A stretch of 64,000 nt of DNA. Origin: Roseicella frigidaeris. Its GTDB lineage: Bacteria > Pseudomonadota > Alphaproteobacteria > Acetobacterales > Acetobacteraceae. This document shows, piece by piece, positions 1-64,000 of the stretch. The notes under the pieces are model-generated. The model did not search any database. It was not told the DNA's origin and was given only the letters and a program-made list of their open reading frames with translations. The stretch is taken from NCBI RefSeq assembly GCF_003258945.1, contig NZ_QLIX01000003.1, positions 310,001 to 374,000 on the forward strand, written 5' to 3'. The first letter of the stretch is position 1. The number at the start of each line of letters is the position of its first letter. Made by a program: the position numbers and the translations under genes.

Positions 1-441
1 GCTGGCATAGTGAGTGTTTTATTTGGATTTATTATGGCTTATATCACCCAGCTTCGCCTTTTCAATGAAGATACGAGCGCGAAGCCCTTTCATATGGTGC
101 CGCTCTGGCTGGGCATCTTGGCAGCTTTCGGATCAGCAATAAGCTTCACTCTCGGCTGCTACTCAGGCGTAAATACCTTAGCTCTAGCTCGCAAATCCGT
201 GATGACGGACTTACATCCTCCAGCAGTAACGCGTCTAACGGAGACAAAAATGGACAAGAATGAGCATTATGAAAGCCTTCCAGAAATTCCAGGCCTACCC
301 ACACTAGCCGATATCGCTAAGTGGCGTGATATCATCACCAAGAACACCGAGAAAATTCCTCATGAATGGGAATTAGTAGGAGTGAAACAGACGGATGATG
401 GATCGGTTGTAGCCATAGTCCGGCATAAGACGCGACGATAA
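1..441 (+). CDS. Hypothetical membrane protein, 5' end outside window
   Basis: The frame is open to the first base of the window, so the gene probably starts upstream; a GTG at 10 is the first internal candidate start. Two hydrophobic stretches are visible in the first 60 residues (around VSVLFGFIMAYI and VPLWLGILAAFGSAISF), followed by a polar tail of about 80 residues rich in Lys, Glu and Asp. I recognise no family. Base composition is clearly AT-richer than everything after position 480 and codons such as tta, gaa and aaa are common, unlike the rest of the window, which suggests acquisition by transfer. The 118 bases to the next gene hold no recognisable gene. Confidence 0.5.
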   Translation, partial: AGIVSVLFGFIMAYITQLRLFNEDTSAKPFHMVPLWLGILAAFGSAISFTLGCYSGVNTLALARKSVMTDLHPPAVTRLTETKMDKNEHYESLPEIPGLPTLADIAKWRDIITKNTEKIPHEWELVGVKQTDDGSVVAIVRHKTRR

Positions 442-559
442 CTGCAAATTTGCTTTCCATTCATCTCAGATAGCTGCCGCCGCGCGAACGGCATCAATGC
501 GGCAGGTTGTGGCATGCTCAGGCCACGCGAAGCGGCAGAGGCGGAAACCGTGCGCTCCC

Positions 560-1666
560 TCACGCCACCCTCCGCCCCACCCTCCCCCGCATCGCCGCCC
601 ACCCCGCCAGGAACCGCTCCGGCGCCTCCTCCGGCGCGTCCCAGGGCAGCGAGACGCGCAGCCCGCAGCCGGCCAGCGCGCCGAAGCCCATCGCCGCCAG
701 CACCGGGCTCCGCGCCACCTTGCCCGAGGAGCAGGCCGCCCCGGCCGAGACGCGCAGGCCCGCCAGGTCGAGCGCGATCACCTGCGTCTCCGCCGGCGCC
801 CCGGGCAGCAGGATGCAGCTCGTGTTCGGCAGGCGCGGCGCCGCCGCCCCGGCGATCACCGCCTCGGGCGCGATCGCCCTGATCCCGGCCTCGATCCGGT
901 CGCGCAGCGCCGCCAGCCGCGCCGCCTCCGCCGCGGCGGCCTCGGGCGGCAGCAGCGCGGCGGCGAGGCCGGCGATGGCCGGCAGCGGCTCGGTGCCGCC
1001 GCGGCGGCCGCGCTCCTGCCCGCCGCCGGCGATCAGCGGCGGCAGCTCCAGCCCCGGGCGCAGCAGCAGCGCCCCCGCCCCGGCCGGCCCGCCGAGCTTG
1101 TGGCCCGAGAGCGCCAGGCTGTCGGCGCCGAGCGCCGCGAGCGAGAGCGGCAGCCGCCCGGCCGCCTGCACCGCATCGACATGCAGCAGCGCCCCGGCGG
1201 CGCGGCAGAGCGCCGCGGCCTCGGCCAGCGGGTGCCGCACGCCGGTCTCGTTGTTCGCCGCCATCAGGCAGACCAGGGCCGGGCCGCCCTCGGCCAGCAG
1301 CGCGGCGAGCGCCGCGAGGTCGGCCGTGCCGTCCGGATGCACCGGGATCACCCCGGCCCCGGGTGCCGCCGCCAGCACCGCGGGATGCTCGGTCGCCCCG
1401 ACCAGCAACCGCCGGCCGCGGCCGAGGCCGTGGATCGCCAGCGCATTCGCCTCCGTCCCGCCGCCGGTGAAGACGACGTCGCGCGGGCGGGCGCCGAAGC
1501 GGGCGGCGAGGGCCTCGCGCGCCTCCTCCAGCCGCCGGCGGGCGGCGCGGCCGGCGGCATGCACCGAGGAGGGGTTGCCGCCCGCCTCCAGCGCGGCGAT
1601 CGCCGCCGCCCGCGCCGCCGGCCGCAGCGGCTCGGTGGCGTTGGCGTCGAGATAGAGCGGGTCCAG
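560..1666 (-). CDS. Cysteine desulfurase (IscS/NifS-like, PLP-dependent)
   Basis: Class V PLP aminotransferase fold. It would remove sulfur from cysteine to give alanine and an enzyme persulfide for Fe-S cluster assembly. Visible marks are the N-terminal LDANATEPLRP, the TGGGTEAN phosphate-binding segment, the PLP lysine in LSGHKLGGPAG (about residue 190) and the persulfide cysteine in GAACSSGK (about residue 312). The frame opens only about 30 bases before the conserved LYLDANAT and contains no ATG, GTG or TTG ahead of it. The only plausible start is a CTG at 1666, which gives about 368 aa. A GTG at 1564 would cut off conserved N-terminal residues. The gene lies 13 bases downstream of iscR on the same strand, fitting an iscR-led Fe-S operon. 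No other isc or suf gene is in the window. Confidence 0.85.
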   Translation of the reverse strand: MDPLYLDANATEPLRPAARAAAIAALEAGGNPSSVHAAGRAARRRLEEAREALAARFGARPRDVVFTGGGTEANALAIHGLGRGRRLLVGATEHPAVLAAAPGAGVIPVHPDGTADLAALAALLAEGGPALVCLMAANNETGVRHPLAEAAALCRAAGALLHVDAVQAAGRLPLSLAALGADSLALSGHKLGGPAGAGALLLRPGLELPPLIAGGGQERGRRGGTEPLPAIAGLAAALLPPEAAAAEAARLAALRDRIEAGIRAIAPEAVIAGAAAPRLPNTSCILLPGAPAETQVIALDLAGLRVSAGAACSSGKVARSPVLAAMGFGALAGCGLRVSLPWDAPEEAPERFLAGWAAMRGRVGRRVA

Positions 1667-1679
1667 GGCCGGTCCGGCG

Positions 1680-2207
1680 CTACTGCGCCGCCTCCGTCAG
1701 GCCGGGGCCGGGCGGGCTGTCGGGGGTGGGCGGGGCGGGGCAGCCGGCCGCGAGGGCGGGCGGCGCGGCGCGGCCCTTCACCTGCCGCCGCACCACATCG
1801 GCCAGGGTGACATGGGCGAGGAAGAGGTGGATCTGCTCGCTGAGCTCGGACCAGAGATCGTGGGTGAGGCAGCGCTCGCCGCCGAGGCAGCCGGCGGCGC
1901 CCTCCTCGCAGCGCGTGGCGCGGATCGGCTCGTCCACCGCCTCGATGATGTCGGCCATGGTGATCGCCGCGGCGGGCCGCGCCAGGCGGTAGCCGCCCCC
2001 CGGGCCGCGGGCGGAGGCGACGAGCCCGGCGCGCCGCAGATGGCCGAAGAGTTGTTCCAGGTAGGCAAGCGACAAGAGTTGAGCATGCGCGATCTCCGCC
2101 AGGCTAACAGGACGGCAATCACGTATGGCGGTTGAATTGGGCTGCTGGCGCACGGCCAATTCCACCATGGCCATGACCGCATATCGCCCACGGGTGGAAA
2201 GGCGCAT
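1680..2207 (-). CDS. iscR: Rrf2-family Fe-S regulator IscR
   Basis: 175 aa. An N-terminal winged helix (MRLSTRGRYAVMAMVELA) typical of Rrf2 proteins is followed by a dimerisation helix and the three-cysteine cluster site C-x6-C-x5-C ending in CLTH (about residues 100-115), as in IscR, which binds a [2Fe-2S] cluster. The Pro/Gly-rich last 30 residues are not conserved in the family. A GGAGGA ribosome-binding site lies 11 bases before the ATG at 2207. It precedes the cysteine desulfurase, which it probably represses when clusters are plentiful; this is inference from the family. RirA, another Rrf2 regulator in alphaproteobacteria, is the main alternative. Confidence 0.85.
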   Translation of the reverse strand: MRLSTRGRYAVMAMVELAVRQQPNSTAIRDCRPVSLAEIAHAQLLSLAYLEQLFGHLRRAGLVASARGPGGGYRLARPAAAITMADIIEAVDEPIRATRCEEGAAGCLGGERCLTHDLWSELSEQIHLFLAHVTLADVVRRQVKGRAAPPALAAGCPAPPTPDSPPGPGLTEAAQ

Positions 2208-2660
2208 GGCGGTTATTATCCTCCAATGGAGAGGCCAGGGGCAGCGCGCCGGCCAGGAATGGGAAACATGGGCGCCATGCCTTGATTCCGTTATGAAACT
2301 CGCCGCTGCGTCTCTATAGTCCCGCCACCCTGGGGGACGGGAGACAGCCCCAGGGACGACTGGACGACACCGGTACCGATGCCTTCCGCCTCCGGCGCCC
2401 CATCAGGGCGTCGATCGGCAGGCTAGATTACCCGACTGACCCAGTCAACTATTGGGGCGTGACAGTCGGTACCGATCGGCCAGTGGGTGGCGCTCCCGGG
2501 CTCCTCTCGGCATCACTGACTCAGTGCCGAGGGGAGCCCGGGCGTGGTCAGCCAGGTCTTCCCCACCAAGCGCCACGGCGCGCCTGGGCTGTCGTGCGGG
2601 ATGCGCCCGCGCCGATGGCCCGAGCAGACCCGGCGCAACAGGAATTGGACCCAAGGGACG
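2208..2660. other. Divergent intergenic region with two hairpins
   Basis: This 453-base gap lies between iscR (leftward) and a hydrolase gene (rightward). I see no convincing gene. It holds a hairpin with arms 2328-2335 and 2348-2355 (CCCTGGGG/CCCCAGGG, 12-base loop) and a much longer one at 2495-2542, described separately. Similar GGTACCGAT strings occur near 2371 and 2469. The part next to iscR (2208-2320) should hold the iscR promoter. No tRNA, tmRNA or RNase P signature was found. Confidence 0.5.
2495..2542. other. Long 18-bp hairpin upstream of hydrolase gene
   Basis: Arms 2495-2512 and 2525-2542 pair over 18 positions with one mismatch (G-U in RNA), starting CCCGGG and ending CGGCA, around a 12-base loop (2513-2524). 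The loop itself carries an alternative inverted repeat, CACTGA/TCAGTG. There is no T-run on either strand, so it is not a standard intrinsic terminator. It may be a leader structure for the hydrolase gene starting at 2661, or the end of a small RNA. Confidence 0.6.
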
Positions 2661-3329
2661 ATGCCTGAGGTCATGTTCGCCGGCCCCGATGGCCGGCTCG
2701 AAGGCCGTTACCACCATTCCAAGCAGCCGAATGCGCCGGTGGCTCTGCTGCTCCACCCCCACCCGCTGCATGGCGGGACGATGAACAACCGGGTCATTCA
2801 CGCCCTGTATCAGCGTTTCCAGGCGATGGGATTTTCCACGCTGCGGTTCAACTTCCGTGGAGTCGGCCGCAGCCAGGGCCGCTACGACGGCGGCATCGGC
2901 GAGATCTCGGACGCCGCCTCGGCGCTGGACTTCCTGCAGGCGGTCAACCCGAATGCCCACAGCCTCTGGGTCGCCGGCTACTCCTTCGGCGCCTATGTCG
3001 GCATGCAGCTGCTGATGCGGCGGCCGGAGATGGGCGGCTTCGTCTCCATCGCCGCGCCGGCCAGCCACTATGATTTCGGCTTCCTCGCCCCCTGTCCCTG
3101 CAACGGGCTGATCTATCACGGGGCGGAGGACGAGCTGGTGCCCGAGAGCTCGGTCCGCAAGCTGGTGGACAAGCTGAACACCCAGCGCGGCATCAGCATC
3201 GACTACCGCATCCTGCCGGGCGCCGGGCATGTCTTCACGCCCGAGGAGACCGAGCAGGTGGTGGATGCGGCCGAGGACCATGTCCTCGCCCGCCTGAACC
3301 GTAGCCGGATGGCGCTCGCCGCCGACTGA
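2661..3329 (+). CDS. Alpha/beta hydrolase (dienelactone-hydrolase-like)
   Basis: About 222 aa from the ATG at 2661. An in-frame extension to 2544 exists but runs through the hairpin region and reads as non-protein. Serine hydrolase marks: LLLHPHPLHGGTM forming the oxyanion loop, RFNFRGVGRSQG, the nucleophile elbow GYSFGA (about residue 103), HGAEDELVP carrying the likely acid, and the catalytic His in GAGHVFTP. This pattern matches a widespread small family of putative hydrolases; the substrate is unknown. It is probably soluble and cytoplasmic since there is no signal peptide. It stands alone, followed by an R1 repeat copy. Confidence 0.8.
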   Translation: MPEVMFAGPDGRLEGRYHHSKQPNAPVALLLHPHPLHGGTMNNRVIHALYQRFQAMGFSTLRFNFRGVGRSQGRYDGGIGEISDAASALDFLQAVNPNAHSLWVAGYSFGAYVGMQLLMRRPEMGGFVSIAAPASHYDFGFLAPCPCNGLIYHGAEDELVPESSVRKLVDKLNTQRGISIDYRILPGAGHVFTPEETEQVVDAAEDHVLARLNRSRMALAAD

Positions 3330-3358
3330 CGCCGACGGCATGACGGCTGCGCTCATGC

Positions 3359-3447
3359 CGAGCGCCGCGGGTCGCGCCGTCCGGCGCGACCGCCGGTGCG
3401 ATGCCGCAAGGGCCCGGGCGAACCGAAGGGTCGCGCCCGGCGCCGAG
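3359..3447. repeat. R1 dispersed repeat, diverged copy
   Basis: Read on the minus strand it shows the R1 order: GGGCGCGACCCTTCGGTTCG, then CCCGGGCCCTTGCGGC, then a CGGCGCTCGGC end. The same string order recurs near 5941, 29501 and 54191. It fills most of the 334-base gap between the hydrolase and the kinase gene, in which I see nothing else apart from a GGGAGGACAGGG ribosome-binding site before 3664. Confidence 0.55.
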
Positions 3448-3663
3448 GGAACCGCCGGTGGGGCCCTGGATGGGTCGCCATCGCCGGCCGCCGGCTTGAG
3501 GGCCGGCGGCCCGCCGCCCGGGCGCATCCGCCCCGGCCGCGCGGCGCCGGGCATCCGCGCCGCCGGTCCCCGCCAGGAACGATCGTCCGCCTGACCCTTC
3601 CCGCTTGCGATCCAGCCCTATTCTATTCCTGGACATGAAAACCGCCCGGGAGGACAGGGTGTG

Positions 3664-5937
3664 ATGGATCGTCGCGGGAGCCCGACGGAGGCTCGCCCGC
3701 CCATGCCCGGCCCTGTCCCGCGGCGGCGCCGGCCGATGCGGTTCCGCATGCACCTGCTCGGGCTCGCCCTGGTCACCGGCCTGCCCCTGCTCGCCCTCGC
3801 CATCGGCCTCGCCTGGTGGATCGCGGCCAATGCCCGCACCGCCGCGCTGCACGAGCTGGTCCGCACCGCCGAGGCGCTGCAGGCCGATATCGACCGGGAA
3901 TTGCAGATCACCGCGGCCGCGCTCCGCGTCCTCGCCAGCGCCCCGAGCCTCGAGGCCGCGCTGGCCGCGCCGCCCGGCAGCGGCGACCCCGAGGTCTTCC
4001 ACCGGCGCGCCCAGCTCCTCGTCCGGGACCGCCCGGCGGTGCTGCACGGCATCATCCTGTTCGATGCCGCCGGCCAGGCGCGGGTCGATACCCTGCTGCC
4101 GCCCGGCGGGCCGCCGCCGGGCCCGGCGCCGCTGCGCCTGCCCGGCCCGCAGCAGCTCCCCTGGAACGGCATCGCCGCCACCCCGCCGCTCACCGTCTCG
4201 CCGCTCCTCGTCGAGGCGGCCGATGGCCGGCTGGTGGTCGGCGTCGCCCTGCCGGTCGAGCGGGCGGGCCAGCGGATCGGCCTGCTCGCCGCCACCCTGC
4301 GGCCCGAGAGCCTCGGCCTGGCGCTGGGCAGCCAGCACCTGCCGCCGGGCTGGATCGCCACGCTGATCGACGAGCGGCACACGATCCTCGCCCGGTCGAC
4401 GCAGCAGGAGGCCTATCTGGCGCAGCCGGCGATCGACTGGGTCACCGCCTTCCAGCAGGGCGGCGCGGCGGCGGCGACCGTCCGGGCGGTCACGCGCGCC
4501 GGCGTGCCGAGCTACGCCGCGCTGCGCCGCCTGCCCGTCGGCCACTGGACCCTCGCCCTCACCGTGCCGCGCGCCGCCATCGACGGGCCGCTGCGGCGGG
4601 CCGTGCTCATCGCCGCGGCGAGCGGGGTGCTGGCCGTCTCGCTCGCCGCCCTCCTCACCCTGGCCCTCGGCGCCCGGCTCGGCGAGGAGATCGAGGCGCT
4701 CGGCGCCGATGCCGCGGTGGTGGCGCGCGACCAGCCGCCGCCGCCACGGCCGCCGGCCCGGGTGCGCGAGGTCGCCGGGGTCCGCGCCGCCCTCGCCGAG
4801 ACCGGCGCCGCGCTGCGCGCCCGCGCGGCGGCGAAGCGCGAGGCGGAGGAGCACCTGGTGCTGCTGCTGCGCGAGGTGGACCACCGCGCCAAGAACGCGC
4901 TCGCCGTCGCCCTCTCCCTCATCCGCCTCGCGCCGCGCGACGTGACGCCGGCCGCCTTCGCCACCGCCGCCGAGGGCCGCATCACCGCCATGGCGCGCGC
5001 CCATGCGCTGCTCGCCCGCGGCGCCTGGACCGGGGCGGAGCTGCGGGCCCTGGCCGAGAGCGAGCTGCCCGCGCATATGGGCAAGGTGCGCCTCTCCGGC
5101 CCGCCGGCCCGGCTCTCGGCCGAGGCGGTGCAGCCCGTCGCCATGCTGCTGCACGAGCTGGCGACCAACGCCGCCAAGCATGGCGCCCTCTCGGTGCCGG
5201 GCGGCGAGGTGTGCATCGCCTGGGAATTCCTGCCCGCCGACCAGGCGCTGCGCCTGACCTGGACCGAGCGCGGCGGCCCTGGGCTCGACGGCCCGCCGGC
5301 CCGCCGCAGCTTCGGCATCCGGCTGGTCACCCAGCTCGCCGAGCGCCAGCTCGGGGCGCGGCTGGCGCTCGACTGGGATCCCGCCGGTCTGCGCGCCACC
5401 CTCACCCTGCCGGCCGCCCGCGCCGCGCCGGACAACGCCGCGCTGGACAACGCCGCGCCGGCGGCCCGGGCCGCGGCCGGCCTGGACCGGTCCGGGCGCC
5501 CGGCCGCGGTGGCGCCGCGCCCGGCCTGGACCGATCCGGGCGGCCCGCCGCCGCGCGTGCTGGTGGCCGAGGACGAGGCGCTGCTGGCCCTCGAGCTGGA
5601 GACCGGGCTGCGCGAGCTCGGCTGCGAGGTGGTCGGCCCGGCCCGCACCCTGGCCGAGGCGCAGCGGCTGGCGGCGTCCGAGCCCCGCCTCGCCGCGGCG
5701 GTGCTCGATATCAATCTCGGCGGCGGCGAGCTGATCTTCCCGGTGGCCGAGGCCCTGGCGGCCCGCGGCGTGCCCTATCTGCTGGCGACCGGCTATGGCA
5801 GCGCCGGGCCGCTGGAGGGGCGCGAGGCCGGCGCGGTCGCCGTGCTGCGCAAGCCCTATCAGCGGCACGCCCTGGCCGCGGCGCTCGCCAGCGTCCTGCC
5901 GGGCCATGCGGCGCAGGCCAGGGGCGAAGGCGGCTGA
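3664..5937 (+). CDS. Sensor histidine kinase (HWE/HisKA_2 type) with C-terminal receiver
   Basis: 757 aa. A membrane anchor (HLLGLALVTGLPLLALAIGL) and a periplasmic or extracytoplasmic sensor of roughly 250 residues are followed by a second membrane helix (about 310-335), a phosphoacceptor helix EVDHRAKNALAV with His about 407, an ATPase core (HELATNAAKHGAL, then RRSFGIRLV) and a C-terminal receiver with VLVAEDEALL and phosphoacceptor Asp about 682 (AAVLDINLGG). The HRxKN form and short core fit HWE or HisKA_2 kinases, common in alphaproteobacteria and often linked to light or general stress signalling. The kinase-receiver linker (about 590-630) contains an internal duplication. GTG at 3661 and ATG at 3664 are alternative starts. 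The output partner is not visible nearby. Confidence 0.85.
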   Translation: MDRRGSPTEARPPMPGPVPRRRRPMRFRMHLLGLALVTGLPLLALAIGLAWWIAANARTAALHELVRTAEALQADIDRELQITAAALRVLASAPSLEAALAAPPGSGDPEVFHRRAQLLVRDRPAVLHGIILFDAAGQARVDTLLPPGGPPPGPAPLRLPGPQQLPWNGIAATPPLTVSPLLVEAADGRLVVGVALPVERAGQRIGLLAATLRPESLGLALGSQHLPPGWIATLIDERHTILARSTQQEAYLAQPAIDWVTAFQQGGAAAATVRAVTRAGVPSYAALRRLPVGHWTLALTVPRAAIDGPLRRAVLIAAASGVLAVSLAALLTLALGARLGEEIEALGADAAVVARDQPPPPRPPARVREVAGVRAALAETGAALRARAAAKREAEEHLVLLLREVDHRAKNALAVALSLIRLAPRDVTPAAFATAAEGRITAMARAHALLARGAWTGAELRALAESELPAHMGKVRLSGPPARLSAEAVQPVAMLLHELATNAAKHGALSVPGGEVCIAWEFLPADQALRLTWTERGGPGLDGPPARRSFGIRLVTQLAERQLGARLALDWDPAGLRATLTLPAARAAPDNAALDNAAPAARAAAGLDRSGRPAAVAPRPAWTDPGGPPPRVLVAEDEALLALELETGLRELGCEVVGPARTLAEAQRLAASEPRLAAAVLDINLGGGELIFPVAEALAARGVPYLLATGYGSAGPLEGREAGAVAVLRKPYQRHALAAALASVLPGHAAQARGEGG

Positions 5938-5940
5938 GAC

Positions 5941-6046
5941 GGGGCGCAACCCTCCGGTTCGCCTGGGCCTTCGCCGCGTCGCGCGGACAGGCGCGCCTTG
6001 CGGCGTGACCGGCGGCGCCCATCCGGGCGCTCGGCCCCGCGGGCCG
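5941..6046. repeat. R1 dispersed repeat copy
   Basis: Begins GGGGCGCAACCCTCCGGTTC three bases after the kinase stop codon and ends near TCGGCCCCGCGGGCC. The start and end segments match the copies near 29501 and 54191 closely, while the middle is longer here. It occupies the first half of the 274-base gap before the next gene. Confidence 0.65.
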
Positions 6047-6211
6047 GAACGGCGTGCGCCGGGCATGCGGCGGCGCCGGCCGGCGGGGCGGGGATGGACT
6101 TGCCGCGGCCGGCATGATCCGATCCGGCCCGAGGGCCCGCGGCAGACCGGGCCGCAACAGCAATGACCGCGGGCCGCGCGTCCGGCGCGGCGCCGGGTCC
6201 GGGAATCGTCC

Positions 6212-7183
6212 ATGCGCCGTCGTCATCTGTCCCTGGTCGCCGCCTTGGGCCTTGCCGCCCCCCTCCTCCCCGCGGCCCCGGCCCGGGCGCAGCCGGCCTT
6301 CCCGGACCACCCCGTGACGATGATCGTCGCCTATGCCGCGGGCGGCGGCACCGACACCGCGGCGCGCACCCTGGCGCGGTCGATGGAGAAGGATCTCGGC
6401 CAGACGGTGGTGGTGGTGAACCGCCCGGGCGCCGCCGGCGAGATCGGCTGGGCCGAGCTCGCCCGGTCGAAGCCCGATGGCTACACGATCGGCTTCATCA
6501 ACACGCCGACCATCGTCACCATCCCGATCGAGCGGCAGGCGCGCTTCCAGCTCGAGGATTTCGTGCCGATCGCCAACATCGTCGACGATCCGGGCGGCAT
6601 CTGGGTGCTGCCGGACAGCCCCTGGCGCAGCCTGAAGGAGCTGGTGGAGGCGGCGAAGCAGGCACCGGGGACGATCGGCTACGGCACCACCGGCATCGGC
6701 TCCGACGACCACCTGGCGATGCTGGCGCTGGAACGGCAGACCGGCGCCAGCTTCCTGCACATCCCCTTCGCCGGCTCCTCGCAGGTGCGCACCGCGCTGT
6801 TCTCGAAGAACCTGCCGGTCGCGGTGGTGAACATGGCCGAGGGCGTCGCCGATGCGCGGCAGGGGCTGGTGCGGCCGCTGGCCCAGCTCGGCACCCGGCG
6901 CTGGGAGGTGACGCCGGACGTGCCGACGGCGCGCGAGCAGGGCTTCGACCTCGTCGAGGGCTCGATGCGCGGCGTCGCGGCGCCGGCCGGCGTGCCGCAG
7001 CCGGCGCTGGAGCGGCTGGCCCGGGCGGTGCGGAGCGCGGTGGAGGACCCCGAATTCCGCAAGGCGGCGGCGCAGCAGAGCCTGCCGCTGCGCTTCCTCG
7101 GCCCCGACGCCTTCAAGACCGAGCTGCTGGCGCTGCGCGAGCACTATGCGAAGCTCTGGGCGATGCATCCCTGGAAGGAGTGA
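6212..7183 (+). CDS. TctC/Bug family periplasmic substrate-binding protein
   Basis: 323 aa with a Sec-type signal peptide (MRRRHLSLVAALGLAAPLLP, cleavage probably after ARAQ). The mature protein has the Bug fold marks: the YAAGGGTDTAAR loop near the N-terminus, VVVNRPGAAGEIGW, KPDGYTIGF, GSDDHLAML, and a C-terminal MHPWKE. Bug proteins bind carboxylates or aromatic acids for tripartite tricarboxylate transporters, but many are orphans; no tctA or tctB gene is in the window. It is closely related to the protein at 8379-9392, sharing TPTIVTIPIE-like and NIVDDPG segments. The start ATG at 6212 is the only one giving a signal peptide. Confidence 0.9.
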   Translation: MRRRHLSLVAALGLAAPLLPAAPARAQPAFPDHPVTMIVAYAAGGGTDTAARTLARSMEKDLGQTVVVVNRPGAAGEIGWAELARSKPDGYTIGFINTPTIVTIPIERQARFQLEDFVPIANIVDDPGGIWVLPDSPWRSLKELVEAAKQAPGTIGYGTTGIGSDDHLAMLALERQTGASFLHIPFAGSSQVRTALFSKNLPVAVVNMAEGVADARQGLVRPLAQLGTRRWEVTPDVPTAREQGFDLVEGSMRGVAAPAGVPQPALERLARAVRSAVEDPEFRKAAAQQSLPLRFLGPDAFKTELLALREHYAKLWAMHPWKE

Positions 7184-7300
7184 GAACGCCCCACGCAACC
7201 GCGTCGCGGCTTCGCGGGGCCCCGGGGAGTCCCCGCCTGCCCAAGGAACGCCACGGCCTGCCGCGGCAAGGCCCCGGGCAGCGACGGCTTCGATAGGTGT
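7184..7300. repeat. R2 palindromic repeat at gene end
   Basis: Starts with a hairpin right after the Bug stop codon (CCCCACGC ... GCGGGG, about 7190-7220) and continues with GGAACGCCACGGCCTGCCGCGG, a variant of the R2 core. The gap is between convergent genes, so the hairpin may terminate both. Confidence 0.5.
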
Positions 7301-7317
7301 TCCAGACCTCGCTCCGC

Positions 7318-8205
7318 TCACCCCGCCGCGGGCGGCTGGCCGAGCGCCGACCAGTCCCGCTCGCCGCCGCCGGCGGCGATGATCGCGTCCATGCGGGCGG
7401 CGATCCAGGCGACGAGCGGCAGCCCGGCCGCATCCGCCGCCGCCCCCTCCACCGCCGCCCCTTCCACCGCCGCCAGGGCGAGGCCGACATCCTTGCGCCC
7501 CAGCCGCATCGGGAAGCCGGCCGGCTCGAAGCGCTGCTCGGCGATGAGCGGCCCGTAGCTGCCGATCATGCGGTTGCCGTAATCCGCCGCCCGCAGCAGC
7601 TCGAGCAGGCGCGCGGGCGGGACGCCATGCGCGCCGGCGATGCGGAGCTGCTCGCTCAGCATCTGGATGATCGCCGGGATGCCGGCATTGAGCGCGATCT
7701 TCGCCGCCGTCGCCATCACCGGCCGCTCGCCCATGCGGGTGGTGCCGGCGCCGATCGCCTCGAAGAGCGGCTGCGCGGCATCGAGATCCGCGGGCGGGCC
7801 GGCCGCGATCACCGAGAGCCGGCCCGCCGCCGCCACCTCGGGCCGCCCCAGCACCTGCGCCGAGACGAAGCGCTGCCCCGCCGCGGCATGCGCCGCCGTC
7901 AGCCGCTCGGTCAGCGCGGTGCCGACCGTGCTGCAGGAGACATGCAGCAGGCCCGGCCCGGCCGCCAGCAGCCCCGCCGCGCCGAACACCACCGCCTCGA
8001 CCGCCGCGTCGTTCGCCAGCATCGTCATCGCGGTGCCGGCCCGCGCCGCCGCGGCCGGGCTGGCCGCGACCTGGGCGCCGCGGGCCGCGAAGGGCGCGGA
8101 TTTGGCGCCGTCGCGGTTCCAGACCGTCACCCGGTGCCCGGCCTCGAGCAGCCGGCCCACCATGCCCGTGCCCATCTGGCCCAGGCCGAGGAATGCCACC
8201 TCCAT
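7318..8205 (-). CDS. NAD(P)-dependent beta-hydroxyacid dehydrogenase (HIBADH-like)
   Basis: 295 aa from the ATG at 8205, which has GGGAGAG upstream; the longer frame to 8343 is not needed. An N-terminal Rossmann motif GLGQMGTGMVGRLL and VTVWNRDGAK (suggesting NADP preference through the Arg) is followed by the substrate motif with the family's Ser/Gly-rich stretch (LLHVSCSTVGTALTERL), then a helical C-terminal dimerisation domain with the conserved lysine segment MATAAKIALNAGIPAI (Lys about 170). These fit 3-hydroxyisobutyrate dehydrogenase and tartronate semialdehyde reductase relatives. It sits between two paralogous Bug genes, so it may act on the imported hydroxy acid; that is inference. 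Confidence 0.85.
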   Translation of the reverse strand: MEVAFLGLGQMGTGMVGRLLEAGHRVTVWNRDGAKSAPFAARGAQVAASPAAAARAGTAMTMLANDAAVEAVVFGAAGLLAAGPGLLHVSCSTVGTALTERLTAAHAAAGQRFVSAQVLGRPEVAAAGRLSVIAAGPPADLDAAQPLFEAIGAGTTRMGERPVMATAAKIALNAGIPAIIQMLSEQLRIAGAHGVPPARLLELLRAADYGNRMIGSYGPLIAEQRFEPAGFPMRLGRKDVGLALAAVEGAAVEGAAADAAGLPLVAWIAARMDAIIAAGGGERDWSALGQPPAAG

Positions 8206-8378
8206 GTCGATCTCTCCCTGAATTGCCGTTCCGTCGCCGGTGGGCGCGGCCCGGGCCGGCGGCCCGCCTGCCCCAACGCGCGCCGGCGTCTCCCGAGGAT
8301 GCTGTTGCGCCCCCGCTCCCCGCCATGGTCCGATCCCCGCCAAGCGCGCGCGGACGTGCCCGCCCGGGAGGAACCATC

Positions 8379-9392
8379 ATGCAGAGACGCGCCCTTCTCG
8401 CCGGGCTGATGGCCGCGCCGCTCGCCCGCCCCGGCCTGGCGCAAAGCCAGGCCCAGGGCCAGACCCCGGGCCAGACCCAGGGCCAAGCCCAGGGCGCCGG
8501 CCCCTTCCCCGACCGGCCGCTGACCATGGTGCTCGCCTATCCGGCCGGCGGCGGCACCGATGTCGCCGCCCGGCCGCTGGCGCGGATCATGGAGCGGTAT
8601 CTCGGCCAGCCCATCGCGGTGGTGAACCGCCCCGGCGCCGGCGGCGAGATCGGCTTCACCGAGCTCGCCCGGTCGAAGCCCGATGGCTACACCATCGGCT
8701 TCCTCAACACGCCGACCATCGTCACCATCCCGCTCGAGCGGCCGCAGGCCCGCTTCCGGCTGGACGACCTGCTGCCGCTGCTGAACATCGTCGACGATCC
8801 GGGCGCCATCTGGGTGCTGCCGGACAGCCCGATCCGCAGCGTCGCCGAGCTGGTGGCGGAGGCGCGGCGCCGGCCGGGGCAGATCAGCTACGGCACCTCC
8901 GGCATCGGCTCCGACGACCACCTGGCCATGCTGGCGCTGCAGCGGGTGACGGGCACGCAATTCCTGCATGTTCCCTTCGCCGGCGGCGCCCCGGTGCGCA
9001 CCGCCACCGTCTCGCGCCAGATCGAGCTGGCGGTGACCAATATGGGCGAGGCGATCGGCGACTACCGGCAGGGGCTGTTCCGGCCGATCGGCCAGATGGG
9101 CCTCCGCCGCTGGGCGGTGATGCCGGAGGTGCCGACCTTCCGCGAGCAGGGCTTCGACGTGGTGGAGGGCTCGATGCGCGGCCTCGCCGCCCCGGCCGGC
9201 CTGCCGCGGCCGGTGCTGGAGCGGCTCGTCGCCGCGGCGCAGCGGGCCGTCGCCGATCCCGAATGGCAGGCGCTGGCCACCCAGCTTGCCCTGCCGCTGC
9301 GCCTGCTGGGGCCGGACGAGTACCGTGCCGAGCTGGTGGCGATGCAGCGCCACTACGCGGCGCTGTGGGAGAGGCATCCCTGGCGGGAGTGA
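8379..9392 (+). CDS. TctC/Bug family periplasmic substrate-binding protein
   Basis: 337 aa from the ATG at 8379 with GGGAGGA six bases upstream. The signal peptide MQRRALLAGLMAAPLARPGLAQ is followed by a low-complexity Gln/Gly spacer of about 20 residues made of QGQ-type repeats (about residues 23-44) that its paralogue lacks. The fold marks are YPAGGGTDVAAR, VVNRPGAGGEIGF, KPDGYTIGF and GSDDHLAML, ending in RHPWRE. It is a clear paralogue of 6212-7183; the two genes bracket the divergent dehydrogenase gene. The 173-base gap at 8206-8378 should contain divergent promoters, but I could not pick out boxes with confidence. Confidence 0.9.
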   Translation: MQRRALLAGLMAAPLARPGLAQSQAQGQTPGQTQGQAQGAGPFPDRPLTMVLAYPAGGGTDVAARPLARIMERYLGQPIAVVNRPGAGGEIGFTELARSKPDGYTIGFLNTPTIVTIPLERPQARFRLDDLLPLLNIVDDPGAIWVLPDSPIRSVAELVAEARRRPGQISYGTSGIGSDDHLAMLALQRVTGTQFLHVPFAGGAPVRTATVSRQIELAVTNMGEAIGDYRQGLFRPIGQMGLRRWAVMPEVPTFREQGFDVVEGSMRGLAAPAGLPRPVLERLVAAAQRAVADPEWQALATQLALPLRLLGPDEYRAELVAMQRHYAALWERHPWRE

Positions 9393-9393
9393 T

Positions 9394-9656
9394 TCCCCAT
9401 GACATCGCTTGCGCGACGTCATGGGGACCCCGGTGGGGCCCTCGGGTCGCAGATGCGTCACAGCCTGCCACGGCAAAGCCGTGGCAGGGCAACGGGAAGC
9501 GACAGGTTCGGCGGGCGTCCCAAACGGATGGCGGAGGCGGATACGGTCGCCACCCGTTGTCCTGGCGCGGCTCCGCCGCGACAGGCTGTGACGCGCATCG
9601 GGCCCTGAGCGCATCACGGCCCCCCGCGACGGCGCGCAGCGACGTCGTGGGGACTG
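9394..9656. repeat. R2 repeat cluster between convergent genes
   Basis: Three palindromic parts lie here. The first is a hairpin with arms 9394-9403 and 9418-9427 (TCCCCATGAC/GTCATGGGGA) immediately after the Bug stop codon. The second comprises two R2 cores in opposite orientation near 9459-9499 and 9558-9596, each carrying a GTGACGC or revcomp flank. The third is a second terminal hairpin near 9630-9655 ending GACGTCGTGGGG next to the stop codon of the following convergent gene. The region is almost entirely repeat and would terminate transcription from both sides. Confidence 0.65.
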
Positions 9657-10235
9657 CTAGAGGTATCGCAACGCCAGGAAGCCGGCGAGGATGCCGGCCG
9701 CTGCGCCGGTCGTCACCAGGGTCAGCCGCCGCTCGATGAAGTCGCGGATCGGCGGGCCGAAGCGGCGCAGCAGGAAGGCGAGCAGGAAGAAGCGCGCCGC
9801 CCGCGTCACCAGGCTGGCGGCGAGGAAGATCGGGAAGCTGAACTTGGCGGCGCCGGAGGCGATGGTGACGATCTTGTAGGGGATCGGCGTCAGCCCCTTG
9901 ATCAGGATCACCAGCGCGCCCCAGCGCTCGTACCAGGATTCGAAGCGCAGCAGCGCATCGGCATAGCCGTAGGCGCGCAGCACCGGCTCGGCCAGCGTCT
10001 CGAACAGGAAATAGCCGATGGCATAGCCGGCGATGCCGCCGAGCACCGAGGCGATGGTGCAGATCAGCGCATAGCGATAGGCCCGGTCCGGCCGCGCGAT
10101 GCACATCGGGATCAGCATGGCGTCCGGCGGGATCGGGAAGACGCTGCTCTCGGCGAAGCTGACGCCGGCCAGCCAGGCCGGCGCGCGCCGATGCGCCGAC
10201 AGCGCCAGCACGCGGTCATAGAGGGCACGCAACAT
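9657..10235 (-). CDS. YqaA/DedA-type (VTT domain) inner-membrane protein
   Basis: 192 aa. Features typical of small YqaA-type VTT-domain proteins are ESSVFPIPPDAMLIPM near the N-terminus, the glycine-rich re-entrant region SVLGGIAGYAIGYFLFE, and the TPIPYKIVTIASGAAK motif (about 125-145), with four to five hydrophobic segments. The family is linked to membrane lipid handling and envelope homeostasis, though no specific substrate is known for this branch. The start ATG at 10235 fits family length. It is divergent from the MFS gene; the 279-base gap between them (10236-10514) shows only GC-rich sequence and a GCAGGAGGGG ribosome-binding site for the MFS gene. Confidence 0.85.
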   Translation of the reverse strand: MLRALYDRVLALSAHRRAPAWLAGVSFAESSVFPIPPDAMLIPMCIARPDRAYRYALICTIASVLGGIAGYAIGYFLFETLAEPVLRAYGYADALLRFESWYERWGALVILIKGLTPIPYKIVTIASGAAKFSFPIFLAASLVTRAARFFLLAFLLRRFGPPIRDFIERRLTLVTTGAAAGILAGFLALRYL

Positions 10236-10514
10236 TCTCGGATCCCTTGCGCCGGCCACCGCTCCGGTGGTCCTGGGGGCGGCCCTGGGCGGCGCGGCAT
10301 GCGGTGGAACGACGGCCCCGGCGGCGGGGCCGCGCCGGAGGGGGCCGGCTTGGCACGATTGCCTGCCGCAGCGCAACATCCGAGCGCGTGTCCGGCCGGC
10401 CCTGCCCTGCGATGCGCCCATGCCGGCCCCCTCTCGCCATGCATCCAACGCAGTTGTCCCAAGCAGGGCCGCAATGGGATCATGGCTTGCGGGATGTAGG
10501 GCAGGAGGGGTGGC

Positions 10515-11735
10515 ATGCGCGTCCGGATGGCAGGAGGCGGCGTCCCGGTCGGGCTGCTCATCACCTGCGGCGTGGCCTGCGCCGCGCTCGCCATGGGGTT
10601 TCGCCAGACCTTCGGCCTGTTCCTGGCGCCCATGACCACGGCGCATGGCTGGTCGGCCTCCAGCTTCGGCTTCGCCATCGCGCTGCAGGTGCTGGTCAAC
10701 GGCCTCACCCAGCCGCTCTGGGGGCAGGTGGCGGACCGCATCGGCGCCCGGCAGGTGATCATGGCCGGGGCGCTGCTGCAGTTCACCGGCGTGCTCGGCA
10801 TGGCCTTCTCGGAGGGCCTGCCCTTCTTCACCTTCTTCGCCGGGCTGGTCATGGGCTCGGCCGTCTCGGCGGCCGGCATGCCGGTGATCATGGCGAGCCT
10901 CACCCGGCTGCTGCCGGAGGCGCAGCGCGGCCGCGCCACCGGCCTCGGCACCGCCGGCTCCTCGCTCGGCCAGTTCCTGGTGGTGCCGGTGGTGCAGCTC
11001 GGCATCCTCGGCCTCGGCTGGCAGGCGGCGCTGGTGGCGGTCGCGCTCGGCTCGCTGCTGATGATCCCCCTCGCCCTGCCGCTGAACGACCGGCCGCCGC
11101 CGAAGCCGGCCCTGGCGGTGGCCGAGCAGACGGCGATGGAGGCGCTCCGCCTCGCCATCCACACGCCGAGCTTCTGGTTCCTCTTCTGCGGCTTCTTCGT
11201 CTGTGGCCTGCATGTCTCCTTCCTGGCGATCCACCTGCCAGGCTTCGTCGCCTCCTGCCATCTGCCGGCGGCGGTGGGCGCGGGGGCGATCAGCCTGATC
11301 GGGCTGTTCAACATCGCCGGGGCCCTCGGGGCGGGCGAGCTCTCCACCCGCTGGCGGCGGCGGGAGCTGCTGGTGGCCATCTACGCCTCGCGCGCCGTGG
11401 TGATGACGATCTTCTTCTTCGCCGAGAAGACCACCGTGAGCGTGCTGGCCTTCTCGGCGGTGATGGGGCTGCTCTGGCTCTCGACCGTGCCGCCGACGGT
11501 CGCGCTCTGCGCGCGGAATTTCGGCACCCGCTGGCTGGCGACGATCTTCGGCCTGGTCTTCCTCGGCCACCAGATCGGCGGCTTCACCGGCGCCTGGCTC
11601 GGCGGCGTGGTCTTCGACCGCACCGGCAGCTACGACCTGATGTGGGTGATCTGCATCCTCGCCGCCGCCTTCGCCGCGCTGGTGCACCTGCCGGTGCGGG
11701 ACCCGGCGCCGGCGCCGCGGCCGGCGCTGGCCTGA
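10515..11735 (+). CDS. Major facilitator superfamily transporter
   Basis: 406 aa with about 12 hydrophobic segments. Family marks are GFRQTFGLFLAPMT in the first loop, LWGQVADRIGARQ as the MFS motif between helices 2 and 3, GLGTAGSSLGQF, and GHQIGGFTGAWLGG near helix 11. This arrangement resembles the monocarboxylate / oxalate-formate type MFS proteins common in proteobacteria. A strong AGGAGGGG ribosome-binding site precedes the ATG. The substrate is not deducible; small organic acids fit both the subfamily and the neighbouring Bug proteins. Confidence 0.85.
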   Translation: MRVRMAGGGVPVGLLITCGVACAALAMGFRQTFGLFLAPMTTAHGWSASSFGFAIALQVLVNGLTQPLWGQVADRIGARQVIMAGALLQFTGVLGMAFSEGLPFFTFFAGLVMGSAVSAAGMPVIMASLTRLLPEAQRGRATGLGTAGSSLGQFLVVPVVQLGILGLGWQAALVAVALGSLLMIPLALPLNDRPPPKPALAVAEQTAMEALRLAIHTPSFWFLFCGFFVCGLHVSFLAIHLPGFVASCHLPAAVGAGAISLIGLFNIAGALGAGELSTRWRRRELLVAIYASRAVVMTIFFFAEKTTVSVLAFSAVMGLLWLSTVPPTVALCARNFGTRWLATIFGLVFLGHQIGGFTGAWLGGVVFDRTGSYDLMWVICILAAAFAALVHLPVRDPAPAPRPALA

Positions 11736-11828
11736 GCGGCGCATGACGGGCGATTCACGCCGCCGGGCATTTCCGCCCCGGGGCCATCCGCTCTAGATAG
11801 GCGCCAGACTCGGAGCGGAGGACGTCGG

Positions 11829-12395
11829 ATGCGGCATTGGGCCCTGCTGCTGGCCTTGGGGCTGCCCCTGATGGGGGGCATGGATGCCGCGGCGCAGCCG
11901 CGCGGCACGACTGGCCAGGCGCAGCCGCGCAGCACGGACGCCCAGGCGCAGCCGCGCAGCCCGGATAGCCCGGCGCAGCCGCGCAGTGCGGATAGCCCGG
12001 CGCAGCCGCGCCAGGGGCCGCCGCATGAATGGGTCTTCGGGGCCTGGACCGGCGGCATCTTCCCGCCCGGCGATGCCGGCACCCCGGCCTGCTTCGGCAA
12101 CCCGACGGTGATCTTCACCCGCGACATCGTCATGCGCGTCTCGGTGCTCGACACCGCCTATCGCGAGCGGATCATCGAGACGGTGGCCGAGGCGGCGAAC
12201 GGGCTGGAATTCCGCTTCGCCCAGGCCGCGCCGGTGCTCGGCCCGATGGGCGCGCGGCCGGCGCCCGATGCCGGCTTCGGCTGCGCCGCCGGGCCCAACG
12301 CGCTGAAGGTGGAGCGCAAGGGGCCGGACGAGATCGCCTTCCCCGGCTGCTCGGAATTCCCCTCGACGCTCAAGCGCTGCACCATGGCGCGCTGA
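11829..12395 (+). CDS. Secreted protein with tandem QPRS-type repeats, function unknown
   Basis: 188 aa. A signal peptide (MRHWALLLALGLPLMGGMDA) is followed by about 4.6 copies of a nine-residue repeat, AQPRS followed by T/P/A-D-S/A-P/Q (about residues 22-62). A compact domain of about 125 residues then contains GAWTGGIFPPGDAG and four cysteines (ACFGNPTV, GFGCAAG, FPGCSEF, LKRCTMAR) that could form two disulfides in the periplasm. I do not recognise the domain beyond resemblance to hypothetical proteins of this group of bacteria. A GGAGGACG ribosome-binding site precedes the ATG. The gene ends 14 bases before the racemase-like gene, so they may be co-transcribed. Confidence 0.65.
   Translation: MRHWALLLALGLPLMGGMDAAAQPRGTTGQAQPRSTDAQAQPRSPDSPAQPRSADSPAQPRQGPPHEWVFGAWTGGIFPPGDAGTPACFGNPTVIFTRDIVMRVSVLDTAYRERIIETVAEAANGLEFRFAQAAPVLGPMGARPAPDAGFGCAAGPNALKVERKGPDEIAFPGCSEFPSTLKRCTMAR
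11889..12014 (+). repeat. 27-bp tandem repeat inside coding sequence
   Basis: Four full units and one partial unit of 27 bases, each built on GGCGCAGCCGCGCAG, keep the reading frame of the gene at 11829-12395. Units begin at 11889, 11916, 11943, 11970 and 11997. The near-identical DNA suggests recent expansion, so copy number probably varies between strains. Confidence 0.85.
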
Positions 12396-12409
12396 TCGGA
12401 ACCCGCCCC

Positions 12410-13069
12410 ATGCGCATCGCGCTGATCCACGCCCTGCGGCACTCGCCGCCGCCGATCGAGGCCGCCTTCGCCCGCGCCTGGCCCGAGGCGGTGCTGATGA
12501 ACCTGCTGGATGACAGCCTCTCGGCCGACTTGGCGCGGGCCGGCGCGCTGACCCCGGCGATGACGGAGCGGTTCCTGACCCTCTCGCGCTATGCGGTGGG
12601 CACCGGGGCGGCCGGCATCCTCTTCACCTGCTCCGCCTTCGGCCCCTGCATCGAGGCGGTGGCGGCCGAGCAGGCGCCGCGCCCGGTGCTGAAGCCGAAC
12701 GAGGCGATGATCGAGGAGGCGGTGGCCGCCGCGCGCGAGGCGGCGGGCGGAAGGCGGCCGCGGATCGGGCTGCTGGCGAGCTTCGCGCCCACGCTGCAGA
12801 GCATGCCGCCGGAATTCCCGGCCGATGTCGAGCTCGTCCCCTGCCATGCCGAGGGCTCGCTCGCCGCGCTCGATGCCGGCGACGGCGCGACGCATGACCG
12901 GCTGGCCGCCGAGGCGGCGCGGCGCCTGGCCACGTGCGACGTGATCGCGCTGGCGCAGTTCAGCCTGGCGCGGGCGGCGCCGCTGGTCGCCGAGGCGACG
13001 GGCCGGCCGGTCTTCACCACGCCGGACAGCGCGGTGCGGAAGATCCGGCGGCTGCTCGGCGCCGGCTGA
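12410..13069 (+). CDS. Aspartate/glutamate racemase-superfamily protein
   Basis: 219 aa. The two-cysteine racemase pattern appears to be present: FTCSAFGPCIEAV (about residues 69-81) in the first half. In the second half the expected cysteine position lies around ALAQFSLARA, where no cysteine is seen; the nearest is in LATCDVIALAQ. The fold segments IALIHALRHS at the start and RIGLLASFAPT (about 120) fit the Asp/Glu/hydantoin racemase group. The loss of a canonical second cysteine suggests a decarboxylase or isomerase role like arylmalonate decarboxylase relatives rather than a standard racemase. The ATG at 12410 fits. Confidence 0.7.
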   Translation: MRIALIHALRHSPPPIEAAFARAWPEAVLMNLLDDSLSADLARAGALTPAMTERFLTLSRYAVGTGAAGILFTCSAFGPCIEAVAAEQAPRPVLKPNEAMIEEAVAAAREAAGGRRPRIGLLASFAPTLQSMPPEFPADVELVPCHAEGSLAALDAGDGATHDRLAAEAARRLATCDVIALAQFSLARAAPLVAEATGRPVFTTPDSAVRKIRRLLGAG

Positions 13070-13087
13070 GGGCGCCGACCGGCCGCC

Positions 13088-13133
13088 TTCCGTTGCCCTG
13101 ACACGGCTTCGCCGCGGCAGGCTGTGACATACC
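13088..13133. repeat. R2 core repeat
   Basis: Contains CCGTTGCCCTGACACGGC, a loop and CGCGGCAGGCTGTGAC, matching the R2 core at 15641-15674 and 9558-9596. It lies between the convergent racemase-like and lipoprotein genes. Confidence 0.6.
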
Positions 13134-13177
13134 TGAAGCGTATCGAGGCTCACCGGCACGCTCTCAGGAGCAGAAGC

Positions 13178-13471
13178 CTAGAGGCAGCGATAGCGGAGAT
13201 CGACGGTGGACGAGGGACGAACGCGCACGGCGCTGACCAGCTCGGTCTCGCCGCCGCAAAGGCGGGCGGCAATCTTGCCGCCCTCGGCGGCAATGATCTG
13301 CTCGTCCTCGACCGTGAAGGCGCCCAGGAATTGCGAGCGGCGGATGCCGATCATGCTGACCATCTGCCCGTGCCGCTCTCGCTCAATGAAGGAAAGGGAG
13401 CGGCCTTGGCTGACGGCATCAATCGAGCCGCAGCCGGCCAACAGGAGCATCAGGGGCAGGGCGTAGTGCAT
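13178..13471 (-). CDS. Small putative lipoprotein, function unknown
   Basis: 97 aa. A short signal sequence MHYALPLMLLLAGCGS ends in a lipobox (LLAGC), so lipidation at Cys 14 is expected. The mature part of about 80 residues has two further cysteines (ARLCGGE and the penultimate residue, RYRCL) that could pair. It mentions no family that I recognise. Its ATG is two bases downstream of the stop codon of a truncated frame (13474-13662), which suggests it was once the second gene of an operon. Base composition is less GC-biased than that of its neighbours. Confidence 0.6.
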   Translation of the reverse strand: MHYALPLMLLLAGCGSIDAVSQGRSLSFIERERHGQMVSMIGIRRSQFLGAFTVEDEQIIAAEGGKIAARLCGGETELVSAVRVRPSSTVDLRYRCL

Positions 13472-13473
13472 GG

Positions 13474-13662
13474 TCAGGCCGCCAGGATCCGGTCCATAGG
13501 CAGCTCTACCCTGCCCTTGCTTACGGTAAAGTAACCGAGCGGCAGATAGCGCTGCAGACTGCCGCCGGCGCCGATGCCCGTATAGTTGCGGAGCTTGGCT
13601 TGTTTGACGACGACGTCATTCTCGGCGGGAATGCCACGGATCCTGTGACACGGGAAACGTCG
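13474..13662 (-). pseudogene. Start-less gene remnant upstream of lipoprotein
   Basis: Reading leftwards from 13662, a 62-codon frame runs directly to a stop at 13474-13476. It has protein-like composition (for example VVVKQAKLRNYTGIGAGGSL then RYLPLGYFTVSKGRVELPM) but no ATG, GTG or TTG before its last ten codons. It begins immediately after the stop codon of the luciferase-like gene and in the same phase. This looks like the 3' end of a gene whose 5' part was lost when the luciferase-like gene was placed next to it. Family not recognised. Confidence 0.4.
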
Positions 13663-14664
<1,002 letters not shown>

Positions 14665-14783
14665 CCGGTCGATATTGGCACGCCCCGGCAGCCGACCAAG
14701 CCGGGCTCCGCCGCGCCGTGAGGCGTGAATGACCGCGGCGACCGATTCCCCTATGGAAGGCGTCACCCCCTCGGAGCCCCCGC

Positions 14784-15566
14784 ATGCAGGACCTGACCCC
14801 GGAGGCGCGCCGGCGCCTCGACGACATCGCCGCGCGGCACGGCGTCAGCGCCGACGCCGCCGCGACCTTGCTGCAGGCCCTGGTGCAGGGCGGCGGCGGC
14901 ATGGCGCAGTTCAGCCATCCCGAGCTCGGCGGCATGGGCCAGTGGTCGCAGGGCGGCATGATCATGGTGGGCGATATGTTCAACCAGGGCCTGCGCGCCC
15001 GGGTCGATGCGCTCTGCACCGAGCTGGCCGGGCTGCTGCGGGAGGGGCCGGTCTTCGCCGCGCCCGCGCCCGGCGCCGCGGCGGGCGGGTTCGGGGAGGG
15101 GTTCGGCGGCGGCTTCGGCGGCAATTGGTGGCCGGCCGAGCTCGGCGCGCCGGCGAGCAGCGGCGGCCAGAACGACATGCGCTATGCCTATTTCCCGGCG
15201 GCGCGGCGGCTCGCCGTGCAGCAGGGCGGCCGGACCAGCCTCTACGACACCGGCACGCGGCAGATCTACGGCGCCTCGCAGCAGCAGGGGGCGGGGCAGT
15301 CGCTCAGCTTCTCGACCGACCAGGGCACGGTGCGGCTGGAGGAGCTGCAGCCGCTCGATGCAGCGCCCGCCGCGCCGCCCATGGCGCCGCCTTCCGCACC
15401 CGCGCCTGCCGCGGCCGCATCGCCCATGGCGCCGCCGCCGCAGGCCGCGCCGGAGGGCGGCGACCCGCTCGCCCTGATCGAGCGCCTGGCGGGGCTACGG
15501 GAGAAGGGCATCCTCAGCGACGAGGAATTCGCCGCCAAGAAGGCGGAGCTGCTGCGGCGCCTTTGA
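14784..15566 (+). CDS. SHOCT-domain protein
   Basis: 260 aa, soluble, no signal peptide. An N-terminal helical segment ([17 protein letters not shown], about 4-20) is followed by a glycine-rich middle with [16 protein letters not shown], a Pro/Ala-rich linker (about 190-225), and a C-terminal SHOCT domain (about 228-260) with [25 protein letters not shown] domains are short helical hairpins that mediate oligomerisation or membrane-proximal interactions. The role is unknown. The DNA after it is an R2 repeat. Confidence 0.75.
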
Positions 15567-15569
15567 GAG

Positions 15570-15737
15570 CGCCCCGCGAACGTCGCTGCGCGCTGCCGCG
15601 GGGCGCCAGCACGCCCGCCCCACCCCGCGCCTCCCGTTGCCCAGCCGAGGCTTTGCCTCGGCTGGCTGTGACGCATCTTGCGCTTGAGAGCCTCACCGGG
15701 GCCCCCACGACGGCGCGCAGCGACGTCGTGGGGATCT
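15570..15737. repeat. R2 repeat, full-length copy
   Basis: A terminal hairpin GCCCCGCGAACGTCGCTGCG...CGCGGGGC (about 15572-15604), an R2 core CCGTTGCCCAGCCGAGGC / GCCTCGGCTGGCTGTGACGC (15638-15676) and a second terminal hairpin, CCCCACGACGGCGCGCAGC then GACGTCGTGGGG (about 15703-15733), just before the stop codon of the convergent Bug gene. This is the clearest copy of the mosaic: hairpin, core, hairpin. Confidence 0.7.
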
Positions 15738-16704
15738 AGTCCGCCCGAATCCCCGCCTCGGCGATGATCTGCGCATAGCGCTGCACCTCCGCCGCGACGA
15801 AGCGGCGGCTCTCCTCCGGCCCGGCGCCGATCAGCGCGAAGCCGAGCTCCGCCGCCTTGTCGCGCAGCAGCGGATCGGCCAGCGCCTGGCGCGTCGCCGC
15901 GGCGATGCGGGCGGCGAGCGGCTCCGGCAGGCCGGCCGGGGCGAGGATCGCGGTCCAGCTCGTCATGCGCAGCGCCGGCAGCCCGGCCTCGGCGCTGGTC
16001 GGCACCGCCGGCAGCAGGCGGTGCCGCTCCGGCTCCGTCACCGCCAGCGCCCGCAGCGTGCCGGCCTGCACCTGGGTGATGCATTCCGGCAAGTTGGAGA
16101 CGATGAGGTCGAGATTGCCGGCGACCAGGTCGGTCACCGAGGGCGCGCCGCCGCGATAGGGCACATGCACGAGATTCGCCCCCGCCCCGGCGGCGCGGCG
16201 GAACAGCTCGAGCCCCAGATGCGGCGCCGAGCCGGTGCCGGAGGAACCGCCATTCAGCCGCTGCCCGCCGCGCGCCGCCGCGGCGAGGGCCGCGAGGTCC
16301 GCCCAGGGCGCCTCGCGCCGCACCACGACGACGAGCGGCAGCGAGCCGAGCAGGGTCAGCGCCCGCAGGTCGCGCAGGAAATCATAGGGCGCCTGCGGGA
16401 AGAGCGAGGCGTTGATCGCATGCGTCACCGTGCAGGCGAGCAGCGTATGGCCATCCGGCGGCGCCTTGGCCACCGTCTCGGCGCCGATCAGCGCATTGCC
16501 GCCCGGCCGGTTCTCGACGACGACCGGCTTGCCCCAATCCGTCTGCAGGCGCTGCGCCACCAGCCGGGCCATGATGTCGGTCTGCCCGGCCGGGGTGAAG
16601 GGCACGATGAGGCGCACCGTGCGCTCGGGGAAGTCCTGCGCCCGCGCCGGCGCGGCGAGCAGCGCGGCGGGGGTGGCGAGGGCGGCGCGGCGGCCGAGGC
16701 GCAT
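15736..16704 (-). CDS. TctC/Bug family periplasmic substrate-binding protein
   Basis: 322 aa. A twin-arginine-like signal (MRLGRRAALATPAALLAAPA, cleavage near RAQ) is followed by Bug marks: IVPFTPAGQTDIMARL, VVVENRPGGNALIGAE, PPDGHTLLA and VPYRGGAPSVTDLVAG. It has no close similarity to the two Bug proteins at 6212 and 8379. It begins two bases after the stop of the upstream monooxygenase gene, so the enzyme and the binding protein are certainly co-transcribed and probably share a substrate. Confidence 0.9.
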   Translation of the reverse strand: MRLGRRAALATPAALLAAPARAQDFPERTVRLIVPFTPAGQTDIMARLVAQRLQTDWGKPVVVENRPGGNALIGAETVAKAPPDGHTLLACTVTHAINASLFPQAPYDFLRDLRALTLLGSLPLVVVVRREAPWADLAALAAAARGGQRLNGGSSGTGSAPHLGLELFRRAAGAGANLVHVPYRGGAPSVTDLVAGNLDLIVSNLPECITQVQAGTLRALAVTEPERHRLLPAVPTSAEAGLPALRMTSWTAILAPAGLPEPLAARIAAATRQALADPLLRDKAAELGFALIGAGPEESRRFVAAEVQRYAQIIAEAGIRAD

Positions 16705-16706
16705 CG

Positions 16707-17801
16707 CTATTCCGCCGCCGCCGGCACGCCGCGCCGGGCGACCGCGTCGCGCACCGCCGGCAGCAGGCTGCGGCCATACTCTTCGGCATCCTCCAGCGGA
16801 TCGAAGCCGCGGATGAGGAAGGTGTCGACGCCGAGGGCGTGGTAGGCGGCGAGGCTCTCGGCCACCTGCTCCGGCGTGCCGACGAGGGCGGTGGTGTTGG
16901 AGCCGGCGCCGACCGCCGCGGCGACCTCGGTCCAGAGGCGGGAATCGCGCACCCGGCCGCCCGAGGCGGCCTCGAGCAGCCGCTGCGAGCCGATGCTCTC
17001 CGGCTTGCGGCCGCCCGAGCCGGTCGCGCGCAGCGCGCGGATGCGCTCGATGATGGCATCGGCCCGCGCCCAGGCTGCCGCCTCGGTCCCCGCCAGCACC
17101 GGGCGGAAGGACATGCTGAAGCGGAGGCCCGCCGGGTCGCGCCCGGCCCGCGCCAGGCTGGCCCGCACCCGGGCGATGGTCTCGCGCGCCTGGTCGAGCG
17201 TCTCGCCCCAGAAGGCGTAGACATCGGCCAGCCGGCCGGCGATCTCGATGGCGATGTCGGAGGAGCCGCCGAAGAAGACCGGGATGTGCGGCCGCTGCAG
17301 CGGCTTCACCTCGGCGAAGCCGCCCTCGAAGCGGTAGTAGCGGCCCGCATGGTCGAAGGGCTTCGGCTCGGTCCAGAGCCGCTTCAGCAGGGCGAGGTAT
17401 TCCTCCGAGCGGGCATAGCGCTCGTCATGCGGCAGGAAGTCGCCATCCTTGCGTTGCTCGGCATCGCTGCCGCCGCTGATGACATGGATGCCGGCGCGGC
17501 CGCCGGAGAACTGGTCGAAGCTGGCGAATTGCCGTGCCGCGAGCGTCGGCGCGATGAAGCCCGGCCGGTGCGCCACCATGAAGCCGATGCGCGTCGTGGC
17601 CGCGGCGGCGTGCGAGGCGACGAGTAAGGCATCCGGGCTGCTGCTGCCCCAGGCGACGAGGATGCGGTCGAAGCCGGCCGCCTCATGCGCCTGGGCGAAG
17701 CGGGCGATGTAGGGCGGGTCCACCACCGCACCCTCCGGCGGATGGATCTCCGACTGCCGCCGGTGCGAGATCATGCCGATGAATTGCAGCGGGTGGGCCA
17801 T
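16707..17801 (-). CDS. LLM-class flavin monooxygenase (alkanesulfonate monooxygenase SsuD-like)
   Basis: 364 aa from the ATG at 17801 (MAHPLQFIGMISHRRQSE). SsuD-type marks are VAWGSSSPDALLVASHAAA, FMVAHRPGFIAPTLAARQ, GGRAGIHVISGGSDAEQR and GDFLPHDERYARSEEY. The family uses FMNH2 and oxygen to cleave C-S or C-N bonds in sulfonates, and related members attack other small compounds. No ssuABC transporter or flavin reductase gene is adjacent. Instead the gene is directly followed by a Bug gene, which differs from the usual sulfonate operon. This makes a carboxylate-type substrate, or a sulfonate with a carboxylate, plausible. Confidence 0.87.
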   Translation of the reverse strand: MAHPLQFIGMISHRRQSEIHPPEGAVVDPPYIARFAQAHEAAGFDRILVAWGSSSPDALLVASHAAAATTRIGFMVAHRPGFIAPTLAARQFASFDQFSGGRAGIHVISGGSDAEQRKDGDFLPHDERYARSEEYLALLKRLWTEPKPFDHAGRYYRFEGGFAEVKPLQRPHIPVFFGGSSDIAIEIAGRLADVYAFWGETLDQARETIARVRASLARAGRDPAGLRFSMSFRPVLAGTEAAAWARADAIIERIRALRATGSGGRKPESIGSQRLLEAASGGRVRDSRLWTEVAAAVGAGSNTTALVGTPEQVAESLAAYHALGVDTFLIRGFDPLEDAEEYGRSLLPAVRDAVARRGVPAAAE

Positions 17802-17924
17802 GCGACGTTCCTCCGTATCCCCCGCCCGGGTCGGACGCCCGGCCTGGCCCAAGCATGCGGGGCGGCGGGCGGCCCCGTCACCAGGGAATCGCGCCCGGAT
17901 CGGGGCGGGCCCGCGGCCCTCGCC

Positions 17925-18044
17925 TCAGCGCAGGCGCTCGAGCGCGGGCGATGGCGGGTGCGACACTTGCACCAGGCCGGCCATCGTCAGGGCGCCGAGC
18001 AGCGCGGCGAAGACCAGCAGGGTGCGGAGCGCCTGGCCGATCAT
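17925..18044 (-). CDS. 39-residue single-span membrane protein
   Basis: Short frame from the ATG at 18044 to a TGA at 17925. One hydrophobic stretch (LLVFAALLGALTMAGL) is followed by a short polar tail ending LERLR. A GGGAGG ribosome-binding site lies ten bases before the ATG. Size and topology fit the many single-span accessory microproteins of bacterial membranes. No partner is evident, and it could be chance in such GC-rich DNA. Confidence 0.45.
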   Translation of the reverse strand: MIGQALRTLLVFAALLGALTMAGLVQVSHPPSPALERLR

Positions 18045-18633
18045 CCTCGGGCGGCCTCCCGGCGCGCCGCGGCGATGGGCCGGGACGGGCCAGGGCCAGG
18101 GCGGGACGGGCGCGCGGCGCGGGGGGTCGGGCAGGCAATGGGCATGGCAGCTCCTAGGCAGCGCGGCACGACCGCGGGGGTTCGTTCGGACAAGTGGGAA
18201 AGGGAGGTGAGGCGCCCTAGACCATTGTTTTCAGAGCATCGTCACCCGATCAGGTGAGTCCACCTGATCGGGATCTGCTCCAGGCCATTGTTCGACCGCG
18301 TGATTCAGGCGTCCGGTGCAGCCGCCTCAAGCGATCACGCCCCAGAGCATCATCCGTTCACGCGCGGTCGCGGCCATGGCTCCAGCTCCTTGTCGTCGCA
18401 GCGTCGTCGCCCGATCCGATGCGTCCCCCTCCAGGGCCCGCGCCGCCGATCTCCGACCGCGCATGACGCAAGCTGCGAAATCACGACGATTCTGTCAAGA
18501 ATTACCCGCCCATCCGGGCCACATTCCATCATCATGGAGAGTGAAAATAGGATCCAGGGACCGCCTGCCCTCCGACGCAGACGAGGCGCCGGTCCCGCTG
18601 GAAAGTTTGTTCATGCTATGTTCTAGTCCGGCC
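18045..18633. other. Gene-poor interval with R3 repeats
   Basis: About 590 bases without a convincing gene. It contains a full R3 element (18234-18280) and a partial R3-like string CCAGAGCATCATCCGTTCACG near 18341-18362. Sequence from 18460 to 18630 is less GC-rich and probably holds the promoter of the small gene at 18634. Confidence 0.5.
18234..18280. repeat. R3 palindromic element
   Basis: GAGCA (18234-18238) and TGCTC (18276-18280) flank a perfect 12-bp inverted repeat, CCCGATCAGGTG (18245-18256) and CACCTGATCGGG (18261-18272), with loop AGTC. The end sequence, read on the minus strand, is GAGCAGATCCCGATCAGG, shared with the copies at 18995 and 54034. Confidence 0.8.
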
Positions 18634-18927
18634 ATGGCCGACGCCCCCTCACCGCCTCCGCCGGGCGCTCTGCCCGAGGTGCCGCCCCATTTGCAGGGGG
18701 CCGCCTGCCGCTACCGCCGCCTGCTGGCGCGCGGCCGCGACCCCGACAGCGCCTTCGCCGAGCTGGTGGCGCATCTCGTGGTCCTGCGGCCGGGCCTGCC
18801 GCGGGTGCTGGCGCAGGAGCAGGCGGAGGCGGTGGTCGCGGCGCTCGGCCCCGCCGCCGGCGCGGCGCCGCGGCCGCCGCGCCGGCTGCTGCTGGCGCTG
18901 GCCCGGCCGGCGGCGCTGTCGGAGTGA
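18634..18927 (+). CDS. Small hypothetical protein
   Basis: 97 aa from the ATG at 18634; earlier in-frame ATGs exist but begin in an AT-richer leader. Pro-rich start (DAPSPPPPGALPEVPPH), then a helical segment (ACRYRRLLARGRDPDSAFAE) with no hydrophobic span. No family recognised. It ends 68 bases before an R3 element and converges on the kinase gene. Codon use looks native. Confidence 0.4.
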   Translation: MADAPSPPPPGALPEVPPHLQGAACRYRRLLARGRDPDSAFAELVAHLVVLRPGLPRVLAQEQAEAVVAALGPAAGAAPRPPRRLLLALARPAALSE

Positions 18928-18994
18928 CGCCCGGCACGGCGGCGCCGGGGGCGCGCCCGCCGAGTCCCTGCGACGGCCGCGCGCCGCATCGCGG

Positions 18995-19038
18995 GAGCAT
19001 GTTCCGTTCGCGTGTGTCCACCTGATCGGGATCTGCTC
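18995..19038. repeat. R3 element forming the kinase stop codon boundary
   Basis: GAGCA (18995-18999) and TGCTC (19034-19038) bound a decayed inverted repeat in which the right arm CACCTGATCGGG is intact. Read on the minus strand the element begins exactly at the stop codon of the kinase gene (TAG then AGCAGATCCCG). Confidence 0.75.
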
Positions 19039-21287
19039 TAGCCCTCCGGCGTGGCGGTCTGCGCCGAGGCGGCCGGCCGGCGCAGCACCTCGGCGATCTT
19101 CAGGGCGAGTTGCTCGCGGGTGAAGGGCTTGCCGATGAGATGCACGCCGTCATCCAGCCGCCCGTGATGCACGATGGCATTCTCGGTGTAGCCCGACATG
19201 AACAGCACCCGCAGGCCGGGGCGCAGCGGCGCCAGGCGCCGCGCCACCTCGTTGCCCTTCATCCCGCCGGGCAGCACGATATCGGCGAGCAGCAGGTCGA
19301 TCGGCGCCCCTGCCTCCACCAGCCGCAGCGCCTCGGCGCCGTCGCCCGCCTCCTGCACGCCATAGCCGAGCTCGCGCAGCATCGCGGCGGTGACCTCGCG
19401 CACCCTGGCATCGTCCTCGAGCAGCAGCACCGCGGCATTGCCGCCCGGGAGCGCGGCCGGCGCGACCGGATGCAGCGCGCCGGCGGTGAGGCCGGCGATG
19501 GCACGCGGCAGGTAGATCCGCACCGTCGTGCCCTCGCCCGGCTCGGAATAGACCTTCACATGCCCGCCCGACTGCTTGACGAAGCCGAAGACCATGGCGA
19601 GGCCGAGCCCGGTGCCCTTGCCCGGCTCCTTGGTGGTGAAGAAGGGCTCGAAGACCCGCGCCAGCACCTCGGGCGGCATGCCGCAGCCGGTGTCGGAGAC
19701 GGCGAGCATCACGTAGTCGCCCGGCGTCACCTCGGCGTGGCGGGCGGCGTAATCGGCATCCAGCACCTTGTTCGCCGCCTCGATGGTCAGGCGGCCGCCC
19801 TCCGGCATGGCGTCGCGGGCGTTCAGCGCCAGGTTCAGCAGCGCGCTCTCCACCTGCGTCGCATCCGCCATGGCGGGCCAGAGGCCGGCGGCGTCCACCA
19901 CCCGCACCTCGATATGCGCGCCGAGCGTCCGCCGCAGCAGGTTCGCCATGTCCGGCAGCAGCGCCGAGACGTTGATCGGCGCCGGCGCCAAGGGCTGCTT
20001 GCGCGCGAAGGCGAGGAGCTGCTGGGTCAGCGCGGCGCCGCGCCGCGCGCCCCAGATCGCCCGGTCGATGCGCACCAGCAGGGGGCTGCCGGGATCGAGC
20101 TTCGGCCGGATGAGCTCGAGATTGCCGAGGATGACGGCGAGCAGGTTGTTGAAGTCGTGCGCGATGCCGCCGGTGAGCTGGCCCATCGCCTGCATGCGCT
20201 GCGCGTCGCGGGCGGTGGCGGCGCTGCGCACGCGCTCGGTGACGTCGGTCGCGGTCAGCACGAAGCCGCCCTCCGGCATCGGGGTGCGGTGGAATTCCAG
20301 GCTGCGGTCATCCGTCGCGCGATGCCGCTCATAGACCACCGGCTCGCGCGGCGAGCGGCCGCCGCGGCCGTGCCGGATCTGCGCCGTGGTCTCGAGGAAG
20401 GCTTCCGTCCGCGCCGCCTCGGCGGCGCGGGCCGCGACCTCGGCATAGGGCAGGCCGGGCCGCAACGCCGCCTCGGGCAGGGCGAGCAGGACGGGGAAGC
20501 AGGGGTTCCAGCGTTGCAGCAGGCCCTCGGCATCGAAGACGCCGATGCCCTGGCTGATGCTGTCGATCGAGGTGGCGAGCTGCTGCGCCAGGGTCCGCTG
20601 CGCCGCCTCCGCATTGGCCAGCCGCTGACGCGCCAGGCCCAGCAGGCGCCCGGCCAGCAGCAGCAGCCCGATCGAGAGCAGCGTGCCCGCGACGGCCAGC
20701 CAGCGCGCCCGGAGCTGCGTCGCCTCGGACTCGCGGATGCGCTGCGTCAGCAGCCGGTTCTCGCCCGATTCCAATTCGCTGAGGATCGACTCGATGCTGC
20801 CCATCAGGACGCGGCCGAGATCGCCCTGCACGAATTGCTGCGCCCCCTCCAGGCCGAGGTCGCGGCGCAGCCGGATGGCCTGCGCCATCACCTCCAGCCG
20901 GCGCTGGATGGTGGCGGCCAGGGTCAGCATCCGCTCCTGCTGCGTCGGGTTGTCGGCCGTCAGCCGGCGCAGGTCGCCCTGCAGCAGGGTGATCTGGCCG
21001 AGCGCGTCCTCATAGGGCCGCAGATAGTCCTCGCGCCCGGTGAGGAGGAAGCCGCGCTGCCCGGTCTCGGCCTCCCACAGCAGCAATTGCAGCCGGCGCG
21101 AGGCGTCGAGCACCGCATAGGTGTGCTGGACCCAGGCCGCGGCGGCGCGGGTGCTGTCGAACTCCCGCCAGAGCAGCGCGCCCGTGATCCCGACCAGCCC
21201 TGCCATCGAGGCGAGCGCGAGGCGATGCGCACGCGGCGTGAGCTTTGCAGGCAAATTGGCGTCCTCGGCAGCCCCAGAGCCGGCCAA
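19038..21287 (-). CDS. Hybrid sensor histidine kinase (CHASE3-PAS-HisKA-HATPase-REC)
   Basis: 749 aa. Transmembrane helix about 25-45 (ASMAGLVGITGALLWRE), a CHASE3 sensor with the motif AETGQRGFLLTGREDYL (about 75-92), a second helix about 195-215, a PAS domain with SISQGIGVFDAEGLLQRWN (about 240-260), HisKA with GGIAHDFNNLLAVILGN, ATPase core (NLALNARDAMPEGG, GTGLGLAMVFGFV), and a C-terminal receiver with LLLEDDARVREV and ADIVLPGGMKGNEVA. It can phosphorylate its own receiver, and no separate output protein is adjacent. The 66-base gap after the fusion gene upstream suggests possible co-transcription with it. Confidence 0.88.
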   Translation of the reverse strand: MAGSGAAEDANLPAKLTPRAHRLALASMAGLVGITGALLWREFDSTRAAAAWVQHTYAVLDASRRLQLLLWEAETGQRGFLLTGREDYLRPYEDALGQITLLQGDLRRLTADNPTQQERMLTLAATIQRRLEVMAQAIRLRRDLGLEGAQQFVQGDLGRVLMGSIESILSELESGENRLLTQRIRESEATQLRARWLAVAGTLLSIGLLLLAGRLLGLARQRLANAEAAQRTLAQQLATSIDSISQGIGVFDAEGLLQRWNPCFPVLLALPEAALRPGLPYAEVAARAAEAARTEAFLETTAQIRHGRGGRSPREPVVYERHRATDDRSLEFHRTPMPEGGFVLTATDVTERVRSAATARDAQRMQAMGQLTGGIAHDFNNLLAVILGNLELIRPKLDPGSPLLVRIDRAIWGARRGAALTQQLLAFARKQPLAPAPINVSALLPDMANLLRRTLGAHIEVRVVDAAGLWPAMADATQVESALLNLALNARDAMPEGGRLTIEAANKVLDADYAARHAEVTPGDYVMLAVSDTGCGMPPEVLARVFEPFFTTKEPGKGTGLGLAMVFGFVKQSGGHVKVYSEPGEGTTVRIYLPRAIAGLTAGALHPVAPAALPGGNAAVLLLEDDARVREVTAAMLRELGYGVQEAGDGAEALRLVEAGAPIDLLLADIVLPGGMKGNEVARRLAPLRPGLRVLFMSGYTENAIVHHGRLDDGVHLIGKPFTREQLALKIAEVLRRPAASAQTATPEG

Positions 21288-21353
21288 AAGACCACAAGGC
21301 GCGCCGGACGGCGAGCCCGCATCGCGCCCGCCGGCGGACCGGCCGCCCCGGGA

Positions 21354-23444
21354 TCAGCCGCGCTTGCGCACCATGCCGGCGGCGGCGAGCGCGGCCTCGA
21401 CGCCCGGCCGCACCGCCTGCATCACCGCCAGGGCCTCGGCCCGCGGCAGCGGGCGGGGCGCGATGCTCGCCGCCTCCTGCCGCGCGATCACCTCCGGCGC
21501 CCGCGCCGCGGCGAGCAGCGCCGCCTCCAGCCGGTCGCGGATGCCGGGCGGCAGCCCGGCCGGCCCGGCCCAGATGATGAGCTGGCGCGTCGCCGTCTCG
21601 TAGCCCTGCTCGATCAGCGTCGGCGCCTCGGGGAATTCCGGCCAGCGGTCGATGCTAGCGCTGGCCAGCATGCGGACGGTGCCGCCCTTCACCAGGCCGA
21701 TCATCTCCGAGGTGCCGGTGTAGCTGTCGATATGCCCGCCCGCGACCTGGGTGCCGGCCTCGGCGATGCTCGGGATCTGCACATAGGTCATCTGCAGCCC
21801 GGCGAGGCGCTGCAGGTCGAAGAAGCTGACGGCCGAGCCCGGATTGGTGCTGGCGATGGCGAGCGGCCGCTTGCGGCCCTCGGCGATGAACTCGGCCAGG
21901 GTCCGGACATGCGGCAGGGAGGGGCCGACCGGGATGCCGATGCGCAGCTCCGAGGTGACGCCGAGGAAGTCGAAGCTCTCCCAGGGCCTGTAGGGCAGGT
22001 CCATGGTGAGCGGCGCGACCACCAGGGCAGAGAAGCCGACCAGGCCGAAGGTGTAGCCATCGGGCTTGGACTGGGCGATGCGCGTCGGCCCGAGCGTGCC
22101 GCCGGCGCCCGGCGTGTTGCGCACCACGATGGAGACGCCGAGCGTCTTCTCCATATGCGCGGCGATGGCGCGCGCCACCAGATCGGTGCCGCCGCCGGGG
22201 CCGAAGCCGGTGACGAGCTGGATCTCGCGGTTCGGCCAGCCCGCCTCGGCCGCCCCTTGCGCCGTGGCCTGCCGGAGGGCCGGCGCGGCGAGGGTCAGGC
22301 TGCCGAGCAGCACCTGGCCGGCGGCGGCGAAATGCGCGCTGCGCGCCTGGATCTGCTGCGAGAGCGTGTGCAGGTCGCGGAAGCGCCGCTCGAAGGGGCT
22401 GCCGGGGCGGATCGCGTCGATCCCGGCGGCGCGGTAGGCGGCATCGCCGACCGTGATCGCCGCCTGGATGGCATGGGCGCAGCCGAGCCTGAGCCGCGCC
22501 CGCGCCTCGACCGGCAGGGGCGCCTCCGGCCGGGCCGCGGCCTGCATCTCGCCGAGCATCTCGAGCAGCCAGGCGCGCGCCGCGCCGAGCTGCGCCGTGG
22601 CCCGCGCCACCTCGGCCTGCACCAGCGCGTCCTCGGCCAGCAGGGATTGCCCGCGCGGCGTCTTGCCCATGGCGAGCGCCATGAAGGCGCGCAGCATCGC
22701 CCCGGCCGTGCCGAGCGCGACGCCGCTGGCGCCGACCGCATAGAGGCCCTGATGCGTGAAGGCGTAGAGCGGCCCCCGCTCCCGCCGCCTCTCCGGCTCC
22801 TCCCGGCTGGCGCTGAAGCGCTCCGGGACGAAGAGATCCTCCACCGCATAGGAGTCCGAGCCGGTGCCGCGCAGCCCGATGGCGTCCCAGCTCTCGATCA
22901 GCCGCGCCGCGCCGGCCGGGAAGAGCAACGTGCGGATCGCCGGCCGGCCGAGCGCGTTCGGGCGCAGGCTGCCATCCGCCTCGCGCACCGGGCAGTGCAC
23001 GCCCATCCAGCTCGCCATGCGGCAGCCGCTGGCGAAGTCGAAGCGGCCGGAGACGCGGTAGCCGCCCGGCACCACCGCGGCCACCACCCCGTTCGGCGGC
23101 CCCCAGGCGATGACGGCGCGCGGATCGGCGAAGATCGCCGCCGCCGCCTCCGGCTCCAGCATCGCCGCGATCAGCGTGGCGCTGTTGGCGACATAGGTGT
23201 TCCAGGCGACCGAGGCATCGTGCCCGGCCAGTTCGATGATCGCGCGCAGATAGGTGCCGGGATCGACCTCCTCGCCGCCGGCCGAGCGCGGCAGCAGCAG
23301 GCGCAGCAGCCGCGCGCGGTGCAGCGCCTCGGCCAGCTCGGGCGGGAAGCACCGGCTCGCCTCGATGCCGGGCGCCGAGGCCGCGATCAGCGGGCCGAGC
23401 GCCGCCGCGGCGGCCACCGGGTCGGCCGTGCCCGGGTGATCCAT
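21354..23444 (-). CDS. Acyl-CoA-dehydrogenase-type flavoenzyme fused to a TctC/Bug domain
   Basis: One continuous frame of 696 codons. Residues 1-380 form an ACAD-fold flavoprotein of the monooxygenase/HpaB-DszC type: WNTYVANSATLIAAM, GGYRVSGRFDFASGCR, GTGSDSYAVEDLFVPE, and a C-terminal helix ending QARSAHFAAAGQVLLG. From residue 382 the frame reads SLTLAAPALRQATAQG, which looks like the hydrophobic and cleavage part of a Bug signal peptide. A complete Bug domain follows (about 403-696): VTGFGPGGGTDLVARAI, KPDGYTFGLVG, and FFDLQRLAGLQ. The first part is a cytoplasmic enzyme and the second normally periplasmic. A GTG at codon 378 could in principle start a separate Bug protein without a positive signal N-region. 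It is last in a run of three luciferase-like genes. Confidence 0.8.
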   Translation of the reverse strand: MDHPGTADPVAAAAALGPLIAASAPGIEASRCFPPELAEALHRARLLRLLLPRSAGGEEVDPGTYLRAIIELAGHDASVAWNTYVANSATLIAAMLEPEAAAAIFADPRAVIAWGPPNGVVAAVVPGGYRVSGRFDFASGCRMASWMGVHCPVREADGSLRPNALGRPAIRTLLFPAGAARLIESWDAIGLRGTGSDSYAVEDLFVPERFSASREEPERRRERGPLYAFTHQGLYAVGASGVALGTAGAMLRAFMALAMGKTPRGQSLLAEDALVQAEVARATAQLGAARAWLLEMLGEMQAAARPEAPLPVEARARLRLGCAHAIQAAITVGDAAYRAAGIDAIRPGSPFERRFRDLHTLSQQIQARSAHFAAAGQVLLGSLTLAAPALRQATAQGAAEAGWPNREIQLVTGFGPGGGTDLVARAIAAHMEKTLGVSIVVRNTPGAGGTLGPTRIAQSKPDGYTFGLVGFSALVVAPLTMDLPYRPWESFDFLGVTSELRIGIPVGPSLPHVRTLAEFIAEGRKRPLAIASTNPGSAVSFFDLQRLAGLQMTYVQIPSIAEAGTQVAGGHIDSYTGTSEMIGLVKGGTVRMLASASIDRWPEFPEAPTLIEQGYETATRQLIIWAGPAGLPPGIRDRLEAALLAAARAPEVIARQEAASIAPRPLPRAEALAVMQAVRPGVEAALAAAGMVRKRG

Positions 23445-23499
23445 GCTGGCCCCCGCTCTCGTGCTCTCGTCGGCATTGCGGGGCAGCCCCCGCCGCCTG

Positions 23500-24459
23500 T
23501 CAATGCGCGGCGGCGGGCGGGCCAGGGGGCATGGCGGGCCGCAATTCGCCGAGGCGCGGCAGCACCTGCTCCAGCAGCAGCCGGGTCTGCGCCAGCGGCG
23601 CCTCGTTGCCGCGGCCGAGCGGGCGCAGGATGAACTTGCTCACCCCGGCCGCGGCATAGCCGGCGATGCGGGCGAGGATCTCCTCGGCGCCGCCGGCGAC
23701 GATGCCGCGCGCCGGGTCGCGGCCGGTGCGGGCGCGATAGGCGGCCATCGCCTGCTGCACCGGCGCCTCCTCCGGCCGGCCGAACCAGAAGGCGAAGCCG
23801 GCGCCGTAATGGTCCGCGTCGATCCGCCGGCCGAGCGCCGCCGCCTCCCGCCGGATGGCGGCGATGACCTCGCCCGCCTCCTCCGGCGTCTCGCCGCCCG
23901 CCTGCCAGCCGGTGCCGAAGCGGGCGGTGCGGCGGATCGCCGCCGGGGAGCTGCCGCCGATCCAGACCGGCAGCGCCGCCTGCGCCGGGCGCGGCGCGAT
24001 GCTGGCGGCGGCCAGGCGGAAATGCCGGCCGGCGAAATCGACGCTCTCCTCCCGCCAGAGCCGGGTGATGACCTCGAGCGCCTCGTCGGTGCGGCCGCCG
24101 CGCGTCGCCGTGTCGAGGCCCATCGCCGCCCATTCCGGCGCCAGCGGGCTGCCGATGCCGAAGGCGGGCAGCAGCCGCCCCTCGGAGAGCATGTCGATGG
24201 TGGCGCATTGCTTGGCCACCAGCACCGGCTCCCGCTGCGCCAGCGAGAGCACGTTCATGCCGAATTTCAGCCGTCGCGTGCGGCCGGCGACGGCGGCCAG
24301 CATGGTCAGGCATTCGAGGATGGGGGCGCGGCTGACCAGCCGGTCGGTCTGCCAGAGGGAATCCGCCCCCGCCTGCTCGCAGAGATCGACCCAGCGCCAG
24401 AACCCCGCGGCGCTGGCGAAGGGGTAGTCCATCAGGCCGAGGCCGATCGCCAGCCCCAT
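23500..24459 (-). CDS. LLM-class flavin-dependent oxidoreductase
   Basis: 319 aa. Luciferase-like fold with LEQ-type helix (WRWVDLCEQAGADSLWQTDR), FGMNVLSLAQREPVLVAKQ, GRLLPAFGIGSPLAPEWA and VWIGGSSPAAIRRTARFG. These fit the F420/FMN class often named TIGR-type LLM oxidoreductases. The last 15 residues are Pro-rich and dispensable-looking. It starts 4 bases downstream of the next gene in the operon (24464-25303) and is followed by the fusion gene after 55 bases. Confidence 0.85.
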   Translation of the reverse strand: MGLAIGLGLMDYPFASAAGFWRWVDLCEQAGADSLWQTDRLVSRAPILECLTMLAAVAGRTRRLKFGMNVLSLAQREPVLVAKQCATIDMLSEGRLLPAFGIGSPLAPEWAAMGLDTATRGGRTDEALEVITRLWREESVDFAGRHFRLAAASIAPRPAQAALPVWIGGSSPAAIRRTARFGTGWQAGGETPEEAGEVIAAIRREAAALGRRIDADHYGAGFAFWFGRPEEAPVQQAMAAYRARTGRDPARGIVAGGAEEILARIAGYAAAGVSKFILRPLGRGNEAPLAQTRLLLEQVLPRLGELRPAMPPGPPAAAH

Positions 24460-24463
24460 GCCC

Positions 24464-25303
24464 TCAGCCCCGCGCCAGCGGCGCCAGTTCGTCGAGGCGG
24501 CGGAGGATGCCGTCGCGGTCGAGATCCGGCACCTCGAGCAGCACGCGGTCGATGCCGGCGGCGCGGTAGGGGGCGAGCGCCGCGGCCTCGGGCGGCGCGC
24601 GGAAGACGGTGATGGAGAGCGTCTTCAGGTCGCGCCCGGCCCCCCTCGCCGCCGCATCCAGCCGGCGCCGCGCCTCGGCGGGGTCGAAGCCGGCGCCGGC
24701 GCGGGGGAACCAGCCGGTGCAGAACTCCACCACGCGCTTCAGCGTGTGGTCCGTCTCGCCGCCGAGCAGCACCGGCGGATGCGGGCGCTGCAAGGGCTTG
24801 GGGTGAAGCCAGGAGGGCTCGATCTTCACGAACTCGCCCGCGAAGCCCGCCACCTCCTCGGTCCAGAGCGCCTGCATCGCCAGCACGCGCTCGCGCATCA
24901 GCCGGAAGCGCGTCGGGTAGCGGGCGCCGTGATCCTCCATCTCCTCGACGTTCCAGCCGCCGCCGATGCCGAATTCGAAGCGGCCGCCGGAGAGACGGTC
25001 GAGGCTGGCGACGGATTTCGCGGTGACGATGGGGTCGCGCTGCGGCACCAGGCAGACGCCGGTGCCGAGCCGCAGGCGCTGCGTCCGGGCGGCGGCGAAG
25101 GAGAGGGCGACGAAGGGGTCGTGGGTGTGGATGTAGCGCTTCGGCAGCTCGCCGCCGCCCGGGAAGGGCGAGCGCCGGCTGACCGGGATATGCGTGTGCT
25201 CGCAGACGAAGAGGCTCTCGAAGCCCCGCGCCTCCAGCGCCGCGCCGAGCTCGCCGGGATCGATGCCGTAATCGGTCGGGAAGTAGAAGACGCCGATCCT
25301 CAT
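24464..25303 (-). CDS. LLM-class flavin-dependent oxidoreductase
   Basis: 279 aa from the ATG at 25303 (MRIGVFYFPTDYGIDPGELG). Marks: SLFVCEHTHIPVSRRSPF, LGTGVCLVPQRDPIVTAKS, GRFEFGIGGGWNVEEMEDHG and VLLGGETDHTLKRVVEF. This pattern is typical of the short F420-dependent-type LLM proteins (TIGR03619-like). Its ATG overlaps the stop of the upstream gene by four bases (ATGA), so translation is coupled. It may use F420 rather than FMN; which one cannot be told from the sequence. Confidence 0.85.
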   Translation of the reverse strand: MRIGVFYFPTDYGIDPGELGAALEARGFESLFVCEHTHIPVSRRSPFPGGGELPKRYIHTHDPFVALSFAAARTQRLRLGTGVCLVPQRDPIVTAKSVASLDRLSGGRFEFGIGGGWNVEEMEDHGARYPTRFRLMRERVLAMQALWTEEVAGFAGEFVKIEPSWLHPKPLQRPHPPVLLGGETDHTLKRVVEFCTGWFPRAGAGFDPAEARRRLDAAARGAGRDLKTLSITVFRAPPEAAALAPYRAAGIDRVLLEVPDLDRDGILRRLDELAPLARG

Positions 25304-26379
25304 GCCCGGTCCTCCGTCGCGGCGCCGGGGCCGTTCAGCCCGGCTGCCTGGGCCATCACCTCGATCGCCTCGGGCTGGCGGGAGCGCACGGTCAGCGCAT
25401 CCGCCCCGGAGTCCGCCCAGGCGCGGTAGCGCGCGCGGATGCGGGCCGGCGGGCCGACCAGGGATTTCTGGTCCACCCACTCATCCGGCACGGCGGCGAT
25501 CGCCTCCTCCTTCCGGCCGGCGAGGTAGAGCTCCTGCACCCGCTCCGCCGCCTCGCCGAAGCCGCGGCGGATCATCATGTCCTTGTGGAAATTCTTGTCG
25601 CGGTGCCCCATGCCGCCGACATAGAGCGCCACCTCGGGCTTCAAGCGTTGCAAGGCGGCGCCGACATCCTCGGCGACCTCGACATGCACCGAGGCCTGGA
25701 TGGTGAAGTCGGCGCGGGTCTTGCGGCGGCCGGTCGCCGCCTCGGCGCGGCGGAACCCCTCCTCCAGCCAGGGCAGGTATTCCGGCAGGGAACCGGGGAC
25801 GAAGCCGAGCGCCAGCCAGCCATCGGCGATCTCGGCGGTCAGCTTCACCGTCGCCTCGTTGCCGGTGCCGAGATAGATCGGGATGTCGGGATTCATGTGC
25901 AGGATCGACTTCAGCGGCTTGCCGACGCCGAGCGCCCCCTCGCCGGTATAGGGCAGGCTGATCTCCTTGCCCGCATGCGTCACCGGCGCCTCGCGGCGGA
26001 AGATCTTGCGCATGATCGCCACATAGTCCTTCAGCCGGTAATAGGGCCGGCCCCAGGGCTCGCCATACCAGCCCTCGACGATCTGCGGCCCGGAGACGCC
26101 GAGCCCGGCGATGAAGCGGCCGCCGCCGGCGAGCGCATCGACGGTCGCGGCGCACATCGCGGCATTGGCCGGGCTCCGCGCCGCGAGCTGCATGATGCCG
26201 GTGCCGAGGCGGATGCGCCGCGTCTTGCCGGCGAGATAGGCGAGCGGCGAGACCGCATCGGTGCCATAGGCCTCGGCGGTCCAGACCGTGTCGTAGCCGA
26301 GCGCCTCGGCGCGCTGCGCCAGCTCGACCGGGAGGTTGAAATGCGCGCCGGAATAGCCGAGCGCGAGACCGAGCTTCAT
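25300..26379 (-). CDS. LLM-class F420-type oxidoreductase, first gene of operon
   Basis: 359 aa from the ATG at 26379 (MKLGLALGYSGAHFNLP). Marks: TVWTAEAYGTDAVSPLAYLA, GTGIMQLAARSPANAAM, FIAGLGVSGPQIVEGWYG and IPIYLGTGNEATVKLTAEIA. The GTGIMQLPARSPAN-like region is characteristic of mer-related F420 LLM proteins. A conserved C-terminal region ends with VRSRQPEAIEVMAQAAG. It leads the four-gene minus-strand operon that ends with the flavoenzyme-Bug fusion. Confidence 0.87.
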   Translation of the reverse strand: MKLGLALGYSGAHFNLPVELAQRAEALGYDTVWTAEAYGTDAVSPLAYLAGKTRRIRLGTGIMQLAARSPANAAMCAATVDALAGGGRFIAGLGVSGPQIVEGWYGEPWGRPYYRLKDYVAIMRKIFRREAPVTHAGKEISLPYTGEGALGVGKPLKSILHMNPDIPIYLGTGNEATVKLTAEIADGWLALGFVPGSLPEYLPWLEEGFRRAEAATGRRKTRADFTIQASVHVEVAEDVGAALQRLKPEVALYVGGMGHRDKNFHKDMMIRRGFGEAAERVQELYLAGRKEEAIAAVPDEWVDQKSLVGPPARIRARYRAWADSGADALTVRSRQPEAIEVMAQAAGLNGPGAATEDRA

Positions 26380-26496
26380 GGTGTTCCGCCCCCCGGGGAT
26401 TGCCTGGGCCGCGCCGCGGGCGGCCTTGTCCGGGGCGAGCCTGTCGCAGCCTCGCCGGCTTGGCAAATCCCGGCGGCGGACGGGACGGCCCGCAAT

Positions 26497-26535
26497 TGCC
26501 ATGGCCGGCGGGCTTGGCGCCCGCCGGCCATGGCA
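26497..26535 (-). terminator. Perfect 17-bp hairpin downstream of dioxygenase gene
   Basis: Arms 26497-26513 and 26519-26535 (TGCCATGGCCGGCGGGC and its complement) pair perfectly around a five-base loop. It lies 64 bases beyond the stop of the dioxygenase gene, in its direction of transcription, and ahead of the LLM operon. There is no T-tract after it, so Rho-independent termination would be weak. Confidence 0.5.
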
Positions 26536-26598
26536 GTTCTTCCGCTCGGATGGTCGTCCGGCGATGCCCGCCGGCCTGGTGGCCCTGGCGCCCCCGCC

Positions 26599-27540
26599 TC
26601 AGTGCGAGCCGGGCTTCATCGTCATGTTGCTGATGCCGTAGGAGACCTCGAGGATGAGGCGCCGGCCGCGCTGCACCCTTGTGCCGGTGTGGTAGCCGAA
26701 GGGGTCCTCGGCGAAGCCCGACCCCGCCGGGCCGGTCAGGGTCTGGATCGCGCGGGTGCCGTAGACCCGGGTGATCTCCTCGTCGCTGCGGCCGACGAAC
26801 ATGGAGAACTGGTGCGAGAGGGGCCGCCGCGCATGGCTGCCGCGCACGAAGCGATGCGGGCCGGCCTCCATGTCGACATCGGTGATGTAGAAGAAGAATT
26901 TGAGCTGCTTCCAGTCGTCCAGGTCGAAGTGGAAGGCGTCCTGCGAGGCGATGGCCAGCTCCGACTGGTCGGGCGTGCTGGTCGGGAAGCTCCACCAGAG
27001 GCGGGTGTCGAGCAGGGTCGGCGCGGCGCGGAAATAGCCGGTGGCGACCGAGTGCAGCCAGCGGTTCTGCGCCACCTCGCGGACCGCCGGGCAGTCGAGC
27101 GTCCGGTCGAGGAAATGCGCGACGAGGATGCGGCGGTCGTAGCGCTGCTCCGCCGCCGCGTGCTCGGAGGCGAGGAAGGGCTGCCGGCGGTCGAGGTTGC
27201 CGTAGCAGGCCGTGGTTTCGGCGAAGTCACGGATGGCAGCGACCGTAGTCCTCGGCAGGGTGAGGCCGGTGCAGATGCCGGCGTCCCGCAATTCCGTCAC
27301 CGCCTCCGAGATCTTCATGGGCGACAGGGCGTCCGCTGTCGTTTCCGGGATGACCGCGGCCGGCTTGGCCAGGGCGGCGATGCCGCGGGCCACGTCGCGC
27401 GCCGGCACGAAGCGGCCGAGCAGCAGGATGGCGGCCCAGCGGGGGTGCCGCCGGATGTCCGAGAGATAGGAGGGAAGCCGTTGCAGCAGGCGCGCCAGGG
27501 TCCCGAAACTCGAGTTCTGCCCTGACTCACTGATAACCAT
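26599..27540 (-). CDS. Phytanoyl-CoA dioxygenase-like Fe(II)/2-oxoglutarate enzyme
   Basis: 313 aa from the ATG at 27540, which has GGAG ten bases upstream; an ATG at 27552 is less well placed. The PhyH-type metal triad is visible: H-x-D in AFHFDLDDWKQLKFFFYI (about 218-235) and a distal His in EDPFGYHTGTRVQRG, with an Arg after it that would bind 2-oxoglutarate. GPHRFVRGSHARR is the usual segment between them. It probably hydroxylates a small organic molecule. The product region is AT-richer upstream (27541-27957), so transfer is possible. Neighbours give no clear pathway. Confidence 0.75.
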   Translation of the reverse strand: MVISESGQNSSFGTLARLLQRLPSYLSDIRRHPRWAAILLLGRFVPARDVARGIAALAKPAAVIPETTADALSPMKISEAVTELRDAGICTGLTLPRTTVAAIRDFAETTACYGNLDRRQPFLASEHAAAEQRYDRRILVAHFLDRTLDCPAVREVAQNRWLHSVATGYFRAAPTLLDTRLWWSFPTSTPDQSELAIASQDAFHFDLDDWKQLKFFFYITDVDMEAGPHRFVRGSHARRPLSHQFSMFVGRSDEEITRVYGTRAIQTLTGPAGSGFAEDPFGYHTGTRVQRGRRLILEVSYGISNMTMKPGSH

Positions 27541-27957
27541 GTCAAGCTCCATGCGTGCTGCCGGTCCTGTGGCGCGCGCGGTGCGCGGCCATTACCAGGG
27601 ACTAGATTTCAGATGGAAATTTTTACAGTTACGAATGCACAACTTTAATCAAATTCTTGTTTCTTTGTAAGTCACATAACAGTCCATGGATACATATGCT
27701 AAATAAACCAACTGGTTTTTCGCGTGGAATTGGCAACTTTCGGTATAAATTCCCTAAGTACAATTCAGGCAGAAAACGATGGAGTCCCGGCCGCTCCCGC
27801 TGCAATAGCCGCTCGCGCTTCGCAGTCGCCAAGCTATGCCCGCCTGGCCGGGCCATGCATCTGCGCCGAACGGTACAAGCGGCACGGTACGGTTCCGCTA
27901 GCCGTTTCTCAACCAATCGCACCGCAACCTGCCGCTATCGTGTGGAACAGACCCCCC
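27541..27957. other. AT-rich divergent promoter region
   Basis: A 417-base gap between the dioxygenase gene (leftward) and the EAL gene (rightward). It is much more AT-rich than the rest, especially 27600-27770 with runs such as TTTTTACAG and AATTCTTG. Both promoters should lie here. Overlapping short frames on both strands have no protein-like features. Confidence 0.55.
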
Positions 27958-29457
27958 ATGCCCTCAAGCGTCTCGACCACGCCGCCCGCCTGGCACCGCC
28001 ACGGCGCGCGTGCCCTCGGGGCGGCGACCGTCACGGGCCTGGGATGCGGCCTGCTGGGCGGCGCCAGCCTCATCGGCGCCACGCCCAGCCAGGCCGCCGC
28101 CTGCGCCGCCGGGCTCTTCGCCCTCGCCGCGCTGCTGGCCTGGCCCCCGGCGCCAGGCGAGACGGGCCGCGCGGCGCGCCGCCCCGGCGGCCCGGCGGAG
28201 GCCGACCCGCTCCAGGCCGAGCTGGCGACGGCGCTGACCACGGCGCAGCCGGACCGCCCCGCCGCGCTCATCCTGCTCGAGCTCGACGGGATCGCCGCGA
28301 TCCGCGACACCCAGGGCCAGGACGGCGTCGATGCCCTGGTCCGCCAGGCCACGGAGCGGCTGCACGCCGCCGCCCGGGACGAGGATGTCATCGCCCGCAT
28401 CGGCCCGACCGAGTTCACGGTGCTGCAGCGGGGCGGGCTGCAGCCCGAGGCCGCGGCCCGCTTCGCCGGCCGCCTCGTGCATGCGCTGTCGCATCCCTAC
28501 ACGCTGGACGGCCGGCCGCTGATCTGCGGCGCCATTGCCGGCATCGCCGTCGCTGGCCCGGACCTCACGGCCGAGGCCCTGCTCGGCCGCGCCGGCATCG
28601 CGCTGGAGCGCGCGCGCGCCGACGGCCAGGGGACCGCCCGCTTCTTCGAGGCCGGCATGGACACGGCGCTGACCGCCCGCCACTCGCTCGAGGGCGCGCT
28701 GCGGCAGGCGGCCGCGGCGGAGGAATTCGCGCTGCACTACCAGCCGGTCTTCGACCTGCGCAGCCGCCGCCTGATGGGCTTCGAGGCCCTGCTGCGCTGG
28801 AGCCATCCGGGCCGCGGCGTGGTCTCGCCGGCGGAGTTCGTCCCGTTGCTGGAGCAGACCGGCCTGATCCTGCCGGTGGGCGCCTGGGTGCTGCGCACCG
28901 CCTGCCGGGAGGCGGCGCGCTGGCCGGCGCCGGTCGGCGTCGCGGTCAACCTCTCGCCGGCGCAGTTCCGCCGCGGCGAGGTGCTGCAGGCCGTCCGCAG
29001 CGCGCTGGCGGAGAGCGGCCTGGCGCCCGGGCGGCTGACGCTCGAGATCACCGAGGGCCTGCTGCTCGAGCACACCGAGGCGGTGCTGACGACGCTCGAG
29101 GCGCTGCACGCCCTCGGCGTCGAGATCGCGCTCGACGATTTCGGCAGCGGCTATTCCAGCCTCGCCTATCTCTGGCGCTTCCGCTTCGACACGCTGAAGA
29201 TAGACCGCGCCTTCGTGCGGGAGCTGCGGCGCGACGGCAAGGCGGCGGCGATCATCGAATCGATCATCGGCCTCGGCCACAGCCTCGACCTGCGCATCAC
29301 CGCCGAGGGCGTGGAGACCGAGGAGCAGCTCACCGCCCTCTCCGGCGTCGGCTGCGACGAGGTGCAGGGCTACCTGCTCGGCCGGCCCATGCCGGCGGCG
29401 GAGGCGACGCGGCTCGCCGAGGCCATGCCGCCGCAGGGCACGCGCAGCGCCGCCTGA
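27958..29457 (+). CDS. EAL-domain c-di-GMP phosphodiesterase with degenerate GGDEF
   Basis: 499 aa from the ATG at 27958; an in-frame extension to 27724 runs through AT-rich DNA. Two hydrophobic segments (about 20-65: VTGLGCGLLGGASLIG, AACAAGLFALAALLAW) anchor it. A GGDEF-fold domain (about 85-235) has the signature position degenerated to GPTEF, so it should not make c-di-GMP. The EAL domain (about 240-490) is intact: FEALLRWSHPGRG, VAVNLSPAQFRR, LTLEITEGLLLEH, ALDDFGSGYSSL and KIDRAFV, then AEGVETEEQ. It should therefore hydrolyse c-di-GMP and favour motility over surface attachment. A pilus operon follows 2.5 kb downstream, which may be linked. Confidence 0.87.
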   Translation: MPSSVSTTPPAWHRHGARALGAATVTGLGCGLLGGASLIGATPSQAAACAAGLFALAALLAWPPAPGETGRAARRPGGPAEADPLQAELATALTTAQPDRPAALILLELDGIAAIRDTQGQDGVDALVRQATERLHAAARDEDVIARIGPTEFTVLQRGGLQPEAAARFAGRLVHALSHPYTLDGRPLICGAIAGIAVAGPDLTAEALLGRAGIALERARADGQGTARFFEAGMDTALTARHSLEGALRQAAAAEEFALHYQPVFDLRSRRLMGFEALLRWSHPGRGVVSPAEFVPLLEQTGLILPVGAWVLRTACREAARWPAPVGVAVNLSPAQFRRGEVLQAVRSALAESGLAPGRLTLEITEGLLLEHTEAVLTTLEALHALGVEIALDDFGSGYSSLAYLWRFRFDTLKIDRAFVRELRRDGKAAAIIESIIGLGHSLDLRITAEGVETEEQLTALSGVGCDEVQGYLLGRPMPAAEATRLAEAMPPQGTRSAA

Positions 29458-29500
29458 GACCGAGCGCAGGCCGGTCGCACCGTCCCGCCTCCTCAAGCGC

Positions 29501-29580
29501 CGGGCGCAAGCCTCCGATTTGCCTTGGGCCTTCGCCGCACTGGCGACGGCGCCCGGCCGGGCGCTCGGCCCCGCGGGCCG
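29501..29580. repeat. R1 dispersed repeat copy
   Basis: Starts CGGGCGCAAGCCTCCGATTT and ends GCGCTCGGCCCCGCGGGCCG. It matches the reverse of the copy at 54191-54273 almost throughout, including CTTCGCCGCACTGGCG. It begins 43 bases after the EAL stop codon. Confidence 0.7.
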
Positions 29581-29659
29581 TGGCCTCGCGCAGATGCCGC
29601 GGCCGTCATGCGCCGGCCATGAAATGGATACGTATCGAGACCGCCCGAACCGGTTGTCG

Positions 29660-29680
29660 GGATTGAGAATCAATTGCATA
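29660..29680 (+). promoter_or_regulatory. Fur-like iron box before TonB receptor
   Basis: GATTGAGAATCAATTGCAT (29661-29679) resembles the Fur consensus built from NAT-type repeats and the TTGAGAATCA form often found in front of siderophore receptors. It lies 45 bases before the start of the siderophore receptor gene, inside an AT-richer stretch. Confidence 0.5.
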
Positions 29681-29723
29681 GGGCGCTCCCGCCGTTGCGG
29701 TGCGGCACAGGAGCGTGGAACGG

Positions 29724-31922
29724 ATGGCGTTGTCGGTGGCAGGGCGCAGGCGCCTCGGATGTGCCCTCATGGCCGGGCCGGCCCTGCTCGGCCTCGGCCT
29801 GCAGGCCGCGCGGGCCCAGCCGGCCCCCGCCCCGGCCGCAACCCCCGCCTCAACCCTGGGCGCCGGCACGGTGGCGCTGCCGACGCTCGAGGTCGAAGGC
29901 CGCGGCGGCGGCACGGTGCAGGGCTTCGTGGCCTCCGACGCCCGGACCAGCACCAAGACCGACACGCCGATCCTCGAGGTGCCGCAATCCGTCTCCGTCG
30001 TGACGCGCGACGAGCTGGACGCGCGGCAGGTGCAGACGGTCGGCGAGGCGCTGCGCTACACGCCGGGCGTGCGGGGCGAGCCCTACGGGCCGGACAACCG
30101 CTACGACTGGTTCTTCCTGCGCGGCTTCCAGGCCGATACCAGCAGCGTGTTCCTGAACGGGCTGCGCTACCATTTCGGCAACCTGACCGGGATGCTCGAG
30201 CCCTATGGCATGGAGCGGATCGAGGTCCTGCGCGGCCCGGCCTCGGTCCTCTACGGCCAGATCGCCCCGGGCGGCGTCGTCAACCTGGTGTCGCGGCGCC
30301 CGACCGAGGCGCCGCAGAACGAGGTGCGGCTCTCCGCCGGCAATTTCGACCGGCTGCAGGCCGCCTTCACCAGCAGCGGCAAGCTCGACAGCGACGGGGT
30401 GTTCTCCTACAGCGTCACCGGGCTGGCGCGGGATTCCGGCACCCAGGTCGACGAGGTGAAGAACGACCGCTACTTCATCGCCCCGGCCCTGACCTGGCGG
30501 CCGAGCGCCGACACCAAGCTCACCCTGCTCAGCTACTACCAGCGCGACGCCACGCATGGCGACGAATTCCTGCCGGCGCTCGGGACCGTCTACCCCTCCG
30601 TCTACGGCCGCATCCCGACCAACCGCTTCACCGGCAACAAGGACACCGACCACTTCGACCGGACGCAGTACGGCATCGGCTACGAGCTCGAGCACCGCTT
30701 CGACCAGGTCTTCTCGGTGCGGCAGAACGTCCGCTACGCCCATACCGACATCGACTGGTACCAGACCTACGGCCTCGGCCTGCGGCCGGACCAGCGCACG
30801 CTCAACCGCTACGCCTTCCAGGCCTACAACACCCTGACCTCCTTCCAGGTGGACAACCAGGGCGAGGCGCGCTTCGCCACCGGCCCGCTGCGGCACACCG
30901 TGCTGGCCGGCTTCGACTATGCGAACAGCCTGTATGCCAGCCGCCAGCAGGGCGCCGTCGCCAGCCCGATCGACCTCTACGCGCCGGTCTACAGCGGATC
31001 GACGCCGGCGCTCTCGCCGCTGTCGAACAGCCGGCAGGCGGCGAACCAGTTCGGCCTCTACCTGCAGGACCAGATCCGCTTCGACCGCTGGGCCCTGACC
31101 GTCGGGCTGCGCCAGGACTGGGTGGACACCATCACCCGCAGCCGCATCGGCGCCGGCAGCAAGCAGAGCCAGGACGACGGCAGGCTCACCTGGCGCGCCG
31201 GGCTGGTCTATCTCGCCGACAACGGCCTCGCCCCCTATGTCAGCTACGCCACCTCCTTCCAGCCGCAGCTCGGCACCGGCTTCTTCGGCCAGACCTACGT
31301 GCCGACGACCGGCGAGCAGTACGAGGTGGGCGTCAAGTACCAGCCGCCCGGCAGCAACAGCTTCGCCCAGCTCGCGCTGTTCCACCTGACGCAGCAGAAC
31401 GTGCTGACGACCGATCCGAACAACGCCCTCAACCAGGTGCAGACCGGCGAGATCCGCGTGCGCGGCGTGGAGGCGGAGGGGGTCGCCACCCTCTCCCGCG
31501 GCCTCAGCCTCCGGGCCGCCTACACCTATCTCGACCCGGAGATCACCCAGAGCAACGTCGCGGCGGAGAAGGGCAAGCGCCCGAACGGCATCCCGATGAC
31601 CACGGCCGGGCTCTATGCCGACTACGCCTTCGATCCCGCCGCCGGCCGGCTGGCCGGGCTCGGCATCGGCGCGGGCATCCGCTTCCAGGGCAACACCCCG
31701 GCGGGCAACGCGCATGCGCTGATCGTCCCCTCGGTGACGCTGGTCGATGCCGCCCTGCGCTACGACCTCGCGCAGCTCTCCGACCGCCTCAAGGGCTCGC
31801 AGCTCGCCCTCAACGTCTCGAACCTGTTCGACACCGAGTACGTGGCCTCCTGCGGCAGCGCCTCCTCCTGCTTCTGGGGGCTGCGCCGCACCATCATCGG
31901 CAGCCTGGTGCATCGCTGGTAG
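29724..31922 (+). CDS. TonB-dependent siderophore receptor (FhuA/FoxA-like)
   Basis: 732 aa from the ATG at 29724, with AGGAG upstream; a GTG at 29700 is an alternative. Signal peptide ending QAARAQ. The plug domain (about 60-170) shows EVPQSVSVVTRDELDARQ, LRYTPGVRGEPYG, FFLRGFQADTSSVFLNG and the diagnostic EVLRGPASVLYGQIAPGG VVNLVSRRP order of ferric-hydroxamate type receptors. A 22-strand barrel follows and ends in the expected aromatic residue (SLVHRW). It lies in the outer membrane. The Fur-like box suggests iron-starvation induction. No ferric siderophore ABC transporter is adjacent. Confidence 0.92.
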   Translation: MALSVAGRRRLGCALMAGPALLGLGLQAARAQPAPAPAATPASTLGAGTVALPTLEVEGRGGGTVQGFVASDARTSTKTDTPILEVPQSVSVVTRDELDARQVQTVGEALRYTPGVRGEPYGPDNRYDWFFLRGFQADTSSVFLNGLRYHFGNLTGMLEPYGMERIEVLRGPASVLYGQIAPGGVVNLVSRRPTEAPQNEVRLSAGNFDRLQAAFTSSGKLDSDGVFSYSVTGLARDSGTQVDEVKNDRYFIAPALTWRPSADTKLTLLSYYQRDATHGDEFLPALGTVYPSVYGRIPTNRFTGNKDTDHFDRTQYGIGYELEHRFDQVFSVRQNVRYAHTDIDWYQTYGLGLRPDQRTLNRYAFQAYNTLTSFQVDNQGEARFATGPLRHTVLAGFDYANSLYASRQQGAVASPIDLYAPVYSGSTPALSPLSNSRQAANQFGLYLQDQIRFDRWALTVGLRQDWVDTITRSRIGAGSKQSQDDGRLTWRAGLVYLADNGLAPYVSYATSFQPQLGTGFFGQTYVPTTGEQYEVGVKYQPPGSNSFAQLALFHLTQQNVLTTDPNNALNQVQTGEIRVRGVEAEGVATLSRGLSLRAAYTYLDPEITQSNVAAEKGKRPNGIPMTTAGLYADYAFDPAAGRLAGLGIGAGIRFQGNTPAGNAHALIVPSVTLVDAALRYDLAQLSDRLKGSQLALNVSNLFDTEYVASCGSASSCFWGLRRTIIGSLVHRW

Positions 31923-31950
31923 GCGCCGCCGCCCGGCCTTGCTGGCCGCC

Positions 31951-32427
31951 TCAATAGGTCAGCAGGACCTGGATGGTGTCGACATAGGAGCCGGCGGCGA
32001 CGTTCTGCCGGGCGGCGATCCGCCCATAGACGGGCAGGCTGTTGAGGAGCGACAGCCGCCCCAGGGTGAGCAGGAGCAGCCCGGACACGGCCCGGCCCCC
32101 GCCCGTCCCGTCGCCCCAGACCTGCGTGCGCGCCGCGTCGCTGTAGAGCTGGTAGCCGAGGCTGCTGTCGCCGCTCCGCAGCAGCCGCGCCGCGCCGTTG
32201 CCGCTGCCGCCGGGCCCCAGCGCGACGCTGTAGGAGATGCCGATCGCCACGGCGGCCTGGCACTGCACCGTGACCGACCCGACCGAGTCCGTGGGCGCGG
32301 CGGCGAAGGGGTCGTAGACCCCGAAGGCGGTGCCGGCGGTCGAGACGGTGCAGACCTGCGCCGCGGCCGGCGGGCCGCCGAGCAGCGCCGCGAAGGCCGG
32401 CAGGATCAGGCAGGCGATGCGGCGCAT
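31951..32427 (-). CDS. Spore coat U (SCPU) domain pilin-like protein
   Basis: 158 aa. Signal peptide MRRIACLILPAFAALLGGPP followed by the SCPU domain: CTVSTAGTAFGVYDPFAA, VTVQCQA, LYSDAARTQVWGDGTGGG and PVYGRIAARQNVAAGSYVDT ending QVLLTY. The cysteines C25 and about C56 probably pair. SCPU proteins are secreted through the chaperone/usher path and assemble as thin pili or adhesins. Being the last gene of the operon, with spacing of eight bases from the usher, it could be the tip adhesin or a minor subunit. Confidence 0.88.
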   Translation of the reverse strand: MRRIACLILPAFAALLGGPPAAAQVCTVSTAGTAFGVYDPFAAAPTDSVGSVTVQCQAAVAIGISYSVALGPGGSGNGAARLLRSGDSSLGYQLYSDAARTQVWGDGTGGGRAVSGLLLLTLGRLSLLNSLPVYGRIAARQNVAAGSYVDTIQVLLTY

Positions 32428-32435
32428 GGGGTCTC

Positions 32436-34814
32436 CTATCGGCATGGGACGGGCCCGAGCAGGGGCAGGCTGTCCGCGCTCGGCGCGAAGGCGAAGCGGG
32501 CGGCGCAGCCCCGGCCATCGGGCAAGGTGACGGCGATCCGGTTCTCGGCCGCGAGGCCGTCGAAGAAGGTCTCGCCGCCATGGCCGACCGGCGCCGCGGC
32601 GCCGCTCGCCGCCAGGACCGCCACGGCGCCGATCGGCAGCTCGGCCCCCGCGGCATCGACCAGCCGCACCCGGGCGCTGGTGCCGCGGGTGATCGGGAAG
32701 CGCACCAGGACGCCGGAGCGGTTGAGCGGCCGCACCACGCGGCTGGTCTCGCCCACCGCCGCGTCGATCGGCAGGTTGCCGGTGTCGATGGCCAGGCGGT
32801 TGTTGTCGTAGGAGCGCAGCCCCGTCACCAGCAGCCGCCCGGCGCCGTCGGTGCGGCCGGCCGGCCGGTTCTCCTGCGTCACCGCCACCTGCGGCTGGCC
32901 GGTCTCGACGACGGCGAAGCTGTCCTGGATCAGGTTCGCCGCGAAGACGCCGCCGCCGAGCGTGGCGAGCGAGCCCTGGATCCCGGCCCGCGCGGCGGTG
33001 CGGCCCGCCACCTGGTCCAGGCCGGCCGTCATCCGCGCCCAGTTCGCCCGGTACTCGACCTCGCCGAGATGCCGCGAGAGGCTGCCCTCGGTGTCGTAGA
33101 GGCGCCAGCCCCACTCGCCGGGCAGCGCCGCCGACTGGCTCGCCTGCATCCCGCCATAGGTGCCGCCGCCGTCATGGCCGACGTTCAGATTGGCGGCGCT
33201 GCGCATGCCGAGCGCGAAGGAGAGGCCGAGGATCGCGCCGGCGCCCTGCCGGCCGCCGGGATCGCCATAGGCGGTGGCATAGAGGGTGGCGCGGTTGAAC
33301 AGGCCGCGGGTGTAGGTCAGGGAGAGGATCGTGGTCCGGCCGGTGACCGCCCCGGCCAGGGCGGCATCGGCAGCCGGGAGGCGGTCGCCGCGGTCGATAT
33401 GGGCGAAGGCCAGGGCCAGGGTGCCGAGATCGCCGAGCGGCAGGCCGAGGCTGGCGCGGGCCACCCGGCGGGGCACCGGATCCCCGGCGAGGCCGGCGAG
33501 ATCGTTGAAGTCGCGGCTGGCCATGATGATCGAGCCGGCCAGGCTGAAGCGCCGGCCCGCCCGCTCGAGGCCGGCGGCCAGCTGCCAGCCCGTGCCCCTC
33601 CTGGCGCCGGCCGCGCTCCGCGAGGTGCTGGCCGCGGCCGCGGCGGAGGCGATGCCGAGCGTGCCGAGCGCGAGGACGGCGCCGGCGCCGCCCATGGCGA
33701 GCTGGCCGGCGAACTCGGCATGGCCTTCGGCCGTGAGCCAGTCGGCGAGGCCGTAGCGCAGCGTGCCGTTGAGCGCGGCCTCGCGGTAGTCGTCGCTGCG
33801 CAGGCCGTAGCTGCGGCGCACCAGCCCGGCCTCGGCGGAATAGGCGGCGAGGCCGGGCGCGAGCAGGGAGCCGGTGGCGTAGAAGGGCAGCGTGCTGGTG
33901 GTCTCGCGGCCCAGCGCGTCGCGCACCACCACCGCCACCTCGCCGGCGCCGGTGAAGAGGGGAAGCTGGCGCACGGCGAAGGGCCCCGGCTCGACCGTGC
34001 CGGAGAATTGCCGGACGCCGTTCACCAGCACGTCGACGCTGGAGGGCACGGCGGCGGAGCCGCCGATGCTGGGCACCGGGAAGGTCACCAGGTCGGGCCG
34101 GATGCCGAAATGGCTCGCCACCTGCGCGCCGCCCATGCGGACCGGGCGCGTCCAGGCCAGGCCGCCGCTGATGACGTCGCCGAGCGTGTAGCGGCGCAGC
34201 GAGTCCGGGTCGTCATGCACGAGGCTGGTGTCGAGGCGGATGACGGGCGCCTGGGCGCCCTGCCGCTCGGTATAGGCGAGCAGGCTGTTCGAGAGCAGGC
34301 CGAAGGGGCTGAAGAGGCGGGCCTCGAGGAAGCCGGCGCCGAGCGCCCGCCCCGCCGCCGAGGTGCCGAGGAGGTCGTAATTCAGCAGGCCGCCCCACCC
34401 CGCTTCCGGCGCGACGAACTGGCGCGGCGGCGGGCCGAGCTCGGTGGCGAGGAGGGCGGCATCCTCGGCCGTGAGGCGGATCTGCTGCGCGGCCTCGTCG
34501 AGCTGATAGCGCAGCCCGCGCAGGCCCTGCAGCGCGACCCGACCCTGCGCCTCCGGCGGCACGGCGATGCCGAGGCTCCGCAGCTCCTCGGCCGCGGCCG
34601 AGAGGGCGCCGTCCTGGTCGAGGAACTCGCCGATCTTGCCGATGGGCTGGCCGTTCCGCACCACCTCGAGCAGCAGCGGCCGCTCGCCGGCGCCGGCCGC
34701 CGCGACCGGGGCGATGGCGAGCAGGCAGGCAAGGGCGGCGCGCGGCCCGGCCCTTGGGAGCCGCTCTCGGCCCGCCCCGGGGATCGCCGTCTTGCCTCCA
34801 AGAACAGGCCACAT
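32436..34814 (-). CDS. Fimbrial outer-membrane usher protein
   Basis: 792 aa. Following a short secretion signal (about 1-42), an N-terminal chaperone-binding domain, then the usher barrel, plug, and C-terminal domains. Marks: FLDQDGALSAAAEELRSLGI, GGLLNYDLLGTSAAG, GVRQFSGTVEPGPFAVRQLP (usher middle region), FYATGSLLAPGLAAYSAEAG, and GVLVRFPITRGTSARV near the end. It lies in the outer membrane, where it ratchets pilin-like subunits out of the cell. Its length is typical of the short ushers that go with SCPU pilins. The 198-base gap to the chaperone gene contains an AT-rich stretch that could be an internal promoter. Confidence 0.88.
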   Translation of the reverse strand: MWPVLGGKTAIPGAGRERLPRAGPRAALACLLAIAPVAAAGAGERPLLLEVVRNGQPIGKIGEFLDQDGALSAAAEELRSLGIAVPPEAQGRVALQGLRGLRYQLDEAAQQIRLTAEDAALLATELGPPPRQFVAPEAGWGGLLNYDLLGTSAAGRALGAGFLEARLFSPFGLLSNSLLAYTERQGAQAPVIRLDTSLVHDDPDSLRRYTLGDVISGGLAWTRPVRMGGAQVASHFGIRPDLVTFPVPSIGGSAAVPSSVDVLVNGVRQFSGTVEPGPFAVRQLPLFTGAGEVAVVVRDALGRETTSTLPFYATGSLLAPGLAAYSAEAGLVRRSYGLRSDDYREAALNGTLRYGLADWLTAEGHAEFAGQLAMGGAGAVLALGTLGIASAAAAASTSRSAAGARRGTGWQLAAGLERAGRRFSLAGSIIMASRDFNDLAGLAGDPVPRRVARASLGLPLGDLGTLALAFAHIDRGDRLPAADAALAGAVTGRTTILSLTYTRGLFNRATLYATAYGDPGGRQGAGAILGLSFALGMRSAANLNVGHDGGGTYGGMQASQSAALPGEWGWRLYDTEGSLSRHLGEVEYRANWARMTAGLDQVAGRTAARAGIQGSLATLGGGVFAANLIQDSFAVVETGQPQVAVTQENRPAGRTDGAGRLLVTGLRSYDNNRLAIDTGNLPIDAAVGETSRVVRPLNRSGVLVRFPITRGTSARVRLVDAAGAELPIGAVAVLAASGAAAPVGHGGETFFDGLAAENRIAVTLPDGRGCAARFAFAPSADSLPLLGPVPCR

Positions 34815-35012
34815 CGCATCGCTCGGTGAGGGCTGGGAGTCTTCGCCGCGGTGGTTTCGTTATTATCAAGAAATAAACTAATAGGTTGATGACTTGGTCG
34901 CGACGGACCCGGCGCGCCACGGGCCCCGTCAGGGTGGCACGAGGCCGGCCGCGGGGCGCCGGCCGGGGCGGCACGGTCTCTCCCCGGACCGCCCCCGGCG
35001 CGGGCACGCCGC

Positions 35013-35729
35013 TCAGCGCGGCGCGGGCCCGAGCGTCACCTCGAAGCTGCCGCCCGTGGCGCGCCCGGCCAGGCGCATCGCCTGGCCCGGCCGCTGCGCC
35101 CGGGCCAGCACCCAGTGCCGCTCCGCGCCGGCCAGGACATAGGGCGTCGCCGGGGCCTGCAGCGGGATCACGCTGCCATCCGCGGCGGTGAGCCGAAGCT
35201 CCGTCAGCCGCTCATGCCGCTGGCCGGTGTTGGTCACGCTGAGCCGGCCCTCCGGCGAGAGCCGCCAGGCGAGCGCCGCCGGCGGCGCGGCGGGCGGCGG
35301 GGCGAAGACGGGCAGGGACAGGCGCAGCGCCATGCGCACGCCGGTCGCGCCGGGGATGGGCGGCGGCAGCTCGTCCACCAGCAGCCGGAAGCTGCGCTCG
35401 GCCGCCGCCGCGGCCGGGCGCAGGACCAGCCGCACCACCTGCGACGCGCCCGGCGCCAGCCGGAAGACCGGCGGGCTGACCAGCAGCTCCTCGGTCGGCG
35501 CCAGCTCCTCCTGCGTCGCCGATTGCCGCCAGGCGAAGGCGCGCAGCTGCGCCGCCGTGGGCTCGCCGCTCCTGTTGGTCAGCGTGACGACGGCGCTGCG
35601 CTGATCGGGCGCGAGGGCGATGACGACCGGCGCGACCTCGATCGAGGCCGCCCGGGCGGGCCCGCCGGGGAGCGCCGCCAGCATCGCCAGCGCAGCCCCG
35701 GCCAGGATCGGGATGAGTTTGCGGACCAT
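35013..35729 (-). CDS. Periplasmic pilus chaperone (PapD-like)
   Basis: 238 aa from the ATG at 35729. Signal peptide MVRKLIPILAGAALAMLAAL (cleaved after ARAA). Two Ig-like domains: the first with VAPVVIALAPDQRSAVVTLT NRSGE, LLVSPPVFRLAPGASQVVRL and ERSFRLLVDELPPP, which carries the basic residues that anchor subunit C-termini; the second is shorter. It would donate a strand to the SCPU subunits until the usher takes them. An R2 repeat copy lies just upstream, between this gene and the first pilin gene. Confidence 0.87.
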   Translation of the reverse strand: MVRKLIPILAGAALAMLAALPGGPARAASIEVAPVVIALAPDQRSAVVTLTNRSGEPTAAQLRAFAWRQSATQEELAPTEELLVSPPVFRLAPGASQVVRLVLRPAAAAAERSFRLLVDELPPPIPGATGVRMALRLSLPVFAPPPAAPPAALAWRLSPEGRLSVTNTGQRHERLTELRLTAADGSVIPLQAPATPYVLAGAERHWVLARAQRPGQAMRLAGRATGGSFEVTLGPAPR

Positions 35730-35799
35730 GGTGGTGCTCCTCGTCGAAGGCCGCGGCCCCGCCGGTTCAGGGCGCCCATCGGACCCGTCGCCGCCCCTT

Positions 35800-35893
35800 G
35801 TCCTGCCGCGGCGTTGCCGCGGCAGGCGGGCCCTGGGCAGGCGGGGCTCCATGGGGCCGCCGCGTAGCCGCGCAGCGGTTTCGTGGGGCGTTC
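35800..35893. repeat. R2 repeat inside the pilus operon
   Basis: CCTTGTCCTGCCGCGGCG / TTGCCGCGGCAGG (about 35807-35833) is the R2 core, followed by a GC-rich arm and CGTGGGGCG ending at the stop codon of the first pilin gene. It could act as a partial terminator giving more pilin than chaperone and usher. Confidence 0.6.
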
Positions 35894-36406
35894 TCAGTAG
35901 GTGAGCGTCACCGTCACCACGTCGGTGTAGATGCCGGGCGCCGTGTTCTGCGAGGCGGGGATCCGGCCGTAGACGGTGATGAGCTGGGGCAGGATGGTGC
36001 CCGTCCCGGTCACGGTGGCGGTGCCGCCGGTGCCGTCGCCCCAGACCACGCTGCGCGCCGCCGTGGTGTAGAGCGAGTAGGTCAGGGAGTTGGTCAGGAA
36101 GCTCATCGCGCGCTGGGCGAGGGTGGCGCCGCTGCCGAGGCCCTTGTCGAGGCTCAGCGTGTAGGTGGTGCCCGGCGTGCAGGTGACGGTCAGGTCCGCC
36201 TGCGCGTCCGAGGCGGCGGTCGGCGCGTAGTTGCCGAAGACCATCGGCAGGGCGACGACGAGGCAGGTCGACAGCACGGTCGCGGACACCGCCATGGTCG
36301 CGGTCGTCGCGGCCGCCGCGGCGGGGTGCGGGCGCAGCGGCGCGACGACGGCCGCGGCGGAGGCGAGGAGGCCAAAGGCCAACCCCAGCAAGGATTTTGC
36401 CTGCAT
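35894..36406 (-). CDS. Spore coat U (SCPU) domain major pilin-like protein
   Basis: 170 aa. Signal peptide of about 33 residues (MQAKSLLGLAFGLLASAAAV, cleaved after AAAA). SCPU domain with STCLVVALPMVFGNYAPTA, LTVTCTPGTTYTLSLDKG, LYTTAARSVVWGDGTGG and TVYGRIPASQNTAPGIYTDV ending VTLTY. It is the first gene of the operon and divergent from nothing; its promoter must lie in the AT-rich stretch 36407-36540. It is presumably the major subunit. Confidence 0.88.
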   Translation of the reverse strand: MQAKSLLGLAFGLLASAAAVVAPLRPHPAAAAATTATMAVSATVLSTCLVVALPMVFGNYAPTAASDAQADLTVTCTPGTTYTLSLDKGLGSGATLAQRAMSFLTNSLTYSLYTTAARSVVWGDGTGGTATVTGTGTILPQLITVYGRIPASQNTAPGIYTDVVTVTLTY

Positions 36407-36577
36407 TGCTCAGTCCCATTGTCGTTGCATTATTGCAGACGAACCAGCGAGTAGTTCCTATGGGAACCGAGCCATAATCATCAGTACAGAATCTAGTTGC
36501 GAATCACAAACGAAACAGGCTTTTCCCGAAGGGCCGGCAACGGCGTGAGGCCCTGATGCGGGCTGCCCGGCCCGGGC

Positions 36578-37663
36578 TCAGGAGGCCGCGTCGGGCTTGC
36601 GGCGGAGGACGCGGCCGGTGACGTTGTTGCGCCAGAGATCGGCCGGCCGCAGGTAGCGCAGCGCGACCTCGCTGGAGTGGTGCCGGGTCTGGCGCATGAT
36701 GTCGCCGAGCCCGGCGCCCGCCTCCGCCGCCGCGGTGGCCAGCCCGGCGCGCAGGCTGTGCCCGGAATAGCGGCCGGGATCGGGCAGCCCGCCGGCCGCC
36801 GCCGCCTGCTTCACCAGCCGCCACACCGCCTTGTCGGACAGCCCGGCGCCGGTCGGGCGGTCCCGCCGCGTCACGGCGCAGAAGAGCGGCCGCCCGGCAT
36901 CGCTGCCGCCGCCCGCCAGGTCCGGCGCCCGCCGCCGGAAGGCCAGCCAGCCCGCCAGGGCGGCGGCCGGGCAGAAGCCGTCCTCCTCCGGGTTGGCGCA
37001 GACCGCGACCTCCTCCCCGCGGCCCTGCGGATCGGTCTTGGAGCGGCGCACCAGCAGGCGCAGCCCGCGGCCGGGCACCAGCTCGACATCGCCGAGCGCA
37101 AGGCCCACCAGCTCGCTCCGCCGCAGCGCCGCGGCGAAGCCGAGCAGCAGCATGGCCCGGTCGCGCGCCCCGCGCGCGGTGCCGCCGGGCGGGCAGGCGG
37201 CGAGCATGAGGCGCAGCGCCTCCGGCCCCGCCGCGGCGGCGCGGCGGCGCGGCCGGACGCCGTGGCTGCGGGCGATGCCCTCCAGCACCATGGCGAGGCG
37301 CGGGTCGCGCGGGTCGAGCGGCACGCCGGCCAGGCGATGCGCCGCCTGGATCGCCGCCAGGTGCACGCGCAGGCTGGCCACGGCGAGGCCCGCATCCGCC
37401 CGGCCCACGGCATACATGGCGATGGTCTCGGGGTCGCCGGCCAGCGGGTTGCGGCCGAGCCCGCGGCACCAGCCGGCATAGGCCTGCCAGGCCGAGCGGT
37501 AGGCGCGTCGCGTGCCCTCGCCCCGCGCCCGGGTGGCATAGACCGCGGCGCGGGCGGCCAGCGCCCGCAGCGCCTCGGCACGCGCCGCGCCCTGCGGCAC
37601 GACCAGCGTCCCGAAGAGCTCCGTCTCCAGCGCCAGGTCGGCGTCATCCTCGGGGCGATGCAT
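36578..37663 (-). CDS. Tyrosine recombinase / phage-type integrase
   Basis: 361 aa. An N-terminal core-binding domain (about 35-135: TRARGEGTRRAYRSAWQAYA) and a catalytic domain (about 150-350) are seen. Catalytic residues by motif: Arg in ALRRSELVGL, Lys in RRSKTDPQGRG, HxxR in YSGHSLRAGLAT, His in IMRQTRHHSSEVA, and the Tyr nucleophile in ALRYLRPADLW. This group of stand-alone recombinases is frequent in alphaproteobacterial genomes. No cognate excisionase, attachment repeat, tRNA or phage gene is nearby, so it may be a domesticated recombinase. Confidence 0.88.
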   Translation of the reverse strand: MHRPEDDADLALETELFGTLVVPQGAARAEALRALAARAAVYATRARGEGTRRAYRSAWQAYAGWCRGLGRNPLAGDPETIAMYAVGRADAGLAVASLRVHLAAIQAAHRLAGVPLDPRDPRLAMVLEGIARSHGVRPRRRAAAAGPEALRLMLAACPPGGTARGARDRAMLLLGFAAALRRSELVGLALGDVELVPGRGLRLLVRRSKTDPQGRGEEVAVCANPEEDGFCPAAALAGWLAFRRRAPDLAGGGSDAGRPLFCAVTRRDRPTGAGLSDKAVWRLVKQAAAAGGLPDPGRYSGHSLRAGLATAAAEAGAGLGDIMRQTRHHSSEVALRYLRPADLWRNNVTGRVLRRKPDAAS

Positions 37664-37744
37664 GCGGCCTCGTCCGGCGACTCGCGCCGCAGCATAGCGG
37701 ATCGCGCCCCGGCCCGCAGGCCGCGGGGCCGCGCCGCGGCCGCC

Positions 37745-38572
37745 CTACTCCAGCGTCTGCACGAGGCTCGCATGCACCCAGCCGAGCGGGGCCGGGTCGC
37801 CGACGCGCATCCAGCCGCCGGGCGCCCGCTCGAGGATGTCGAGCGTCTTGCCGCGCGGCAGCACGCCGATCACCGAGGCGCCGCCGCCGGGCCCGGTGCG
37901 CAGGTTGACCGGCGAGCGCACGGCGATCCGGCCGAGCACGGGCGCGGCCGGGCGGGCGCCGCCGCCCTCGGCCGGCGCGGCGGCGGGGGCGCCGGAGGTG
38001 ACGGCGGCCGGCGCCGCCGGGCCAGCGGGCGCTCCCTGCGCCATGGGCGGGGCGGCCGGGGGCGGCGCATCCGTCGTCGGCGCGGGCTGCACGGGCGGGG
38101 AGGCCGTCGCGTCGCGGCAGAAGCGCTGCCGCGCCAGATAGAGCGCGCGCATGCCGCCCGGCCCGTCGGCGAGGAAGACCTCCGTGCTGGTCGTGGCCGG
38201 CCGGCTGCCGCTCGCCGGCCGTTCCAGCCGCACGCGGACGGCGAAATCCGCCCAGGTGCCGCCGGTGCGCGGGCCGGCCAGCACGCGGCCGCAGACCCCG
38301 CGCTCCTCCTCGAGCGCCGCGTTGAACCGATAGACCACCAGCTCGCGCCAGTCGGGGCTCGCCTCGCCCGCCGGCAGCGCCTGGGCGACCGCCTCCCGGC
38401 CGGCCGCCTCGGCGATGGCCGACCAGTCGGAGGGCGGCGCGGCGCCGATCATGCGGTGGAGCAGGACGGCCACGAGGCCGAGGACGGGGACCGCCGCCGC
38501 GACCCAGGCGAGGCCGGGCCGGCCCCGCCTGCCGGTCGGCCCGGTCCTGTCCCCCGCGATCATCCTCGCCAT
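37745..38572 (-). CDS. Membrane-anchored protein with bacterial SH3 domain
   Basis: 275 aa. One N-terminal membrane helix (LAWVAAAVPVLGLVAVLLH), a middle domain (about 50-150) with two cysteines (ERGVCGRVLAG, RQRFCRDA), a Pro/Ala/Gly-rich linker of about 60 residues, and a C-terminal SH3b domain: VRSPVNLRTGPGGGASVIG then PRGKTLDILERAPGGWMRV and GWVHASLVQ. SH3b domains usually bind cell-wall peptides. The 288-base gap 38573-38860 shows no gene. Confidence 0.75.
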   Translation of the reverse strand: MARMIAGDRTGPTGRRGRPGLAWVAAAVPVLGLVAVLLHRMIGAAPPSDWSAIAEAAGREAVAQALPAGEASPDWRELVVYRFNAALEEERGVCGRVLAGPRTGGTWADFAVRVRLERPASGSRPATTSTEVFLADGPGGMRALYLARQRFCRDATASPPVQPAPTTDAPPPAAPPMAQGAPAGPAAPAAVTSGAPAAAPAEGGGARPAAPVLGRIAVRSPVNLRTGPGGGASVIGVLPRGKTLDILERAPGGWMRVGDPAPLGWVHASLVQTLE

Positions 38573-38860
38573 GCCGCCTCTCCGGTTGCCGCGCGGCGAA
38601 CCGGCCGCGACCCATTGCGCCCCCTGGCCCGCAGCCCCGGCCCGCCCGTGCCGTCACGGCCCCTCTGCGGCGCGCAGTGGGCGCACGACGACAAGCCCGG
38701 CCGATCCGGTCGCAGCGGATCCACGCAGCATCGGAACACGGCGACAGGCTATCCGACGGCAACCGGGGCGGCGATTCACAGGCCTGTCCGGCAGCGTATT
38801 GTTGATGCCCCGCCTCGCCGCCGCCGCGGCCGGCCCCGCGCCTGGCGCGGGCCGCCGGCC

Positions 38861-39313
38861 TCAGGCATGGACGTGCAGATGCCGGTGCGCCCCGGCGCCA
38901 TGGTCGTGGCGCGTCTCCTCAAGCCGGGCCGGGACGAGGTGCAGGGCATGGTGGCGGACGCCGCGCTGGCTGGTGACCGAATCCGCGAACCGCCGGACGG
39001 CGTCCGACGGGCCGCGCAGCACCACGATCTCGAGCCGGGCCTGATGATCGAGCTGCACCTGCTGGATCGCCACCACGAGATCGTGATGGTCGTGCTGGGC
39101 CTGCGCCAGCCGCTGCGCCAGGCCGCGGACGGCGTGGTCGTACACGTAGGAGAGGGTGGCGATGCAGGGCAGCTCGGGGGCCGCGTCGCGCTTCGCCGCC
39201 GCGCGCACCAGGTCGCGGATGGCCTCCGACCGGCTGCCATAGCCCTTCTCCGCCACCAGCGCGTCGATCGTCGCCAGCAGCGCCTCGTCGATGGTGATGG
39301 TGATGCGGTCCAA
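38861..39313 (-). CDS. NikR-family ribbon-helix-helix metalloregulator with altered nickel site
   Basis: 150 aa. The N-terminal ribbon-helix-helix (MDRITITIDEALLATIDALV, then SRSEAIRDLVR) and ACT-type metal domain match NikR, including SYVYDHAVRGL and ADSVTSQRGVRHHALH. Aligned by eye to E. coli NikR, His76 is kept (H in AQHDHHDL), but the other nickel ligands are changed: His87 to Gln and His89 to Gln (IQQVQLDHQ) and Cys95 to Arg (QARLEI). The C-terminal tail carries many extra histidines (ETRHDHGAGAHRHLHVHA). So it should bind a different metal or use the tail. It is divergent from a TonB receptor gene, with GTATGAG half-sites between them, and so probably represses that receptor. Confidence 0.8.
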   Translation of the reverse strand: MDRITITIDEALLATIDALVAEKGYGSRSEAIRDLVRAAAKRDAAPELPCIATLSYVYDHAVRGLAQRLAQAQHDHHDLVVAIQQVQLDHQARLEIVVLRGPSDAVRRFADSVTSQRGVRHHALHLVPARLEETRHDHGAGAHRHLHVHA

Positions 39314-39368
39314 GCCTGCCTCCCGATATCGACATCCTGTCCGCCCGCCGCCATCATCGGCAAGGTCG

Positions 39369-39396
39369 GTATGAGCAATCGAACGCTTCGTATGAG
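39369..39396 (+). promoter_or_regulatory. Two direct GTATGAG half-sites, likely NikR-type operator
   Basis: GTATGAG occurs at 39369-39375 and at 39390-39396, 21 bases apart start to start, about two helical turns. The E. coli NikR operator is GTATGA-N16-TCATAC, an inverted arrangement; here the half-sites face the same way. They lie between the NikR-like gene and the TonB receptor, the second one just ahead of the receptor's AGGAGGGGGG ribosome-binding site. Confidence 0.6.
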
Positions 39397-39414
39397 GAGC
39401 GCGAAGGAGGGGGG

Positions 39415-41457
39415 ATGCGCCGTGCCGGAGCGGGGGCCCTGCTGTGCCTGGCCATGCTGGCCTCCGGGCGCCTGGCCGCAGCGCAGACCCTGACGCTGCC
39501 CCCGCTCGAGGTGACCGACGCCGCGCCGGAGCCCGACCCCGCCGCCAGCGCGCATGATGTGCCGCGCGAGGAGATCGCCGCGCGTCCCATCGCCCGGACC
39601 GGCGAGGTGCTGGAGGCCGCGCCCGGCCTGATCGTGACGCAGCACAGCGGCGAGGGGAAGGCGAACCAGTATTTCCTGCGCGGCTTCAACCTCGACCACG
39701 GCACCGACCTTGCGATCCAGATCGACGGCATGCCGGTCAACATGCCGACCCATGCGCATGGCCAGGGCTATGCCGACACCAATTTCCTCATCCCCGAGCT
39801 GCTCGACGGCATCCGGGTGCGCAAGGGCCCCTACTACGCCGATGACGGTGATTTCGCCACGGCCGGCAGCCTGCGCCTCGGCCTGGTCAACACGCTCGAC
39901 CGGCCGATCCTGCAGGGCACGGTCGGCAGCTTCGGCTATTGGCGCGGGCTGGCGGCGGGCTCGACGGCGCTCGGCGCCGGCCGCCTGCTCGGCGCGGTGG
40001 AGGCCACGACCTATGACGGGCCCTGGGACCGCCCGGATGCGCTGCGCCGCGCCAACGGGATGCTGCGCTACAGCCAGGGCACCGAGCTGGACGGCGTCTC
40101 GCTGACCGGCATGGCCTATGCCGGGCGCTGGCACTCCACCGACCAGGTCGCGGCGCGCGCCTTCTCGGAGGGCCTGATCGACCGCTTCGGCACGCTCGAC
40201 CCGACCGATGGCGGCCGCGCCCGGCGCGCCAGCCTCTCCGGCCGCTGGGCGCGCACCGGCGATTACGGCACCACGCGGGTGAGCGCCTATGCCATCCGCT
40301 CGACGCTCGATCTCTACAACAACTTCACCTACTTCCTCGACGATCCGGTGAACGGCGACCAGTTCCTGCAGCGGGACCGGCGCTGGATCCTCGGCGGCGA
40401 GGCGACGCACAGCCTGCCCTGGACCCTGTTCGGCCGCGCCGCCGAGACGCGCATCGGGGTGCAGGCCCGGCATGACGCGATCCGCCTCGGCCTGTTCCGC
40501 TCGGCGAGCCGCAGCCTGCTCTCGACGGTGCGGGAGGACCGGGTGGAGCAGCACAGCCTCGGCGTCTTCAGCGACACGGTGATCCGGCCGCTGGACTGGC
40601 TGCGGCTGACGGGCGGCCTCCGCGGCGACTGGGTCGGCGGCCGGGTGCGCAGCGACACGGCGGCGAATTCGGGGGAGGCCGGCGAGTGGATCGCCAGCCC
40701 CAAGCTCGGCCTGGTGCTCGGCCCCTGGTGGGCGACGGAGCTCTTCCTCAATGCCGGCACCGGCTTCCACAGCAACGACCTGCGCGGCGCCACCATCCAG
40801 GTCGATCCGAACGACCGGCTGACCCCGCTTTCCCGCGTGCCGCTGCTGGTGCGGGCGCGCGGCGCCGAGATCGGCATCGCCACGCGCGCCATCCCGGATC
40901 TCGACAGCCGCCTCGCCGTCTTCGCGCTCACCCTCGGCTCGGAGATCCTGTTCGTCGGCGATGCCGGGACCACCGAGGCGAGCCGGCCCAGCCGGCGGCT
41001 CGGCATCGAATGGACCAACCACTACCGGCCGCTGCCCTGGCTCGGCCTCGACCTCGATGTCAGCGCGACGCGGGCGCGGTTCTCGGATGGCGAGGGGGCG
41101 GGGCGGCACATCCCCGGCGCGCCCAACCTGGTCATGGCGGCCGGCGTCACGCTCGACCGGGGGCTCGGCTGGTTCGGCACGGCGAGGCTGCGCTATTTCG
41201 GCGCGCGCCCCCTCACCGAGGACGACAGCGAACGCTCCCGCGCCACCGCGCTGGTGAATGCGCGCATCGGCTACCGCTTCGCCAACGGCCTGCAGGCCTT
41301 CCTCGACGCCTACAACCTGTTCAATATCAAGGCGAGCCAGATCGACTACTTCTACGCCTCGCGCCTGCCGGGCGAGCCGCCGGAGGGCATCGCCGACCGC
41401 CACTTCCACCCGGTCGAGCCCCTGGCGGTGCGCTTCAGCCTGGTGGCCAGCCTGTAG
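39415..41457 (+). CDS. TonB-dependent outer-membrane receptor
   Basis: 680 aa. Signal peptide MRRAGAGALLCLAMLASGRL ending AAAQ. Plug domain (about 40-150) with ARTGEVLEAAPGLIVTQHSG, YFLRGFNLDHGTDLAIQIDG, HAHGQGYADTNFLIPELLDG and RVRKGPYYADDGDF; the barrel ends with FSLVASL. This family, with the NMPTHAHGQGY segment, is a widespread receptor for which the ligand is not established; several members are thought to take up nickel or cobalt complexes. The divergent NikR-like gene supports a metal chelate as the substrate. It lies in the outer membrane and needs TonB-ExbBD, which is not in this window. Confidence 0.88.
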   Translation: MRRAGAGALLCLAMLASGRLAAAQTLTLPPLEVTDAAPEPDPAASAHDVPREEIAARPIARTGEVLEAAPGLIVTQHSGEGKANQYFLRGFNLDHGTDLAIQIDGMPVNMPTHAHGQGYADTNFLIPELLDGIRVRKGPYYADDGDFATAGSLRLGLVNTLDRPILQGTVGSFGYWRGLAAGSTALGAGRLLGAVEATTYDGPWDRPDALRRANGMLRYSQGTELDGVSLTGMAYAGRWHSTDQVAARAFSEGLIDRFGTLDPTDGGRARRASLSGRWARTGDYGTTRVSAYAIRSTLDLYNNFTYFLDDPVNGDQFLQRDRRWILGGEATHSLPWTLFGRAAETRIGVQARHDAIRLGLFRSASRSLLSTVREDRVEQHSLGVFSDTVIRPLDWLRLTGGLRGDWVGGRVRSDTAANSGEAGEWIASPKLGLVLGPWWATELFLNAGTGFHSNDLRGATIQVDPNDRLTPLSRVPLLVRARGAEIGIATRAIPDLDSRLAVFALTLGSEILFVGDAGTTEASRPSRRLGIEWTNHYRPLPWLGLDLDVSATRARFSDGEGAGRHIPGAPNLVMAAGVTLDRGLGWFGTARLRYFGARPLTEDDSERSRATALVNARIGYRFANGLQAFLDAYNLFNIKASQIDYFYASRLPGEPPEGIADRHFHPVEPLAVRFSLVASL

Positions 41458-41510
41458 GCCGCCGCCCCGCGCCTTGCGCCCTCCCCTTGCGCTGACTGGG
41501 GAGATGCTTG

Positions 41511-41533
41511 ACGCGCGGTGACGCGCCGCGCGT
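41511..41533. terminator. Short hairpin after TonB receptor
   Basis: ACGCGCGG (41511-41518) pairs with CCGCGCGT (41526-41533) around a seven-base loop, 53 bases after the receptor stop codon and 50 bases before the next gene. Following bases AATAGG are only mildly AT-rich. A possible weak terminator. Confidence 0.35.
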
Positions 41534-41582
41534 AATAGGTCGCGGTTCGTTGCGCGAGCCAAAAGCAGAAGGGGAGGGGCTT

Positions 41583-42461
41583 ATGTTCCGGAAGGGCATG
41601 GCAGCCATGGCTGCCATCGTTGCAGGCCTGTGCCTCGGCCATCCATCCAGGGCGCAGGACCTCAAGCTCTACGCCTTCAGCTCGGGCGCGCTGACGCTCG
41701 GCAAGGGCGCGCTGGTGAACAACGCGCCGATGGAGCCCGCCATCCAGGTGCCAGTCGGCTTCTATCTCATCCGGCATCCGAAGGGCAACGTGCTGTTCGA
41801 CACCGGCAACAACGACCGGATCATCACCGACCCCGGCTATTGGGGCGCCGCCTTCACCGCGATGAAGCCGGTGAACACGCCCGACGTGGCGATCGACGCG
41901 CAGCTGAAGAAGATCGGCCTCACCCCGGACGACATCGCCTATGTCGTGCCGAGCCACCTGCATCTCGACCATGGCGGCAATGTCGGGAAATTCCCGAAAT
42001 CGACCATCGTCGTGCAGAAGACGGAGATCCAGAACGCCTTCTGGCCGGAGCCGGGGACCGGCGGGCCCTACATGATCGGCGACGTCATGCCGCTGCGCTC
42101 GGCCAACACGGACAACCCGAACGCCGTCAAGATGATCCAGCTCGATGGCGATCTCGACCTCTTCGGCGACGGGACGCTCATCGTGAAGCGCTGGGTCGCG
42201 CATACGCCGGGCAGCCAGATGATGACGGTGCGGCTGAAGAACACGGGCCTCACCATCCTCACCGGCGACAACGTCTATTTCCGCGAGAACGTCGAGAAGA
42301 ACGTGCCGCCCAGCATCAGCCTGGCCTATTCGCCGACCGGCTTCTTCACCGCCTTCGAGTGGATCCGGATGATGATGGCGACGCAGAACGCCAACTTCTT
42401 CACGGCGCACGACCCGGACGCCTTCAAGGCCATGAAGAAGGCCCCGGAATTCTACGACTGA
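41583..42461 (+). CDS. Secreted metallo-beta-lactamase-fold hydrolase (AHL-lactonase-like)
   Basis: 292 aa from the ATG at 41583, preceded by GGGGAGGGG. Signal peptide MFRKGMAAMAAIVAGLCLGH ending SRAQ. Zinc ligands: H125-x-H127-x-D129-H130 in VPSHLHLDHGG, His in WVAHTPGSQMM, Asp in LTGDNVYF, and a final His in FFTAHDPDAF. This is the set seen in N-acyl-homoserine lactone lactonases of the AiiA/AttM type, but these are usually cytoplasmic; this protein is exported. It may quench signals in the periplasm or hydrolyse another lactone. Confidence 0.8.
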   Translation: MFRKGMAAMAAIVAGLCLGHPSRAQDLKLYAFSSGALTLGKGALVNNAPMEPAIQVPVGFYLIRHPKGNVLFDTGNNDRIITDPGYWGAAFTAMKPVNTPDVAIDAQLKKIGLTPDDIAYVVPSHLHLDHGGNVGKFPKSTIVVQKTEIQNAFWPEPGTGGPYMIGDVMPLRSANTDNPNAVKMIQLDGDLDLFGDGTLIVKRWVAHTPGSQMMTVRLKNTGLTILTGDNVYFRENVEKNVPPSISLAYSPTGFFTAFEWIRMMMATQNANFFTAHDPDAFKAMKKAPEFYD

Positions 42462-42552
42462 GCCCATCCGGCCGACGCGCAACGGGCCGGCCCCGGGGCC
42501 GGCCCGCGCCTGAATGGCCCGCGCCTGGATGGATCGCAGGAACCCTCGCCCC

Positions 42553-43491
42553 ATGGTCGTCGTCTCCGTCGAGGGGCTGAGCAAGGCCTATGGCCGCCAT
42601 CGCGCCGTCGATGACGTGAGCTTCGAGGTCCAGGACCGGGAGGTGCTGGGCCTCCTCGGCCCGAACGGCTCCGGCAAGACCACCATCCTCCGCATCCTGA
42701 CCGGCTATCTGCAGCCGAGCGCCGGCACGGTGCGCATCGACGGCATCGACGTGGTGCGGGATGGCCGGGCGGCACGGGCGCGGATCGGCTACGTGCCGGA
42801 GAACGCGCCGCTCTACGGCCATATGCGGGTGAACGAATTCCTCGACTTCATGGGCCGCCTGCACGGGCTGCCCGAGGCGGCGCTGCGCCGCGGCATGGCG
42901 GAGGCCCGGCGCCGCCTCGCGCTCGACGCGGTGGCGGAGACCCCGATCGGCCGCCTGTCGCGCGGCTACCGGCAGCGCGTCGCCATCGCCCAGGCGGTGC
43001 TGCACGGGCCGCGGCTGCTGATCCTCGACGAGCCGACCAACGGCCTCGATCCGCGCCAGGTCATCGAGCTGCGCGGCCTGCTGCGCGACATGGCGCGCGA
43101 CTGCGCGGTGCTCGTCACCTCGCACATCCTGGCCGAGATGGAGCGCGTGGCCGACCGGGTGGCGATCCTGCTGGATGGCAGGCTGCTGACGGTGCAGCGG
43201 ATCGGCCAGCGCCGCCAGCGCATCGGGCTGCGCCTCCGCGCGCCCGCGGCGCAGGCGGCGGCGGTGGCGCAGGCGCTCGGCGCGGTGCCGGGCCTCCTTG
43301 GCCTGGCGGCCGAGCCGGAGGCGGAGCCGGGCCTCGCCGCATGGCGGCTCGAGGCGGAGGATGCGGCGGCGGCGGGGCGCATCGCCGCCCGGCTCCACGG
43401 CCTCGGCCTCGCCAGCCTGGAGCCGCTCGATGCCCCCTCCGACCTCGAGACCCTCTTCCTGCGGCTGACCGCGAGCAAGGCGATCCATTGA
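42553..43491 (+). CDS. ABC transporter ATP-binding protein
   Basis: 312 aa from the ATG at 42553 (an ATG at 42514 is also in frame). Walker A LLGPNGSGKTT (about residue 35), Q-loop near YVPENAPLYG, signature LSRGYRQRV, Walker B LLILDEPTNGLDP, and the His switch TSHILAEM are all present. The C-terminal extension (about 215-312) is unlike plain ATPases. The signature and gene order match GldA/NosF-like ATPases paired with an ABC-2 permease and GldG-like protein. Its stop overlaps the permease start by four bases. Confidence 0.87.
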   Translation: MVVVSVEGLSKAYGRHRAVDDVSFEVQDREVLGLLGPNGSGKTTILRILTGYLQPSAGTVRIDGIDVVRDGRAARARIGYVPENAPLYGHMRVNEFLDFMGRLHGLPEAALRRGMAEARRRLALDAVAETPIGRLSRGYRQRVAIAQAVLHGPRLLILDEPTNGLDPRQVIELRGLLRDMARDCAVLVTSHILAEMERVADRVAILLDGRLLTVQRIGQRRQRIGLRLRAPAAQAAAVAQALGAVPGLLGLAAEPEAEPGLAAWRLEAEDAAAAGRIAARLHGLGLASLEPLDAPSDLETLFLRLTASKAIH

Positions 43492-44189
43492 CGCGCTTCC
43501 TGGCCCTGGCGGAGAAGGAGACCCGCGCCCTCTTCGCCTCCCCCATCGCCTATGCGGTGATCGCCGTCTTCCTGCTGCTGAACGGCTACACCTTCGCGGT
43601 GACGCTGTTCCTGACCAAGCAGGCGACGCTCGCGCACATCTTCTTCCAGGCGGCCGTGCAGCTCATCCTGCTCGTGCCGCTGGTGACCATGCGGCAATTC
43701 GCCGAGGAGCGCCGCGGCGGCACGCTCGAGCTGCTGCTGACCGCCCCGGTGCACGAGGCGGAGATCGTGCTCGCCAAATTCGCCGCCTCGATGCTGCTGC
43801 TGCTGGCGATGATCGCCGGCACCCTGGTCTATGCGCTGATCCTCGGCCGCTTCGGCGCGCCGGATTGGGGGCCGGTCTATTCCGGCTATCTCGGGCTGCT
43901 GCTGCTGGGCGCGGCGCTGGTGGCGATCGGGCTGGCCGTCTCCGCCCTCGCCAGCAACCAGATCGTCGCGGCGGTGGTCTCGCTCGGCCTGTTCGGCCTG
44001 CTCTGGGCGATCGACAGCTGGGCCGCGGTGCTGCCCGCCCCGGCCGACAATTGGGTGCTCGGCCTGTCGCTGCTGGCGCGGTTCACCCCCTTCGCGGTCG
44101 GCGCGATGTACCTCTCCGATTTCGGCTTCTTCCTGGTGCTGGCGCTGCTGGGGCTGTTCCTCACGGTGCGCGCCCTGGTGCGGCGCTGA
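43488..44189 (+). CDS. ABC-2 type permease (GldF-like)
   Basis: 233 aa from a TTG start at 43488 that overlaps the ATPase stop (TTGA). Six hydrophobic segments are visible. Conserved GldF-type marks: ALAEKETRALFASPIAY, MRQFAEERRGGTLELLLTAP (the loop before helix 3), and SNQIVAAVVSLGLFGLLW. The Glu-rich EERRGGTLELL segment contacts the ATPase in this family. Two bases separate it from the next gene. Confidence 0.85.
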   Translation: MTRFLALAEKETRALFASPIAYAVIAVFLLLNGYTFAVTLFLTKQATLAHIFFQAAVQLILLVPLVTMRQFAEERRGGTLELLLTAPVHEAEIVLAKFAASMLLLLAMIAGTLVYALILGRFGAPDWGPVYSGYLGLLLLGAALVAIGLAVSALASNQIVAAVVSLGLFGLLWAIDSWAAVLPAPADNWVLGLSLLARFTPFAVGAMYLSDFGFFLVLALLGLFLTVRALVRR

Positions 44190-44191
44190 CC

Positions 44192-45760
44192 ATGGAGCAT
44201 GACGGCCCCGATCTCGGCACGCTGCTCTGGGGCGCGGGCTGGCTCGTCGCCACGCTGGTCCTGTTCGTCGCCGCCCTCGGCCTGCCGCTGCAGCTCCGCC
44301 GCCCCCGCTGGCAGGCGCGGCTCTACGGCCTGGCCGTGCTCCTCGCCGGCCTCGGCGCCGCGGTGCTGGCCAATCTCGCCCTCACCCTGCACGACGCCCA
44401 TATCGACCTGACGCGCGAGCAGGCCTACACGCCCTCGGCCGCCGCCATGCAGGCGATCGACGCGCTGCCGCAGGAGGTGTCGCTCACCTATTTCTACCGC
44501 GGCCAGGATGCCGAGGCCCGGCGGACGCGCGACCTCCTCCAGGTCATGGCCCGCCGCAACCCGCTGCTGAAGGTGACGGTGGTCGATCCCGACCGGGAGC
44601 CGAGCCTGGCCCGGCGGCAGTCCATCCAGATCTACAACGCCGCCGTCATCGAGACGGACGGCCGGCGGGTGCTGGTCCAGGGCACGGACGAGACGGAGAT
44701 CGCGCTCGGCATCCAGCGCGCCCTGCGCCGGCACAGCATCACCGCCTGCTTCCTCGAAGGCCATGGCGAGCTGCCGATGGACAATTTCGAGTACCACACG
44801 CATCTCGAGGGCCTGGGCGGCCACAGCCATGGCGACGCCGCCTCGCAGGTGGTCGAGATGCCGGGGCACGGCGCCGGGCGGCTGCGCCGCGCGCTCGAGG
44901 CGCAGGGCTACGATGTCCGCCGCCTCCTGCTCGCGCTGCGGCCCGAGGTGCCGGCCGACTGCACCCTGCTGATCGATGCGAGCCCGCGCACCACCTTCCT
45001 GCCGGCCGAGAGCCTGGCGCTGCGCGCCTATCTGCGCCGCGGCGGCTCGGCCCTGCTGCTGTTCGACCTCGGCTTCGTGGTCGAGCCCGAGCTCGCCCGC
45101 CTCCTCGACGCCCTCGGCCTGCGGGCCGAACAGCAGGTGGTCGTCGATCCGCTCAGCCATTACTCGACCGATCCCGAGATGGTCGCGGTCACCGGCTACG
45201 ATCCGCATCCGGTGACCCGCGCCGTGTCGCTCACCTTCTATCCCGGGATCCGCCCCTTCACGCTGCTGCCGCCGCAGGCCGGCCTCGAGGTGCGGCCGCT
45301 GCTCTCGAGCAGCCGGGACAGCTATGCGCGCCCCGTCGCGCCGGTGCCGACGCGCGTCGTCGAGGAGGCCGAGGAGGCCGGCGCGGGGCCAGGGGCGGGG
45401 CCACGGGCGGGGGCAAAGGTGGCCGACGCCACGCCGCGGGCCGGCATCCGGGTGCTGGGCGTGGCGGCCGAGGGCCGGCTCGACGGCGCGGAGCGGCCGA
45501 TGCGGGCCATCGTCATCGGCGATGGCGACTTCGCCAGCAACTCCTTCCTGCCCTACATGGCGAACAGCGACCTCCTGCTCGGCGCCGCACGCTGGCTGGC
45601 GCGGGAGGAGCGGCAGGCGGCGGTCGCCGCCCGCATCCCCGTCGCGCCGCTGGTCGCGCTCACCGGGCGGCAGCTCACCTTCATCTTCGTCCTCACCGTG
45701 CTGCTCATGCCGCTGCTGGCCGTCGCGCTCGGCGGCATCGTCTGGTGGCGGCGCCGATGA
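44192..45760 (+). CDS. GldG-like ABC auxiliary protein with His-rich insertion
   Basis: 522 aa. Two N-terminal helices (ATLVLFVAALGLPL, GLAVLLAGLGAAVLANLALT) and one C-terminal helix (FIFVLTVLLMPLLAVALGGI) flank a large domain facing the periplasm. Domain marks: TREQAYTPSAAAMQAID, LTYFYRGQDAEARRTRD, FLEGHGELPMD and LLIDASPRTTFLPAESL. Between the EGHGE motif and the next conserved block there is an insertion of about 35 residues (about 193-230) with His202, His204, His211, His213 and a PGHG, which GldG proteins do not normally have. A second low-complexity stretch is Gly/Pro-rich (about 395-410). Confidence 0.82.
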   Translation: MEHDGPDLGTLLWGAGWLVATLVLFVAALGLPLQLRRPRWQARLYGLAVLLAGLGAAVLANLALTLHDAHIDLTREQAYTPSAAAMQAIDALPQEVSLTYFYRGQDAEARRTRDLLQVMARRNPLLKVTVVDPDREPSLARRQSIQIYNAAVIETDGRRVLVQGTDETEIALGIQRALRRHSITACFLEGHGELPMDNFEYHTHLEGLGGHSHGDAASQVVEMPGHGAGRLRRALEAQGYDVRRLLLALRPEVPADCTLLIDASPRTTFLPAESLALRAYLRRGGSALLLFDLGFVVEPELARLLDALGLRAEQQVVVDPLSHYSTDPEMVAVTGYDPHPVTRAVSLTFYPGIRPFTLLPPQAGLEVRPLLSSSRDSYARPVAPVPTRVVEEAEEAGAGPGAGPRAGAKVADATPRAGIRVLGVAAEGRLDGAERPMRAIVIGDGDFASNSFLPYMANSDLLLGAARWLAREERQAAVAARIPVAPLVALTGRQLTFIFVLTVLLMPLLAVALGGIVWWRRR

Positions 45761-46302
45761 CCCGCCCTCGCCTGCTGGCGCCGCTGCTCGCGCTGCTCGC
45801 CCTGGCCTATCTCGGGGCCATGGTCGTCAGCGGCGCCATGCCGGTGCAGCGCCAGTTCGCCCGCTTCGAGGCCAAGGGCGTGATGGCGGCGGCGCCCGAG
45901 CAGGTGCGCCGCATCGAGCTCGGCCGCGCGGCCGGGCGCCCGCTGCGGCTGCGCCGGGACGGGGCGGGCTGGGCCATGGCGGAAGGCCGGCCGCCGGAGG
46001 CGGTGGCGGCGCGCATCGAGACGGCGCTGAAGATGATGCGGAACGCCGGGCCGGTGCGGGTGATGGAGCCGGAGGAGCTGGCCGGGCTCGACGCCGCGCC
46101 CTTCGGGCTGGATCCGCCGGCGCTCCGGCTCGCTCTCTACGACGAGGCGGGCGCGGCGCTCGTCACGGCCTCGTTCGGCGCCCGCAATCCGGAGGAGTTC
46201 CTGCAATACATGCGGCTCAAGGGCGATGCGCGGCTCTATCTCATGTCCCGCTTCGTCGGCGCCGAATGGGAGGCCGTGCTGACCGCCATGGCCGACCCGT
46301 GA
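45757..46302 (+). CDS. DUF4340-like periplasmic protein
   Basis: 181 aa from the ATG at 45757, which overlaps the previous stop (ATGA). One N-terminal membrane helix (LLAPLLALLALAYLGAMVVS) and an exported domain with RIELGRAAGRPLRLRRDGAGW, then EPEELAGLDAAPFGLDPPAL and a beta-rich end. The pattern of a DUF4340 domain, commonly next to GldG-like genes. It overlaps the next gene by four bases. Role unknown; presumably it works with the GldG-like protein. Confidence 0.75.
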   Translation: MTRPRLLAPLLALLALAYLGAMVVSGAMPVQRQFARFEAKGVMAAAPEQVRRIELGRAAGRPLRLRRDGAGWAMAEGRPPEAVAARIETALKMMRNAGPVRVMEPEELAGLDAAPFGLDPPALRLALYDEAGAALVTASFGARNPEEFLQYMRLKGDARLYLMSRFVGAEWEAVLTAMADP

Positions 46303-47363
46303 CCTTCCGGCCGCGCCGGGCCTGGCTGGCGCTGCTCGGCGGCCTCGCCCTGCTGCTGGCGTCCCTTTCCTGGTCCTCGGCGCATGTCGCCGGGCGCACC
46401 GGCTATGCCGATGTGAGCCTGCTCGGCAGCACCCTGCGCTATCGCCTCACCCTCGGGCCGGATGCGCTGGCGCCGCTCGGGGGCGCCTATGACAGCCTGC
46501 CCTCCCTCATCGCGCGCCATGTCGAGATCCGCGCCGACGGCACGCCCTGCGCGCCGGTGCCCGGCGGCGTCGCGCCGCCCTCCGCCGAGCGCGCCTCCCT
46601 GGTCGCGACCGTCGACTATGCCTGCCCGGCGGGCATCGAACGCCTGACGCTGCGCGACGACCTCGTCGACCGGCTGGGCCCGGATTTCCACACCCTGGCG
46701 CGGATCGCGCTGCCGGACGCGGTCCGGCAATTCGTCTTCGAGCCGGATCGGCGCGTGGTCGAGATCGCCCTCGGCACGGCCGAAGCGGATCCCGCGCCCC
46801 CGATGGAGACGAGCGCGGCGGCCTTCTTCCGGCTCGGCATCGAGCACATCCTGACCGGCTTCGACCACCTGCTGTTCCTCGGCGCGCTGCTGCTGCGCGG
46901 CGGCGGCCTCGGCAGCATCCTCGGCATCGTCACCGCCTTCACGCTGGCGCACAGCCTCACCCTCGCCCTCGCGGTGCTGCGCATCGTCTCGGTGCCGCCG
47001 GAGATCGTCGAGCCGCTGATCGCGCTCTCGATCGTCTATGTCGCCGCCGAGAACCTGCTGCTGGCCCGGCCGTCCCGGCGGCGCTGGATCGAGGGCTTCG
47101 CCTTCGGCCTGGTGCATGGGCTGGGCTTCGCCGGCGCGCTGCTGGAGCTGGAGCTGCCGCGGGAGATGCTGGTCTGGTCCCTGCTGGCCTTCAACCTCGG
47201 CGTCGAGGCCGGGCAGCTCGCCGCCGTCGCCCTGCTGCTGCCGGTCCTGGCCTGGCTGCAGCGGGCCGGGCGCGGTCGCCGCGCCACCACCGTCCTGGCC
47301 GCGACGGTCCTGACGGCAGGCCTCGCCCTGCTGGCCGACCGGATCCTCCTCGCCCTCGGCTGA
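46299..47363 (+). CDS. HupE/UreJ-family membrane protein
   Basis: 354 aa from a GTG at 46299, inside the previous stop. An N-terminal signal or helix (AWLALLGGLALLLASLSW), an extracytoplasmic domain of about 150 residues (with two Cys: DGTPCAPVP, DYACPAG), then about seven membrane helices. HupE/UreJ_2 marks: RLGIEHILTGFDHLLFLGAL (H-x10-DH), VTAFTLAHSLTLAL, LSIVYVAAENLL and FGLVHGLGFAGAL. HupE and UreJ proteins are known or thought to carry nickel or cobalt. As last gene of the ABC/GldG-like run and near the NikR-like gene it supports a metal-related role for the whole group. Confidence 0.83.
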   Translation: MTFRPRRAWLALLGGLALLLASLSWSSAHVAGRTGYADVSLLGSTLRYRLTLGPDALAPLGGAYDSLPSLIARHVEIRADGTPCAPVPGGVAPPSAERASLVATVDYACPAGIERLTLRDDLVDRLGPDFHTLARIALPDAVRQFVFEPDRRVVEIALGTAEADPAPPMETSAAAFFRLGIEHILTGFDHLLFLGALLLRGGGLGSILGIVTAFTLAHSLTLALAVLRIVSVPPEIVEPLIALSIVYVAAENLLLARPSRRRWIEGFAFGLVHGLGFAGALLELELPREMLVWSLLAFNLGVEAGQLAAVALLLPVLAWLQRAGRGRRATTVLAATVLTAGLALLADRILLALG

Positions 47364-47438
47364 CCGCGCCCGCCGTAACGAGCGGCATTGCGCCTCGACG
47401 CCGACGGGGCGACGGCGCTACCGTGCCGACGCGGCATG

Positions 47439-47539
47439 GAGCATGCTGCGTTCACATGCGTTCACGCAGCATGCTCCAGCGTGTGGTTTTGCGAGCATCT
47501 TCACGCGTTCGGATGCGTCCATCCGAACGCGATCTGCTC
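47439..47539. repeat. Two R3 elements in tandem
   Basis: First element: GAGCATGCTGCGT (47439-47451) and its perfect complement (47464-47476). Second: GAGCA (47493-47497) and TGCTC (47535-47539) around CGCGTTCGGAT (47504-47514) and ATCCGAACGCG (47521-47531). They occupy almost the whole gap between the HupE gene and the N-ATPase operon, so they will be in its leader or promoter. Confidence 0.85.
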
Positions 47540-47561
47540 CGGTCGCTCAAGGTGCGGGTGA

Positions 47562-49443
<1,882 letters not shown>

Positions 49444-49447
<4 letters not shown>

Positions 49448-49731
49448 CGGAAACCGAGGAGGCGGAGAAGGACCCGCTGTTCCGCTCCACCCGGCTGCGC
49501 GCGGCGCGCGAGCGGCAGGCGCGCCGGGAGGGGCCGCCGAGCGTGGCGCGCTACCTGGCGCAGATCGGCACGCTCGGCTGGATGATCGTCGTGCCGGCGC
49601 TGCTCGCCCTGTTCCTCGGGCGCTGGATCGACCGCAGCCTCGGGACCGGCATCTTCTGGAGCGCGCCGCTGTTGATGCTGGGCGTCGGGCTCGGCTGCTG
49701 GTCCGGCTGGCGATGGATGCAGAAGCCATGA
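49444..49731 (+). CDS. atpQ: N-ATPase protein AtpQ
   Basis: 95 aa. GTG start at 49444. Charged N-terminal third (RSTRLRAARERQARRE) and two membrane helices (LGWMIVVPALLALFLGRWID and APLLMLGVGLGCWSG). The position between atpC and atpR and the two-helix topology identify it as AtpQ, an AtpI-like assembly or auxiliary protein peculiar to N-ATPase operons. Overlaps atpR by four bases. Confidence 0.85.
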
Positions 49732-49997
49732 GCACCCTGCTGCACCTCCTCTGGGTCCTGCCCGGCCTGCTGCTCGGCCTGCTGCATTTCCGCGGCCTGG
49801 AGCGGAACGCCGCGCTCTACGCCGCCGGCCGCACGGGCCGGGGCCTGGCGCTGCAAGCGCTGCGCCTGGCGGCGACGGCGGGCGGCCTCGTCCTGGCGGC
49901 GCTGCAGGGCGCCTGGCCGCTGCTGGCGGTCGCAGCCGGGTGGCTGCTGGCCCGCTGCCTCCTCGTGCGGCCGCCGCCCCTGGCGGCCGGGGAATAG
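49728..49997 (+). CDS. atpR: N-ATPase protein AtpR
   Basis: 89 aa. ATG at 49728 within the atpQ stop. Three hydrophobic segments (LLWVLPGLLLGLLHF, ALRLAATAGGLVLAALQG, LLAVAAGWLLARCLLV) with conserved-looking Arg residues in the membrane part (RGLERNAALY, ALRLAA). AtpR is unique to N-ATPases and is thought to assist c-ring assembly. Five bases separate it from atpB. Confidence 0.82.
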   Translation: MSTLLHLLWVLPGLLLGLLHFRGLERNAALYAAGRTGRGLALQALRLAATAGGLVLAALQGAWPLLAVAAGWLLARCLLVRPPPLAAGE

Positions 49998-50002
49998 CCG
50001 CC

Positions 50003-50692
50003 ATGCAGTCGCCGCTCGAGACCCATCCGGCCTTCCATCTCGGCCCGCTGCCGCTCTCGGCGCCGGTCCTCGTCACCTGGGGCCTCATGCTGGCCCTGGC
50101 CGGCGGCAGCTGGCTGCTGACGCGCCGGCTGGCGCTGCGGCCGGGCAGGGCCCAGGCCGCCCTCGAGCTCGTGGTCGAGACCATCGACCAGCAGATCCGC
50201 GAGACGATGCGCGTCCCCGCCGAGCCCTATCTCGCGCTGATCGGCACCTTCTTCCTCTTCGTCCTGACTGCCAACTGGTCCTCCCTGGTGCCGGGGATCG
50301 AGCCGCCCACCGCCAGCATCGAGACCGACGCGGCGCTCGCCCTCATCGTCTTCGTGGCGGTCATCGTCCATGGCGTGCGCGTGCGCGGGTGGCGCGGCTA
50401 CCTGCGGAATTTTCTCTATCCCAACATCCTCATGGCGCCGCTCAACATCCTCGAGACTCTCACCCGCAGCTTCGCCCTGATGGTGCGGCTCTTCGGCAAC
50501 GTGATGAGCGGCGTCTTCGTCATCGGCATCGTGTTGTCCCTCGTCGGCTTCCTGGTGCCGGTCCCCCTGATGGCGCTGGAGCTGCTGACCGGCGCCGTGC
50601 AGGCCTACATCTTCAGCGTGCTGGCCATGGTCTTCATCGGCGGTGCCGTCGAGGGGGAGCCGGGCGAGGCACGGGAGAGGAACGACAGATGA
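50003..50692 (+). CDS. atpB: N-ATPase a subunit AtpB
   Basis: 229 aa, five to six helices. Start ATG at 50003. Conserved stator channel helix with the essential Arg in LTRSFALMVRLFGNVMSG (about residues 150-167), and LTANWSSLVPGIEPPTAS as the conserved loop. It forms the ion half-channels against the c ring. Its stop overlaps the atpE start (ATGA). Confidence 0.93.
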   Translation: MQSPLETHPAFHLGPLPLSAPVLVTWGLMLALAGGSWLLTRRLALRPGRAQAALELVVETIDQQIRETMRVPAEPYLALIGTFFLFVLTANWSSLVPGIEPPTASIETDAALALIVFVAVIVHGVRVRGWRGYLRNFLYPNILMAPLNILETLTRSFALMVRLFGNVMSGVFVIGIVLSLVGFLVPVPLMALELLTGAVQAYIFSVLAMVFIGGAVEGEPGEARERNDR

Positions 50693-50934
50693 ACCTGATC
50701 GAGGTCGCAAGCATCCTCGGGGCCGCCTTCGCCGTGGCGATCGGCGCCATCGGCCCGGCGCTTGGCCAGGGGCGCTCGATCGCGGCGGCCATGGATGCCA
50801 TCGCGCGGCAGCCGGAAGCGGCCAATGTCGTCTCGCGCACCCTCTTCGTCGGCCTCGCCATGATCGAGACCTGCGCGATCTACTGCCTGGTCATCGCCCT
50901 GCTGCTGCTCTTCGCCAACCCCTTCCGGGGCTAG
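50689..50934 (+). CDS. atpE: N-ATPase c subunit AtpE with sodium-type ligand set
   Basis: 81 aa hairpin of two helices joined by the conserved loop ARQPEA. The ion site is P23, Q27 (AIGPALGQG), E60 and T61 (AMIETCAIY) and Y65. In the Ilyobacter sodium ATP synthase the matching residues are P28, Q32, E65, S66, Y70, so only a conservative Ser-to-Thr change is seen. This strongly suggests sodium rather than proton transport. Ring of perhaps ten or more copies. Confidence 0.95.
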   Translation: MNLIEVASILGAAFAVAIGAIGPALGQGRSIAAAMDAIARQPEAANVVSRTLFVGLAMIETCAIYCLVIALLLLFANPFRG

Positions 50935-50937
50935 CCG

Positions 50938-51699
50938 ATGCATATCGACTGGTGGACCCTGGGCCTCCAGGCCATCAATGTCCTCGTGCTGGTCTGGCTA
51001 CTGCGGCACTTCCTCTTCCAGCCCATCAAGGCGGTGATCGAGGCGCGGCGCGCCGCCGCCGCCGGCCTGCTGCAGGAGGCGGAGACGGCGCGTGCCGCGG
51101 CGCAGGCGGAGCTGGCCTCCGTCGAGGCCAGGCGGCGGGACTTCCAGCGGGAGGGCGACGCCATCCTCACCGCGGCGCATGCCCAGGCGGCCGCGGAGCG
51201 CAAGGCGATGCTCGACCAGGCGCGCGGCGAAGCCGGGCGCATCCTGGCCGAGGCGCATGCCGTGCTCGACCGGGACCGCGCGGCGCAGCGCAAGACGCTC
51301 GAGGCCGAGGCGGGCGAGCTTGCCGTCGCGATGGCCCGCCGCCTGCTCGACCTGCTGCCGCCGCGGCAGGTCACGCTGGCCCTGCTCGACGGCCTGGCGA
51401 CGGAGATCGACCAGTTGCAGGAGGCCGCGAGGCGGGACCTCGCCACCGCCGACGCCATCGTCATCGCCACCGCGACGCCGCTGGCGCCGGAGATCCAGGC
51501 GCAATGGCGGGACCACGTGGCGCAGCGGCTCGGCGCCGGGCCGCGCCTCGAATTCCGGCACGAGCCGGCCCTGATCGCCGGCGTCGAGCTGCGCGGGCCG
51601 CACACCCTGCTGCGCCGCAACTGGCGCGCCGACCTGGAACGGCTGGCACGCGCCCTCCCCCTCGCCCCGCAGGTCCGCGATGTCCAGCAGCTGGCTTGA
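50938..51699 (+). CDS. atpF: N-ATPase b subunit AtpF, long form
   Basis: 253 aa, longer than normal b subunits (about 160). A membrane helix at the N-terminus ([20 protein letters not shown]), then a long charged coiled coil (about 30-130) and a C-terminal domain (about 150-245) with [21 protein letters not shown] resembling the end of delta subunits. N-ATPase operons have no atpH, so this extended b would also do the job of delta. It overlaps atpA by 20 bases. Confidence 0.9.
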
Positions 51700-53188
51700 G
51701 GAGACGCGCCGCCGCGTCGAGGCCGCCGACCTGACCCCCGAACGGGAGGAGATCGGGCGGGTGGAGCGGGTCGGGGACGGCATCGCCCTGGTCTCCGGCC
51801 TGCCTCGGGCCCGGCTCTCCGAGGTGCTGCGCTTCGACAAGGGGCAGCTCGGCTTCGCCCAGGTCCTGGAAGCGGACCGCATCGGCTGCGTGCTGCTGGA
51901 CGACGACACCGGCATCGAGGCGGGCGACGTGGTGCACGGCACGGGAGAGGTGGTGCGCGTCCCGGTCGGGGAGGCGCTGCTCGGGCGGGTCGTCGATCCG
52001 CTCGGCCGGCCGCTGGATGGCGGCGAGGCCCCGGCCGCGACCGGGCGCGCGCCCATCGAGCGGCCGGCGCCGAGCATCATCGACCGCGCGCTGGTGACGG
52101 AGCCGGTGCAGACGGGCCTGCTGGTGGTCGATGCCCTCTTCGCGCTCGGGCGCGGGCAGCGCGAGCTGATCGTCGGCGACCGCACGACCGGCAAGACCGC
52201 GGTCGGGGTCGACACGATCATCGCCCAGCAGGCGAGCGACATGGTGTGCGTCTATGTCGCCATCGGCCAGAAATCGGCCACCGTGGCGCGGGTGATCGAC
52301 GCGGTCCGCCGGCACGGCGCGCCCGAGCGGTGCCTCTTCGTCGTCGCCGGCGCGGCCGACGCGCCCGGCCTGCAATGGATCGCGCCCTTCGCCGCCTTCA
52401 CCATGGCCGAGTATTTCCGCGATCGCGGCCAGCACGCCCTGATCGTCGTCGACGATCTGACCAAGCACGCCGCGACGCATCGGGAGATCGCCCTGCTGAC
52501 GGGCCAGTCGCCGGGGCGCGAGGCGTTTCCCGGCGACATCTTCTATCTGCATTCCCGGCTGCTGGAGCGGGCCGGGAAGCTCTCGCCCGAGCTCGGCGGC
52601 GGCTCGCTGACCGCCCTGCCCATCGCCGAGACCGAGGCCGGCAACCTCAGCGCCTATGTCCCGACCAACCTGATCTCCATCACCGACGGCCAGATCGTGC
52701 TCGATGCCGGCCTGTTCCATGCCGGGCAGAAGCCGGCCGTCGATGTCGGCACCAGCGTGAGCCGCGTCGGCGGCAAGACCCAGGCGCCGGCGCTGCGCCA
52801 GGTCTCGGGCACGCTGCGGCTGGACTACACCCAGTTCCTCGAGCTGGAGAGCTTCACGCGCTTCGGCGGCGTGTCCGACAACCGCGTCCGGATGCAGCTC
52901 GCGCGCGGCGAGCGGATGCGCCTGCTGCTGAGCCAGCCGCGCTTCGCCGCGCTGCGCATGGTCGACGAGGTCGCGCTCGCCCTGGCATTGCGCGAGGGGT
53001 TGCTCGATGCCCTGGCGGCGCCGCAGATCGCCGCCTTCCGCCAGGCCCTGCCGGCCTGGCTCGACGCGCAGGCGCCGGCGCAGGTCGAAGCCATCGGCCG
53101 CACGCGGCAGCTCGACGCGGCCAACCGCGCGGCGCTGCTCGCCGCCCTCCGCACCCTTGCCGGGCGGCAGGCCGGGCCGGCGCCGTGA
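51680..53188 (+). CDS. atpA: N-ATPase alpha subunit AtpA
   Basis: 502 aa. Non-catalytic nucleotide subunit: Walker [12 protein letters not shown] (about 165-175), [37 protein letters not shown] (Walker B) and [20 protein letters not shown] with the Arg finger. The N-terminus ([16 protein letters not shown]) is short and would bind the stator. Overlaps atpG by four bases through a GTG start. Confidence 0.95.
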
Positions 53189-54036
53189 CCGACCGGCTGG
53201 CGGAGATCTCGGCGCGGCTCGACACGGTCCGCCAGCTGGGCACGGTGGTCGGCGCCATGCGCGGCATGGCGGCCGCGCGCGCCCAGCAGAGCCGCAACCT
53301 GCTGCCGGCGATCCGCACCTATGCGCAGGTCGCGGCCGATGCCATGGCGCAGGCGCTCGCCCTGGTGCCGGACCGGGCCGCAGGGCCCGCCGGCGCCTCC
53401 GGCCCGCCCGGCCTCGTCGCCTTCTGCGGCGAGCAGGGATTCGCCGGCGCCTTCACCGAGCGGGTCCTGGAAAGGCTCGGGCAGCAGGCCGGCGGCGCGC
53501 TGCTGTTCCTCATCGGCACGCGCGGCGTCGCGCGCGCCGCCGAACGGGGCCTGCCCGCGGCCTGGAGCGCCCCGATGGCCTCGCATGTCGATGGCCTGCC
53601 GCGCCTGGCCCGCCGGCTCGGCGAGGCCCTCTACGCCGCCATCCGCGACCGCGGCCTGTCGCGCATCGACATCATCCTGCCGGACTGGGGCCAGGACCGC
53701 GGCCTGCAGGTCGAGACGCGCGCCCTGCTGCCGCTGGACCACCGCCGCTTCCACGGCCGCCCCGCCGCGCAGCCGCCGCTCGTCAACCTGCCGCCGAGGC
53801 AGCTCGTCGAGGGATTCGCGGAGGAATACGTCCATGCGCTGCTGCAGGAGGCGGTGGCCATCGCCTTCGCCGCGGAGAACGAGGCCCGCGTCGCGGCCAT
53901 GGCATCGGCGCGCAGCAACATCGAGCGCATGCTGGCGGAGCTCGGCACCGAGGAGCGGCAGATCCGGCAGGACAGCATCACCGCCGAGGTGATCGAGCTC
54001 GCCGGCGCGGCGCGCGGCACGGCGGCGCCGCGTTAG
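53185..54036 (+). CDS. atpG: N-ATPase gamma subunit AtpG
   Basis: 283 aa. GTG start at 53185. N-terminal helix [20 protein letters not shown] and C-terminal helix [20 protein letters not shown] that form the central shaft coiled coil, with a globular domain between. It ends the operon. Its TAG stop is the first three bases of the R3-like string TAGAGCAGATCCCG, the same junction as in the kinase gene at 19038. Confidence 0.93.
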
Positions 54037-54078
54037 AGCAGATCCCGTTCGCGGGGAAACCCTCGGACGGGCGAAGAG
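54034..54078. repeat. R3 element, decayed, supplying atpG stop
   Basis: Begins TAGAGCAGATCCCGTTCGCG at the atpG stop codon and extends to a GGCTCC end near 54078 with decayed right arm. The 14-base start is identical to the reverse of 19027-19040. Confidence 0.6.
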
Positions 54079-54190
54079 GCTCCGAAGGCGACACCAGTCT
54101 TTGCTTCAGCGGCCTGCCGGTCCGCGAGGCCCGTGGGTTGACCCACGAACCTCGCGGGCAGGAGATCATACTCGGCGCACGCCGTGCTGG

Positions 54191-54273
54191 CCCGCGGCCC
54201 GCAGGGCCAAGCGCCCGAGCGGGCGCCGCCGCCAGTGCGGCGAAGCCCAGGCAAAGCGGAGGGTTGCGCCCGG
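54191..54273. repeat. R1 dispersed repeat copy
   Basis: Begins CCCGCGGCCCGCAGGGCCAA and ends GGAGGGTTGCGCCCGG; it is the reverse-strand form of the copy at 29501-29580. It lies between atpG and the convergent glycosidase gene. The rest of the 279-base gap (54080-54190) holds no gene. Confidence 0.7.
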
Positions 54274-54315
54274 CATCCGAGGGCGCAGGACGGTGAAACC
54301 GTCCTGCGCTCGGCA

Positions 54316-55686
54316 TCAGGCGGCGGTCTTCGCGGCCTTCACGGTGAAATCGACCGAACCGGTCGTACCGAGGGTCGCGACGGTGCCGTCGACCTCCTCG
54401 CCGTTCAGCGAGAGACCATCGACATGCAGGTTGCGGTCGGTGTCGCTGCTGCCGCCCCAGGCATCGTTGAGGAAGGTCACGGTGATCGTCTGGGCGTCGT
54501 CGCCGAAATCGCCCAGCAGGGTGACGGTGTCGCTGCCGGTGCCGTAGGCGGCGCCGGCGGTGAGGGTATCGCCCACCTGGATGCCGTCGACCGCGATGGT
54601 GTACTGGGCGCTGCCCTGATAGGCGTCCTGCGAGATCTTCAGCACCAGCGCGTCGCTGCCGCTGCCGAGCGTCGCCGTCACGGGCTCGGTCGTGACGATG
54701 GGCGCGGCCTCCGCCGGGGATGCGAGCGCCGCGGCCGCGAACACGTCATAGGCGGCCTTGTGCGAGCCGTCAGTATGGACGAGGCCGAAGAAGCTCTCGG
54801 TCGAGTAGCCGGACCAGCTGTCGCTGCCGCGGTCCTTGTAGGAGTAGTAGAGGATCGGGCCGGCCCAGGCGGTGTCCTTCTGGAAGTCGATCGCCTGCTG
54901 CAGCATGGTGGCCTGGTCGGCCTCGCTGACGGCGCCGCTGCCGCCATCGGTGGGCGCGCCGAACTCGGTCATCCAGATCTGCTTGTCGGCGTCGCCATTG
55001 GCCACCATCAGGTCGCGGATGCCATCCTGCATGATCTGGAAGCCGTTCCAGGACGCCGCGTCATCCGGCGTCAGCGGCCAGGAATAGGGGTGGAAGCCAA
55101 CGGCGTCGAAATAGCCTTCGGCGCCGTTGGCGTACATCTGCTGCAGGAAGGAGACGGCGCTCTGCCAGCCGCTGCCCGAATCCGGGGCGGGGGAGAGGCC
55201 GCCCGAGATGACGAAGTCATTGCCATCGACCGATTTGATGGCGGTGTAGGCGGCCTTCAGGATCTGGGTATAGGCGGCGGCATCGGGCTGGCCGCCCCAG
55301 AAGCCGGAGAGGTTCTGCTCGTTCCAGATCTCCCAATAGTCGACTCGGTCGCCGAAATGCTGCGCGGCGGCCCTGGCGAAATCGCCATAGGCATCGACAT
55401 TCGCGGCCACGCCGCCGCTGTCCTGCACCCAGGAGGGCAGGCCGAGCAGCTCGCCGATGACCTCGAGCCCATGCGCCGTTGCGGCGTCGACCACGCGATC
55501 GACGGTGGACCAGTCATAGTCGCCATTGGCCGTTGGCTTGACCAGGTCCCACCAGAAGTCGGTGCGCAGCCAGGTGGCGCCCGTCGCCTTGTAGTCGGCC
55601 AGTTCCGCGCTCAGCTGGTCGTCGCTCAGGGTCGACAGTTCGCCGAGCGGGGTCGCGAAGCCAAGGGAGCCGAGTGTCGTCGCCAT
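54316..55686 (-). CDS. Glycoside hydrolase (clan A-like) with xylan-binding-type C-terminal domain
   Basis: 456 aa, no classical signal peptide. A TIM-barrel domain (about 5-310) with WLRTDFWWDLVKPTANG, the acid/base region DYWEIWNEQNLSGFW and the nucleophile region IWMTEFGAPT, as in GH39/GH5-like enzymes that cut beta-linked polysaccharides. A C-terminal domain (about 345-440) with LVLKISQDAYQGSAQY and LNDAWGGSSDTDRNLHV is like the calcium-dependent xylan-binding modules (CBM36/60). Such architectures in alphaproteobacteria are often exported by type I secretion, which would explain the missing signal; no such secretion genes are adjacent. GGAGG lies 12 bases before the ATG. Confidence 0.75.
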   Translation of the reverse strand: MATTLGSLGFATPLGELSTLSDDQLSAELADYKATGATWLRTDFWWDLVKPTANGDYDWSTVDRVVDAATAHGLEVIGELLGLPSWVQDSGGVAANVDAYGDFARAAAQHFGDRVDYWEIWNEQNLSGFWGGQPDAAAYTQILKAAYTAIKSVDGNDFVISGGLSPAPDSGSGWQSAVSFLQQMYANGAEGYFDAVGFHPYSWPLTPDDAASWNGFQIMQDGIRDLMVANGDADKQIWMTEFGAPTDGGSGAVSEADQATMLQQAIDFQKDTAWAGPILYYSYKDRGSDSWSGYSTESFFGLVHTDGSHKAAYDVFAAAALASPAEAAPIVTTEPVTATLGSGSDALVLKISQDAYQGSAQYTIAVDGIQVGDTLTAGAAYGTGSDTVTLLGDFGDDAQTITVTFLNDAWGGSSDTDRNLHVDGLSLNGEEVDGTVATLGTTGSVDFTVKAAKTAA

Positions 55687-56186
55687 GCAGCGCGATGCCT
55701 CCAGGAGGGGTTCGGATCATCTACTCAGAGTTGATGCTCTTTGGATGCGCGCTACTAACAGGGCTATTTTTCAACAATCAAGGGAATTTGAAAGTGAAAT
55801 TTCCTCTCTTTGGTCGGTAACTCTCGGTATCACCAGTCTCGTCCTGATATCGCAATAAAATACCGGCGCGAGGATTAGGGCTCGAATCGGCGTGGTCGCC
55901 GTGATGTTCATGCGCGGCGTGCCATGTTTCAGGGCCGGTCCTGCCGCGCCTGGCCGAGAGCCCTCCATGGATTCCATTTCTATTTCAGAATTACCCGCCG
56001 CGGCGCCCTGCGCCGCATCGCGGCGCAGCAAATGCGGCGCCGCAGCGTTACATCCCAGGATGCGGAGGGCGCCTGTCGCCTGACGCCCCGCCGAGGGAAA
56101 CGGAGCAGGAACGACGCCCTCCCCTCCGGTCGCCAGCGGGACAGCAAGGTCCGCGTCGCTTCACCGGCCGGTCGGCGCGGCTTCGG
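55687..56186. other. AT-rich promoter region and palindrome-rich stretch
   Basis: A 500-base gap between divergent genes. The first 200 bases are AT-rich and contain the glycosidase promoter; the rest is GC-rich. A perfect 9-bp hairpin lies at 56008-56028 (CTGCGCCGC, loop ATC, GCGGCGCAG). I see no convincing gene. Confidence 0.5.
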
Positions 56187-56375
56187 ATGAGGAGGGAGAT
56201 GCCAGCGTCCACCGTCATGTCGATCAGCGCCAAGCTGGTGCAGCTATCCGCCTTCCTCCTGGTCGTCATCGGTGCGGATGCATCCCACCTGTCGCGCCCG
56301 GTCCGCTGGCTCCTCATCACACTCGCGGTGATGGCGATGTGGCTGATGACGGTGATCGGGCGACAGGCCCATTGA
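56187..56375 (+). CDS. Small two-helix membrane protein
   Basis: 62 aa. Two hydrophobic segments (LVQLSAFLLVVIGADA and WLLITLAVMAMWLMTVIG). ATGs at 56187, 56199 and 56217 are all in frame; an AGGAGG at 56190-56195 slightly favours 56199, though the spacing is short. Unknown family. Upstream of fabI by 106 bases. Confidence 0.45.
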   Translation: MRREMPASTVMSISAKLVQLSAFLLVVIGADASHLSRPVRWLLITLAVMAMWLMTVIGRQAH

Positions 56376-56481
56376 GCCCCGCCCCCGGGGCACGGCCGGA
56401 TGGCCTCGCGGAGGCCGCCGGCCATGGCCCCGGGCCCGGCGTCATGGACGCCGTCCCACCACCGCCGCGACGGAGACCGGC

Positions 56482-57261
56482 ATGAGCGACACGTCCAAAC
56501 TCTCGCTGCAGGGCCGGAAGGGCCTCGTCACCGGGATCGCCAACGACCAGTCGATCGCCTGGGGCTGCGCCAGGGCCTTCCGCGACCTCGGCGCCGAGCT
56601 TGCGGTCACCTACCTGAACGAGAAGGCGCGGCCGCATGTGGAGCCCCTGGCGCGCCGCCTCGCCGCGCCCCTGCTCCTGCCGCTCGATGTCCGCCAGGAG
56701 GGACAGCTCGAGGCGGTCTTCGGCCGCATCGCCGAGGCCTGGGGCCGCCTCGACTTCCTGCTGCACTCCATCGCCTTCGCGCCGAAGGAGGATCTGCACG
56801 GGCCGGTGGTGGACTGCTCGCGCGCGGGCTTCCTGACGGCGATGGACGTCTCCTGCCATTCCTTCATCCGCATGGCGAAGCTGGCCGTGCCGCTCATGCC
56901 GGATGGCGGCACCCTCGTCACCATGACCTATCTCGGCAGCACGCAGGTGGTCGAGGGCTACAACATGATGGGGCCGGTCAAGGCCGCCCTGGAATCGGCG
57001 GCCCGCTACATGGCCGCCGAGCTCGGCCCGCGGGGCATCCGCGTGCACGCGGTCTCCCCCGGCCCCCTGCGGACCCGCGCCGCCTCGGGCCTCGCGCATT
57101 TCGACGCCTTGCTCAACCGCGCCGCCGAGAAGGCGCCCGCGCGCGCCCTGGTCGATATCGAGGATGTCGGCCTGACCACGGCCTTCCTGGTCTCGGACGC
57201 GGCGCGCCGCATCACCGGCAACACCCTCTACGTCGATGGCGGCTACCACATCGTGGACTGA
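56482..57261 (+). CDS. fabI: Enoyl-[acyl-carrier-protein] reductase FabI
   Basis: 259 aa short-chain reductase. The N-terminal NADH motif is GLVTGIANDQSIAWGCA as in FabI, and the active site is Y150, Y160 and K167 (TYLGSTQVVEGYNMMGPVK), the FabI-type Y-x9-Y-x6-K. It reduces the double bond in fatty acid elongation. The C-terminal ITGNTLYVDGGYHIVD fits. Second FabI copies are frequent in this group; this one, next to an orphan peptide-type permease pair, could be an accessory copy. Confidence 0.9.
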   Translation: MSDTSKLSLQGRKGLVTGIANDQSIAWGCARAFRDLGAELAVTYLNEKARPHVEPLARRLAAPLLLPLDVRQEGQLEAVFGRIAEAWGRLDFLLHSIAFAPKEDLHGPVVDCSRAGFLTAMDVSCHSFIRMAKLAVPLMPDGGTLVTMTYLGSTQVVEGYNMMGPVKAALESAARYMAAELGPRGIRVHAVSPGPLRTRAASGLAHFDALLNRAAEKAPARALVDIEDVGLTTAFLVSDAARRITGNTLYVDGGYHIVD

Positions 57262-57328
57262 GCCGACGCCCACCCGCAGCGGCGGAGCCTTCGATTCCGG
57301 AGGCGACCCGCGATAGACTCGGGCCCCG

Positions 57329-58267
57329 ATGCTCCGACTCCTCGCCGGCCGGCTCCTGCAGATCGCGGTCACGCTGCTCCTCGTCTCCGCCCTCACCTGG
57401 CTCGTCATGGGGGCGATGCCGGGCGATCCGGTGGACCTCGCCATGCTGTCGGACCCGCATCTGACGCCGGAGGACGTGGCGCGGATGCGGGTCCTGCATG
57501 GCATGGACCAGCCCCTGGCGAATCGCTACCTGGCCTGGATCACGGCGGTCCTGCGGGGCGATTTCGGCCATTCCAGGCTGTTCGCCGTGCCCGCGGCGCA
57601 GGTGCTCTGGCCCGCCCTCGGCTCGACGCTCGTGCTCCTCGGCTGGTCCCTGGCCCTCTCCCTGTTGCTCGGCCTGGCGCTCGGCGCCCTCGGCGCGGTG
57701 CGGCCCCGGGCGGCATGGCTGGTGGATGCCATCGCCATCCTCGCCCAGTCGACGCCGACCTTCTGGCTCGGCCTCCTCCTCATCATCCTCTTCGCGGTGG
57801 AGCTGGGCTGGCTGCCGGCCGGCGGCGCGGCCGAGGCGCCGGGGCCCGGCGAGGCCTTGCGCTACCTCGTCCTGCCCGTCGCCACCCTCGCCATCGTCAA
57901 CCTCGCCGCCTATGCGCGGCACGGCCAGGCGGCGCTGCAGGCCGAGCTCGGCGCCGACTATGTCCGCACCGCCCGCATGAAGGGGCTGCCGGAACGCGCC
58001 ATCCTCTGGCGCCACGCCTTCCCCAACGCCGCCATCCCCATCGTGACGCTGCTCGCCCTCGATGCCGGCAGCCTCGTCTCGGGCGCCTTGGTGACGGAGA
58101 CGATCTTCGCCCGCCCCGGCATGGGCAAGCTGATCTACGACGCGATCATGGGCAACGACTACAACCTCGCCCTTCTTGCCCTGCTCCTGGCGGCGCTGGT
58201 GACGATGCTGGCGACGCTCGCCGCCGACATCGCGCAGCGCCTGCTCGATCCGAGGCTGGCGCCTTGA
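57329..58267 (+). CDS. ABC permease, DppB type
   Basis: 312 aa, six helices. Start ATG at 57329. N-terminal segment LLQIAVTLLLVSALTWLVMG and conserved VMGAMPGDPVDL loop, then ARTARMKGLPERAILWRHAF (EAA motif) and GALVTETIFARPGMGKL. This is the DppB/OppB family for peptides, nickel or other solutes. Its stop overlaps the next gene's start by four bases. Confidence 0.88.
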   Translation: MLRLLAGRLLQIAVTLLLVSALTWLVMGAMPGDPVDLAMLSDPHLTPEDVARMRVLHGMDQPLANRYLAWITAVLRGDFGHSRLFAVPAAQVLWPALGSTLVLLGWSLALSLLLGLALGALGAVRPRAAWLVDAIAILAQSTPTFWLGLLLIILFAVELGWLPAGGAAEAPGPGEALRYLVLPVATLAIVNLAAYARHGQAALQAELGADYVRTARMKGLPERAILWRHAFPNAAIPIVTLLALDAGSLVSGALVTETIFARPGMGKLIYDAIMGNDYNLALLALLLAALVTMLATLAADIAQRLLDPRLAP

Positions 58268-59091
58268 CGCGGCTCGGGCTCGGCCTGGCGCTGCTCGGCC
58301 TGCTGGCCGCCGGGGCGGCGGCGGCGCCGCTGGTGCAGGCCTGGCTCGGCCACGATCCCTTCCTGCCGGACCTGCTCGCGCGCTTCGAGCCGCCCTCCCG
58401 CGCGCATCCGCTCGGCACCGACGATCTCGGCCGCGACATCCTGCTGCGGCTGCTCCATGGCGGCCGCGTCTCCCTCGCCGTCGCCCTCGCCGTGGCGCTC
58501 GGCGCCAGCGGCCTCGGCACCGCGATCGGGCTGCTGGCCGCCTGGGCCGGGGGTTGGACGGATGCGGTGCTGATGCGCATCGCCGATGGGTTGCTGGCGC
58601 TGCCGAGCCTGCCCTTGCTCGTGGTGCTGGCCGCGGTCGATACCAGCCGCATCGGCCTGCCGCGCGGCGAGGCCCTGTCGGACATCCTGCGCATCGCCGG
58701 CATCCTCGTCGCCTTCGGCTGGGTGCCCGTGGCGAGGCTCGCCCGCGCGGCGGCCCTCGCGCAGCTCGGCCAGGACTATGTCGCGGCCGCGCGCATCGCC
58801 GGCGCCAGCGAGGCGTGGCTGCTGGTCCGGCACCTGCTGCCCAACATCGTCACGCCCATCGCCGTCGCCTCCGCCCTCTCAGTCGCCGGCGCCATCCTCG
58901 CCGAAAGCACGCTGAGCTTCCTCGGCCTCGGCATCCAGCCGCCCGCGCCGTCCTGGGGCAACATGCTGTCGGGCGCGCAGGAGATGATCTTCAGCGCGCC
59001 GCTGGCCGCGGTGTGGCCGGGCCTCGCGATCCTGCTCGCCGTCGCCGGCTGCTCGCTGGTGGCGGATGGCGTGCGGCGCCGGCCGGGATAG
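58264..59091 (+). CDS. ABC permease, DppC type
   Basis: 275 aa from a TTG start at 58264 within the previous stop. Marks: AHPLGTDDLGRDILLRLLHG, SLAVALAVALGASGLGT, YVAAARIAGASEAWLLVRHL (EAA motif), ILAESTLSFLGLGIQPPAPS and WGNMLSGAQEM. DppC/OppC family. No binding protein or DppD/DppF ATPase follows, so the pair appears to be orphaned; partners must lie elsewhere. Confidence 0.88.
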   Translation: MTRLGLGLALLGLLAAGAAAAPLVQAWLGHDPFLPDLLARFEPPSRAHPLGTDDLGRDILLRLLHGGRVSLAVALAVALGASGLGTAIGLLAAWAGGWTDAVLMRIADGLLALPSLPLLVVLAAVDTSRIGLPRGEALSDILRIAGILVAFGWVPVARLARAAALAQLGQDYVAAARIAGASEAWLLVRHLLPNIVTPIAVASALSVAGAILAESTLSFLGLGIQPPAPSWGNMLSGAQEMIFSAPLAAVWPGLAILLAVAGCSLVADGVRRRPG

Positions 59092-59922
59092 CGCCGCGCG
59101 GGGCGCGGGCCGATCCTGCGAGAGGCATCGCCTGGACGTGATCGGCATCCGCGGCAGGCGGCAATCGCCCATGACGTGGCAGGCGCCGGGGCAATTCAGC
59201 CATGGCGCAGGCCACCATCCGGTCTCCCGGACACGCTGGTTGCGCATCGATGGACGCGGCCCGCCGCGCCGGCGGCCACGGGCCGATGGCCGCCCGGGCC
59301 TGACGGCCGCGAAACCATGGAACGGCCCTCCGGCGCATGACCGAGTGCGGAGCATCGACGATGCCGCCTTCGGATCGCTGCCGGACGCGATGGCGCGGCC
59401 CGTCCCGCCCCCTTTGCAACGCGCCGCGGCGCCGCGGCGGACGGCGCGGGGCGGATGGCGTGGAGCGCCGGCCGCACCCGGCCTGGTGACGACGTCGATG
59501 CGATCATCCGCAATCGAAGCAGATCGCCACGCGACGGACGTTGCCCCCGCCGAAGCAACCCAAGGCATGTAACAGCTTTCCCCTTGGCGAGGACTGGCCT
59601 GCGGAGGCGATGGCGACGGACATCGTACCCATCCGGTCGGCCCGGCCTGGCGCCGGGGCCGATGCCAAGGGCGCGTCGCACGATCCGTGGCCGCGCCACA
59701 GCGCGACGGCCCGGACGCGCGGCGGGCCGGATGCGGGAAGCACGACGTCCAACGCATCGGCACCGCAGGACCCAGACACCTTGCCACGCGTATCCCGTGA
59801 CCGCCGACACGGGGTGCGTTGCGTTCACCGGGGGCATTGGCGCCTGCCCCGACTGTTCAGGCTCGCGCAGCGCCATCGCCAGCGCTGCCACGCGATTGGA
59901 TCGCGTTGATGTGGGATCGGAG
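59092..59922. other. 831-base region without recognisable gene
   Basis: Between the permease pair and the glycosyltransferase. Open frames on both strands here are arginine/proline-rich and carry no recognisable motif. One hairpin, CCCGTG-ACCGCCGA-CACGGG (about 59796-59815), is present. No riboswitch signature was recognised. It may hold a degraded gene or a long leader. Confidence 0.45.
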
Positions 59923-61218
59923 ATGATGACTCTGCCTGCGTTCCGGACGCCGCCCCCGGTGGTCCCGCCGATTGCCCCGGCCGCCATCCTGGCCAACCCG
60001 GCCCTGGTCCGGCAGCCCGGCCGGCGCCGGCGAATCCTGTTCGTGCAGCTCGGCCCCTTCTCGCACACCAACGCCGCGCTGCAGGCCCAGCTCGCCCGCC
60101 GCTTCCCCAACCACGATCTCACCGTCTTCGACGTCAAGGACGAGATCCGGCGCCGCTACGACCAGATTGCCGCGAACCTCCTCATCAGCGTCGCCACCTA
60201 CGGCCCGTCGATCCTGCGCAGCCAGGCCGATCGCCACGCCTTCTTCTTCCGCACGCCCTATCTCTTCCGCAAGCTGTCCCGCATCGTCCAGGAGCGCTTC
60301 GCCGCCGAGGCCGACAGCTTCGACTTCGTCTTCCAGACCCAGGGCCTGTGCAACGCCGCCCTGCCCGGCCGGCCGCTCTTCGTCTATACGGACCACACGA
60401 TCCTCAGCAACCGCGAGTACGCGGCGCAGGACGACCGCATCTTCCTCTCCGATGCCTTCCTCGCCCTCGAGCGCGACCTCTACCACCGGGCCGAGAAGAT
60501 CCTGGTCAGCGTCAGCCATGTCCGCCGCACGCTGACCCGCGGCTATGGCTGCGATCCCAACCGGGTGGCCACCGTTTTCATCGGCGCCAATGTCGCGCCC
60601 ACACCTGCGGCCCCGGAAGCCGGCCGGCAGGCGGGACGCATCCTCTTCGTCGGCATCGAGTGGGAGCGCAAGGGCGGCCCCACCCTCCTCACCGCCTTCG
60701 AGCGCCTCGCCGAGCGTTTCCCCGAGGCCCAGCTCACCATCGCCGGCTGCGCCCCGGCCACCACGCATCCGCGCATCCAGACGCTCGGCCGCGTGCCGCC
60801 CCAACAGTTGGCGCCGCATTTCGCCGCCGCCTCGGTCTTCTGCATGCCGAGCCTCGTCGAGCCCGCCGGCATCGCCGCCATCGAGGCCATGGCAGCCGGC
60901 CTGCCCGTCGTCGCCACCGCGGTCGGCGGCCTCGCCGAGATCGTCCAGCCCGACCAGACCGGCCTGCTCGTCCCGCCCAACGACCCGCTCGCCCTCGGCG
61001 AGGCCCTCGCCAGCCTCCTCGCCGATCCGGACCGCGCCCGCGCCATGGGCCAGGCTGGCCGCCACCGCGCCATGGACCTCTTCCATTGGGACGCCGTCGG
61101 CACGCGGCTCGCCCAGGAGATCCGGCAGAGCCTCAATGCCAGGGCCAGGGCGGGACGGGGAGACGCGGCCGACCCGGAGCAGGATTTCGCCCTCGCCGCC
61201 AGGCACGCCAAGGGCTGA
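59923..61218 (+). CDS. Glycosyltransferase family 4 type
   Basis: 431 aa from the ATG at 59923 (ATG at 59926 also possible); the frame extends much further upstream but with no motif. A GT-B fold is seen: an N-terminal half starting RILFVQLGPFSHTNAALQAQ and a C-terminal half with RILFVGIEWERKGGPTLLTA, LTIAGCAPATTHPRIQTLG and CMPSLVEPAGIAAIEAMAAG then LPVVATAVGGLAEIV, the GT4 signature. It would transfer a sugar from a nucleotide donor, probably for surface polysaccharide or glycolipid. No other polysaccharide genes are nearby. Confidence 0.82.
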   Translation: MMTLPAFRTPPPVVPPIAPAAILANPALVRQPGRRRRILFVQLGPFSHTNAALQAQLARRFPNHDLTVFDVKDEIRRRYDQIAANLLISVATYGPSILRSQADRHAFFFRTPYLFRKLSRIVQERFAAEADSFDFVFQTQGLCNAALPGRPLFVYTDHTILSNREYAAQDDRIFLSDAFLALERDLYHRAEKILVSVSHVRRTLTRGYGCDPNRVATVFIGANVAPTPAAPEAGRQAGRILFVGIEWERKGGPTLLTAFERLAERFPEAQLTIAGCAPATTHPRIQTLGRVPPQQLAPHFAAASVFCMPSLVEPAGIAAIEAMAAGLPVVATAVGGLAEIVQPDQTGLLVPPNDPLALGEALASLLADPDRARAMGQAGRHRAMDLFHWDAVGTRLAQEIRQSLNARARAGRGDAADPEQDFALAARHAKG

Positions 61219-61275
61219 GGCCGTCTGCCGGCGGCCGGGGCTGCGGCCGGCGCGCCGGTCCGAGCCCTGGCGGGA

Positions 61276-61959
61276 TCAGCCGCCCATCGCCACCGGCGCC
61301 ACGCCGAACAGGCTGCGATGCAGGTGCAGCAGCGCGGCCCAGGCGATGAGCCCGACCACCGGCGGCACCCAGCCGATCTCCCCGAACACCAGCCGGTTGC
61401 GGCCGGCGGCGATGGCGCCGAAGGGCAGGATGGAGGTGCGGGAGGCGAGCCGCGACCAGGCGGCCGGCGCCCGCCGCGCCAGCTTGGCGTCGATCGAAGG
61501 CATGCCGGCCAGCGCCGTCACCAGGAAGGCGCCGAAGAAGACGATCGCCGCCGTGTCGCCATTGCCCAGGATGTGCACCATCGCCCAGGTCGCGAAGGCC
61601 CACAGCATCGGATGGCGCGTCACCCGCTGGATGCCCCTGGGCTCGGCGTCGAGCGCCCCCTCGCCGCCGACCGCGGTCGGGTTGCGCCGCGCGACCGAGG
61701 CGACGAAGAGGATGAGGACGGGCAGCATCAGCAGCACCAGCCCCCAGCGCAGCCAGTCCGGCGCGAACCAGAGCGGCGTGGTCCCGGCCTGGCGCCAGGC
61801 GCTCACCAGCGCCAGGATGGCGAGGACCGAGACGGCCGAGAAGCCGATGCGGAACGCCGGCTCGCCGACCCGAGCGACGATGGCGCCGCGCAGCGGCGTG
61901 CCGGCGATGCCGACATGCACCCCGATCCAGAGCAGCGCCGCGAGCAGCAGCCAGGGCAT
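61276..61959 (-). CDS. NnrU-family membrane protein
   Basis: 227 aa from the ATG at 61959, preceded by GGGAGG. Six to seven helices: MPWLLLAALLWIGVHVGIAG, then segments with RHPMLWAFATWAMVHILGNG and MPSIDAKLARRAPAAW. These are the marks of NnrU, a heme/nitrite-reductase-related membrane protein distantly like isoprenylcysteine methyltransferases. The gene is oriented with rlmH, rsfS and nadD but separated by 77 bases. Confidence 0.83.
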   Translation of the reverse strand: MPWLLLAALLWIGVHVGIAGTPLRGAIVARVGEPAFRIGFSAVSVLAILALVSAWRQAGTTPLWFAPDWLRWGLVLLMLPVLILFVASVARRNPTAVGGEGALDAEPRGIQRVTRHPMLWAFATWAMVHILGNGDTAAIVFFGAFLVTALAGMPSIDAKLARRAPAAWSRLASRTSILPFGAIAAGRNRLVFGEIGWVPPVVGLIAWAALLHLHRSLFGVAPVAMGG

Positions 61960-62036
61960 GCAGCCTCCCGTCCGATAGCCGTGCCGGCGGACTGTCCTGC
62001 CGCCGGCAATCGCTGTCCAGCGCGACGCGCGGCCGG

Positions 62037-62504
62037 TCAGCCCGGCCGCCAGGCGCGATGATAGGGATGCCCGGCACGGATGGCCTGCACCCGGTACCAT
62101 TGTTCCGCCAGCAGGCCGCGCACCAGGAAATGCGGCCAGGTGAGGGGCCCGAGCGAGAGACGGTGATCGGCCCGCGCCAGCACCGCCGCGTCCAGCCCCT
62201 CGGCGCCGCCGATGGCGAAGCAGAGCGGCCGGCCCGTCGCCTCCCAGCGTTCCGCCAGCGCCGCCAGCGCCTCGCTGCCCGGCGCCGCGCCGCCGAGATC
62301 CAGCGCCACCAGCAGCGCCGCCTCCGGCAGCGCGGCGAGCAGCGCCGTCCCTTCCCGCCGCCGCGTCTCGGCGGCGCTGCCGCGCGCCTCCGGCAGCTCG
62401 GTCACCTGGAAGGGCGGCCGCAGCCGGGCATTGTAATGCGCGAAGAGCGCCGCCTCCGGCCCGGGCTTCAGCCGGCCGATGGCCAGCAGGCGCGGCGGCT
62501 TCAG
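62037..62504 (-). CDS. rlmH: 23S rRNA pseudouridine-1915 N3-methyltransferase RlmH
   Basis: 155 aa, the family length, if translation starts at the CTG at 62504. There is no ATG, GTG or TTG in frame between the rsfS stop and the conserved [20 protein letters not shown] lies five bases ahead of the CTG. SPOUT methyltransferase marks are [18 protein letters not shown] (about 70-85), [20 protein letters not shown] and [20 protein letters not shown] then YHRAW. RlmH methylates pseudouridine 1915 in helix 69. It is 35 bases downstream of rsfS. Confidence 0.9.
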
Positions 62505-62539
62505 GGCAGCCTCACCGGGCGTCGGGCCGCGGCGGCGGG

Positions 62540-62968
62540 CTAGCCGCCCGCCGCATCCCCGCCGGCGGCATCCTGGCCGGCCGGCTCGCCGGCGCCCTCG
62601 GGTGCCGGGCTCTCCGGCCCCCACATGCGCTCCAGCGCATAGGTCGCCCGCGCCTCCGGCCGGAAGAGGTGGATCACCAGGTCGCCGGCATCGATCAGCA
62701 CCCAGTCCGGCGAGGCCTGGATGTCGCTCCGGCGCAGCTTGAGGCCGGCCTTCTCCAGCGCTTCCTCGACATGCACCGCCATGGCCTGCAGCTGCCGCTC
62801 GACCAGGCCGGTGGCGATGATCATGCAGTCGGTGAAGTCGGACCGGCCGGTGACGTCGAGAACCTTGATGTCCTCGGCCTTGTCGTCCTCGAGGCTGGTG
62901 TGCGCGGCGGCGATCAGCTGCTGCAGCCGGTCGGGCGAGACCTTCGGCTTGCGCGACCGCTTCGGCAC
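62540..62968 (-). CDS. rsfS: Ribosome silencing factor RsfS
   Basis: 142 aa from a GTG at 62968. Core: [59 protein letters not shown] and [10 protein letters not shown], typical of RsfS (Iojap). It binds ribosomal protein L14 and blocks subunit joining in starvation. A Pro/Ala/Gly tail of about 25 residues follows the core. The frame stays open for about 90 codons upstream through Ala/Pro/Lys/Arg-rich sequence, but no ATG, GTG or TTG is found there. Confidence 0.92.
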
Positions 62969-63256
62969 GGCATCCGGCCCGGCGGCGATCTGCCGCTTGC
63001 GCAGCGCCGCGCCGGCCTTCGGGCCCGCGGGGGCGCGCGCCGGCGCGGGCGCCGCGACGCGCGGCCGGGCGGCGCGCTTCGGCGCGGCCGCCGCCTCGCC
63101 CTTGGCGGCCGGCCGGGCCGGGCCGGGCTTCGCGCCCTTCCGCGCGGCGCCGGTGGCTGGCCGGGGCCGGCTTGCTTTCTCGCCCCCGCCGGGGGCCTTC
63201 GGGCTGCGCGCGATATGCGCCTCCTGTTCGGTTCCTGGCCGCGTCCCGGCCGCAGT
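62969..63256 (-). other. Open frame in phase upstream of rsfS
   Basis: The 288 bases between the nadD stop and the rsfS GTG are open in the rsfS frame and would encode a Lys/Arg/Ala/Pro-rich stretch (for example [19 protein letters not shown]). No standard start codon lies in it. It could be an N-terminal extension started from a rare codon or just a GC-rich leader. Confidence 0.4.
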
Positions 63257-63988
63257 CTACAGCGCGGGGCGGCCCGGTGGGGAGCCTGCATCCCGAAGCA
63301 TGGTCGGTTCGGGCGATCCCGCGGGGCGGGCTCCGCCCCGGGGATCCGTGCCCCCTTGCCCCGGCGACCCACCCGCTGGCAAGCCCGCGGCGCGCGCCGC
63401 GCGGATGGCGGTGGCGCTCGCCGCATGCTCCCGCGCCGGCAGCAGGCACCAGGGCGCGTGGGGCGGGGCCGGCCCGGCCAGCAGGGCCGCCGGCCGCCGG
63501 CGGTGCCGCGCCAGCGCCTGCGCCGCCGCGCCCCGCAGCGCCCGCCGCGTCTCGCCCGGCCGCGGCAGCACCGCGATCGGCGTCGCCCGCGCCATGCGCC
63601 GCCAGTGCTTCCAGCGCGGCAGCTGGCCGAGGATGTCCGCCCCGGCCACCAGGACGAAGCGAGCCCGCGGGAAGCGCCGGCGCAGCAAGGTCAGCGTGTC
63701 CATGGTGTAGCGGGTGCCGAGTTGCGCCTCGAGATCGGTGGCGATGATCCGCCGGCCATCGGCGACGCGGCGCGCGCTCGCCAGCCGTTCGGCGAAGGGG
63801 GCCATGCCCTGCCGCGGCTTCAGCGGGTTGCCGGGCGAGACCAGCAGCCAGACCTGGTCCAGGCGAAGCCGGCGCAGCACCCTCTCGGCCACGTGCCGGT
63901 GCCCCGCATGCGCCGGGTTGAAGCTGCCGCCGAGAAGGCCGATGCGGCTCCGCCGGTTGTCGCCCCAGCGCCCCGGCCCGGCCGTCAC
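63257..63988 (-). CDS. nadD: Nicotinate-nucleotide adenylyltransferase NadD
   Basis: 243 aa from a GTG at 63988; the frame is open to the end of the window, so the true start may lie just outside. Marks: [20 protein letters not shown] (nucleotide-binding with HxGH), [28 protein letters not shown] and [13 protein letters not shown] (the SxTxIR motif). It makes nicotinate adenine dinucleotide in NAD synthesis. The C-terminal 40 residues are Gly/Pro-rich and not part of the family. The order nadD-rsfS-rlmH is a common bacterial operon. Confidence 0.9.
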
Positions 63989-64000
63989 CGCGGCCGCCGG

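Follow-up and report, generated by a model that had tools for sequence, protein, structure and literature searches.

The described systems closest to the protein reported here are the ACAD-fold two-component flavin monooxygenases, represented by the solved structures of Rv3094c (7f70), HsaA (3afe) and HpaH C2 (2jbr), and the Bug/TctC solute-binding proteins (PF03401). The enzyme half of the fused protein matches the monooxygenases over nearly their full length, with the difference that its own last 7 residues are replaced by a Bug half. With the Bug/TctC proteins it has the domain in common; unlike them, the Bug half lacks a start and a signal peptide of its own and is fixed to the C-terminus of an enzyme.

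The arrangement of the DNA also has described counterparts. In the classic lacI–lacZ fusions, a deletion between short direct repeats joined neighbouring genes in frame. Deletion between short direct repeats can proceed independently of RecA in E. coli, as described in PMC5426353. Like such short-repeat deletions, the present locus retains one repeat copy and lacks the DNA in between, and like the lacI–lacZ fusions it carries two adjacent genes joined in frame. Unlike both, the joint comes from a natural Roseicella-type genome, with no known selection.

The fused frame and the sister locus

The window, i.e., the whole stretch of 64,000 nucleotides that was analysed, belongs to the genome here called G000, and its numbering is used for all coordinates except those stated to be from the sister genome. 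On its minus strand, positions 21354–23444 hold an open reading frame that starts with ATG and encodes 696 amino acids with no internal stop. The sequence-only reading had described this frame as running uninterrupted from an enzyme into a Bug domain, which the ORF listing and the Pfam domains of both halves confirm.

Residues 1–381 (22302–23444, minus strand) were assigned to an ACAD-fold flavin monooxygenase-like half from Pfam and from the alignment to the sister genome. This half contains the ACAD C-terminal domain (Acyl-CoA_dh_2, PF08028, residues 238–363, 65.9 bits against a cut-off of 22.7), and residues 22–380 align with Rv3094c, the closest solved structure (8.3e-40), in keeping with its near full-length likeness to solved members. 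The earlier assignment to an ACAD/HpaB-type enzyme stands, with the small correction that by sequence the nearest solved structures are Rv3094c and then HsaA. With the NCBIfam equivalog of HsaA (NF045629), the enzyme half scores 135.8 bits, far under the cut-off of 450.

Residues 403–696 (21357–22238, minus strand) form the Bug/TctC domain, as identified by Pfam and phmmer. TctC (PF03401) matches residues 423–652 at 100.2 bits, above its curated cut-off of 27, and the match spans profile positions 1–235 of 274; among solved chains, BugD (2f5x) has the best E-value (phmmer, 1.9e-29), and the alignment of this half reaches the C-terminal end of its relatives. Between the two lie residues 382–402 (22239–22301, minus strand), which alignment to relatives identifies as a remnant of the Bug signal peptide, comprising its hydrophobic and cleavage regions, followed by the first mature residues. 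Here SLTLAAPALRQATAQG corresponds to the later part of the signal peptide, so that the hydrophobic and cleavage region suspected at the joint is borne out. The N-terminal signal peptide of a Bug protein is not present as such: the start and the n-region are gone, and the domain begins after residue 402.

Roseicella sp. DB1501 (G003, NZ_JABFHG010000009.1) is the sister genome and the closest one by this protein. Protein identity to it is 92–95% for the enzyme half and 93–95% for the Bug half, depending on the comparison and the stretch. In DB1501 the enzyme and Bug genes are adjacent and separate. The enzyme gene ends in QVLLGRAPPGFL-stop (also written ...AGQVLLGRAPPGFL-stop), and the Bug gene, preceded by GGGGAGGA, begins with MHRRALLGSLTLAAPA 222 bp past the enzyme stop. 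Alignment of the DNA revealed one 270-bp block that is absent from the window at the joint and is flanked in DB1501 by a 9-bp direct repeat, CTGCTCGGC (DB1501 positions 10921–10929 and 11191–11199, 270 bp apart). A single copy of CTGCTCGGC, the putative deletion scar, remains in the window at 22302–22310 (minus strand). It encodes the shared LLG, codons 379–381 of the fused frame (window 22310–22302), where the joint had been placed from the sequence. The missing block contains the last 7 enzyme codons (RAPPGFL) and the stop, a spacer of 222 bp that carries the ribosome site of the Bug gene, the MHRRA codons and one repeat copy. Its length of 270 bp is divisible by three and so preserves the frame, which by chance alone would happen for one length in three.

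CTGCTCGGC is the sole 9-mer common to DB1501 positions 10773–10953 (about the last 60 enzyme codons) and 11150–11260 (the Bug start), and microhomology of at least 9 bp was found in 0.038% of 200,000 random joins of 100–499 bp on the same contig. The marks of a short-repeat deletion are all present, namely a repeat at the joint, one retained copy and an undeleted relative.

To place the event among other differences between the two genomes, contigs of both were compared (L058–L071 against the window and L072–L087). Indels were counted between successive matching stretches when the net difference was at least 40 bp with little left on the other side, gaps inside matching stretches being excluded. 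The comparison gave 15 indels of 59–292 bp, the 270-bp one included, and an indel of the size seen at the joint is thus ordinary between these genomes. Near the ends of 13 of these indels the longest repeat measured 3 to 6 bp; it measured 9 bp at the joint and 14 bp in a 108-bp indel.

Taken together, these comparisons make it very probable that a flavoenzyme gene and a Bug gene were joined in frame by the deletion of 270 bp between direct repeats of 9 bp. The enzyme end, the spacer and the Bug start would have been lost through slippage, or through some other event at the short repeat that does not need RecA, leaving a single frame in the G000 lineage.

Distribution, ancestral arrangement and gene neighbourhood

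The fused protein was sought in genus, family, class and relatives samples, which overlap and each count the window's own genome. All 5 genus genomes match at E ≤ 1e-100, as do 44 of 347 family genomes at E ≤ 1e-110, 11 of 385 class genomes at E ≤ 1e-100 and 15 of 59 genomes in the first relatives sample at E ≤ 1e-60; in every one of these samples the fused form is limited to the own genome, and the same enzyme–Bug architecture was not found in more than one species. Because the family and class searches scored the best 3 candidates per genome, a more divergent fused relative may have escaped them. The sequence-only reading had proposed a search for other genomes with the same fusion, and as far as these samples reach, the joint is unique to one assembly, an outcome which that reading had itself named as a refutation and which speaks against a recruited sensor domain. 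By place list, the 44 family matches consist of 1 fused, 6 with separate halves (G003, G004, G211, G269, G117 and G062) and 37 with one half, the separate halves being adjacent in DB1501 (G003) only. Since adjacency is confined to the window and DB1501, the enzyme–Bug pairing is itself rare, and the fusion is rarer still.

Among the literature matches listed, titles and abstract openings named no ACAD–Bug fusion, a statement about those titles and openings and not about print as a whole. The words 'fused' and 'fusion' each occur 0 times in the passages of PMC5994714 (6 of 6 places), and 'fused' occurs 0 times in those of PMC9602780 (12 of 14 places). PMC5812351 has 'fused' 7 times and 'fusion' once, and its fusion passages (12 of 49 places) concern membrane subunits.

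Of the 20 loci that a scan yielded, possibly without the own species among them, 3 carry the enzyme, 18 carry Bug and 1 carries both. The ends of the genes were examined in 5 early loci and in L031–L057, using rows of at least 55% identity; the remoter enzyme loci L006–L030 (except L017) and family places without a locus were left out. Each of the 18 Bug loci inspected shows a start belonging to the Bug gene itself, with two arginines and then a hydrophobic stretch behind it (starts read by eye). For L039–L042, one reading reported an inner ATG, and an MKRR start lies further upstream in the alignment. The enzyme relatives stop 6–8 residues past the aligned end in 11 rows, which are read as 8 distinct places, as three of the places occur twice, once from each of two collections. 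Given the Arg-Arg signal peptide of the Bug relatives and the stop of the enzyme relatives, the two-gene state is taken as ancestral and the deletion is placed on the window's branch. On the gene ends of the relatives inspected, the reverse polarity, in which an ancestral fusion was split by an insertion in DB1501, was rejected.

The next gene downstream of the fused frame encodes a CHASE3-PAS hybrid histidine kinase (19038–21287, minus strand), and the next gene upstream a luciferase-like monooxygenase (23500–24459, minus strand); DB1501 has the same order. Adjacency of Bug and kinase was seen at three places, in the own genome, in DB1501 and in Dankookia rubra (L035). In the family sample, 24 of the 347 genomes encode the kinase at E ≤ 1e-150 (best 3 candidates per genome), and it stands beside this Bug gene in the own genome and DB1501 only. 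BctC–BctE, as described in passages of PMC9602780, is a precedent for a binding protein and a kinase forming a sensing pair. A conserved Bug–histidine kinase sensing pair was rejected as weak, because only these two of the 24 kinase genomes show the adjacency; a binding-protein/kinase pair in a few species is possible, and the neighbouring histidine kinase might once have depended on this Bug.

Four luciferase-like monooxygenase genes surround Bug genes in the window (16707–17852, 23500–24459, 24464–25480 and 25300–26502, minus strand). The one at 16707–17852 also clusters with Bug genes in Roseicella aerolata (L032), Paracraurococcus sp. LOR1-02 (L033) and Dankookia rubra (L035), and the luciferase-like monooxygenase and Bug genes may form an oxygenase–transport catabolic cluster. 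G000, a genome of 5.8 Mb, holds 133 TctC/Bug places, a large expansion; comparable ones are described for Bordetella and Rhodoplanes in passages of PMC5994714. No close paralogue of the Bug half that could serve as a backup was found elsewhere in the own genome at E ≤ 1e-35.

Selection, product and competing explanations

Comparison with DB1501 gives a pN/pS of 0.31 over the 381 codons of the enzyme half and of 0.20 over the 294 codons of the Bug half. When changes were polarised with relatives, the ratio of nonsynonymous to synonymous changes on the G000 branch was 11:10 for the enzyme and 9:9 for Bug, and on the DB1501 branch 15:21 and 7:18, respectively, with 5 enzyme and 3 Bug changes assigned to neither branch. 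The difference between branches is not significant for the enzyme (p = 0.58) or for Bug (p = 0.20). On the G000 branch, the nonsynonymous fraction is somewhat under the neutral one (enzyme p = 0.047, Bug p = 0.034). With the frame still open and some constraint on both halves, the fused product is without visible decay. Much of the G000 branch, and of the conservation, may predate the deletion; selection on the fusion itself is not evident and there is little sign of decay, which is what a recent event would lead one to expect.

Two readings of the frame had been offered from the sequence, a deletion at the shared LLG and a real fusion with a cytoplasmic sensor. The deletion held up, the genes being apart in DB1501 with 270 bp between the CTGCTCGGC repeats, and the sensor fusion gained no support, as the samples searched contained no second genome with it. 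Weighing against the deletion account are the open frame and the constraint on both halves, and also the fact that only 2 of the 15 indels, the joint included, have a repeat of at least 9 bp.

An assembly or sequencing artefact is unlikely, though it accounts for most of the doubt that is left. It would mean that the two genes are separate in reality and that 270 bp were lost in assembly, which would fit a joint known from one assembly of one strain of the species. Against it, a 9-bp repeat is too short for the usual assembly graphs to collapse. The loss is clean and keeps the frame, and it is one of the 15 indels of 59–292 bp that lie between the two genomes across the contigs compared.

We consider it very improbable that the flavoenzyme now uses the Bug domain in the cytoplasm for ligand binding or sensing. 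The intact frame and the pN/pS of both halves would agree with such a role, but the linker is a mere leftover of a signal peptide, none of the samples holds a second fused genome, and no plasmid record among 72,556 covers 80% of the fused protein (3 match at E ≤ 1e-30, all with the Bug half only). Moreover, the conservation possibly stems largely from before the deletion, and the Bug ratio is higher on the G000 branch than on that of DB1501, a difference short of significance as given above. We give equally little credence to a fusion fixed in the species and useful to it, a chimera built from a signal-peptide remnant in which a flavin monooxygenase has its substrate bound or channelled by an attached Bug domain in the cytoplasm.

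Still less probable is a Bug protein made and exported separately from the GTG at codon 378, as the sequence-only reading had allowed. This GTG is the sole ATG, GTG or TTG between codons 331 and 422, and it directly precedes the hydrophobic stretch LLGSLTLAAPAL. However, the 20 bases before it contain no Shine-Dalgarno-like stretch, the relatives' Arg-Arg n-region has been lost, and in relatives the encoded residue is an ordinary valine of the enzyme (10 of 11 rows read QVLLG or QVML). A frameshift or sequencing slip as the origin was rejected, the gap relative to DB1501 being 270 bp and not one or two bases.

As to the product of the deletion, the Bug half has lost its start, ribosome site and basic n-region, and the GTG has no Shine-Dalgarno-like stretch in front; one cytoplasmic protein is thus expected, with the Bug half as a passenger. 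The enzyme half may be active, as it keeps all but its last 7 C-terminal residues, whereas export of the Bug half has probably ceased, and with it would go its transport or sensing role. A predicted structure of the fused protein, made from a 5-row alignment, reached a mean pLDDT of 40.4 and is too poor to inform function; a 16-row alignment, which set enzyme rows on the Bug half, was kept out of folding.

The fusion is most likely a one-off produced by an ordinary mechanism and not a new kind of protein. It offers a clean example of two adjacent genes turned into a single frame by a short-repeat deletion. It also cautions that an enzyme and a binding protein annotated as one fused gene need not have a common function. 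Should the fusion prove to be fixed and active, this would be a gene fusion of recent origin in which the deletion scar can still be read.
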